From Bacteroidota bacterium (GTDB taxonomy: Bacteria; Bacteroidota; Bacteroidia; B-17B0; Aurantibacillaceae), in NCBI GenBank assembly GCA_030684395.1, contig JAUXTT010000035.1:1-35894 (forward strand): a DNA stretch of 35,894 bases. Reading direction: 5' to 3'. The notes below the pieces were generated by a model. The model was given only the letters and a program-made list of their open reading frames with translations. It made no database searches and was not told the origin of the DNA. The translations under genes and the position numbers were made by a program. Positions 1-35,894 of this stretch are shown one piece after another (position 1 is the first letter of the stretch; every line of letters begins with the position of its first letter).

Positions 1-235
1 ATACAAGGCTTTCCATTCTCCGTAGTAAATCATATTGCTGATTAGTTGCTCTCCAGCAGAGCTAATGTCCTCTTCTGATCTACGTTGCTATAATAACAAT
101 TGTTTTTTAGAAAAACACCAACTATTTTTTGCACCATTACCTTTTTACTTTATAAGAACTTTATAGCACTTTAGCTTGTTTTAGCGCTTGAACGACGCCA
201 GCATCATCCGTAAAATCTATAATATCCGGGTGAAA
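1..235. other. Left-edge intergenic stretch with possible partial leftward gene
   Basis: No complete gene is visible here. On the minus strand a frame is open from position 87 to the window edge, with an in-frame ATG at 33..31 (M-I-Y-Y-G-E-W-K-A-L-Y, then cut off). This could be the 5' end of a gene lying to the left, but 11 to 29 codons are too few to recognise a family. The proline dehydrogenase frame also stays open for about 24 codons after its stop (to about 163), which I take as chance. Confidence 0.3.
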
Positions 236-1438
236 TTATGCTTTTCTTCTTTGCTTTTCTTTAATGATCAAAGAAAGCTCTCTTCCTGTTTGCCCTTTTA
301 CGCTTGTGTTTTCCTGAGCTCTTCTCATAAGGTATGGTAACACTTCTTTTACAGGACCGTAAGGAACATATTTAGCAACATTGTATCCGTTTAATGATAA
401 ATTGTAGCTGATGTGATCACTCATGCCAAGGAGCTGAGAAAAATAAATGCGTTTATCTGATTTATCAATTCCTTTTTTCTCCATCAACTGAACTAAGAGT
501 AAACTGCTTTTCTCATTGTGACTTCCTGCGCAAACAGCCATGTGTTCAATATTCTCAATACAAAACTCCAGTGCTTTGTTATAATCGGTATCCGCATTTT
601 CTTTGTTATCCTGAATTGGGCTGGGGTAATTATTTTCAGCAGCACGTTTTCTTTCTTTTTCCATATAAGCACCACGAACTAATTTCGCACCCACATGAAA
701 ACCTTTATGCTTAGCTGTTTCAACTGTTTTCTGTAAAAAACTTAATCGATCTTTTCTATATAATTGGTAAGTATTATAAACTATAGTAGATTGTTTATTA
801 AACTCTTCCATGTTTGCATTCGCCAAATCGTCAATTGCTTGTTGAATCCAACTTTCTTCCGCATCAATAAAAAGTGGCTGTTTAGCTTCTGCGGCTGCTC
901 TGCAAATTTTATTTACACGGTCTTGTACTTTTTGCCACTCAGATCTTTCTCCGGGAGATAATTTTTCCTGCCCTTTGGTATCTGAGCTGGCATCCTGGGC
1001 CTGTCGAAGAGCTGTCGAAGATACTTTCTCCAGTAAAGCGAATCGTGCTAATCCTGTTACTTTAAAAACGCAGAAAGGAATGTTCTTATCTCCGTTTGCT
1101 TTTTTTATAGTATCTAATGTTTCTTCCAGGCAATGATCAAAATCCTGTTCACTTTCTTTTCCTTCTACGCTATAATCTAAAATGGTTCCAATGTTGTACT
1201 TTCCAAGCTCTGCAATTGTTTTACTACAATCATCAATATTTTCTCCGCCAACAAATTGTTTGAAGATAGTATTTTTGATCAGTCCTTTAAAACCGATGTT
1301 CAGTGCTATCGGCGTAAAAAAAGAACCAAATTTAACCAAACCGGGATTTCCGATCAGTTTAAATAACTGGTAAGATCTTTTAAGGTCTTCGTCACTTTTT
1401 GCTTTAAAAGCGTTTTCGGTATTGTCGAATGAGATCAT
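236..1438 (-). CDS. Proline dehydrogenase, monofunctional, with in-frame repeat insertion
   Basis: This FAD enzyme oxidises L-proline to 1-pyrroline-5-carboxylate, feeding electrons to the quinone pool. The 400 residues match the monofunctional ProDH barrel. Visible motifs are KLVRGAY (252-258), GSHNE (305-309), QLLGMSD (335-341), and the family signature YVPYGPVKEVLPYLMRRAQEN, split as YVPYGPVKEV (357-366) and LPYLMRRAQEN (367-377). The FKVTGLARFALLEKV segment (125-139) is also typical. Residues about 140-157 (STALRQAQDASSDTKGQ) do not look like the family. They are encoded by a repeat of the CTTCGACAGGCTCAG type inserted without breaking the frame, placed just before the normal EKLSPGE linker. 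A good Bacteroidota promoter lies immediately upstream. The gene is monocistronic, with the M23 gene's terminator behind it. P5C dehydrogenase is not in the window. Confidence 0.93.
   Translation of the reverse strand: MISFDNTENAFKAKSDEDLKRSYQLFKLIGNPGLVKFGSFFTPIALNIGFKGLIKNTIFKQFVGGENIDDCSKTIAELGKYNIGTILDYSVEGKESEQDFDHCLEETLDTIKKANGDKNIPFCVFKVTGLARFALLEKVSSTALRQAQDASSDTKGQEKLSPGERSEWQKVQDRVNKICRAAAEAKQPLFIDAEESWIQQAIDDLANANMEEFNKQSTIVYNTYQLYRKDRLSFLQKTVETAKHKGFHVGAKLVRGAYMEKERKRAAENNYPSPIQDNKENADTDYNKALEFCIENIEHMAVCAGSHNEKSSLLLVQLMEKKGIDKSDKRIYFSQLLGMSDHISYNLSLNGYNVAKYVPYGPVKEVLPYLMRRAQENTSVKGQTGRELSLIIKEKQRRKA
968..1023 (-). repeat. CTTCGACAG-type repeat inserted in frame in proline dehydrogenase
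   Basis: Read on the minus strand this stretch contains CTTCGACAGCTCTTCGACAG followed by GCCCAGGATGCCAGCTCAG. That is a variant of the widespread CTTCGACAGGCTCAGGATGACA bacterial repeat. It adds about 17-18 codons with no stop, in a surface loop ahead of a conserved helix. A related copy sits inside ctaA at 25152-25190. The exact edges are approximate because the uninterrupted sequence is unknown. Confidence 0.7.
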
Positions 1439-1454
1439 ACTAAATTTTGCTGTG

Positions 1455-1486
1455 CAAATATACCGAATTCATTGAAGTTCCTGCAA
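1455..1486 (-). promoter_or_regulatory. Bacteroidota-type promoter of proline dehydrogenase
   Basis: On the minus strand, TTTTTG (TTG at 1486..1484) is followed by 21 nt and then TATATTTG (1462..1455), matching the TTTG / TAnnTTTG primary-sigma consensus of Bacteroidota. The start codon lies 16 nt further on, so the expected 5' leader is very short. Confidence 0.65.
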
Positions 1487-1563
1487 AAAGCTTATATAAT
1501 AAAAGTCAGTTTATTTTTGATTACAGGTTGTTGGTATCGCTAAAGTAGCAAAATAAAAGAAAC

Positions 1564-1592
1564 AAAAAAGCCGTCTTTTTGGGAGACGGCTT
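1564..1592 (-). terminator. Rho-independent terminator of the M23/LysM gene
   Basis: A 9-bp perfect stem, AAGCCGTCT / AGACGGCTT (1568-1576 with 1584-1592), with a 7-nt loop. On the minus strand it is followed by a run of T. It lies 20 bp beyond the stop codon of the peptidase gene and reads in its direction. Confidence 0.85.
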
Positions 1593-1611
1593 CAAAACAT
1601 ATGGAAAGGCA

Positions 1612-2592
1612 TTATAGTTTTAGCTTCATACCCGGTCTTAGCACTTTTGTTTGTTTAATACCATTTTTCTTACAGATAGCTGAAATGGTGGTCTTGTTTC
1701 GCTTCGCTATTTTTGAAAGAGTATCACCTGTTTTCACTGTAACCATTTTACCTTTTGAAGATTTTCCCGAAGCACTTTGTTTAGAAGTAGTGTGAGATTT
1801 AGATATATTTTTTGCATGAAGATTTCTAAGATCATATTTTGCAGTAAAGTCCTCTTTGTATAAAACCAGGGCAGCGTTTTTTACTTCACCTTTTTCAAAA
1901 TCAACAACATCTTCGGTATCCAACGCTCTTCCTAAAAACCGCATTTCAAAATGTAAATGACTTCCGTAAGAATGCCCGGTATTACCACCTAATCCTATGG
2001 TTGTTCCGGAAGTAAGTTCCTGACCGGGTTCAACCAATAATTTTGATAAATGTGCGTATACTGTTTCCAAACCATTATTGTGACGAATTACCACAACATT
2101 TCCGTAACCACCTGTATTAAATTTTGCTATACGAACCCTTCCGTCAAAAGCGGCAACAACAGTATCACCAGTTTCCAGGTCAATATCAGTACCGTAATGA
2201 GGTCTTCTTCTTCTCCAGCCAAAATCCGAAGTTACAGCTCCCTTATTAGGCATCGAAAAGCCACAGCTCCAATCATCCAATAAATAAACTACTGATGAAT
2301 CACTTGTGAAATGTTGATCGAATAAATAAGGATGTATCAATGAAGTATCCCAGTTACCATATAAATCATGAGAAGGAAACATTAATAAAGAGTCTACAGA
2401 ATCCATAAAAATATCGTCACGAATAACAACTGTAGTAGTGTCATCCTTTTTAACCGGCTTAACTATGGCCTTTTTTACAGTTTTGTGAGATTTCTTTTTA
2501 TTCGACTTCTTTTTCTTTTTGTCATCAATACCCGCAAATAGGCTTGTTCCCGCAAAGAGGATCAAAAAACATATGCCTATTATTCGTTTCAT
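1612..2592 (-). CDS. M23 family metallopeptidase with C-terminal LysM
   Basis: This is a cell-envelope zinc endopeptidase expected to cut or sense peptidoglycan cross-links in the periplasm. The 326-aa protein has a signal peptide (about 1-20) and a very lysine-rich segment (24-50). The LytM/M23 domain spans about 110-225, with ligand motifs H132-x3-D136, H181 (AHLSK) and H212-L-H214-F-E. A LysM glycan-binding motif lies at the extreme C-terminus (283-326, VKTGDTLSKIAKRNKTTIS). All catalytic residues are present, so it is probably active rather than a NlpD/EnvC-style activator. The C-terminal rather than N-terminal LysM is common in Bacteroidota relatives. Its own promoter and terminator flank it, so it is a single-gene unit. 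Confidence 0.9.
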   Translation of the reverse strand: MKRIIGICFLILFAGTSLFAGIDDKKKKKSNKKKSHKTVKKAIVKPVKKDDTTTVVIRDDIFMDSVDSLLMFPSHDLYGNWDTSLIHPYLFDQHFTSDSSVVYLLDDWSCGFSMPNKGAVTSDFGWRRRRPHYGTDIDLETGDTVVAAFDGRVRIAKFNTGGYGNVVVIRHNNGLETVYAHLSKLLVEPGQELTSGTTIGLGGNTGHSYGSHLHFEMRFLGRALDTEDVVDFEKGEVKNAALVLYKEDFTAKYDLRNLHAKNISKSHTTSKQSASGKSSKGKMVTVKTGDTLSKIAKRNKTTISAICKKNGIKQTKVLRPGMKLKL

Positions 2593-2642
2593 TTCTTTTT
2601 GTATTGCTGATTAAAAGTAATTCCTTGTTAAGAAGAATTTTG

Positions 2643-2672
2643 CAAAAATAAGTTTCTAAATGAAAAAAACAA
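2643..2672 (-). promoter_or_regulatory. Bacteroidota-type promoter of the M23 gene
   Basis: On the minus strand, TTG (2672..2670), 19 nt, then TATTTTTG (2650..2643). This is an exact TAnnTTTG -7 box with the usual spacing. The start codon lies 50 nt downstream. It makes independent transcription from the preceding LacI gene likely. Confidence 0.7.
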
Positions 2673-2795
2673 GCGTTAAGGTAAGTTAAACGCACATTTT
2701 TTATTAACAATCTAAAAACCAGGTACATATTTAATGCTAAAATTCTTACCCTATAAACGGAATAAGTGTTACATAAGTTACTGAAAAACAAAAAA

Positions 2796-3839
2796 TTACG
2801 ACGATTTACGTTTAATAAACCGTGTAGGCAAGGAAATCTTCGCCGGATTTTGAAGATTATTACCATTTTCTAATAATTCCTTTAAAACCTTAAATGACCA
2901 GGATCCAATTTCTTCAACAGGTTGTTCAACTGCCGAAATGGTAGGTGAAGAAAAACGAAATACGTCAATATCATCAAAACTCACAAACTTGAGTTGCTCA
3001 GGCACTTTTATCTTGTGCTCAATAAAATACTCCATACAGGCAAGCGCTATGTTGTTATTCCCTGCAAATAAACCATCCAGTTTCCCTGTTTTCTTTTTTA
3101 ATAGGCCATCCAAATTCTCATAAACGGCATTTTTTATGTCATTATACGGGATTTCTACTATCATTTTTTTATCACTACTCAATTTATACTGCTGAATAGC
3201 TTTTAAATAACCTTTTTTACGTTCTTCAATAGTGCTTATGTATCCCGGGGAAATTGCAAAAAGGGCAATGTGTTTGCATCCTGACTTAATAAGTGTTTCC
3301 GTTGCGGCAAAAGCTCCTTGCTCATTATCAACACTAACTGTTGGTAAATTTGCTTCAGGTAAAGATCTATCAATAAGCACGCAAGGGAAATTACGTTTTC
3401 GTAAAAAGTCAAGCTCATCAGCCTTTTCCAAAGTAGAACTTAAGATTAAGCCATCAACCTGCTGCGAATCAACAAGCATTTTGATTAAACTGATCTCTTT
3501 TTCCGAATCCTCGTCAGAACTACAAATCATTGGATTGTAGCCGTCTAATTGAGCTTTATCTTCAATGATACGTACTATTTTTGAATAAAAAGGATTGGAA
3601 ATATCAGGAACGATAACACCAATCAGAAAGGATTTACCTGTTCTTAATCTCCTTGCCGCTTTATTAGGCATAAAGCCCATTTCTGCAATTTTGTCTTCTA
3701 CTTTTTTTCGGGTTTTTTCGCTTATCCCGTATTTCTCAGTCTTGTTATTGATTACCATCGAAACCAGTGTTTTAGAAACACCTAAACTTCTGGCAATATC
3801 ATCAATAGAAGGTTTTTTTGAATTTTCTTTCATATTCAT
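2796..3839 (-). CDS. LacI/GalR-family transcriptional regulator
   Basis: This sugar-responsive repressor/activator has an N-terminal LacI helix-turn-helix (about 10-30, SIDDIARSLGVSKTLVSMVIN) and a hinge helix region (about 50-68, PNKAARRLRTGKS). A periplasmic-binding-protein-like effector domain follows (about 69-345, beginning FLIGVIVPDISNPFYSKIV). The 347-aa length is normal for the family. There is no sugar-catabolic or transporter gene beside it, so the ligand cannot be named. The divergent neighbour is a rhomboid-like protease. A second ATG two codons in (3833) is an equally good start. The promoter region between them holds phased 11-bp repeats that could be its operator. Confidence 0.92.
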   Translation of the reverse strand: MNMKENSKKPSIDDIARSLGVSKTLVSMVINNKTEKYGISEKTRKKVEDKIAEMGFMPNKAARRLRTGKSFLIGVIVPDISNPFYSKIVRIIEDKAQLDGYNPMICSSDEDSEKEISLIKMLVDSQQVDGLILSSTLEKADELDFLRKRNFPCVLIDRSLPEANLPTVSVDNEQGAFAATETLIKSGCKHIALFAISPGYISTIEERKKGYLKAIQQYKLSSDKKMIVEIPYNDIKNAVYENLDGLLKKKTGKLDGLFAGNNNIALACMEYFIEHKIKVPEQLKFVSFDDIDVFRFSSPTISAVEQPVEEIGSWSFKVLKELLENGNNLQNPAKISLPTRFIKRKSS

Positions 3840-3878
3840 ACATCACGAATTTATGAAAATAAATGAATGCTCCTAAAA

Positions 3879-3936
3879 AATTTAGATAAAATTTAGGTAA
3901 AGTTTAGATGAGTAGCTGACAAATTGTACCTAAATT
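3879..3936. promoter_or_regulatory. Phased 11-bp repeats, candidate operator
   Basis: Three head-to-tail 11-mers occur in exact phase: AATTTAGATAA (3879-3889), AATTTAGGTAA (3890-3900) and AGTTTAGATGA (3901-3911). An inverted partner ACCTAAATT lies at 3928-3936. They sit between the divergent LacI-type regulator and rhomboid genes, one helical turn apart, which suits cooperative protein binding. LacI autoregulation is an inference. Confidence 0.45.
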
Positions 3937-3969
3937 TAAATGAAGCATGGATTTTGTTTAGCTGAAACC

Positions 3970-4806
3970 ATGAAATCGGAAAAACACACCTTCTTTAGCA
4001 GTGCCTTATTCCCAATGTTATTCCTATTGCTGATGTGGATTGTGTTTTATTATGATAATAAATACGGGTTAGGTGTTTATCGTTTGGGTATTCAGCCAAG
4101 AAAGCTGACAGGTTTAGTAGGTATATTATTTATGCCTTTATTGCATGGCGATTTCAACCACATTCTATCAAACACCTTCCCAATGCTGATTTTGGGAACT
4201 TTGCTTTTTTATTTTTACAAGGACATTGCTTATAAGGTATTCTTTATCGTTTATCTTTTTTCGGGTTTGTTAGTGTGGGGTGGAGGGAATCTGGAACATT
4301 TACACAGAGAGTCATATCATATAGGAGCCAGTGCTATTATTTATGGACTTTCAGGATTTCTGTTTTTTTCAGGTATTATTAGAAGGCATAGGGCATTGTT
4401 CGGAGTTTCTTTATTAGTGACATTTATGTATGGCACCATTATTTGGGGAGTTTTTCCAGCTGCTTTTCAAAAAGCGATGCACATTTTAAGGGAAAAAGAA
4501 AATATTTCCTGGGAGGGCCATCTATTTGGTTTTGTTTCAGGAGCCACTCTTGCATTTATCTATCGTAAGACCGGCATTCAGGAACCCAGGTATTCGTGGG
4601 ATATTACTGATGATAAAGAGATTGATGAAAGTAATCCATATTGGATGGTAGATGAAGAAGGGAATCCCATAAATGAAAAGGATTCGCCTAACGAAACTAA
4701 AGATGAATCGAAGGATACGTTTAAGAATGAATCTTCCGATCCAATAAAAATTACCTATACCTTTGTTCCAAAAAACCGCGATGAAGGAAGAGATAAGATG
4801 GGTTAG
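3970..4806 (+). CDS. Rhomboid-family intramembrane serine protease-like protein
   Basis: This predicted six-helix inner-membrane protease cleaves transmembrane substrates within the bilayer. Numbering from the chosen ATG at 3970 (278 aa), the rhomboid marks are HGDFNH (59-64) in TM2, the catalytic Ser in HIGASA (S121) in TM4, and the catalytic His in WEGHLFGF (H184) in TM6. The residue after the Ser is Ala where many rhomboids have Gly. A hydrophilic, acidic tail of about 75 residues follows the last helix, rich in D, E, K and N. An in-frame ATG at 3940 would add ten residues that do not look coding. The 3' end overlaps the Rieske gene by 26 bp, so the two are probably co-translated. Confidence 0.85.
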   Translation: MKSEKHTFFSSALFPMLFLLLMWIVFYYDNKYGLGVYRLGIQPRKLTGLVGILFMPLLHGDFNHILSNTFPMLILGTLLFYFYKDIAYKVFFIVYLFSGLLVWGGGNLEHLHRESYHIGASAIIYGLSGFLFFSGIIRRHRALFGVSLLVTFMYGTIIWGVFPAAFQKAMHILREKENISWEGHLFGFVSGATLAFIYRKTGIQEPRYSWDITDDKEIDESNPYWMVDEEGNPINEKDSPNETKDESKDTFKNESSDPIKITYTFVPKNRDEGRDKMG

Positions 4807-5149
4807 AATTTTCGATGATCAAAGCGAACTCGAAAACTTTGCTGCTTTGGGTGTAATTAATTCTATTATCGTTGAAGGAAAGAAGATCTGCATCGTTCAT
4901 ACTTCCAGAGGTTTTTTTGCAATTCAGGATAAATGCCCGCACAATGGTGCATCCATGAGTTTTGGTTATTGCAACGATGAATCCAACAGCATTGTTTGCC
5001 CTTTGCATCGTTATCATTTTAGTTTAGAAACAGGAAGGGCACTTAGTGGAATAGCAGATGCAGCAAGAACTTATCCTATAAAATCAGATGAAGAAGGAGT
5101 TTATATAGGATTTAAAGAAATTGTTTGGAGCTGGAAATTCTGGGAATAG
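4781..5149 (+). CDS. Rieske-type [2Fe-2S] ferredoxin-like protein
   Basis: A small soluble electron-transfer protein of 122 aa. The cluster ligands are plain: C52-P-H54 in KCPHNGA and C73-P-L-H76 in CPLHRYHF, spaced as in NirD-like and dioxygenase-ferredoxin Rieske domains. There is no signal peptide or membrane anchor, so it is not a bc1-type Rieske. The partner reductase or oxygenase is not in the window. The start at 4781 (MKEEIRW) is preferred over an in-frame ATG at 4763, because the domain begins there and the overlap with the rhomboid gene becomes shorter (26 bp). The coupling to a rhomboid gene is unexplained. Confidence 0.9.
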   Translation: MKEEIRWVRIFDDQSELENFAALGVINSIIVEGKKICIVHTSRGFFAIQDKCPHNGASMSFGYCNDESNSIVCPLHRYHFSLETGRALSGIADAARTYPIKSDEEGVYIGFKEIVWSWKFWE

Positions 5150-5155
5150 GATGGC

Positions 5156-5318
5156 ACGCAGATGACACTGATTTTGCAGATTAGCACTGATGGTTTTTTT
5201 GTTTAAACTTATGATGATTTTTGATATAGATATTCTATACACAAATTCAAAAAAACAGTGGAAATCATTAACAAACGCAGACAATCATACAAACCATAAA
5301 GATCTGAGTCATCTGCGT
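5156..5318. repeat. Intergenic palindromic repeat, CGCAGATGAC type
   Basis: ACGCAGATGAC (5156-5166) is matched by its inverted copy GTCATCTGCGT (5308-5318). Between them lie degenerate repeats of the same word (GCAGATTAGCACTGATG; CGCAGACAATCAT). The element fills the whole gap between the convergent Rieske and ferredoxin genes and ends 1 bp before the ferredoxin stop codon. It resembles the CGCAGAT-rich palindromes common in Bacteroidota intergenic DNA, from memory. Confidence 0.65.
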
Positions 5319-5319
5319 T

Positions 5320-5670
5320 CTATAAATGCATACTCGCTTTTTTAGCAAGCAAATCTTCTTTACTTTCTCTGTTAGCAGGATCATCAACACAACAATCTAC
5401 CGGACAAACAGCAGCACACTGAGGTTCATCGTGGAAACCAACGCACTCAGTACACTTATCAGGAGAAATATAATATATATCCATAGATACAGGTGTTTGA
5501 GGGTCTGCAGCATCTACATCCAATCCGCTGTTCTTTCCGTGAAACATACCTGTTAATGTGGTACCGTCAGCAAAACGCCATTCTGCACCACCTTCATAGA
5601 TCGCATTATTAGGACACTCGGGCTCACAAGCTCCGCAGTTTATACACTCATCAGTAATAATAATTGCCAT
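5320..5670 (-). CDS. 4Fe-4S dicluster ferredoxin (YfhL-like)
   Basis: A soluble low-potential electron carrier with two cubane clusters, 116 aa. Cluster 1 ligands are C9-x2-C12-x2-C15-x3-C19-P. Cluster 2 uses C73-x2-C76-x8-C85-x3-C89-P, with more Cys at 93-94. The long insert between clusters and the second-motif spacing match the YfhL/alphaproteobacterial 2[4Fe-4S] type. The start at 5670 ([10 protein letters not shown]) is set by the family and by a promoter lying inside the longer open frame that reaches 5730. It is divergent from an acyl-CoA reductase with only 45 bp between starts. This pairing is seen in other Bacteroidota and hints at a shared redox role, which is inference. Confidence 0.93.
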
Positions 5671-5678
5671 TTTTAAGC

Positions 5679-5686
5679 TACTTTTG
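5679..5686 (+). promoter_or_regulatory. Candidate -7 box of the acyl-CoA reductase gene
   Basis: TACTTTTG matches TAnnTTTG and lies 29 nt before the ATG at 5716, but there is no TTG at the normal distance upstream. It overlaps the promoter region of the divergent ferredoxin gene. Confidence 0.4.
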
Positions 5687-5699
5687 ACGAAATTTTCTG

Positions 5700-5730
5700 C
5701 AAATATACTAAGAATATGACAGCCGAACAA
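5700..5730 (-). promoter_or_regulatory. Bacteroidota-type promoter of the ferredoxin gene
   Basis: On the minus strand, TTG (5730..5728), 20 nt, TATATTTG (5707..5700). The start codon is 29 nt downstream at 5670. The -33 element lies inside the first codons of the divergent acyl-CoA reductase gene. This excludes the longer ferredoxin start. Confidence 0.7.
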
Positions 5731-6765
5731 CGATTGAATGCCTTTGAAGGACTAAAGCAATTTTTAGAGGCTTACCTCAATGACGACAAGGGATATACAT
5801 TGTCCGATAAGTTCGGCGATCTGGATGCTAAATTGCACGAAGCTCAATTATACAATGGTTGGTTCACGAAGGAAAATCTACTAAAGTCATTGAGTGGTAT
5901 TACTCATTTGTTGAACAAAACAGATCTGCAAAAAGCATTAGCTCAGGGAAGAGATCCTTTACACCCGAAAACAGTTGCAATTATAATGGCAGGGAATATA
6001 CCGGCTGTCGGATTTCATGATTTGTTATGTGTATTGTTGAGCGGAAACAAAGCACTGATTAAGCTTTCTTCTGATGATCCAATCCTTATTCCTTTTTTAT
6101 TGGAAATATTAGTTTTGATAGCACCTGATTTTAAAGAGCAAATGGCTTATGCGGAAAACAGGCTAAGTAATTTTGACGCGGTGATAGCAACCGGAAGTAA
6201 TAATTCATCTAATTATTTTGAGACCTATTTTGGAAAATATCCACATATCATTCGTAAGAACAGAAATTCGGTTGCTGTAATAACAGGTAAAGAAACGGCA
6301 GAAGAACTTGCTGCATTAGGACCTGATATTTTTGATTATTATGGATTAGGTTGCAGAAATGTTTCCAAACTTTATGTTCCTGAAGGTTATGTGTTGGACC
6401 CATTCTTTGAAAGTGTTTTTAATTTCGGTTATGTGATTGATAATAAAAAGTACGCTAATAACTACGAATACAACAGGGCATTGTATTTAATGGGACAGCA
6501 TAAATTCCTCGACAATAATTTTTTAGTAATCAAGGAAGATGCTACTCAATTTACTTCTCCTGTTGGCGTGTTGTTTTATGAACAATATAAAAACACAAAT
6601 GAATTGATAGCTAATTTAAAAAGTAATAAAGAACAAATTCAATGCATTGCTTCATCAATTAAATTAGATGGTATCGAAACTGTTGAGTTTGGAGGCACAC
6701 AAAGCCCGGGCTTTTTTGATTATCCGGATGGAGTGGATGTAATGGAATTTCTGGGGAAGCTTTAA
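5716..6765 (+). CDS. LuxC-like acyl-CoA reductase
   Basis: A predicted NAD(P)H-dependent reductase of fatty acyl thioesters to aldehydes, in the LuxC/aldehyde dehydrogenase superfamily. The 349 aa show a nucleotide-binding region with [19 protein letters not shown] (92-110), the [16 protein letters not shown] stretch (158-173), and the active-site Cys in [15 protein letters not shown] (C213). The length is shorter than bioluminescence LuxC (about 480 aa), as is usual for the Bacteroidota version. There are no luxAB or luxD genes nearby, so luminescence is not implied. A role in lipid or aldehyde metabolism is inferred. It is divergent from the 4Fe-4S ferredoxin. The stop codon is the first part of an intergenic palindromic repeat (TTTAACGCAGAG). 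Confidence 0.85.
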
Positions 6766-6946
6766 CGCAGAGGACATAGAGTTATTTGAGTTTCACAGGA
6801 GTTTTTTGAAGCATTTCCAAAACCATATAAGGCATATAAGTTCACATAAGAATAACACTCTTAAATGTCCTTACATGTCTTATATGGTTAAAATTTAGAT
6901 GTTGATTTCTCTGTGAAGCTCAAATAGCTCCGCGCTCTCTGTGTTG
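6763..6946. repeat. Nested intergenic inverted repeat, CGCAGAG plus CCATATAAG arms
   Basis: The outer arms are AACGCAGAGGACATAGAG and TTATTTGAGTTTCACAG on the left. The right end, read inverted, gives CAACACAGAGAGCGCGGAG and CTATTTGAGCTTCACAG. Inside are a second pair, AACCATATAA (6821-6830) and TTATATGGTT (6880-6889), extended by imperfect matches. The element fills the gap between convergent genes and includes the upstream stop codon. It could act as a bidirectional terminator or be a non-autonomous mobile repeat. Confidence 0.65.
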
Positions 6947-6951
6947 AAAAA

Positions 6952-7869
6952 CTAAAAACTAATATAAGCCTTTAATTTTTCGAGTGTCGCATCATTGATT
7001 GTTCCAACTTCTTTAAGGTCATCAATGTTTTTATATAATCCGTGCTTGTTTCTGTAGTTTACAATACTATTGGCAATTGCATAGTTAATGTAAGGATGTT
7101 TTTTCATTTCATCTAAGCCTGCTACATTCACGTTTATTTTTTTGAGCAGGTTGGGAGATACAGTTATTTTATCTTTGATGGCATTGTAAGTTGAATCGAC
7201 CATTCCGTAAACTTCTTTCAGTTGCTCTACTTTATAAAAACCTCCTAATGCATTTCTGTATTTTAAAATGCGTTTAGTGAAACCCGGACCGATCATAGGC
7301 AGATAAACCAATTGCGAACTATCAGCTGTGTTAAGCTCAATAATACTCGGTTGTTTTTTTACATAAGGTTCGTATTGAGGTTTGGTCGTTCCTTTTTTTA
7401 CTTCGTACTGAATTAGAATAAAAGGTTCCAGTTTTTTATAAAACTCTTCTTTTAGTCCGTACAATTTTTTCAGATCTTCTTTGTTTTTGAATTTGCCACC
7501 TTTGCTTCTGAAATTGATGAGGATGTTTACGGTTTTTGTTGGGAAACCAAGTTGTGCAGCTTCTTCTGCGCTTATGGTGTTTGGATCGAAAGGAGATAAA
7601 ATTGCTTCTTTAACTGATGTGTTTTTGTGTGAAGAAAATGTTGTGTCTTTCCTTTCCGAGGAGTAATATTTTTTCTCTTCAATTTTTTCTTTTTGTTGAA
7701 CAGCAAGAGTGTCTAATTTTACAAAATCAATTTTCACTTCTGTTGAAGTGGAAGGAAGAAAAACACGAACAAGTATTAATACAATCAACAAGCCGCATAA
7801 AGCAATTATACCATTACGCTCTTTTTTATTGAATCCAAAATACTTATGTAGAAACTCAATTAGTTTCAT
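6952..7869 (-). CDS. Membrane-anchored helix-hairpin-helix (ComEA-like) protein
   Basis: A 305-aa protein with one N-terminal transmembrane segment (about 20-38) after a short basic region. It carries three ComEA-type HhH units: around DPNTISAEEAAQLGFP, ELNTADSSQLVYLPMIGPG, and NVNVAGLDEMKKHPYI. ComEA-like HhH domains bind DNA non-specifically and in other bacteria help uptake of transforming DNA at the envelope. The larger three-repeat form here is typical of Bacteroidota, where the function is not settled. The start at 7869 (MKLIEFLHKYFGF) is preferred over 7887. It overlaps the permease stop by 14 bp, so it may be translated from the same transcript. Confidence 0.85.
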   Translation of the reverse strand: MKLIEFLHKYFGFNKKERNGIIALCGLLIVLILVRVFLPSTSTEVKIDFVKLDTLAVQQKEKIEEKKYYSSERKDTTFSSHKNTSVKEAILSPFDPNTISAEEAAQLGFPTKTVNILINFRSKGGKFKNKEDLKKLYGLKEEFYKKLEPFILIQYEVKKGTTKPQYEPYVKKQPSIIELNTADSSQLVYLPMIGPGFTKRILKYRNALGGFYKVEQLKEVYGMVDSTYNAIKDKITVSPNLLKKINVNVAGLDEMKKHPYINYAIANSIVNYRNKHGLYKNIDDLKEVGTINDATLEKLKAYISF

Positions 7870-9295
7870 TGCGCTGCTTTTTAGCAAACAGATAAAATAC
7901 AGGAATACCTAATGCTACAATTAATAAACCTAATCCTGTGCTGGTAGTTTTAAAATACAATAAATCGATACAAATTGCTAATGTGATCAAAATATACAAA
8001 GCCGGAACAACAGGATAACCAAAGGCTTTGTATGGTCGTTCCATTGTTGGTTCTTTTTTACGAAGAATAAAAATAGCTCCAATCGTTACCATATAAAATA
8101 TCAATGAAGCAAAGGTTGAGTATTCTAATAGGTCTCCATAAGATCCGCTCAAACACAAAACGCCTGCCCATATTCCCTGAAATACCAATGAACTGGCAGG
8201 AACACCTTTATCGTTAAGATTGGCAGCCTTCTTGAAAAACAAACCGTCTTTTGCCATTGCCTGAAACAAACGTGAACCGGCAAGTATCAATCCGTTATTA
8301 CAACCAAAAGTAGAAACAACAATTAATCCTGCCATTAAATAAGTAGCAGTATTTCCTGAAAACACAACTGCCATGGCTGCTGCACCAACTCTGTCATGTG
8401 CTGCAAATTGTATGTCGTGCATAGGAAGTAGACACAAATAAGCAATGTTAGCAAGCACATAAATAATAGTAACGATCAATGTTCCTAAAAATAAACCCAA
8501 AGGAATATTGCGCTGAGGTTGTTTAATTTCAGCAGCAATAAAAGTAACATTGTTCCATGCATCACTACTAAATAAAGAACCTATCATAGCTACACCGATA
8601 GCCCCTAATAAAACAAATCCGCTAATTTCTGTTGGAAGAAAACCTGTTGTTTCTCCATTTGTTACTACCGGAATTTGTGCCGTTGCTGTCCATGCGTTAG
8701 AAAAGTTTGCTGATAAAATTCCTGCATTACATCCTACATAAATTCCAATTCCAATTAATCCAAAAAGAGCAATTAGTTTAGCTGAGGTAAATACACGTTG
8801 AATGATCTTTCCATATTGAATACCTTGTATATTCAACCAGGTAAGTAATGCGATACATGCAATGGCAAGTAATTGTGCATACTTCAACTTAAAAACTCCT
8901 ATTTGTAAAAGAATATTGTTCTCATCAAACAAAGGAAAGAACACTCCAACATATTTTGCAAATGCAACGGCAACAGCTGCGATCACTCCTGTTTGAATTA
9001 CTAAGAAAACAGTCCAACCATATAAAAATGCAATTAAAGGACTGTATGCTTTTTTTAGATACACATATTGCCCGCCTGCCTGTGGCATCATACCTGCAAG
9101 CTCACCATAACTTAATGCAGCAAATACGGTTATTAAACCTGTAAGCACCCAACACACAAGTAACCATGCCGGGCTACCAACAGTACGTGCCATATCGGAT
9201 GATACAATAAAGATACCTGATCCAACCATAGATCCGGCAACTAATAAGGTGGTATCTAGTAAACCTAATGTTCTTTTTGTTGTAGTTTCTTCCAT
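7856..9295 (-). CDS. APC-superfamily amino-acid permease (LAT-like)
   Basis: An inner-membrane amino-acid transporter or exchanger of 479 aa with about 12 predicted helices. TM1 contains the APC substrate-binding stretch VAGSMVGSGIFIV (19-31). The early TM2-3 region (LTGLITVFAALSYGELAGMMPQAGGQYVYLKKAY) is also typical. It most resembles the LAT/YjeH-YbaT branch; the substrate is unknown. No other ATG suits TM1, so 9295 is the likely start. Remarkably, the terminator hairpin of the preceding permease and its T-run end directly at this ATG, leaving no room for a normal leader or ribosome-binding site. The HhH gene follows with a 14-bp overlap. Confidence 0.9.
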   Translation of the reverse strand: MEETTTKRTLGLLDTTLLVAGSMVGSGIFIVSSDMARTVGSPAWLLVCWVLTGLITVFAALSYGELAGMMPQAGGQYVYLKKAYSPLIAFLYGWTVFLVIQTGVIAAVAVAFAKYVGVFFPLFDENNILLQIGVFKLKYAQLLAIACIALLTWLNIQGIQYGKIIQRVFTSAKLIALFGLIGIGIYVGCNAGILSANFSNAWTATAQIPVVTNGETTGFLPTEISGFVLLGAIGVAMIGSLFSSDAWNNVTFIAAEIKQPQRNIPLGLFLGTLIVTIIYVLANIAYLCLLPMHDIQFAAHDRVGAAAMAVVFSGNTATYLMAGLIVVSTFGCNNGLILAGSRLFQAMAKDGLFFKKAANLNDKGVPASSLVFQGIWAGVLCLSGSYGDLLEYSTFASLIFYMVTIGAIFILRKKEPTMERPYKAFGYPVVPALYILITLAICIDLLYFKTTSTGLGLLIVALGIPVFYLFAKKQRNETN

Positions 9296-9320
9296 AAAAA
9301 AAGGCGGCCAAAGGCCGCCT
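9296..9320 (-). terminator. Rho-independent terminator abutting a start codon
   Basis: Perfect stem AGGCGGCC / GGCCGCCT (9302-9309 with 9313-9320) with a 3-nt loop, followed on the minus strand by a T-run that runs straight into the ATG of the next permease gene. It lies 18 bp after the stop of the upstream permease. It should end that transcript or attenuate the second gene. Confidence 0.9.
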
Positions 9321-9338
9321 GATAAATAGTTTGTAAGA

Positions 9339-10910
9339 TTACTCGTTGTTTAATTTGCTGTTCTTTTTACTGTATAAAAAGTATACAAGGAAACCAAGTA
9401 CCATCCATATACCTGCTGCCATTAATGTATTAAGATCCAGGGCAACGATCATTCCCACACAAACCAAAATACCTAATATTGGAACAAGAGGTACAAGTGG
9501 GGTTTTAAATGGGCGTTCCACTTCCGGATTTTTAACACGCATGATCCAGATACCGGCGCATACTAAAACAAATGCAAACAATGTTCCGAATGAAGTTAAG
9601 TCTCCGGCAACACTACCGGGAACAAATGCAGCAAACAATCCTACAAAAACAAATAAAATCATATTTGATTTATAAGGCGTTTGGAATTTTGGATGTAATG
9701 CTGAAAAAGGTTTTGGCAATAAACCGTCTTTTGACATTGAATAGAATACGCGCGATTGTCCCATTAACATAACCAGAATAACAGAGGAGAATCCGGCAAG
9801 AATAGCAATAGTCACACTCTTTTCTAACCAACCGTAACCGACCATGTAGGTTTTAATTGCATAAGCAACAGAAGCTTCTTTACCCGCGCTTTCAAATTCT
9901 TTCCAATTAGCAACACCGGTAAGTACGTGAGAAAATAATATATAAAGGATAGTGCAAACAACCAAAGAGCCTAAAATCCCAATTGGCATATCTCGTTTCG
10001 GATTTTTAGCTTCCTGTGCGGCTGTGGATACGGCGTCAAAACCAATAAAAGCAAAAAATACAATAGCGGCACCACCAAGTACACCGCCCCAACCCCATTT
10101 AAAAAAGCCTTCATGACCTTCGGTTCCCTGTGGAATTAAATAAGGAGTATGATTTTCAGGTTTAATAAAGCTCCAGCCAATTGCAATAAATACCAACACA
10201 ATTGCCACTTTTACAAACACTATTATTCCATTAATAAAAGCAGATTCTTTTGTTCCTTTAATCAATAATAAAGTAAGAGCACCTAAGATAAGTAAAGCAG
10301 GAGCATTTATAATTCCGCTTTGAGAAACTACCATTCCTTTTAGGTCCGCACCAAGTCCTGAAACCTGTGCATCTGTTAAATATAAAACCCCTTCTTTAGC
10401 GGTTTTCATAAATTCTGCAGGGAACTTCGCAATGCTGTCCCCGATTACCGTATTAATATGTTCGAAAGGCGAGTGGCACCATTGATAGGGTATTGCCCCA
10501 CCCATTAAATTATTAAGGTACTCACTCCAAGCTATTGATACGGTTGCAGCACCAAGAGCATATTCCATAATCAAAGCCCATCCAATTATCCAGGCAACAA
10601 TTTCACCCATGGTAGCGTATGCGTATGTGTATGCACTTCCTGCAATAGGAATCATTGCAGCAAATTCCGCATAACACAATCCTGCAAATGCGCAACCAAT
10701 AGCCGCTACTACAAATGAAAGTGTAACACCCGATCCGGCAGCTTCCGCAGATGCAGCGGCAGTTCTAACAAATAAACCGGCTCCAATGATAGCTCCGATT
10801 CCAAGCGCGATCAAAGCCCACATCCCTAAGGTTTTTTTCAAACCCTTTTCACCGGATGCAGCATCGCTTAATAATAATGCAAGTGATTTTTTTCTAAACA
10901 GTCCTGACAT
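9339..10910 (-). CDS. APC-superfamily amino-acid permease (CAT-like)
   Basis: An integral-membrane amino-acid transporter of 523 aa, 12-14 predicted helices, in the cationic-amino-acid-transporter branch. Evidence includes the N-terminal LKKTLGMWALIALGIGAIIG start, typical of this branch, with GAIIGAGLFVRT in TM1, the FAALCYAEF-like segment FAGLCYAEFAAMIPIAGSAY, and the TM6 segment IVFFAFIGFDAVSTAAQEAKNP. A long extracytoplasmic loop lies at about 140-195. Substrate specificity cannot be told from sequence alone. It has a Bacteroidota-type -7 box upstream and a strong terminator downstream. It is adjacent to, but probably transcribed separately from, the second permease. Confidence 0.9.
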   Translation of the reverse strand: MSGLFRKKSLALLLSDAASGEKGLKKTLGMWALIALGIGAIIGAGLFVRTAAASAEAAGSGVTLSFVVAAIGCAFAGLCYAEFAAMIPIAGSAYTYAYATMGEIVAWIIGWALIMEYALGAATVSIAWSEYLNNLMGGAIPYQWCHSPFEHINTVIGDSIAKFPAEFMKTAKEGVLYLTDAQVSGLGADLKGMVVSQSGIINAPALLILGALTLLLIKGTKESAFINGIIVFVKVAIVLVFIAIGWSFIKPENHTPYLIPQGTEGHEGFFKWGWGGVLGGAAIVFFAFIGFDAVSTAAQEAKNPKRDMPIGILGSLVVCTILYILFSHVLTGVANWKEFESAGKEASVAYAIKTYMVGYGWLEKSVTIAILAGFSSVILVMLMGQSRVFYSMSKDGLLPKPFSALHPKFQTPYKSNMILFVFVGLFAAFVPGSVAGDLTSFGTLFAFVLVCAGIWIMRVKNPEVERPFKTPLVPLVPILGILVCVGMIVALDLNTLMAAGIWMVLGFLVYFLYSKKNSKLNNE

Positions 10911-10947
10911 ATTTATTTCTATTTATTTAACAAATTCAATAATCCGC

Positions 10948-10955
10948 CAAATATA
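10948..10955 (-). promoter_or_regulatory. -7 box of the CAT-like permease gene
   Basis: On the minus strand TATATTTG (10955..10948), an exact TAnnTTTG, 37 nt before the ATG at 10910. A clear TTG -33 element is not visible (TTCTG is the nearest), so only half of the promoter is supported. Confidence 0.5.
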
Positions 10956-11101
10956 GTACTTTTTTTTAGCTGCGGCAGAATAAGGGGTTTTAGTCTTAAT
11001 ATCTTGAACTGTCTAACAGTCTATTGTTAATATCTCAGTACGAACCAAAGGGAAATCCCCTGTATGTTGACCTATTTTTATTCAAAATCAAAACACTCAA
11101 T

Positions 11102-11464
11102 ATGGCAGCTATTACTTTTAATGATGGCTTTAGTTTCGATGGTGGACCTAATACCGCACAATTAAGTGAGGAACAATTGAAGGAATGTATTTCATCTTTA
11201 AACAAAAAGAGGGAAACTACCCTTCGCAAAATTGAGTACAGAAGAGAAGATATTATCCGGAGCCTGGGAGTACTTACTTTTGATGATGAAGAAATGAACG
11301 ATCTGTTGGATTGCCTTTCTCAAATCGACAGGGAAATTGTAACATTCAACGAGCTTTTAAACGCTTCGCAAAACCCAAGTACCAACGAAGGAAAATTTTT
11401 ACAATTAAAAAGAAGAATTGAAGTTCTGAAAAGTGTAGCTCAACAAATGCAGGAGCAGAATTAA
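11102..11464 (+). CDS. Small coiled-coil protein of unknown function
   Basis: I do not recognise this 120-aa protein. After a short N-terminal segment (MAAITFNDGFSFDGG) it is largely charged and helical. Two predicted coiled-coil stretches cover about 24-48 (EEQLKECISSLNKKRETTLRKIEYR) and 70-117. There is no signal peptide, membrane segment or metal motif. The start at 11102 is chosen over an in-frame ATG at 11024 because the extra 26 residues look non-coding. It is divergent from a permease and is followed by a palindrome and then a response regulator about 220 bp away. No function is proposed. Confidence 0.7.
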   Translation: MAAITFNDGFSFDGGPNTAQLSEEQLKECISSLNKKRETTLRKIEYRREDIIRSLGVLTFDDEEMNDLLDCLSQIDREIVTFNELLNASQNPSTNEGKFLQLKRRIEVLKSVAQQMQEQN

Positions 11465-11487
11465 GAAGCATTTTTGAAATTAACCTT

Positions 11488-11508
11488 ATTGTTTGTATTA
11501 CAAACAAT
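11488..11508. other. Perfect palindrome downstream of the coiled-coil gene
   Basis: ATTGTTTGT - ATT - ACAAACAAT forms a 9-bp stem with a 3-nt loop 23 bp after the stop codon. No clear T-run follows, so it may be a weak terminator or a protein-binding palindrome. The rest of the 11465-11685 gap is AT-rich and otherwise unremarkable. Confidence 0.4.
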
Positions 11509-11685
11509 ATATCCTTTATGAAAAACAACAACTTGTTTTTTTTATGTTCCGGAAGTCTCAAGAGAACTAAATAGATTTAAGAAATAAAAAATAGTGTTAA
11601 TTAATTATTTGCTAATATTCAGCAGTTTTTTTGTCCTGATAATTGTTTAATCTTGCGATTTTTTCTTTCGAAATAATTTGTTTCC

Positions 11686-12351
11686 ATGAAAAGCAAGGTA
11701 AGAATTGCAATTGCAGAAGATCATCCCTTATTCAGGAAAGGTATAACTTCTTTTATAGAAGAATATGAGGAGTACAAAGTAATATGGGAAGCTTCGAATG
11801 GGCAGGAAGTATTGGCGCATTTGAAAACAAATAAGCCTGATGTTTTGTTGCTTGATTTGAGAATGCCTGTTATGGATGGATTTGAGACCATCGATATGAT
11901 CAGAAGGAAAAGAATAGATTGTAAGATAGTTATTTTGACTTCTTATTCAGACGATCATGTAATTTATTCTTGCATTGAAAGAGGTGTCAATGGTTTTTTA
12001 CGAAAGGATCAGGCAGGCGTGGATTTGATTAATGCAGTCAATACCGTTCTGGAAATTGATTATTACTTTGATGAATCATTCGCGAAATCACTGGTAAGGC
12101 AAACATTCAGAAACAAAGAAAACTTAGATCAGAAAAGTGTAAGCCTGTCAAAACGCGAAATCGAAATAATAAAATTAATATGCGCGGAATTTACAAATGC
12201 TGAAATGGCAGATAAATTATTCTTAAGTACCAAAACAATTGAGAGTTACAGAAACAGTTTATTAAAAAAAACAGGCGCCAGAAATACAGCCGGTGTTGTT
12301 ATTTATGCAATTGAAAGAGGCCTGGTGGATTCTTTAAAATTCAGGGACTAA
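11686..12351 (+). CDS. NarL/FixJ-type response regulator (REC + LuxR-type HTH)
   Basis: A DNA-binding response regulator of 221 aa, active as a phosphorylated dimer in the cytoplasm. The receiver domain (about 5-120) has the acidic pair E11-D12, the phospho-acceptor D57 in LLLDLRMP, and the conserved Lys in FLRKDQAG. The C-terminal LuxR/GerE helix-turn-helix (about 152-212) contains LSKREIEIIKLICAEFTNAE and LSTKTIESYRNSLLKKTGA. No histidine kinase is adjacent, so it is an orphan in this window. It lies upstream of the small HTH gene and the repeat-domain/RiPP region. A regulatory link is possible but unproven. Confidence 0.93.
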   Translation: MKSKVRIAIAEDHPLFRKGITSFIEEYEEYKVIWEASNGQEVLAHLKTNKPDVLLLDLRMPVMDGFETIDMIRRKRIDCKIVILTSYSDDHVIYSCIERGVNGFLRKDQAGVDLINAVNTVLEIDYYFDESFAKSLVRQTFRNKENLDQKSVSLSKREIEIIKLICAEFTNAEMADKLFLSTKTIESYRNSLLKKTGARNTAGVVIYAIERGLVDSLKFRD

Positions 12352-12378
12352 GTTTTTTCAAGAACTAAGATCTTCAAA

Positions 12379-12416
12379 ACCATATAAACCCTTTGAAAAA
12401 ATCGGGTTTATATGGT
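12379..12416. other. Perfect 13-bp inverted repeat after the response regulator
   Basis: ACCATATAAACCC (12379-12391) and GGGTTTATATGGT (12404-12416) flank a 12-nt loop, 27 bp beyond the stop codon. No T-run follows. The arm shares ACCATATAA with the inner arms of the 6763-6946 repeat, so it may be a relic of the same repeat family that now acts as a transcript end. The rest of 12352-12575 shows nothing clear. Confidence 0.5.
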
Positions 12417-12575
12417 ATGTTATAAACGTAAACTTTATTCATTCGATCACTTCATTCCTGTCTGAATGACCTGTGAAATCATTTATCTATATAGAAAAAC
12501 AAATTAATATTTCTTTTGGGCACTATGTATTGAATTACGAAAATTGCTTAAGCTAATCTTATCAAGCAACACACC

Positions 12576-12806
12576 ATGGACTATCTCACCTATTCGGAAA
12601 AACTGGAGAGCATGCAATATTATATCAAAAGCCGCTCGGCCGTTACTGTTACAGATTTGAGTAATAAACTGGAAGTTTCAAGAAGAACCGTTTTAAGAAT
12701 GGTAGAGAACCTTCGCTTGCAGGGAATAGATCTACAGTATTGTAAAAAGCAAAAAGCTTATAGTATTTCTGCTCCTGAAAAAAATATTTTTCAGAAAAAT
12801 TTTTGA
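12576..12806 (+). CDS. Small HTH_11-type DNA-binding protein
   Basis: A 76-aa protein made almost entirely of a winged helix-turn-helix of the HTH_11/DeoR-BirA kind (about 6-66). Its recognition region is VTDLSNKLEVSRRTVLRMVENLRLQGIDL. It looks like the N-terminal domain of WYL-type regulators without the ligand-binding part. The frame ends with a natural hydrophilic tail rather than a broken domain. Small stand-alone regulators of this kind often control the next gene. Here that is the repeat-domain cluster starting 57 bp downstream on the same strand. Confidence 0.75.
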   Translation: MDYLTYSEKLESMQYYIKSRSAVTVTDLSNKLEVSRRTVLRMVENLRLQGIDLQYCKKQKAYSISAPEKNIFQKNF

Positions 12807-12833
12807 GTGCCATTTTTTGGCTTCGGCTATTTA

Positions 12834-12841
12834 TAATTTTG
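12834..12841 (+). promoter_or_regulatory. Candidate -7 box of the repeat-domain gene cluster
   Basis: TAATTTTG matches TAnnTTTG and is 21 nt before the ATG at 12863. The nearest TTG (12817-12819) is only 14 nt upstream, shorter than usual, so this is a partial match. A GGCTTCGGCT palindrome-like motif lies between the two. Confidence 0.4.
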
Positions 12842-12862
12842 ATATTATAAATTTATAAGATT

Positions 12863-13309
12863 ATGCTATACAAAATGGATCAATATATTTCGAACTCGCT
12901 TGAAAAGGTATTCGAAACTGCGCTTGGGCAAAGAGTAAACTACACAGCAAATACAGGTGTCGGAATTATTTCTACTGCAAACACTAATCTTAATGGAACC
13001 GGAACTATAGTTGGTATTATTACCGGAGATCTTTATGGAACATTAATAAAAACAATAACTATTAAAGCAATTGGTAATACCACTCGTGGTATGGTTAGGC
13101 TTTTTACTTATGATAGTGAAGGTGGAACAAAAAGATTAATAATGGAAGTAGATATTCCTGCTGTAATACAGAGTAGTATTGATAAAGCATTTTCTATAAC
13201 CATGGAAACCGATTTTATGTTGGAACCGGCATGGAATATTGGAGCATCAACTGAAAAAGGGGAAAGTTTTATTGTAATAGCAGAAGGGGTCGATACTACC
13301 TTCCCTTAA
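12863..13309 (+). CDS. Single-copy repeat-domain protein (YTANTG family), unknown function
   Basis: A 148-aa protein with a short helical N-terminus (about 1-26) followed by one copy of the about 122-residue beta-rich domain shared with the next two genes. Domain landmarks are YTANTG, STANTNLNGTGT, TLIKTITIKA, GMVRLFTYD, LIMEVDIPA, and a closing NIGASTEKGESFIVIAEG. There is no signal peptide, membrane segment or T9SS tail, so export by a standard route is not visible. A second ATG at 12875 (MDQYIS) is an alternative start. I recall similar sequences in uncharacterised bacterial and phage-contig proteins but cannot name a family. It is the first gene of a same-strand run leading into the RiPP locus. 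Confidence 0.75.
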   Translation: MLYKMDQYISNSLEKVFETALGQRVNYTANTGVGIISTANTNLNGTGTIVGIITGDLYGTLIKTITIKAIGNTTRGMVRLFTYDSEGGTKRLIMEVDIPAVIQSSIDKAFSITMETDFMLEPAWNIGASTEKGESFIVIAEGVDTTFP

Positions 13310-13350
13310 GAAAACTTTATAAGACAAAATTAACTAAATAAAAATAAATT

Positions 13351-14195
13351 ATGGCAGCGGAAACACAGTACACAGCAAATACCGGAATGGTAAAATTGCT
13401 ACAGCAAACACTTCTCTTACAGGTTCAGGTACGGTAGGAACTGATATTTATAATGTTATTACGGGAGGAGCTAATGGGACTCTAATAAAAACGGTGAGTA
13501 TAAAAGCTACAGGAACCGGAGCCAGTAGCACATCTCAAGGCATGGTAAGATTGTTTGTTTATAACGGTTCAAACACAAGGCTTTTGATGGAAATTGATAT
13601 TCCTGCACAAGGGCAGGGATCAACAGATCCCACTTTTGAAACAACGATAGAGTTAAATTATAAATTAAAAGAGAGTTATATTCTTCGGGCAACTACCCAA
13701 ACCAGTGATGATTTTAACATTATTGCTGAGGGGCTTGATTTTGCATATTACGCATCTTCAGTTAGACCAGAAAGTACAAATTACACTGCTAATACAGGGG
13801 TAGGATATGTAAGCGATGCTAACACAGCTTTGGACGGGTCAGGAACAGTGGGAACTGATATATTTACTGTTGTTACAGCAGGAGCCTCTGGCTCTGGATG
13901 GAAGGGCTTATGTATTGATTCTATTACTATTAAAGCGGCAAGCACAGTTATTCATGGTATGATAAGAATTTTTATTCAAAATACCAGTACTGGAGCTTCG
14001 AATACATTTTTGTTTAAAGAAGTTTTCGTGCCATATACTATACCTAGTGCTACATCTAAAAGTTTTGGATATAAATTGATTTTCCCGGACAAATTTCAGC
14101 TACAAGCTGGGTTTAAAATTTTGGCGACTTCGCAGAATGGTTCGGAAAACTATGCTGTTATAGCTGACGCAATGGATTGGAAATATCCGGCTTAA
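13351..14195 (+). pseudogene. Two-domain repeat protein interrupted by a -1 frameshift
   Basis: The reading begins MAAETQYTANTG at 13351, identical in start to the next gene, but hits a stop at 13435-13437. From 13392 another frame carries on perfectly with the family sequence (KIATANTSLTGSG...) to 14195. One extra A in the AAAA run at 13392-13395 (GGTAAAATTGCT) would restore about 281 residues. The restored protein has two copies of the domain (about 7-130 and 140-281), joined by the YYASSVR linker also found in the next gene. The remaining sequence is undamaged. The break is therefore recent, a sequencing slip in a homopolymer, or a switchable tract. Confidence 0.75.
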
Positions 14196-14225
14196 ATAGT
14201 TGTTTAATTATTAATAAAACAAAGC

Positions 14226-15023
14226 ATGGCAGCAGAAACACAATATACAGCAAATACAGGATTGGCAACAGTATCTGTAAAAAACACAAGTTTAAATGGT
14301 AGTGGAACATTAGTTGATATACTATTAGGTGCGGCTAATGGGACACTTATTAAGACTGTTACGGTGAAAGCCCTTTCAACCACCATTTCTCCAGGTATGA
14401 TAAGGCTCTTTGTTTATGACGGAACCAACACACGCCTTCTGGAAGAAATTGAAGTAATACCTGGAATTCAAGCATCTATTAATCCCACCTTTGAGGCAAC
14501 GGTTAATTTGAACTTAAGTTTACAATCGGGTTACTATTTAAGGGCATCGACTGAAGAGAACGAAAGCTTTAATATTATAGTAGAAAGCAGTAACTGGGCT
14601 TATTATGCAAGTTCTGTAAGAGATGATACTACCCAATATAGCGCTGACATGGGTATAGCATCAATATCAACAGCTAACTCTAATTTGGATGGAACAGGTA
14701 CAGTAACAACAATACTTACAGCAGGTTCCTCTGCAACTTATAAGGGATGTAGCATACCTACCATTACAATTAAAGGTACTGTTAATACTACTCCCGGCAT
14801 GGTGAGATTATTTATTGGTGATACAGGAAGTACTAAAAAACTTTTTAAAGAAATTGTCATCCCTTCTATAACGAAAACAGCAACTGATCAGGCTTTTGAA
14901 CACACAATAGTGTTTGAAGATGATTTTGATTTACAGGCAGGGTATAAAATTATTGCATCTACTCAAAATGCAGAGAACTTTAATATTTTGGTTGAAGGTA
15001 AAAATTGGAATTATAAGGCCTAA
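14226..15023 (+). CDS. Two-domain repeat protein (YTANTG family), unknown function
   Basis: An intact 265-aa protein consisting of two tandem copies of the same beta-rich domain (about 7-128 and 140-265) and little else. Each copy runs through Y[TS]A[ND][TM]G, ANT/S-L-x-G-x-GT, ITIKA or VTVKA, GM[IV]RLF, a strand with E[IV]xxP, and ends with an [AS]STxNxExFNI stretch. The domains are linked by WAYYASSVR. The opening MAAETQYTANTG is shared with the frameshifted gene 30 bp upstream, so the two arose by duplication. There is no signal peptide, catalytic motif or cysteine pattern. A structural or binding role is the mildest inference. The RiPP precursor gene follows 60 bp downstream. Confidence 0.8.
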   Translation: MAAETQYTANTGLATVSVKNTSLNGSGTLVDILLGAANGTLIKTVTVKALSTTISPGMIRLFVYDGTNTRLLEEIEVIPGIQASINPTFEATVNLNLSLQSGYYLRASTEENESFNIIVESSNWAYYASSVRDDTTQYSADMGIASISTANSNLDGTGTVTTILTAGSSATYKGCSIPTITIKGTVNTTPGMVRLFIGDTGSTKKLFKEIVIPSITKTATDQAFEHTIVFEDDFDLQAGYKIIASTQNAENFNILVEGKNWNYKA

Positions 15024-15045
15024 TTATAGGTTTAAAGGCCTTATC
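15014..15045 (+). other. Stem-loop between the repeat genes and the RiPP precursor
   Basis: ATAAGGCC (15014-15021) pairs perfectly with GGCCTTAT (15038-15045) around a 16-nt loop that itself contains CCTA...TAGG. It spans the upstream stop codon and lacks a T-run. It may be an mRNA processing or stabilising element, or a partial attenuator setting the ratio between the two gene sets. Confidence 0.4.
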
Positions 15046-15083
15046 CGAAGCCTAAAAAGAGGAAATTTAAAAAAAAATGAGCT

Positions 15084-15296
15084 ATGAAAAAATTAGAAAA
15101 ATTACTCCCACAAACCTTTCTAGAGAATAAGAATGGAAGTTACAACAATATGTCAAAAATAATTTCACACACATCTACTCAAAAGGATATAGCATGGTGG
15201 ACCACAGTCCACACATCTAGTTATGGAGGGGATTACGGACAAGTTCATGATAGAGCCCATACAGCATGGGGAGATGCGCCTCAATGGAATTATTAG
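15084..15296 (+). CDS. Candidate RiPP precursor peptide (grasp-with-spasm locus)
   Basis: A 70-aa peptide directly before the ATP-grasp gene, overlapping it by 13 bp. The first about 35 residues look like a leader (MKKLEKLLPQTFLENKNGSY...). The C-terminal half is rich in Thr, Ser, Asp, His, Gly and Trp (AWWTTVHTSSYGGDYGQVHD then RAHTAWGDAPQWNY). Such content suits ATP-grasp ligases, which join Ser/Thr/Lys side chains to Asp/Glu side chains in graspetides. Potential donors are T40, T41, T44, S45, S46 and T60; acceptors are D50, D56 and D64. There is no cysteine, so thioether chemistry is not available. The ring pattern and cleavage site are not evident. Confidence 0.75.
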   Translation: MKKLEKLLPQTFLENKNGSYNNMSKIISHTSTQKDIAWWTTVHTSSYGGDYGQVHDRAHTAWGDAPQWNY

Positions 15297-16276
15297 AAAA
15301 AAAGGTTCTTATTATTTCAAGTGATATTGACAGAAGTACTTCTGAAGTATTGGAGTGGCTTATTGTCAAAAAACAACCATTTATTAGACTGAATGATAAT
15401 GTTTGCTTTGACCTTGATAATATTGAGATAATGCAAAAGCAAAATAAATTAGTCCTGAAATATAATGGCGAGATTATTTATTTAAAAAACATAAAGTCAT
15501 TTTGGTATAGAAGAGGAAGTATAAGTGTCAGAAACAATATTCCAGACAGCATACCTAATGCAGTCAAAATATACTTAAATGAAGAGTGTAAAGCAATTGA
15601 AGCTTTCATCATATATGAGTTAGATAAGCTAGCAAAAATAAATCATTACGGAAACTCCAATTTAAACAAGCTTTATCAACTCAGTTTGGCCGTTGAATGT
15701 GGATTGAACATACCATACACGGCGATTGCAAATGATTCAAGCACTGTTAAAAAAATTCTTCTTGAACACAAATCAATTGTATCAAAATCAATTCAGGCTA
15801 GTCTGAATTATCAAACGAAATCAAACATGTATTCTTTAATGACAAGCAAATTTGAGAATTGTGATTTAGATACAAGCGCAGCCAATTTTTTTTACACAAA
15901 GTTTCAGCCCCAGATTGTTAAAGACTTTGAACTAAGGATATTTTTTCTAAATAAGAAATTTTATACCATGGCAATTTTTTCACAGAGAAACAAAAAGACT
16001 GAAGTTGATTTTAGAAATTATGATTTTGAAAACCCAAATAGATGCGTTCCTTACAAACTTCCTGTATTTTTAGAAAAAAAACTCCTTAAGTTAATGAATA
16101 AGTTAGATTTATTATCCGGATCTATTGACATGATAGTAAGAGGGAAAGAGTATTATTTTTTAGAAGTAAATCCTGTTGGTCAATTTGGAATGGTATCTTA
16201 TCCTTGTAATTATTATTTAGAAGAGAAAATTGCTGAAATCCTATCAAAAAATGAAAATAAAAAACTTAAAAACTGA
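15284..16276 (+). CDS. gwsG: Grasp-with-spasm ATP-grasp peptide maturase
   Basis: An ATP-dependent ligase expected to install ester or amide cross-links in the adjacent precursor. Numbering from MELLEKKVLI (330 aa), the N-terminal pre-ATP-grasp region has ISSDIDRSTSEVLEWL (11-26) and the family landmark SFWYRRG (72-78). The ATP-grasp core shows KSIQASL (168-174), DFELRIFFL (214-222) and the Mg-ATP motif FLEVNPVGQF (292-301). Size and layout match the GwsG family, relatives of microviridin-type ligases. The start at 15284 is chosen because the upstream in-frame ATG (15266) adds six residues lying inside the precursor coding sequence. It overlaps the precursor (13 bp) and the next small gene (26 bp), indicating one transcript. 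Confidence 0.88.
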   Translation: MELLEKKVLIISSDIDRSTSEVLEWLIVKKQPFIRLNDNVCFDLDNIEIMQKQNKLVLKYNGEIIYLKNIKSFWYRRGSISVRNNIPDSIPNAVKIYLNEECKAIEAFIIYELDKLAKINHYGNSNLNKLYQLSLAVECGLNIPYTAIANDSSTVKKILLEHKSIVSKSIQASLNYQTKSNMYSLMTSKFENCDLDTSAANFFYTKFQPQIVKDFELRIFFLNKKFYTMAIFSQRNKKTEVDFRNYDFENPNRCVPYKLPVFLEKKLLKLMNKLDLLSGSIDMIVRGKEYYFLEVNPVGQFGMVSYPCNYYLEEKIAEILSKNENKKLKN

Positions 16277-16436
16277 AAGCACTCCTGCTAATTTCGTCAA
16301 GATCGAACGTGTTTTAAAAGACGGTATTGTATCGGTTAAATGTGCCCCAGTAAAAAAACTTTGTACAAATGTTGGAATTATCGATACATGTTTTCACCCA
16401 ATTTCTAGGATTCTGGAAGTAAAAAATAGTTTATAG
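16251..16436 (+). CDS. Unrecognised 61-aa protein between gwsG and gwsS
   Basis: A small frame starting MKIKNLKTESTPANF inside the end of gwsG and stopping exactly one codon before the ATG of gwsS (TAG then ATG). This double coupling argues that it is a real gene. The sequence is basic and strand-rich, with three cysteines (CAPVKKLC then IIDTC). It has no signal peptide or membrane segment and is too short for a complete PqqD-like recognition domain. It could be a second precursor, a scaffold for the two maturases, or an immunity peptide; none can be chosen from sequence. The upstream in-frame ATG (16230) is less likely. Confidence 0.6.
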   Translation: MKIKNLKTESTPANFVKIERVLKDGIVSVKCAPVKKLCTNVGIIDTCFHPISRILEVKNSL

Positions 16437-17522
16437 ATGCAGACTGATATACCCTTTAAAATGTTCGAAAATTGTATTTTGGTTAAAGGTATTAAAAGAA
16501 GTACTATTGTTGATCTGGGCAGGAGAAAATACCACATTATACCCAACGATTTGCACGACTTGTTAACTAAATATGATGGAAAATCAATAGAACATATAAT
16601 GCAATTTTATGATATTGAAAATCAAAAAACAATATCCGAGTACTTTAAATTTTTATTCGACAACGAAATTATTTTTCATACTGAAAACCCGAATCACTTC
16701 CCAAAGATAGACTTTTCAAATTGGAAGACACCTTCTTTAGTTTATCAATGTATAATAGACTTGAAGTCAGATTACTCGGTAATCAATGAAGATTTAGTAG
16801 AGAGTTTGGACAATTTGAATTGTAAGTTTTTGCAAATTCGGATATACGGCAATATTAAAACTCAAAGATTACACGATTTGATAAAAAAGTTTGAAAACTC
16901 TTCGATTATAGGAATAGATGTTTACTTAAAATATAAATCTATTGAAGAATCTGAAGCACTGTATGACCTAGCAAAAACATTTCAAAGGGTAAATAATATT
17001 GTTATTTTTGATTCTGACACTAATAAGCAATTATTTACCCACAAAAAACATAATGTTAATATTGCGTACGTAAAACAAAAAATCACTAATTGTTTGAGTT
17101 GTGGCGTTGTTTCACCAGAGTATTTTAGCGTAAACATTCAAGCTTTTACGGAATCTTCTAATTTCAACTCTTGCTTAAATCAAAAAATCAGTATTGATGA
17201 AAATGGTGAAATTAAAAACTGCCCCAGTATGAAGGAAAGTTTTGGGAATATTAAAAATGTTTCTTTAGAAGAGGCTTTAGATAAAGAGGGGTTTAAAAAA
17301 TATTGGAAAATCACGAAAGACAAAATCGAAGGATGTAAAGACTGTGAATTTAGACATATTTGCACAGATTGTAGAGCTTATGTTGAAAATCCAGATGATA
17401 AATATAGTAAACCTCTTAAATGTGGTTATGATCCGCATACAAGCAAATGGGAAGAGTGGAGTACAAATCCTCTTAAACAAAAATCGATTGAGCATTATGG
17501 ACTTCGGCAAATAATAAAATAG
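16437..17522 (+). CDS. gwsS: Grasp-with-spasm SPASM-domain peptide maturase
   Basis: The partner of the ATP-grasp enzyme, 361 aa. The N-terminus (about 5-90) looks like a PqqD-type precursor-recognition fold (CILVKGIKRSTIVDL, RKYHIIPNDLHDLL, FLFDNEIIF). The middle region resembles a radical-SAM barrel, but no CxxxCxxC motif is present; the Cys at 105 and 129 are isolated. The C-terminal SPASM region is well marked: C219-x2-C222, C246, C262 (NCPSM), then C300-x2-C303-x5-C309-x2-C312, and C329, enough for auxiliary Fe-S clusters. Members of this family generally lack the SAM-cluster cysteines as far as I recall, so radical chemistry is doubtful. It follows the 61-aa gene with no gap. Confidence 0.85.
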   Translation: MQTDIPFKMFENCILVKGIKRSTIVDLGRRKYHIIPNDLHDLLTKYDGKSIEHIMQFYDIENQKTISEYFKFLFDNEIIFHTENPNHFPKIDFSNWKTPSLVYQCIIDLKSDYSVINEDLVESLDNLNCKFLQIRIYGNIKTQRLHDLIKKFENSSIIGIDVYLKYKSIEESEALYDLAKTFQRVNNIVIFDSDTNKQLFTHKKHNVNIAYVKQKITNCLSCGVVSPEYFSVNIQAFTESSNFNSCLNQKISIDENGEIKNCPSMKESFGNIKNVSLEEALDKEGFKKYWKITKDKIEGCKDCEFRHICTDCRAYVENPDDKYSKPLKCGYDPHTSKWEEWSTNPLKQKSIEHYGLRQIIK

Positions 17523-17563
17523 TAACTTTACTATTGTTTCTGTTTCTATGATTATTATTTGGC

Positions 17564-18361
17564 ATGTTAAATCTTTGTTTAAAACTGATAATTAGTCCTA
17601 TTAAAACAATACTAGTATTTTCCTTTGTATGTTTTACCTCGTGGGGGTATACTCAAGACAAACCAAAGGAGAACTATGTGTTTATTAAAAAACCCGGACT
17701 CAATAAACCACTTGCTGGGTTGCTTAAGTATATTTTCATTAATGATCAAAAGTACAGGGAAAAATTAGAATCCTATGGGGGAAAATATGGGTATGATTCA
17801 AAAGAGGTAAAAGAGCTTTGGGATACTATTAATAAGCAAGATTCAGTCAATATAGCTCAGGTTACGGATATTATTAATAAATATGGCTGGCTGGGTCCTG
17901 ATGCTATAGGTGAAGAGGGGAGTTCGACTTTATTTTTGGTAATACAACATGCTGACATAAAAACTCAGGAGAAGTATTTGCCTTTGATGGAAGAGGCTGT
18001 CAAAAAAGGTAATGCTTACGCAAGAGATTTGGCTTTATTGGAAGACAGAGTTGCGTTGGCACATGGTAAAAAACAGATCTATGGTAGTCAGGTAGTTCGA
18101 GATTTGAAGACGGGTAAATATATTATTCAACCTATTGAAGACGAAGGAAGTGTTAATAAGAGAAGAGAATCAGTAGGACTTGAACCAATTGAGCAATATG
18201 TAAAACATTGGGGAATTGATTACAAACCCGGAATGAGTAACTTTGAGAATTGTAATAATGATTCACAGAAAAGTGCTAATGTATGGCTTTGGGTATGCAT
18301 AATTGCCTCGGGTGTTTTAATAATTGTTTTTCTCGTCTATAAGTACAGAAGAAGTGTTTAA
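17564..18361 (+). CDS. DUF6624-like membrane-anchored protein
   Basis: A 265-aa exported protein with an N-terminal signal or anchor (about 9-30, ending SWGYTQ) and a C-terminal transmembrane helix (about 240-259) with a basic end (KYRRSV). The middle (about 95-190: YGWLGPDAIGEEGSSTLFLVIQH, then LPLMEEAVKKGNAYARDLALLEDR) matches what I know as DUF6624. This is a domain of unknown function frequent in Bacteroidota. Being 41 bp downstream of gwsS on the same strand, it may belong to the RiPP unit, for example in export, processing or immunity. It has no protease or transporter motif. The gene converges on the exopolysaccharide operon 32 bp away. Confidence 0.7.
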   Translation: MLNLCLKLIISPIKTILVFSFVCFTSWGYTQDKPKENYVFIKKPGLNKPLAGLLKYIFINDQKYREKLESYGGKYGYDSKEVKELWDTINKQDSVNIAQVTDIINKYGWLGPDAIGEEGSSTLFLVIQHADIKTQEKYLPLMEEAVKKGNAYARDLALLEDRVALAHGKKQIYGSQVVRDLKTGKYIIQPIEDEGSVNKRRESVGLEPIEQYVKHWGIDYKPGMSNFENCNNDSQKSANVWLWVCIIASGVLIIVFLVYKYRRSV

Positions 18362-18393
18362 AACTAATTATTTATTAGTCTTTCAATGTAAAA

Positions 18394-19704
18394 TTACAGC
18401 CCCAACTCCTTAGCATGCTTCGACGATTTTGAAGGATTCCAGGGGTCTTCATAGGATCTTTTGAAAAACAATTCATCGATATAAGCTATCGTTCTTACCA
18501 CACGTAAATACAAGCCAAAATAAAACACCATGCATGGAAGATAGGGTAGGAAATACGTTACCGTTTCATTTTTTCGTGTGCGGAACAAAGAGAAGATCGT
18601 GAATTTCAGAAAGTTCATTACCGTATACAATAAAATATTGAAAGGCAAGATAAAGGCCAATTGAGATGTATAGTTTATGGCCATGTCAATTATATACACC
18701 CACCATTTAAAGTTCAGTAGTAAATTATAGGTGATGTTTTCCAGGGAAGAAATAAAGTTTGAAAACTTAAAGGTGGCATTTGGGTAAAACACATCGCGGT
18801 GTTTACGAACACGAAAACGAATAATGGATTTATCCCAGCGCAAACGTTGTTTTACCAGTTTTTTGAAAGTATCCGGAACACTTGTTTGGCAAACAGCCTC
18901 CGATTCAAAAGCAATTTTATAATTTAGTTTCCGGAGTTTAACTGTAATATCACCATCTAATCCGGGGCCAATATCCCAGCCTCCTACACGATCCAATGCT
19001 TCTTTTTTAAATGCTCCGAATGCCCCGGATACAACACGGTAAATTCCTAAATAACTGGTAGTGATTCTTCCTGTTGAAATAGTATCCGCATATTCTATTG
19101 CCTGCAAGGTAGCGCACAAACTGTCTTTGTAATTTCTTACCTGCACATTTCCTCCAACTGCCCCAATTGATTCGTCTAAGTAAAAAGGAATAATAATTTT
19201 TTCAATAGCGTCGTTATCATAACTGCAATCGGCATCTAAATGGATAATTATTTTACCTCTTGAGTAGCGATAACCTAAGTTAGCGGCAGATGCTTTTCCT
19301 CCTCGCACATCATTACGTAAGAACAGGTCGATCAATCCATTTTTCTGTAAACTTTTGCAAATGCGTTCGGTATCATCATCAGAGCCATCATCAATAACAA
19401 TAAATTCAAAATTGGTGTACGACTGTTCTTTCATCGACATTGCCAATTTGTAAATGTGTTTCCCTTCATTTTTTCCGGGAACAATTATGGAAATTAGTGG
19501 ACGATCGATAAACAGTTTTTGACGCGCAACATCATAACGCATTTTCCGTGTTTCTTTTCCAATACGCCAGATAAGTAAGGTAGTTAATTCGAATAAAAAA
19601 AAACGAAGGAACTCGAAGAATACAAAAAACCAGAAGATGCGAACCAGTTTGGATGGTCCAACCGCAGAGATGTACGAAAAGAAATCATCAATTGCATCAG
19701 TCAT
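18394..19704 (-). CDS. Processive family 2 glycosyltransferase (exopolysaccharide synthase)
   Basis: A membrane-embedded polysaccharide synthase of 436 aa, similar in layout to PgaC, hyaluronan or cellulose-type GT2 enzymes. One hydrophobic segment (about 22-42) precedes the GT-A catalytic domain (about 70-300). That domain has VIDDGSDDD, the metal-binding HLDADCS, the acceptor-site region LDGDITVKL and the processivity motif KQRLRWDKS (Q-x2-R-W). Two or more transmembrane helices follow (about 325-410). The polymer cannot be named. It overlaps the upstream gene by 8 bp and is the last gene of a four-gene set with a TackOD1 protein, an HlyD adaptor and a TolC-like channel. Confidence 0.9.
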   Translation of the reverse strand: MTDAIDDFFSYISAVGPSKLVRIFWFFVFFEFLRFFLFELTTLLIWRIGKETRKMRYDVARQKLFIDRPLISIIVPGKNEGKHIYKLAMSMKEQSYTNFEFIVIDDGSDDDTERICKSLQKNGLIDLFLRNDVRGGKASAANLGYRYSRGKIIIHLDADCSYDNDAIEKIIIPFYLDESIGAVGGNVQVRNYKDSLCATLQAIEYADTISTGRITTSYLGIYRVVSGAFGAFKKEALDRVGGWDIGPGLDGDITVKLRKLNYKIAFESEAVCQTSVPDTFKKLVKQRLRWDKSIIRFRVRKHRDVFYPNATFKFSNFISSLENITYNLLLNFKWWVYIIDMAINYTSQLAFILPFNILLYTVMNFLKFTIFSLFRTRKNETVTYFLPYLPCMVFYFGLYLRVVRTIAYIDELFFKRSYEDPWNPSKSSKHAKELGL

Positions 19705-21142
19705 TCTGTTCTGTTAGTGCTTTTGTTAATTCTGCAACCTGTTTTTCAAATACAATATCTTTGTTCAACTCAGCTACTTTGTGATGTAATATCAGTTGAA
19801 ACTTATTAAAGTTGTTGAATACCATTTCCTCCATTTTGTCAGCAACCTTTTGCATCATCATTAGTCCCTCTTCAAGAGTTGCATCATTGATGCAAATAGA
19901 AATGAGCGATGGATTGGAAATGTTGATAAAATCTGCCGGAGTAATATTTTCTCTGATTAATGAAACAAGTTCTGTGATGAATGCCTTTTCTTTTGACTTA
20001 CCCAGTTTACGAAGAAGATCAAAAACATTTTCTAAATGCAACACCGCTATATTTGTACTTAATGCTTTGTTACTCTTTATACGCTCTTGTTCATAGTGCA
20101 TCATGGTATTAAAGGTCTTATAATCTACCGCGCCAAACACATCATCGGTTCCACCATACTCAGAAGTAATAATACCGGATGTGGCAGCATTCCTTCCTTT
20201 TTTTGTAAGACGATATATGTTAATGTTTTTTGAAACTAAATACTGTACATCTGAGTCGGATTTACATTGCAAACAAAGTGCCTTAACAATATAATCCTGA
20301 AAAACTTCATTACAAGTTAAGCAATGATTGATGATAGAAGGTTTATCATAATCAACTCCAATATGACGAAGTGCTTTGTTACACTTTGGGCAACCTAATA
20401 CACTATCTACTTTATTTTTGAAATCAGAAATGGGGCCAATATAACCGCATGGAAAGTGATGCACTAAGTCTTCCGATTTCATGTTTGCCGAATTACAGCT
20501 CGGACAAATTTCTCTATAAGATAAGTGCCCTGCTCCACAAGAGTTACAAAGGTAAACGCGGTCGTGGAAATCAGGCCAGATCAGGTTTTCTTTTTGTGCC
20601 CAATCCAAAACTTCCAGCACCTTTCCTTCTTCAAACGTTTCAAAATTGATGCTTAAAAGGGGAAAGGTAAAACCAATGGCAGAGTGTAAGTCAGGATAAG
20701 GTTTTAATGATCGAAGTTCACGTGTGTACATGTAATTCAGGATCTTCTTCATTACTAAAACTTCAAAGGAAGCGGAAGGGCTATTGTCGATATGCGTTGA
20801 TCGTACAAACAATTCCTGTATATCATTTATTTTTTCGGGAATCTGATCAAAAGAAACAAGTGTCCCGTCGTGCAATTGATCTACGATCGGGTCATTAATG
20901 CTTTTATAATTGATCAGGAAAATAGGTTTAAGATAAAATTCAGAATTGGAATGTGAGCGGAATTTTTTAAGTATGATACGTGTGAAATCAGGATCGTTTG
21001 CTTCTAAAACAATTGCATCGTATCCAACAAGGTGATCTATCTTTAATCCACTGAAACTCTCGAACAGGTAAAACAACTGATTGTCGTAGTTGAGTACGTT
21101 GTTCTGAAATTCTATACGTGATTTATTTGCAGTAGGGTCCAT
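19697..21142 (-). CDS. TackOD1 zinc-binding protein with degenerate GGDEF-like domain
   Basis: A cytoplasmic regulatory protein. Numbering from the longer in-frame start at 21178 (493 aa), the N-terminal about 130 residues look like a degenerate receiver. Then comes a cysteine-rich TackOD1-type output region with pairs C211/C214, C225/C228, lone C244 (HHFPCGYIGP), C263/C266, C286/C289 and C302/C305; RHIGVDYDKP (271-280) is characteristic. The C-terminal about 345-480 has GGDEF-like secondary structure (DVFGAVDYKTFNTMM...), but no GGDEF signature, so cyclase activity is unlikely. It could sense c-di-GMP or only dimerise. The 21142 ATG (MDPTANKS) leaves 4 bp after the HlyD stop; 21178 would overlap by 32 bp. 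It likely regulates the neighbouring synthase. Confidence 0.75.
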   Translation of the reverse strand: MDPTANKSRIEFQNNVLNYDNQLFYLFESFSGLKIDHLVGYDAIVLEANDPDFTRIILKKFRSHSNSEFYLKPIFLINYKSINDPIVDQLHDGTLVSFDQIPEKINDIQELFVRSTHIDNSPSASFEVLVMKKILNYMYTRELRSLKPYPDLHSAIGFTFPLLSINFETFEEGKVLEVLDWAQKENLIWPDFHDRVYLCNSCGAGHLSYREICPSCNSANMKSEDLVHHFPCGYIGPISDFKNKVDSVLGCPKCNKALRHIGVDYDKPSIINHCLTCNEVFQDYIVKALCLQCKSDSDVQYLVSKNINIYRLTKKGRNAATSGIITSEYGGTDDVFGAVDYKTFNTMMHYEQERIKSNKALSTNIAVLHLENVFDLLRKLGKSKEKAFITELVSLIRENITPADFINISNPSLISICINDATLEEGLMMMQKVADKMEEMVFNNFNKFQLILHHKVAELNKDIVFEKQVAELTKALTEQND

Positions 21143-21146
21143 CCGT

Positions 21147-22283
21147 TTATTCGTATTTGAATTTAGAAATGTCGACACTCATTTTATAGAATGTTCTCCA
21201 TTTGCTCATTTCTTCTGCATCCACAGGGTAAATATCTCCTGCAATGCTTCGTGTTGTGGGTTCGTATTTTTTCTGAAACTCCTCGGGTAATGTATAAGTA
21301 GCAATGTAAAAACGTTTCAGGTATCCTAAGCTTGTTGTACCATCAGGAAAGGTGACTTTAAATACATCTCCCACTTTAAAATGCCCTACATCTTCCTGAT
21401 CAAAGAATGCTTTAATAAATGCAGGATGATCTTTATGCATTGTCATTATATCTTCTGACTTCAATGCAGTTTCTGTTGGGTGAATATATATGCGGGTAAT
21501 GATAGCATCCATAGGTGCTTTAAAGAACCTTTCTTCGCTTAATAACTCGTCGCTAAATGTTACGCGCTGGTTTTTCATGTAATCGTTAAGGCTGTTTCCA
21601 CCACCTCCGCCCGCATTCATTTTAAGGTCCTTTACTGATTTGTTTGCTGTATTATCAAAGGGCTTAAGAGTTTTCATTAAACTTCCTAATTCGGCATTTT
21701 CACTTTTTAATTTTAGATTCTCTGTTTTTAATTTCATTATTTCAGTCTGCACATAATCCAATCGTTGTTTTGGGAGCACATCTAAAATAACTTCATTGGT
21801 CAAACGTTTTAATTCGCCTTCATAGTTTTTTATCAGAAGCGAATTTTCATTTGCTTTTACATTATTGATCGCAATAGCTTTTTTAATGTTATATAATTCT
21901 TTCAGCCACCAGTAATCCTGACCTCCTGTGCTTGTTACGCCTCCCAAACTTAGAGATGTAGCACCCGATCCGCTAATGTCCTGATCGAGGTCCAAAACAT
22001 AAGAAAACAGTGTATCGTTTTTACAAACACTATCACCTTCGTGTACATATATATCAATCAAGCGCGCATCATCTGTTAACCTCACTTTTGTGCTTTCTAT
22101 GATTACATGTCCAAAAGCGTGAACCATCACAAATTTATTGAACAAATAATAAACCATGAAAAGAACAAATGCGCATAACAGAATCAGGTAAACCACACGG
22201 TCCCAATTCCTTCGCTTCTTGATCTTCTTTTCGTTGGTGATACGAATGAGCGACTTATTTCTTTGAAAATTTAAACTCTTCAT
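21147..22283 (-). CDS. HlyD-type membrane fusion protein
   Basis: A periplasmic adaptor of 378 aa linking an inner-membrane partner to an outer-membrane channel. It has a basic cytoplasmic start, one transmembrane helix (about 31-50, VVYLILLCAFVLFMVYYLF), a first half-lipoyl strand set (VRLTDDARLIDIYVHEGDSVCKNDTLF), a coiled-coil hairpin (about 130-205, LKTENLKLKSENAELGS), and a closing beta-barrel region (about 245-345, FFKAPMDAIITRIYIHPTETALKSED, VGDVFKVTFPDGT). A GGGGG stretch (about 224-230) lies in the linker. It sits 4 bp after the TolC-fusion gene. With a GT2 synthase in the same operon it resembles the Alg44-type arrangement for polysaccharide export, which is inference. Confidence 0.88.
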   Translation of the reverse strand: MKSLNFQRNKSLIRITNEKKIKKRRNWDRVVYLILLCAFVLFMVYYLFNKFVMVHAFGHVIIESTKVRLTDDARLIDIYVHEGDSVCKNDTLFSYVLDLDQDISGSGATSLSLGGVTSTGGQDYWWLKELYNIKKAIAINNVKANENSLLIKNYEGELKRLTNEVILDVLPKQRLDYVQTEIMKLKTENLKLKSENAELGSLMKTLKPFDNTANKSVKDLKMNAGGGGGNSLNDYMKNQRVTFSDELLSEERFFKAPMDAIITRIYIHPTETALKSEDIMTMHKDHPAFIKAFFDQEDVGHFKVGDVFKVTFPDGTTSLGYLKRFYIATYTLPEEFQKKYEPTTRSIAGDIYPVDAEEMSKWRTFYKMSVDISKFKYE

Positions 22284-22287
22284 TTTC

Positions 22288-24549
22288 TTAATCCTCTTTG
22301 TTCTTTAATTGAATTTCTTTTTTGTCCAATTCAATCAATCCTTCATAATCATGATAGGCAGTGTGCTTTATTGCAAATTTTTTAAAGTGCTCATTCATTT
22401 GTAAACGATTTTCAAAGTCTTTGGTTCTTAATGCAAGCACTACTTTGTCTCCACCCAATTTTATTTCTTCCACTGTTTTTTTATTTATAAAATCTACGCC
22501 AACATTCTCATAAGCCATTAAATACACCTTGTCGCATTTGGCAAATAGTTTTTTCAAAACAGTGTCAGGATAATTAAGCGGAATTGAAACACTTAATCGA
22601 AGATTTTTGTGTTTACAAAAAACAGCAGCCGAATCAATGAGATTCATGTATTTATTGAAATAAGTATCTTTGTTTTCTTTAAAATCATCGAAGGTGTGAG
22701 GCTCCACATCCAAATGTAATCCCTTTACCAGATTCAATGGCAGTTGAGCGGCTAAGCTATCAGAAAATTTTTGGAAGCCACCTTTTACTAAATTGTTATT
22801 TCCGGTCATAACAGAAAAAGAACGGGTATAGTTTTTATTGATGAAAGTATTCAGTAGTTTCAAATATTGTTTATCATTCTTGTATGAAATGATCAATTCA
22901 GTAAAATCATTCAGGTCGCAATAATCGCTGATCATTTCAGGCGGATTATTCACTAGTGTTTTACTCCAGATATATATTGCTTTTACATTCGGGTTACTGA
23001 ATGAAGAATCTTTAACATCTTCTTTGATTGTAACAGGAAATGTAAAGTCAGCTATTTCCGTATTTGGTACTTTTTCTTTAATGTTCAATAATACTTTGTA
23101 CATATCCTGATGAAGATCCAATAGCTCAACCGCATTGCTCCAATAATCATCTAAAATAAATAATGCTGTATTCGGATTGAATTCAATATCACTGAATTCT
23201 TTCTTTACTTTTTCCGTTCGAACCAACTCTGCAAATACATTTCTTTTTTCAACGAGATTGAAATACTTTTTCAGTTTATAACGGTACTCGTAATAATAGT
23301 TGAGTAAAAGATATTCTATTCCCGGTTCTGTTTGTATTTGTTGCTGTTGAAATTCAAGTTGTTTGTTTACCAGATATAACTCCTTTTTTTCTTTCCCTGT
23401 AAAAGCAAGTGGCATGGATAAATTTAAACCAAATGACATAAAACTTCTGTTGGCAATGTTTTGAGAATATACATCATAATAATTGTAACGCGCATAAGCC
23501 TTTAATCCAACCTCTCTTAAATACCTTGATTCGTATTTTGCACTCTCAAGTAAGGAAGCAGGAAGTGCAGTGTCTGAAGCCTGAGAAACATAATTGACAC
23601 GTTTCAATAATTTCTCGAAATCAATATCGAGTAGCGGAGTCTCAATCGTATCGTTTGGTTTGATACTTAGTTTGGATGCAATCTCTGAAAAGGAACTGTA
23701 CAATTCAAACTGACCGTTGATGTCGGTTTTGTTTTGAATGGCTTTTAAGTAATCGTCTTTGCTTAGGTGTTTATATGCCCAAAGTTTTTCGATCACTTCC
23801 ATTTGTTTTGTATTCAGCTCTTTTCTTTTTTGCAGAACAACAATTTTTCGTTTGTTGAAATTAGAAACAACCTGCTCACTTGTAATAAGAAAAGACCTTG
23901 AACTTCTTTGTGCAAAATTGGAACGTTTGATATAATCTACCTCGTTCTTTAAAGTTTTTATTTTAGACCTGTTGTCATATAAACCGCCTTTCAATAAGTC
24001 CCAATCAAGGCCAAATTGAGCGCGTTGTCTAAATACAATTACATCTTCCGGATCTACAAAAGGTGCGCTGGTATTTCGTTGATAAGCTGCAGTCAGGTTT
24101 AGCCCCAAATCTTTGCTGTAAATTTTTTGTTGAAGGAAATTACGCTTTAATAAAAGTTCTGTTCTTCTGTTGGCTAAACTTATTTCTGAATTTGCTTTGA
24201 GATTAGTTTTCTTTTTGGATTGATCGTTGAGCTGATCGTTGAAAGTTTCAGTATTGTACTTATCCCACAAAGAAGAAAGTTCTTTTATATAACCGGAAAT
24301 AGTAGAATCAATTTTTGGATTGGGTTGAGATAAAAGAACACCACTACTAAACTGAATTAGCGAGAGTATAAATAAGATATGCACTATTTTAGTCAAGGTT
24401 TCCTTCAAAAGGGTAGTAAAAGTACTAATAATTAACCGATTAGAGAAATAAACGGGTAAAACGGATGTTTTGTCGGGTAAAGTCAAATATTTACCGCTGT
24501 ATGTATTGTTTCCGCTTATTTCTGAACATTGACTGTCAAGTAGTTTCAT
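22288..24549 (-). CDS. TolC-like outer-membrane channel fused to a TIM-barrel glycosidase-like domain
   Basis: A 753-aa two-part protein. Residues about 75-505 are a TolC/outer-membrane efflux protein: long helices with coiled-coil character and beta segments such as LGLNLTAAYQRN, AQFGLDWDLLKGGLYDNRSK and FMSFGLNLSMPLAF. Residues about 520-745 form a separate alpha/beta domain with alternating strands (VKAIYIWSK, KGLHLDVEPHTFDDF, LRLSVSIPLN, KVYLMAYEN, KVVLALRTK), like a GH18-type or related TIM barrel. Acidic residues are placed as in D-x-E catalytic motifs (D-V-E at about 614-616). TolC proteins are normally about 430 aa, so this is a true fusion. The first about 50 residues before the signal-like VHILFILSLIQFSSG look non-coding; a TTG at 24396 after AAGGA may be the real start. 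Confidence 0.8.
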   Translation of the reverse strand: MKLLDSQCSEISGNNTYSGKYLTLPDKTSVLPVYFSNRLIISTFTTLLKETLTKIVHILFILSLIQFSSGVLLSQPNPKIDSTISGYIKELSSLWDKYNTETFNDQLNDQSKKKTNLKANSEISLANRRTELLLKRNFLQQKIYSKDLGLNLTAAYQRNTSAPFVDPEDVIVFRQRAQFGLDWDLLKGGLYDNRSKIKTLKNEVDYIKRSNFAQRSSRSFLITSEQVVSNFNKRKIVVLQKRKELNTKQMEVIEKLWAYKHLSKDDYLKAIQNKTDINGQFELYSSFSEIASKLSIKPNDTIETPLLDIDFEKLLKRVNYVSQASDTALPASLLESAKYESRYLREVGLKAYARYNYYDVYSQNIANRSFMSFGLNLSMPLAFTGKEKKELYLVNKQLEFQQQQIQTEPGIEYLLLNYYYEYRYKLKKYFNLVEKRNVFAELVRTEKVKKEFSDIEFNPNTALFILDDYWSNAVELLDLHQDMYKVLLNIKEKVPNTEIADFTFPVTIKEDVKDSSFSNPNVKAIYIWSKTLVNNPPEMISDYCDLNDFTELIISYKNDKQYLKLLNTFINKNYTRSFSVMTGNNNLVKGGFQKFSDSLAAQLPLNLVKGLHLDVEPHTFDDFKENKDTYFNKYMNLIDSAAVFCKHKNLRLSVSIPLNYPDTVLKKLFAKCDKVYLMAYENVGVDFINKKTVEEIKLGGDKVVLALRTKDFENRLQMNEHFKKFAIKHTAYHDYEGLIELDKKEIQLKNKED

Positions 24550-24565
24550 CTATCTCTTTAGTTCT

Positions 24566-24573
24566 TACATTTG
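24566..24573 (+). promoter_or_regulatory. Candidate -7 box of ctaA
   Basis: TACATTTG matches TAnnTTTG and lies 16 nt before the ATG at 24590. No TTG is present at the usual -33 distance, so support is partial. The box sits upstream of the annotated ATG of the divergent channel gene, in the 40-bp gap. Confidence 0.45.
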
Positions 24574-24589
24574 CAGGCAAAATTCTCCC

Positions 24590-25729
24590 ATGTTCAAATC
24601 AAACCCTCATAAAGGTATAATCCTTTGGTTATTATCCGGTTGTTTTTTAGTTTATGTAATGGTTGTTGTTGGATGTATAACACGTCTTACGCACAGCGGA
24701 CTTTCTATAAACGATTGGAGTGTAATGGGATCTTTGCCACCTATGAGTGAAGCCAGTTGGAACGAACATTTTACAAAGTACCAGCAAAGCCCTGAATTTC
24801 AGAGTGTGAATTTTGAAATGAAGTTGGATGAATTTAAACACATTTTTTTCTGGGAATATATTCATCGTATGATCGGTCGCTTTATTGGCTTTGTATTTAT
24901 TGGAGGTTTTGCATGGTTTTTACTAAGAAAAAAAATCGAGAAAAAATTATTAATTAAGCTATTGATACTTGTTGGCTTGGGTGCGTTACAGGGTGCTATT
25001 GGTTGGTGGATGGTAAAGAGTGGAATACAAAATAAACCCGCAGTTAGTCATTATCGTTTAGCTACCCATTTAATAAGTGCCTTTACCGTTTTTGCTTTTA
25101 CATTTTGGTATGCATTGGAATTGATCAACACTAAAAAGATTGAAGAGAAACACTTCGACTCTTCAACAGGCTCAGGGCTCAGTGTGACAGTGGAAGTAAG
25201 AGCTGAAGATCAAGCTAAAACACTTAAGATGCGCCCTTGGATCATTAGCCTGTTTTGTGTATTGATCCTTCAAATAATTTACGGAGCATTTACCGCAGGC
25301 TTTGTAGAAATGGGTCCGGAGAATAAACCACTTTACCGCCCGGGACAAATCTTAAACACCTGGCCAAAGATGGGCGATCAATGGGTTTCTGACCTTGTTA
25401 CCATTAAAGGAAGCTTCTTTGCCAACTATTTCGAAAATGCTGCAGGTATTCAGTTTGTGCACAGAACGGTTGCTTTTATTGTTGTAACACTCGTTGCGTT
25501 TATATGGTACAGAACAAGTAAACTAAAATTGGATCGTTCACAATACAGAGGTGTAACTCTTTTGATCTATGGAATTGCAGTTCAATTTATTTTAGGAGTT
25601 TATACGCTTATTTATCAGGTACCTGTTGTGTTGGGAGTACTGCACCAATCGGGAGCTTTCTTTTTGTTTGCTGTGTGTGTGTATTTGATGTTTCATTTTA
25701 GAAAAACAAAGGAATTAGATTCTTTGTAG
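24590..25729 (+). CDS. ctaA: Heme A synthase (COX15/CtaA family) with repeat insertion
   Basis: An inner-membrane enzyme that oxidises heme O to heme A for cytochrome oxidase. The 379 aa contain eight predicted helices. Conserved family segments include GCITRLTHSGLSINDW (28-43), the heme-ligand region FWEYIHRMIGRFIGF (about 86-100), SHYRLATHL (154-162), and in the second half FVHRTVAFIVV and VLGVLHQSGAFFLF, providing the paired His ligands. Between TM4 and TM5, residues about 187-205 (KHFDSSTGSGLSVTVEVRAE) are foreign to the family. They derive from a CTTCGACxxCTTCAACAGGCTCAG-type repeat inserted in frame in a loop. No other cytochrome-oxidase genes are in the window. Confidence 0.92.
   Translation: MFKSNPHKGIILWLLSGCFLVYVMVVVGCITRLTHSGLSINDWSVMGSLPPMSEASWNEHFTKYQQSPEFQSVNFEMKLDEFKHIFFWEYIHRMIGRFIGFVFIGGFAWFLLRKKIEKKLLIKLLILVGLGALQGAIGWWMVKSGIQNKPAVSHYRLATHLISAFTVFAFTFWYALELINTKKIEEKHFDSSTGSGLSVTVEVRAEDQAKTLKMRPWIISLFCVLILQIIYGAFTAGFVEMGPENKPLYRPGQILNTWPKMGDQWVSDLVTIKGSFFANYFENAAGIQFVHRTVAFIVVTLVAFIWYRTSKLKLDRSQYRGVTLLIYGIAVQFILGVYTLIYQVPVVLGVLHQSGAFFLFAVCVYLMFHFRKTKELDSL
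25152..25190 (+). repeat. CTTCGACAG-type repeat inserted in frame in ctaA
   Basis: CTTCGACTCTTCAACAGG is followed by CTCAGGGCTCAGTGTGACAG. This is a variant of the same repeat class seen inside proline dehydrogenase. It keeps the reading frame and lies in a loop between transmembrane helices, where added residues can be tolerated. Exact edges are approximate. Confidence 0.7.
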
Positions 25730-25737
25730 AATTTGGT

Positions 25738-25745
25738 TATATTTG
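25738..25745 (+). promoter_or_regulatory. -7 box of the T9SS-secreted protein gene
   Basis: TATATTTG is an exact TAnnTTTG, 21 nt before the ATG at 25767. A weak TTAG stands near the -33 position. It lies 8 bp after the ctaA stop and indicates separate transcription. Confidence 0.55.
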
Positions 25746-25766
25746 ACGCACTAAAACCAAAAACCT

Positions 25767-26699
25767 ATGAAAAAAAATCTACTCAAATTATTGGGAGTTA
25801 TTCTTATTGGCTCATCCATTACAAAAGCGCAACCTTATGCGTTTACGCAATTAACCAACAATTATGCGAACCTCCCTTCGCCTACTGTTATCAGTACACC
25901 GAATTGGGATTATACCTCAGTGTATACCGTTTCGATGCCATTCACATTTAATTATTTCGGAACAAACTTTAGCACTATTTATGTTACAGGGGGCTTTTCA
26001 GGATTTGTTTATGATGGTATGGGCGGCTTCGGTAGCTACGAAATTTACTGGTTTGATAATGCAATGACTGACTGGAGCGGCAACGGAACTATTTCCTACA
26101 AAACTACAGGTTCAGCTCCAAACAGAATCTTTAAGATTCAGGCTGCTAATGCTGGTTTTGAAAGCGATGTTTCGGAGGTTGATTTCGCGAATGCACAATT
26201 ATGGCTTTATGAAGGTAGCAATGTGGTAGAAATGCATTACGGGAGCTCTTCCATTTTAGATCCTGACACATGGGAAGTTCCGGGCTGCGACGGCCCAACA
26301 GTTACTATAATTAAAGATCCGAGCAGTTTTGTTTCTTTGTCAGGGCCTTCAACAAATCCAAGTGCTTCATCAACTGTAGCTAGCTTGTGTGTAACAGGTG
26401 CTCCACCACTTAATAAAGTATACAGATTTAGCCCAAGCGGTGCTGTAGGAATTAAAGACGCAGTTACCAATTCTTCAGGTTTACTTATAACACCTAATCC
26501 TAACATGGGTGATTTCACAATTAAGTCAAATACCAATGATGTTTATTTTATCACGAATGAATTAGGTCAAACAATTAAAACAATTGAACTAAATGCTTTA
26601 AACAACTATGAAGCTAAAATTGAGAATTTAGAAACCGGAATTTATTTTGTAATCGGAAAAAATAATTTATTGAGAAGTAAAATTGTTATAACAAAATAA
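25767..26699 (+). CDS. Secreted protein with type IX secretion sorting domain
   Basis: A 310-aa exported protein: signal peptide about 1-21 (ending SSITKA-QP), then a beta-rich body of unknown function with many aromatic and Gly/Ser/Thr residues (NWDYTSVYTVSMPFTFNYFG, YKTTGSAPNRIFKIQ). A type-A C-terminal T9SS sorting domain follows (about 235-310: LLITPNPNMGDFTIKS, IYFVIGKN, SKIVITK). Two cysteines at about 173 and 212 may form a disulfide. Such proteins cross the outer membrane through the Por machinery and are anchored or released. A stem-loop terminator that originally followed the gene is now split by the IS4 insertion. Confidence 0.85.
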   Translation: MKKNLLKLLGVILIGSSITKAQPYAFTQLTNNYANLPSPTVISTPNWDYTSVYTVSMPFTFNYFGTNFSTIYVTGGFSGFVYDGMGGFGSYEIYWFDNAMTDWSGNGTISYKTTGSAPNRIFKIQAANAGFESDVSEVDFANAQLWLYEGSNVVEMHYGSSSILDPDTWEVPGCDGPTVTIIKDPSSFVSLSGPSTNPSASSTVASLCVTGAPPLNKVYRFSPSGAVGIKDAVTNSSGLLITPNPNMGDFTIKSNTNDVYFITNELGQTIKTIELNALNNYEAKIENLETGIYFVIGKNNLLRSKIVITK

Positions 26700-26722
26700 T
26701 TAAGCAGTATTACAGTTTAGGG

Positions 26723-26739
26723 AAAGGGAGGCGAAAGCT
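26723..26739 (+). terminator. Left half of a terminator hairpin split by the IS element
   Basis: AAAGGGAGGC GAAA GCT ends at 26739. If one copy of the 10-bp duplication is removed and this is joined to 28131 (TCCCTTTTTA), the sequence AAAGGGAGGC-GAAA-GCTTCCCTTT forms a 10-bp stem (one G-U pair) with a GAAA loop and a T-run. That is a classic terminator for the T9SS gene. Confidence 0.75.
26730..26739. repeat. Target-site duplication, left copy
   Basis: GGCGAAAGCT, repeated exactly at 28121-28130. The 10-bp size fits IS4-family duplications. Confidence 0.9.
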
Positions 26740-26746
26740 CACTCAT

Positions 26747-26773
26747 GGTCGGAAGAAATTCCGGCCATTTTTT
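26747..26773 (+). terminator. Inward-reading terminator at the left IS end
   Basis: GGTCGGAA - GAAA - TTCCGGCC (one G-U pair) followed by ATTTTTT, read on the plus strand into the element. It overlaps the terminal inverted repeat and the end of the transposase gene. It should stop transcription arriving from the T9SS gene on the left. Confidence 0.75.
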
Positions 26774-28013
26774 ATGTTTTAAATAAAAGTTGTGGATTTC
26801 CGCCACATTGCTCTACAATCATGGCAATGGATAAATTTCTAACTTCCATGAAGAGCCTTCTTTTGGCAGTTTTATAACCTATGCCGTTCCGTTTTTTGTA
26901 AATAAGCACAAGCATTGCGACGATCAACGTCATGTACAATAATACGGTAATTCCATTTTTGTTTAAAGATACCAGGTGACTAACATTAAGTTCTTGCTTT
27001 ATAAATCTAAAGAACACTTCAATGTCCCAGCGTCTTCTATAGGCTTGGGCTATTTCCTTTGAAGAGAGATCAAAATCGTTAGTTAGGAACCAATATTGTT
27101 TATCTTTTTCTGCTTTGCTTTGAGCAATAATCAATCGGAACGGAGTATCAACCAATTCTTCTTTGTAATGCTGATTGCCTCTTTTGTTTTTTATCGGCGT
27201 TCCTGTGTAGAGCTGGACTTTACAATCTTTAATTAGCGTTGATTCACCTAAATCCAAACTCTGATTTTTTTTCATTAAGGATTTTAACTCAATATATTTT
27301 CGGTTTTCCTTTGCCCTACAAACGAATGTAACGGAATCTTTAGTGAAGGCTTTCATGGTTCTTGTGGATTGAAAGCCTCGGTCTATTACATAAATATTTT
27401 TATGATCACTTTCCTTCTTTACATGATTCATGATAACTTCGGGCAACGCTATGTCTTCGCTGGTATAACGCGCTTCGGTAAACACACTGGAAGCGCAAGG
27501 TAAAACACCATCAAATGCAATGCTGTATTTAACCGATTTCTTACCGCTTTTATTATCCATTCCTTCCAAAAGCTTACCTACCGACTCACTGATCGTTGTA
27601 CTATCAACACGTATCAAATTATATTTTGCTTTTTCAGAGCAACAATAAGAAATGGAAAATTGCTCATAGATACAATCATAAATCTGTTTGAAGTAATCGG
27701 AATCTATTTTTGAGAGCCTCTCTGAAAGAGAACTTCTGCGGACCCGTTCTTCTTTGTCAAGATTGAAGAGGGTTTTGAAAACAGGATCGTTAAACGTATC
27801 CTCCAGAGTGCGCTGACTTAGCTTTTCATTCTCTAAGATGCCGTACATTAAAAGATGGAACATTTTTTTACCATGCAAAACCTTTGCATAGTGATCTACT
27901 TTTGAGGTTGAGGATAAACCAGAAAATAACACATCCGGGATTACTTCCAATAACTGGTTAGCTCCAATTTTATGATCTCTGAATACTGACATAAGACTAA
28001 TTCTTACCAGCAA
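26772..28013 (-). CDS. IS4-family DDE transposase
   Basis: A cut-and-paste transposase of 413 aa with an RNase H-like catalytic core. The DDE residues are D137 (RVDSTTI), D211 (VIDRGFQ) and E332. The last lies in the IS4 signature Y325-x2-R328-x3-E332-x6-K339 (AYRRRWDIEVFFRFIK), which is perfect here. A large beta insertion lies between the second D and E, as is usual in IS4. An N-terminal helical region (about 1-125) likely binds the inverted repeats. There is no frameshift or internal stop. An alternative ATG at 27992 (MSVFRDHK) would remove seven residues. Confidence 0.95.
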   Translation of the reverse strand: MLVRISLMSVFRDHKIGANQLLEVIPDVLFSGLSSTSKVDHYAKVLHGKKMFHLLMYGILENEKLSQRTLEDTFNDPVFKTLFNLDKEERVRRSSLSERLSKIDSDYFKQIYDCIYEQFSISYCCSEKAKYNLIRVDSTTISESVGKLLEGMDNKSGKKSVKYSIAFDGVLPCASSVFTEARYTSEDIALPEVIMNHVKKESDHKNIYVIDRGFQSTRTMKAFTKDSVTFVCRAKENRKYIELKSLMKKNQSLDLGESTLIKDCKVQLYTGTPIKNKRGNQHYKEELVDTPFRLIIAQSKAEKDKQYWFLTNDFDLSSKEIAQAYRRRWDIEVFFRFIKQELNVSHLVSLNKNGITVLLYMTLIVAMLVLIYKKRNGIGYKTAKRRLFMEVRNLSIAMIVEQCGGNPQLLFKT

Positions 28014-28083
28014 AAATCAAAACATTAACGAGTCATAAAACTGATTAGCAGGCGTTTATTCTAACATAAGACGGTCAATAAAT

Positions 28084-28112
28084 AAAAAAAGTCGGAAGAA
28101 AAATCTTCCGAC
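28084..28112 (-). terminator. Inward-reading terminator at the right IS end
   Basis: GTCGGAAG - AAAAAT - CTTCCGAC (28091-28098 with 28105-28112). On the minus strand it is followed by seven T residues (28090..28084). It reads into the element and should stop transcription from the FG-GAP gene before it reaches the transposase. Confidence 0.8.
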
Positions 28113-28120
28113 CATGAGTG

Positions 28121-28130
28121 GGCGAAAGCT
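28121..28130. repeat. Target-site duplication, right copy
   Basis: GGCGAAAGCT, identical to 26730-26739, immediately outside the right inverted repeat. It is part of the split terminator stem. Confidence 0.9.
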
Positions 28131-28137
28131 TCCCTTT

Positions 28138-30384
28138 TTATTGTCTAATAAATCTTTTACTTACTCTTAGCATTTTATTATCCGGAAATATCATGGCTAC
28201 TTCCACTATGTATAAACCTGTTTGTAATTGGTCAAGGTTTAAGGTATATTCTTGTTCGCCTGTTTTATTCTCGCTTATTTTTCTTCCAATTGCATCGTAA
28301 AGTGTAATAATCTTTATTGCGTTATTGTAATTGTTGAATTGTAAAGAGAGTTCATGTGTTGCAGGGTTTGGATATAAAACCATTTCCATATAAACATCCA
28401 TGTTCTCTTCCATAGCATTTGGATTTGCTGCTCCTTTAAAATACGCTAGCCCGCCACTGTAATTCCCCACAATTAAATCCAATTTACCATCATTGGTAAA
28501 GTCAAATAAATGAGGGGCCATTTGTTCGCCCTCATAAATATCGTTGTAGGTTGAATCTATTAAAGTAAAAGTTCCGCTTAAATTTCCATCAATATTTCCA
28601 TACATATACAAATAACCTCTTTCAGATCCAATCATTAATTTGTATGAGCCATTGTCATCAAATAAGCAAGGGGTTGATTGCGCTTCAAAATATCCGGGTT
28701 TGTTAACTTTTACACTTCCCCAATTTCCTATTCCGCCTGCTAATACAGGAACTGTTATTGTTCCAATATTTTTGAAATAATTAATGGTTCCGTCATATTC
28801 CCCAACCAATACATCTTTCAATCCATCCCTGTCAACATCAATGATCTGAGGATAAGCATTGTTCCCAACATCAATTCCCGCTAAAAAACCTGTTGTGTAA
28901 TCGGCTGCCAAAACAAAATTAGCAGCAGTACCAATAGGAGCAGTATTGGTATAGTAACTTAATTTTCCATTTGAGTCGCCTATTAAAAGATCTTTATCTC
29001 CATCTCCATCCATATCACCGGTTGCGGGGGCCATATTCCTTAAACCGCCGGAAGATAATCCAGCATAATCCGAATTTACTAAGTTGAAACGTGGAGCACT
29101 TGAAGTTCCTGTGTTTTCGAGTAAAGCAACCTTGCAATTGTAAACACTTACCGGAGCATAATAACCAAAATTACCAACCAACAGATCCATGTCACCATCT
29201 GCATCATAATCCAATGTAGTAGGGTAGGAGCCTTCTCCAAAATCAAGCATCTCATCCTGTAAAAATGTTTTTTTGATTAATTGAAAATTAGGTGCATTAT
29301 CAGCTCCGTTGTTTTTATAAAACCAAACTCCTTTGTAATTCTCAGATGCCTGAATATTAGGAGCAGCTATAAGATCACGTTTGTTGTCATTATCAAGATC
29401 AAGGAAATAAGTGCATGGAAATTGTTTGAAAGTGATGGGATTCGTTCCATTTGGATACAGTTTGGTTGTATAATCAAAATGTGCATTGGCGAGCGAACCT
29501 GCATTTCTGAAATATTCTATTGAGTCACAGGAAACATCACTTACCACAAGGTCCTTGTCATTATCGCCATCCATATCCAAACACAATAGGCAGGAACCCG
29601 AATGCATTACCGCATTTACTTTCGCGTCTCTTTTTGTAGCTACAGTTTCATTATACAATTGCATTAATGGGCAGGAAGGATAACTTAATGTACTTGAACA
29701 GTTATTTTCAACAGCATCTCCCCAGCATCTGTCAACTACGTCAAATACTAAGCTGTCAATTACTCCGTAACGCTCCATACTCATGTTCTTATGAAATTCA
29801 AATTGAATTCCGGAAGATTGAAAGGTAAGCACATCCATGTCGCCATCATTATCAATATCGGCAAGTCCGGGTAGTGCAACCGAGCTTACAGGGGTGTTTG
29901 CCAGATCCAATCCGGGACCCGTATCGTAATCAGAGATCAAGTAATTCTTGAAAAAAGTGAATTGAGGATTTCCTACAGTGGATGTGTTTTTGTACACACG
30001 AATTCCACCAAAGCCCAATGCATAAGTGAAGAGATCTTCTTTCCCGTCATTATTGTAATCATAAAATACTGCCCATGAATTTACATAAGATGGAATAGCA
30101 CTTTGGAACTCAGGTGCATGTTTGTAGGATGCCGTCCCTACAATATTATTGTTTTTGAAAGTGCGGATTTTGTCTCCTGTTTTGTCAAAAACCGCGAGGT
30201 CTTTTATTCCATCCAAATCCAGGTCAATTGCACTCCACTCGGTGAAATTTAAGCCGCCTGTCCAGGGATTTTTAAGTGGGGTGCCAAAGTTAGAAACCTT
30301 AATCGTATCTAGTCGTTCAAAAACAGGTTGAGCAAATGCTACAATCCGGTATAATAGAAATGAAATAAAAAGTATCTTTCTCAT
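28138..30384 (-). CDS. Secreted FG-GAP/VCBS repeat protein with T9SS sorting domain
   Basis: A large extracellular protein of 748 aa. Signal peptide about 1-18 (ending VAFAQ). The body carries at least nine calcium-binding loops of the FG-GAP/VCBS kind (DLDLDGIKDL, DYNNDGKEDL, DIDNDGDMDV, DMDGDNDKDL, DLDNDNKRDL, DYDADGDMDL, DMDGDGDKDL, DVDRDGLKDV, DFTNDGKLDL), which suggests a seven- to nine-bladed beta-propeller. A C-terminal Por/T9SS sorting domain (about 672-748, VLYPNPATHELSLQFNN ... GLYIVEVAM) targets it to the cell surface. Such propellers commonly bind ligands or other surface proteins; the specific partner is unknown. Its 3' end lies at the IS insertion. Confidence 0.9.
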   Translation of the reverse strand: MRKILFISFLLYRIVAFAQPVFERLDTIKVSNFGTPLKNPWTGGLNFTEWSAIDLDLDGIKDLAVFDKTGDKIRTFKNNNIVGTASYKHAPEFQSAIPSYVNSWAVFYDYNNDGKEDLFTYALGFGGIRVYKNTSTVGNPQFTFFKNYLISDYDTGPGLDLANTPVSSVALPGLADIDNDGDMDVLTFQSSGIQFEFHKNMSMERYGVIDSLVFDVVDRCWGDAVENNCSSTLSYPSCPLMQLYNETVATKRDAKVNAVMHSGSCLLCLDMDGDNDKDLVVSDVSCDSIEYFRNAGSLANAHFDYTTKLYPNGTNPITFKQFPCTYFLDLDNDNKRDLIAAPNIQASENYKGVWFYKNNGADNAPNFQLIKKTFLQDEMLDFGEGSYPTTLDYDADGDMDLLVGNFGYYAPVSVYNCKVALLENTGTSSAPRFNLVNSDYAGLSSGGLRNMAPATGDMDGDGDKDLLIGDSNGKLSYYTNTAPIGTAANFVLAADYTTGFLAGIDVGNNAYPQIIDVDRDGLKDVLVGEYDGTINYFKNIGTITVPVLAGGIGNWGSVKVNKPGYFEAQSTPCLFDDNGSYKLMIGSERGYLYMYGNIDGNLSGTFTLIDSTYNDIYEGEQMAPHLFDFTNDGKLDLIVGNYSGGLAYFKGAANPNAMEENMDVYMEMVLYPNPATHELSLQFNNYNNAIKIITLYDAIGRKISENKTGEQEYTLNLDQLQTGLYIVEVAMIFPDNKMLRVSKRFIRQ

Positions 30385-30462
30385 GTTGCTTGGCTTGCAT
30401 AAATTTACGTAATTATTACGAACGAAGGATGAAAATAGTTCTAAAGTAATTCTTTTGCCAGT

Positions 30463-32067
30463 TTACTTTAACATTACCACAGTACCCCTGGGAGTTGGCT
30501 TTGGTTTAGGTAGGTAATTATATACCTGAAGGGGGCCGCTATTGTATATAACTTCAACAATCCTATATTTCTGTAGTAAAGAATCTGCTTTTTGATCTAT
30601 GCTGATAATAGTGTTTATAGCAAAAGCGTCTAATTGTTCTTTTAGTTTTTCTTTTGAGTCCATATCATAAAATAAAGCTCCCAGGTATTGTCCCTTATTA
30701 TAATAAACCATCCCTTTTACTACCCCCAGTCGTTTGTCGTTTTTATCACAGATCCACACGCAACGCTTTAATTCAACCTGTTGTTTACTTTCCCAAATGG
30801 CTTCTATAATTGGTTTTTCCGGTATGCTGTATTGATATTCTTTATAGAGTGAAAATAAATTTAATGATAAGAACAGGGCCAGAGTGGTGAAGAAAATAAA
30901 TTTTTTTTTGAAAACAGAAAATCTATTCAGAAGAACAATGCTTAAAAAGAGAAGGGAAAGTAAAGCAGGCCACAGGTACCGGTCCATATAGAAAAAGGGG
31001 AGATATAATAAAAGATTGGCAAAGAGAACTAAAAAGAAAATGTTATTTTCAATGATGAAAGGTTTTATTTCTTTTCTGTAAAGAAAGGCGGCAGTGAAAA
31101 AGAGAAGTATAAACACAGTTCCTGTATCTATTCCAAAAAGCATACTGCGAGCGCTTTTTAGATTTTTTACCAGTATCTTTTTGTAATGATCCCTGATCTC
31201 TGCCGTACTCATTCCTTCCCAGGATAAATAATTCTGATGAGCGTGCTCTACACAAGCGTCAAATGCATTAGGAGGATTGGATTCTGTTAGTGTGCCCAAA
31301 TGATAAGGATTTCCAACTTCTCCATAAACATCGGGAGTAATGCGGGGAGAGTTCATTTTGTAGTTATGGCCCGAACTGGTTCCCATTGTGAATGAGCCAT
31401 TTTTTTTAGAAATAAAATAAACCCAGGGGCCACAAAAAATAATAAGAAACAAGGCAATTGATAAATGATGAAGAAGAGATCTGACATTCCATTGATTTTT
31501 TTCGGAAATGAATTTTCCTAAAACGATGAGCACAAAAAAGTACAGGCCAACTGATTTGATAAAAAACAATATTGCTCCAATGAGTGCAGCAAGCAGGATT
31601 CGACGAAAATTTATTTCCCTGTCGGAAAGAAAAAAGTTGATAGCCAAAAGAATCCCGTTTACCAATAAGAGATCAGGTGTTAAATAAAACCATGCAAATG
31701 AAATTATCAGTGGCACACTAACCAGTGTATAATACAAAGTGTTTTTCGTGTCAATTTGTTTTTTCTTTAATATACTGCGAAATAGGAGCAAAGCAGTAAA
31801 CCCGAGGATCAATTGCAGAACCCTGAACCGCACAAATGGAGCTGATAGTAAAGGTTTAAACAGTAATAACAACCAACTGATCATGGCGCCCCAATACGTG
31901 TTAATCGCGTTTGGCCAATCACCTTCAGCATATTTATCGGCGATCCATAAATAATGAACCGAATCGGAAAAATTCTGATACCAGCCATTAAAAAACTGAA
32001 GCACAAAAGTAAACAGTAGGTAAACGAGCGCAATGATAAGAATTTGATTACCTAATATTTTTTTCAT
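30463..32067 (-). CDS. GT-C fold membrane glycosyltransferase (PMT/GT39-like)
   Basis: A polytopic inner-membrane protein of 534 aa with about 10-12 predicted helices, using lipid-linked sugar donors if it follows the family. The first periplasmic loop carries the acidic pattern expected of GT-C enzymes (FSDSVHYLWIADKYAEGDWPN, about 33-53), where an Asp acts in catalysis. A soluble C-terminal part follows (about 420-534, ending in a Pro-rich PKPKPTPRGTV). Acceptor and sugar are unknown; it may modify surface glycans or secreted proteins. It starts 8 bp after the thioredoxin gene, so the two are likely one transcript. Confidence 0.8.
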   Translation of the reverse strand: MKKILGNQILIIALVYLLFTFVLQFFNGWYQNFSDSVHYLWIADKYAEGDWPNAINTYWGAMISWLLLLFKPLLSAPFVRFRVLQLILGFTALLLFRSILKKKQIDTKNTLYYTLVSVPLIISFAWFYLTPDLLLVNGILLAINFFLSDREINFRRILLAALIGAILFFIKSVGLYFFVLIVLGKFISEKNQWNVRSLLHHLSIALFLIIFCGPWVYFISKKNGSFTMGTSSGHNYKMNSPRITPDVYGEVGNPYHLGTLTESNPPNAFDACVEHAHQNYLSWEGMSTAEIRDHYKKILVKNLKSARSMLFGIDTGTVFILLFFTAAFLYRKEIKPFIIENNIFFLVLFANLLLYLPFFYMDRYLWPALLSLLFLSIVLLNRFSVFKKKFIFFTTLALFLSLNLFSLYKEYQYSIPEKPIIEAIWESKQQVELKRCVWICDKNDKRLGVVKGMVYYNKGQYLGALFYDMDSKEKLKEQLDAFAINTIISIDQKADSLLQKYRIVEVIYNSGPLQVYNYLPKPKPTPRGTVVMLK

Positions 32068-32075
32068 TTAATCCT

Positions 32076-32567
32076 CTACTTTGAATAGAAATTGATGCGT
32101 TCATTTAAAAACTCGTACCCGATTTTTTTGTTCACGAATTCTTTTGTTTGATTTTTAATGAAGAGTGTTCCGGGAATAGCACCCGACCAGTCTTTACTGA
32201 TCTTATCAATAAAACTTCCATCTGTTTCATCCAACAAAACGGTTTCGGTAGTGTATTTGTTTTTTTTCAGAAAAGGAATTACCCGTTTTTTCATGTCTTC
32301 CCTAAAATCCATGCTTACTAATAACACTTTTACTTTTTTTGTTTTGTATTCATTGTTGATCTTTTCAAAATCGGGAAGTTCTGCCACACAAGGCTTGCAC
32401 CATGTTGCCCAAAAGTTCACAATGTATAAAGTGTCATTATTGTTTTCAATCCTTTTTTGCAGATCAGCAATTTTATAAACATGGATTTTCTTCTGCGCAA
32501 AAGCAGTAAGAGAAAAAAGAAAAGCGAATAGTGTAAATATCCGCTTTATGTTGAATATGTATTTCAC
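32076..32567 (-). CDS. TlpA-like thioredoxin-fold lipoprotein or periplasmic oxidoreductase
   Basis: A 163-aa exported thiol-disulfide protein. Signal peptide about 1-24 (FTLFAFLFSLTAFAQ). The thioredoxin fold has the active site FWATWCKPCVAELPDF (C-K-P-C, about 53-68) followed by the usual TlpA/ResA-like beta-alpha region (KVLLVSMDFRED) and a cis-Pro turn in GAIPGTLFI. It probably keeps thiols reduced in the periplasm, for example in cytochrome or protein maturation. The substrate is unknown. It is coupled to the downstream GT-C glycosyltransferase (8-bp gap) and is separated from the purine nucleoside phosphorylase gene by an intergenic palindromic repeat. Confidence 0.9.
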   Translation of the reverse strand: MKYIFNIKRIFTLFAFLFSLTAFAQKKIHVYKIADLQKRIENNNDTLYIVNFWATWCKPCVAELPDFEKINNEYKTKKVKVLLVSMDFREDMKKRVIPFLKKNKYTTETVLLDETDGSFIDKISKDWSGAIPGTLFIKNQTKEFVNKKIGYEFLNERINFYSK

Positions 32568-32611
32568 CTTGTCTTGATCAAAAAAATAAAATTCTAAACT
32601 TTAAATACTCA

Positions 32612-32697
32612 CCACAGAGATTCATTAAGAAATAGCGCACTTTGTTCTACTATCAAAACCTTTGTGCACTTTGTGTTTAACTTTGCAGCCTCTGTGG
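32612..32697. repeat. Intergenic palindromic repeat, CCACAGAG type
   Basis: CCACAGAG (32612-32619) is matched by CTCTGTGG (32690-32697). Between them are degenerate words such as GCGCACTTTGT and GTGCACTTTGTG. It fills the gap between the phosphorylase and thioredoxin genes. It is the same general class of bacterial CACAGAG/CGCAGAG palindrome as at 6763-6946. Confidence 0.6.
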
Positions 32698-32721
32698 TTA
32701 AAATAATCAACGAAGAAAAAA

Positions 32722-33534
32722 TTAAATCTCGCTGATCAGGGTTTTCATAATAAGTGTCATCTTCGGCTCCTGAATTGCCGCAACACGCTGAACATCTTCA
32801 TGTGTAGTTACTTCAATTTTTCCCGGAACACCAAGGTCTGTCACAATACTTATTCCAAAACAAGGAATACCTGCATGACGCGCTGCAATAACTTCAGGTA
32901 CGGTGCTCATACCCACGGCATCTCCGCCAATGATACGTACATATTTATATTCAGCCGGAGTTTCCAGTGTAGGCCCGGTTAAACCCACATATACACCTTC
33001 GCTAACTTTAATGTCCAAACGTTTCGCAATTTCTTTTGCTTTTGCAATAGCTCTGTGATCATATGGTTCGCTCATATCAGGGAAGCGGGGGCCAAACTCA
33101 CTGTAGTTTTTTCCGATCAAAGCATTCGGGAATAAATTAATGTGATCGTTAATGATCATGATCTCTCCGATTTCAAAATCAGGGTTCATACCACCACTTG
33201 CATTGGAAAGGAACAGCATTTTTATTCCTAATAATTTCATTACACGTACAGGAAATACAACTTGTTCCATGCTATATCCTTCGTAGTAATGAAAACGTCC
33301 TTGCATAGCCACTACTTTTTTTCCTCCCAATAATCCGAAAATCAGTTTACCCGAATGTCCTTCTACAGTGCTAACAGGGAAATTAGGAATAGTCTCGTAG
33401 GGTAATACAAATTCAACTGAAATTTCTTTTACCAATCCACCTAAACCTGTTCCTAAAATGATTCCTATCTCGGGATTAAAATTATTGGTTGCCTTCTGAA
33501 TATTTTCGGTGGTGTATTTTATGTGCTCTAACAT
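32722..33534 (-). CDS. punA: Purine nucleoside phosphorylase
   Basis: A cytosolic trimeric PNP that splits inosine or guanosine with phosphate to base and ribose-1-phosphate, for purine salvage. The 270 aa show [11 protein letters not shown] (phosphate loop, about 25-35), the [17 protein letters not shown] segment, [11 protein letters not shown], the [10 protein letters not shown] motif, and the base-binding [19 protein letters not shown]. The length and motifs fit the low-molecular-weight (PNP-I) branch rather than the hexameric DeoD type. The ATG at 33534 is in the conserved place for the family, so the 53-bp overlap with the end of lpxK is real. The two genes share a transcript. Confidence 0.93.
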
Positions 33535-34612
33535 ATTTTTTTATTAAGTCGTTAAATTCTTCTGTTTTGTTCCTTAAGTCAATTTCTAAGGGGAGTACAA
33601 ATATAGGTAAGTCTTTTAATTTATCTGCAAAAGCTGGAGCAGTTAATTTAACGGCATCTTTCTCTGTAGTAATCAGCAATTTATTTTCACCCTGTATAGC
33701 TTTGAAGGCATTTATGAGTTCAGTTATTTCTGCTTCGGAATAATAATGGTGATCCGGGAAAACCCGCAATTCTACATCATTAGCGTACTCTTTAACATAG
33801 GTATGCAGGGGTTTGGGATTGGCAATTCCTGAAAACAGTAATACATTGTATTTAAAAAGATCCATAGCAGGTTTTAATGGTTCCTTTTTTGGATCATATA
33901 AGTGATACAGATTCCCGTATTTTAAATAAGAAAAGAAAAGATTTTGATATGGAAAAGGTTTAATGTCTTTAATGATAGAACGCAGATCAACATTGGTGGC
34001 TTTATCGGGGGTTTTGGTTACAATAATAATATCGGCACGTATAGAATTGGATTTAGATTCGCGTAAATAACCGGAAGGTAAAAAAGTATCGTGGATATAA
34101 AGATCAGAATAATCAGTAAGTAAAATGTTTAAGCCTGCTTTAACTGCACGATGTTGAAAGGCATCATCTAAAATAACCACATCGGGTTTGTTTTCTCCTG
34201 CCCGGGCTCCTAAAGGCGGGTCTTTTAAAAGGTTCTGAATTCCCCTTACCCTGTTAGAATCTACACAAACCAAAATATCCTTATGTTTGGTATGAAAAAT
34301 CATTGGTTCATCGCCGATAGTTTCGGCAGTCGCTTCCTCATTTGCAAGAATATAACCGCTTGTTTTTCTTTTATAGCCCCTGCTGATGGTTGCCACGCGG
34401 TAGTCTTTTTTCAGGAGTTTGATAATGTAATCTACATGAGGAGTTTTTCCGGACCCGCCAGCGCAAAGGTTTCCAACACAAATGGTTTTTATTTCTCCCG
34501 AAAATGAATTTGATTTAAAAACCTTCCAGTCATACAAACGATTTCTAATGGCAACAACCATTGCATATATCAATGAAACAGGATATAGAAGTATGTATCT
34601 GAGTGTTGCCAA
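33482..34612 (-). CDS. lpxK: Tetraacyldisaccharide 4'-kinase, TTG start
   Basis: An inner-membrane kinase that phosphorylates the lipid A precursor at the 4' position. The 376-aa protein has an N-terminal membrane-associated segment ([20 protein letters not shown]), then the Walker A site [18 protein letters not shown] (about 47-64), the catalytic region [19 protein letters not shown], and [10 protein letters not shown] (Walker B like). The start codon is TTG (34612..34610); no ATG suits the N-terminus, because the next Met lies within the membrane helix. This places the organism among lipid A makers. The end overlaps the PNP start by 53 bp. Confidence 0.93.
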
Positions 34613-34691
34613 TCAGCAGTTTTTTTAAGCAGGCTAAACATAAAGATTATTATTCTAAAGACAAAATAAATGTGCTTTACTCATTGTGAAA

Positions 34692-35381
34692 TCAGATGGC
34701 GGTAAATTTGTAACCAATTCCTCTGATAGAATGAAAATGCCTTGGTTGTTTACTGTCTTCTTCAAATATTTTTCGGAAATTCAAGATGTAATTATCAATA
34801 GTTCGTGCCGAAGGATTTTCATCCGGGGTCCAGAGATTAAGAATAATATCGTTGCGTGAAACTACTTGATTCTCGCGGCTTATCAGCAGTTTAAGCAGAT
34901 GGATTTCTCGGTTCGATAATTCTATTTTTTGCCCGTTTTTTACCTGCACCTCAAAGGAAGAAAAATTGATCTCAAAATTATTGAATGTATAAACATCTTC
35001 TTTTTCAATTCCGGGGAAACGTTTGTTGAGTATTTGTACCCGCAGTAATAATTCTTCCAAATTAAAAGGTTTCGTGAGGTAATCATCAGCTCCGGATTTT
35101 AAGCCTTCAATACGATCGTTCCCTGAACTTTTTGCCGATAAAAATAATACAGGTACTTCAGGCTTTAGCTTTTTTAATTGCTTACAAACTTCTATACCAT
35201 TCAGCTCAGGTAACATTATATCCAAAATAACCAGTCCCGGATTTTTTTGTTTGAAAATTTCAATAGCTTTTTTCCCGTTTTCTGTATGCAAAACCTCATA
35301 TCCTTCAATGGTTAAATTTAATTTTATGAGGTCGGCAAGTGTTATTTCATCTTCAACCAACAATATTTTTTTGTTTTGCAT
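34692..35381 (-). CDS. OmpR/PhoB-type response regulator
   Basis: A two-domain DNA-binding response regulator of 229 aa. The receiver domain (about 4-118) contains VEDE (acidic pocket), the phospho-acceptor Asp in LVILDIMLP, and the conserved Lys in DYLTKPFN. The C-terminal winged helix (about 130-227) has IELSNREIHLLKLLI, RNDIILNLW, and the wing HSIRGIGYKF. The start at 35381 (MQNKKILLVEDE) is chosen over 35417 because the receiver begins there. No sensor kinase is in the window, although one could lie elsewhere. It is divergent from the secreted-protease gene. Confidence 0.93.
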   Translation of the reverse strand: MQNKKILLVEDEITLADLIKLNLTIEGYEVLHTENGKKAIEIFKQKNPGLVILDIMLPELNGIEVCKQLKKLKPEVPVLFLSAKSSGNDRIEGLKSGADDYLTKPFNLEELLLRVQILNKRFPGIEKEDVYTFNNFEINFSSFEVQVKNGQKIELSNREIHLLKLLISRENQVVSRNDIILNLWTPDENPSARTIDNYILNFRKIFEEDSKQPRHFHSIRGIGYKFTAI

Positions 35382-35603
35382 GCCTATAAGTCGACAAAAA
35401 TCAGGTTTTTGCCTCAAATTTTATTGTTAAATCCCAAATCCCTATTGTTTTTTTTGTATTTTTATTTTAAGATTGTCGGGTTAAAATTAATAGAAAAAAA
35501 CAAATCAACTAATAAACATGAAATAGCTGTGTGCCAAAAGCAAAAAGATCAAGGCAAATGCGGTGAATTCCATGTGGTAAACTTAAAAAATAAAATAACA
35601 CAC

Positions 35604-35894
35604 ATGAAAAAACAACTACTCACGTTAGCTACCTTGTCGGTTTTTGGATCGGCAAGTATGTTTGCACAGAACAACTTTGTGAACTCGAATGCGACGTTTA
35701 CAAAGCAAAATGGCAATGGGACGCAAAAAATTGTAAGATGCGGGGCTCCACAGCCAGGTATTGAATGGGATACTAATTTTAATAAATTGGTTGAAGAATA
35801 TGTTAAGCAACATACTGACCCAACAGGTAAAGTGTCAACCGTTCCTGCTACAATTCCGGTAGTTGTTCACATTATACACAATCAAAATTCTGTT
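35604..35894 (+). CDS. Secreted metalloprotease-like protein, 5' part only
   Basis: The first 97 residues of a gene that runs off the window. It begins with a signal peptide (MKKQLLTLATLSVFGSASMFAQ), then a short pro-region containing CGAPQPGIEWDTNFNKLVEEY and the strand TIPVVVHIIHNQNSV. That arrangement is what the pro-segment and first catalytic strand of M43/cytophagalysin-like secreted proteases of Bacteroidota look like. The zinc site HExxH would be further right and is not seen, so the assignment rests on the N-terminus. The preceding 35418-35603 stretch shows no clear TAnnTTTG box. Confidence 0.65.
   Translation, partial: MKKQLLTLATLSVFGSASMFAQNNFVNSNATFTKQNGNGTQKIVRCGAPQPGIEWDTNFNKLVEEYVKQHTDPTGKVSTVPATIPVVVHIIHNQNSV

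What the first reader, a model, noticed from the sequence alone, without database searches (positions are those of the whole stretch)
15084..18361. Compact grasp-with-spasm RiPP locus with a Cys-free, Thr/Ser/Asp-rich precursor
Precursor, ATP-grasp ligase (SFWYRRG, LEVNPVGQF), a small protein and a SPASM maturase overlap or abut, and a membrane protein follows 41 bp later. The system type is known by bioinformatics, but its products are hardly characterised. This precursor's tail (TTVHTSSYGGDYG, RAHTAWGD) gives several possible ester-ring patterns. No transporter or protease is nearby, so export is unexplained.
Basis: partly seen in the sequence, partly recalled or inferred. Interest (0 to 1): 0.75.

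Follow-up and report, generated by a model that had tools for sequence, protein, structure and literature searches.

The report
Peptide-ring gene cluster with phage-like partners
This bacterium carries a known kind of gene cluster that ties small peptides into rings, but its supposed radical enzyme lacks the radical-making site, and it sits behind three phage-related genes that in related bacteria also sit in front of a different class of peptide-modifying genes.

Summary
The ATP-grasp and SPASM proteins pass the curated cut-offs of TIGR04192 and TIGR04193, so this is a grasp-with-spasm (gws) graspetide locus. Three points change the reading. (1) The 'SPASM maturase' is not a radical SAM enzyme by sequence: none of 108 distinct GwsS proteins has a CX3CX2C motif (13 of 15 control proteins do), while 96 of 108 keep all eight conserved SPASM-region cysteines. 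A predicted structure resembles RiPP radical SAM/SPASM enzymes behind a peptide-clamp-like domain. I read it as a partner protein for the ligase. (2) The small protein belongs to the known LPL family, and the membrane protein is DUF6624. (3) The unit extends upstream: three tandem 'TANTG' proteins (12863-15023), distantly related to phage proteins, end just before the precursor. All nine TANTG loci found in this order have a small ORF directly behind them: five with gws genes, two with lanthipeptide LanC/LanB genes, one beside a thioredoxin-like gene, one cut by a contig end. The genome has no C39 peptidase match, which fits a precursor without a GG leader; export remains unexplained. The precursor is an orphan and its rings are untested.

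The parts
12863..13309 (+). TANTG1: one beta-repeat domain behind a short N-terminal segment
   Evidence: 92 bits to TANTG3, 144 bits to the TANTG profile; first member of the triplet
13352..14195 (+). TANTG2: two TANTG domains; the reading frame shifts near 13390 in this assembly (the ORF list starts it at GTG 13494)
14226..15023 (+). TANTG3: two TANTG domains; 60 nt lie between it and the precursor
   Evidence: phage relatives
15084..15296 (+). Predicted precursor peptide, 70 aa, Cys-free, no canonical GG leader; orphan sequence
15266..16276 (+). GwsG, ATP-grasp peptide ligase (probable start at ATG 15284)
   Evidence: TIGR04192 303.5 bits, cut-off 230; conserved K174, D248/R250, D288, E300, N302
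16251..16436 (+). LPL-family small protein (61 aa); in-frame stop directly before the GwsS start
   Evidence: a small ORF in this position at 106 of 109 GwsS genes examined; same-family relative in L134 shares CFHPIS; family named in PMC8939145
16437..17522 (+). GwsS: SPASM protein without CX3CX2C
   Evidence: TIGR04193 361.7 bits, cut-off 175; motif counts; AF2 model and fold comparison
16449..16706 (+). Region of GwsS for the RRE-like (peptide clamp) N-terminal domain
   Evidence: model residues 66-155 align to the leading domains of TruD, a heterocyclase and MccB, Z 6.8-7.1
17100..17423 (+). SPASM cysteine region, C222 to C329 of GwsS
   Evidence: all eight Cys in 96 of 108 GwsS
17564..18361 (+). 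DUF6624 protein with predicted helices at residues 2-28 and 228-264 (read as membrane anchors)
   Evidence: PF20329 84.4 bits, cut-off 27; AF2 model pLDDT 88.5

Best explanation
This is a grasp-with-spasm graspetide locus of a PCAT-less subtype. Proposed mechanism: GwsG uses ATP to activate Asp/Glu side chains of the 70-aa peptide and joins them to Ser/Thr (or Lys) side chains as ester or amide rings. GwsS does no radical chemistry; it is an RRE-like domain plus degenerate radical-SAM barrel plus Fe-S SPASM scaffold that binds the precursor and/or GwsG and is needed for ring formation, with the LPL protein as a small co-factor of that complex. The DUF6624 protein acts at the membrane (handling or immunity). 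The TANTG triplet directly upstream belongs to the same unit and serves the finished peptide (carrier, display or release) rather than its chemistry, because the same kind of triplet stands before a different chemistry (LanC/LanB) in relatives. Shown here: gene order, family membership, loss of the CX3CX2C motif, conserved SPASM cysteines, fold resemblance, TANTG-small ORF linkage. Inferred: ring chemistry, partner role, roles of LPL, DUF6624 and TANTG.
For: Family scores. GwsG present in all 95 sequences examined (L001-L015, L031-L109 and the window; L001 repeats the window; the weak-hit loci L016-L030 were left out), with ATP-grasp residues conserved in 91-101 of 101 proteins. 0 of 108 distinct GwsS have CX3CX2C anywhere (alignment), against 13 of 15 SPASM-type proteins found below the cut-off by the same profile. 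SPASM cysteines: 96 of 108 keep all eight, 1 keeps seven, 10 keep four, 1 keeps none while still next to gwsG, an LPL gene, a GG precursor and a PCAT (L014). The ten four-Cys members keep positions 300, 303, 309 and 329 and lose 222, 246, 262 and 312. Model of GwsS: top fold matches PqqE Z 11.9, SuiB 11.8, anSME 10.9, a sactipeptide enzyme (5wgg) 10.3, TigE 10.2; N-terminal part matches TruD and MccB clamps. Precedent: MirC, an RRE-like partner protein required by a graspetide synthetase (PMC13097080). 33 of 96 GG-type candidate cores have no Cys (the set includes the window peptide by accident of its internal GG), so Cys-based thioethers cannot be the general product. TANTG: in 9 of 9 TANTG loci a small ORF starts 13-61 nt behind the last TANTG gene; 5 gws (L138 and L139 are near-identical), 2 LanC/LanB. 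No TANTG match in the other 394 phylum genomes sampled nor in the DNA held for the 79 named gws loci. No Peptidase_C39 in the genome or in the TANTG loci.
Against: No experiment exists. The LPL part of the model has pLDDT below 50, so no complex is shown. Plain Foldseek gave no match at E <= 0.001. The RRE matches have Z about 7, a value the tool says can reflect a common arrangement. Only 5 of the 14 gws regions read in this order have TANTG; the other nine lack it. L161 has TANTG and a small ORF but no recognised RiPP enzyme, only a thioredoxin-like protein. TANTG versus PCAT exclusion is not significant (0 of 12 distinct loci with both, Fisher p 0.21), and G410, which has a TANTG gws locus, has C39 genes elsewhere. 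TANTG2 is frame-shifted in this assembly. The precursor is an orphan. A sheath gene is in only 2 of 8 TANTG genomes, so TANTG is not tied to a contractile particle.
Confidence: 0.6

Rival explanations
1. GwsS is a working radical enzyme that adds a second modification (C-C, C-O or thioether), using an unusual site or supplying auxiliary clusters to another radical SAM protein encoded elsewhere.
For: PMC8939145 describes it as a SPASM radical SAM enzyme able to form such bonds; eight cysteines are conserved in 96 of 108; 63 of 96 GG-type candidate cores contain Cys.
Against: 0 of 108 with CX3CX2C; the only other well conserved Cys columns (13, 25, 129) are scattered; ten members lost four cysteines together and one lost all; the window precursor has no Cys.
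Confidence: 0.1
2. The TANTG triplet is a passenger: a phage-derived gene set at an integration hot spot where RiPP cassettes happen to land.
For: The TANTG domain occurs in phages, in Pam2 directly beside an annotated tail fiber gene; the genes are confined to few genomes (8 of 87 in the order; own genome only among 395 of the phylum); nine of 14 gws regions read in the order lack them; TANTG2 is frame-shifted here.
Against: In 9 of 9 loci a small ORF starts 13-61 nt behind the last TANTG gene on the same strand; four of those nine peptides, two gws and two lanthipeptide, share the start MKKKEK[LI]K (two of the four are from one genome, G415), expected of a shared partner rather than of landing by chance; three tandem genes in seven of nine loci (the near-identical L138 and L139 have one).
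Confidence: 0.3
3. The 15084 ORF is not the precursor, or the locus is decaying: the true substrate lies elsewhere or was lost.
For: No convincing homologue in 295 genomes of the class; leader profile score only 6.4 bits against 25.6 for a typical GG precursor; no PCAT.
Against: Position and overlap with gwsG match those of precursors in relatives; MKKLEK start; full-length GwsG, LPL and GwsS; other TANTG loci of the family have equally unusual peptides in the same place.
Confidence: 0.15
4. LPL supplies a leader motif in trans to GwsG, replacing the leader motif of other graspetide precursors.
For: PMC8939145 notes that the LPL motif resembles the leader motif and that branch 5 precursors lack it; a small ORF sits between gwsG and gwsS at 106 of 109 GwsS genes.
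Against: The window protein has TPANF instead of LPLTF; AF2 gives it no confident fold.
Confidence: 0.25

Closest known systems
Grasp-with-spasm graspetides (branch 5 of PMC8939145; probably group 14 of PMC13097080)
   Same: GwsG, LPL small protein, GwsS, DUF6624-type protein (probably their cluster 23, not tested), diverse precursors
   Different: Here no GG leader, no PCAT, and a TANTG triplet upstream; GwsS argued not to be a radical enzyme
Rosaritide MirB/MirC (PMC13097080)
   Same: Graspetide synthetase with a dedicated partner protein whose N-domain weakly resembles an RRE
   Different: MirC is SurA-like; GwsS is a degenerate radical-SAM/SPASM protein
RiPP radical SAM/SPASM maturases (PqqE, SuiB, TigE and the sactipeptide enzyme of 5wgg)
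   Same: Fold of the model; clamp then barrel then SPASM order; SPASM cysteines
   Different: CX3CX2C absent in all 108 GwsS examined
Class I lanthipeptide loci of the same family (L160, L162)
   Same: TANTG triplet upstream, precursor with MKKKEKLK start, no C39 gene in the stretch read
   Different: LanC and LanB instead of GwsG, LPL and GwsS
Phage proteins with a TANTG domain (Pseudanabaena phage Pam2; IMG/VR L165-L167)
   Same: TANTG domain, 38-40% identity; in Pam2 beside an annotated tail fiber gene
   Different: Single-domain ORFs among virion genes; no RiPP genes recognised in the three regions read

Membership tests
Grasp-with-spasm system | ATP-grasp maturase over the TIGR04192 cut-off | tested here: met
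   303.5 bits, cut-off 230
Grasp-with-spasm system | SPASM protein over the TIGR04193 cut-off | tested here: met
   361.7 bits, cut-off 175
Grasp-with-spasm system | Small LPL protein between gwsG and gwsS | tested here: met
   Position met; the literal LPL motif is TPANF here
Grasp-with-spasm system | Typical but not defining: precursor with GG-type leader | tested here: not met
   ORF in place, but leader profile 6.4 bits and no leader GG; the TANTG-linked gws peptides of L137, L139 and L140 score 2.7, 2.0 and -1.0 against 25.6 for L134
Radical SAM enzymes | CX3CX2C ligands of the SAM cluster | tested here: not met
   0 of 108 GwsS including the window's; control 13 of 15
SPASM domain proteins | SPASM domain model and cysteine pattern | tested here: met
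   PF13186 28.8 bits, cut-off 21.5; TIGR04085 31.3, cut-off 27; eight Cys
RRE-containing RiPP proteins | N-terminal winged-helix peptide clamp | tested here: inconclusive
   Model matches TruD, heterocyclase and MccB clamps at Z 6.8-7.1; binding untested
Graspetides | Ester or amide rings between side chains (-18 Da each) | not testable with these tools
   needs expression and mass spectrometry
DUF6624 (PF20329) | Over the Pfam gathering score | tested here: met
   84.4 bits, cut-off 27
Phage tail-fibre proteins | Homology to virion proteins and role in a particle | tested here: inconclusive
   38-40% identity to phage proteins, one of them beside an annotated tail fiber gene; no PDB match of the profile, no Pfam match at its cut-off; role untested

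The most novel reading that the evidence does not exclude
The TANTG triplet is a class-independent RiPP chassis: a phage-derived protein set that carries, displays or releases a peptide whose identity and chemistry can be swapped (graspetide, lanthipeptide, perhaps a disulfide peptide), replacing the usual GG-leader and PCAT export. In the window it is paired with a graspetide synthetase that depends on a radical-free SPASM partner.
Probability: 0.3. Interest if true: 0.87.

Novelty: new variant of a known kind. Interest (0 to 1): 0.62.

Why it matters
The gws branch is a large uncharacterised graspetide group (190 loci in PMC8939145), and that paper assigns its SPASM protein radical chemistry. 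If it is a radical-free partner, experiments should look for -18 Da rings and a GwsG-GwsS-LPL complex instead of thioethers, and reconstitution without GwsS should fail. The TANTG link would point to an undescribed way for bacteria to handle RiPPs without the usual exporter, and gives a simple handle for finding more such loci.

Tried and rejected
A guessed NCBIfam accession was the wrong family and told nothing. The eye-catching resemblance of the window tail (YGGDYG...HDR) to a Flavobacterium precursor family (DYGYD...HDRTN) failed: 258 of the 994 rows reported, all shuffled copies, scored above the window. Window precursor against 281 candidate ORFs: nothing significant; against 295 class genomes: hits other than itself had E 0.0014 or worse, the best ones inside very long unrelated frames. 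Longer GwsS ORFs without a separate small ORF looked like natural LPL-GwsS fusions, but three-frame translation showed an LPL-like frame out of register in L094, L098 and L106, less clearly in L060 and L085, so I took them for start-codon artefacts. The DUF6624 model found no PDB fold. My iterated DUF6624 profile is broader than Pfam's: only 14 of 42 labelled proteins reach PF20329 at E 0.01, so the 42-of-64 co-occurrence is for the wider set. LPL packing on GwsS could not be modelled. A profile search of PDB sequences with GwsS gave only two weak unrelated rows, and with TANTG none. The promoter and terminator scan gave no excess over shuffles. PF04984 sheath test of a contractile particle: 2 of 8 TANTG genomes, not the own one. 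A P..F[LIVM] motif in the window leader is shared by none of the other 95 GG-type candidates; I drew no conclusion. PMC13003496 was seen as outline and abstract only and not used. I could not name the organism.
Full report
Observation. The ATP-grasp protein passes the TIGR04192 cut-off (303.5 against 230 bits) and the SPASM protein the TIGR04193 cut-off (361.7 against 175). The membrane protein is DUF6624 (PF20329, 84.4 bits, cut-off 27). The precursor ORF has no family hit. The genome has one TIGR04193 match. TIGR04193 is over its cut-off in 12 of 395 sampled genomes of the phylum and in 10 of 87 of the order. The named relatives (524 confirmed stretches, best 80 kept, 79 loci) carry names such as Flavobacterium, Chryseobacterium, Chitinophagales and Saprospiraceae, with one Phycisphaerales MAG, so I infer that the window is from Bacteroidota.

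Relatives. GwsG lies in all 95 sequences examined (L001-L015, L031-L109 and the window; L001 repeats the window; L016-L030, weak SPASM-only hits, were left out). Across 101 distinct GwsG proteins K174, D248, D288, N302 and G305 (window ORF numbering) are in 101, E300 in 100 and R250 in 98; the literal DFR is in 57 and D-[FYSVI]-R in 91. GwsG should therefore be an active ligase. A small ORF lies between gwsG and gwsS at 106 of the 109 GwsS genes (over 300 aa) that have a GwsG within 400 nt. Of the three without a candidate in that scan (L065, L085, L140), L065 shows one in a three-frame translation. Loose patterns for the C-terminal motif fit 80 of the 106, and an LP-type motif anywhere in the ORF fits 75 (no shuffle control). 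[quoted passage not shown] The window copy reads TPANF where others read LPLTF, but its relative in L134 shares the CFHPIS end.

GwsS. PMC8939145 (section 7 whole, section 6 part 1 of 3, and passages) calls it a SPASM radical SAM enzyme that could make C-C, C-O or thioether bonds. PMC13097080 (parts 1 to 4 of 6 read) says that all group 14 graspetides co-occur with a SPASM protein; that group 14 equals this system is my inference. NCBIfam's own name for TIGR04193, 'SPASM domain peptide maturase', does not say radical SAM. None of 108 distinct GwsS proteins longer than 300 aa contains CX3CX2C. Of 15 other SPASM-type proteins that the same profile found below its cut-off, 13 do; the two misses may be start-site artefacts. 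The strongly conserved cysteines are at window positions 222, 246, 262, 300, 303, 309, 312 and 329 (96 to 107 of 108). 96 proteins have all eight, one has seven, ten have four and one has none. The ten keep 300, 303, 309 and 329 and lose 222, 246, 262 and 312, which is what loss of one of two auxiliary clusters would look like (ligand assignment from recall of SPASM enzymes, not tested). The cysteine-less one (L014) still sits with gwsG, an LPL gene, a GG-type precursor and a PCAT.

GwsS model. I folded LPL and GwsS as one chain by reading the in-frame TAG between them as Gln, with 69 rows. The GwsS part is confident (mean pLDDT of the whole 85.8), the LPL part is not (below 50). VIA-align ranks PqqE (Z 11.9, 217 residues), BtrN 11.9, SuiB 11.8, anSME 10.9, the sactipeptide enzyme 5wgg 10.3 (278 residues) and TigE 10.2 (301 residues, model 67-396) at the top. 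Model residues 66-155 align to the leading domains of TruD, a heterocyclase and MccB at Z 6.8 to 7.1. Plain Foldseek had no match at E 0.001. I read this as RRE-like domain, degenerate radical-SAM barrel and SPASM. The closest working precedent is MirC, an RRE-like partner protein without which the graspetide synthetase MirB did nothing in co-expression (PMC13097080).

Precursors. 96 GG-type candidate ORFs were collected by pattern upstream of gwsG genes; the set includes the window peptide (because of its internal GG) and L137, and some may be chance ORFs. 33 of the 96 have no Cys behind the GG, so thioether chemistry cannot be general. The window peptide matches no other precursor (295 class genomes) and its leader scores 6.4 bits against 25.6 for a typical one, resting on MKKLEK alone. 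Ring patterns cannot be inferred by comparison.

Export and the upstream genes. No Peptidase_C39 match exists in the own genome; the control rang in 8 of 14 genomes. Among 64 loci with at least 6 kb on both sides, a DUF6624-type gene lies within 5 kb on the same strand in 42 and a PCAT lies in the DNA held for 31 (22 both, 13 neither). The wider DUF6624 set is only partly covered by Pfam: 14 of 42. Directly upstream of the window precursor lie three tandem genes that I call TANTG after a repeated motif. Searching the order with the third gave 8 of 87 genomes and nine loci. Reading each: five are followed by gws genes (window, L137, L138, L139, L140; L138 and L139 are near-identical); two by LanC and LanB genes (L160, L162; PF05147, PF04738, PF14028); one by a Cys-rich ORF, a lipoprotein-like ORF and a thioredoxin-like protein but no recognised RiPP enzyme (L161); one contig ends (L163, same genus as the window). 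Seven of the nine have three TANTG genes; L138 and L139 have one. In all nine a small ORF begins 13 to 61 nt behind the last base of the last TANTG gene; in L161 its start is a TTG, and in L160 the longest form starts at a TTG before that point, the MKKKEKLK methionine lying 36 nt behind it.

Shared peptide start. Four of the nine peptides start MKKKEK[LI]K: two in gws loci (L137, L140) and two in lanthipeptide loci (L160, L162); L140 and L162 are from one genome. In the GG-type set only one of 96 does, and that one is L137. L160, L162 and L163 weakly match the class I lanthipeptide leader NF038153, below its cut-off (E 0.0016 to 0.025). In a tree of joined TANTG2+3 from the seven triplet loci the gws and lanthipeptide loci do not separate: L137 (gws) pairs with L160 (lan), support 0.97. 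The window and L163 are 80% identical over TANTG2+3, yet their peptides are unrelated by eye. For scale, LanB genes occur in 9 of 87 genomes of the order, 10 places, two of them the TANTG loci, and TANTG precedes 5 of the 14 gws regions that I read in the order.

What TANTG is. No NCBIfam or Pfam match reached its cut-off and no PDB sequence matched the profile. Beyond this order it was found in none of the other 394 phylum genomes sampled and in none of the DNA held for the 79 named gws loci. Phage relatives at 38 to 40% identity exist in Pseudanabaena phage Pam2, where the gene lies beside an annotated tail fiber gene, and in three IMG/VR contigs, of which two were read and look like virion gene regions by eye. 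TANTG proteins show no obvious signal peptide (my reading). They are not tied to a contractile particle: a sheath gene is in 2 of 8 TANTG genomes. No C39 match lies in the TANTG loci read, but the exclusion against PCAT is not significant in this order (0 of 12 distinct loci with both, table counted by hand, p 0.21). L145 was counted as without PCAT although a C39 gene lies just outside the stretch taken, and G410 has C39 genes on another contig.

Conclusion. The locus is a true gws graspetide locus. Its SPASM protein most likely works as a radical-free partner with an RRE-like domain, and its natural unit includes the TANTG genes. The TANTG role (carrier, display, release) is inference; hitchhiking at a hot spot is the main rival. 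Literature searches: 'grasp-with-spasm' 0 papers, graspetide 37, DUF6624 one, TIGR04193 one, ATP-grasp with SPASM, precursor peptide and Bacteroidetes one, SPASM domain with lacks and auxiliary cluster 0, lanthipeptide with tail fiber and Bacteroidetes one unrelated review by its listing, graspetide with SPASM three, omega-ester and related terms three. Of these I read parts of PMC8939145 and PMC13097080 only; the others were seen in listings, PMC13003496 as outline. In what I read there is no statement that GwsS lacks the radical motif and nothing on TANTG-like genes; the name TANTG is mine and was not searched. Supplements were not read.

Noticed in passing
L034, L040, L044, L046, L054, L056, L060, L068, L072, L082, L091 (GG-type precursors upstream of gwsG): 17 of 96 GG-type candidate cores contain a DxNxDG-like segment that resembles a calcium-binding EF-hand or dockerin loop (no shuffle control); possible acceptor residues or real metal sites.
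   Followed up: partly
window 13352-14195: TANTG2 starts with ATG 13352 (MAAETQYTANTG) but the reading frame shifts near 13390; assembly error or decay.
   Followed up: partly
window 11686-12351 and 12576-12806: LuxR-type response regulator and a small HTH_11 protein upstream of the TANTG genes; L161 and, by eye, L137 also have response regulators near the triplet.
   Followed up: no
GwsS family: L012, L013, L015, L081, L088, L142-L146: Ten GwsS proteins lack the same four cysteines, as if one auxiliary cluster was dropped as a unit; L014 lacks all eight.
   Followed up: partly
L135 (G437:C10): Two complete gws G-S pairs and the remains of a third stand in tandem within about 8 kb.
   Followed up: no
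L160 and L162, behind the LanB genes: A JmjC-type protein follows LanB in L160 and an S41 peptidase follows it in L162.
   Followed up: no
window 18394-24549, - strand: Glycosyltransferase 2 (PF00535), a TackOD1 protein, and two further proteins without Pfam hits that look like a membrane-fusion and an outer-membrane-channel protein by eye; probably a polysaccharide system, not assigned to the peptide.
   Followed up: partly
window 26772-28013, - strand: DDE transposase (PF01609), a possible edge of variable DNA.
   Followed up: no
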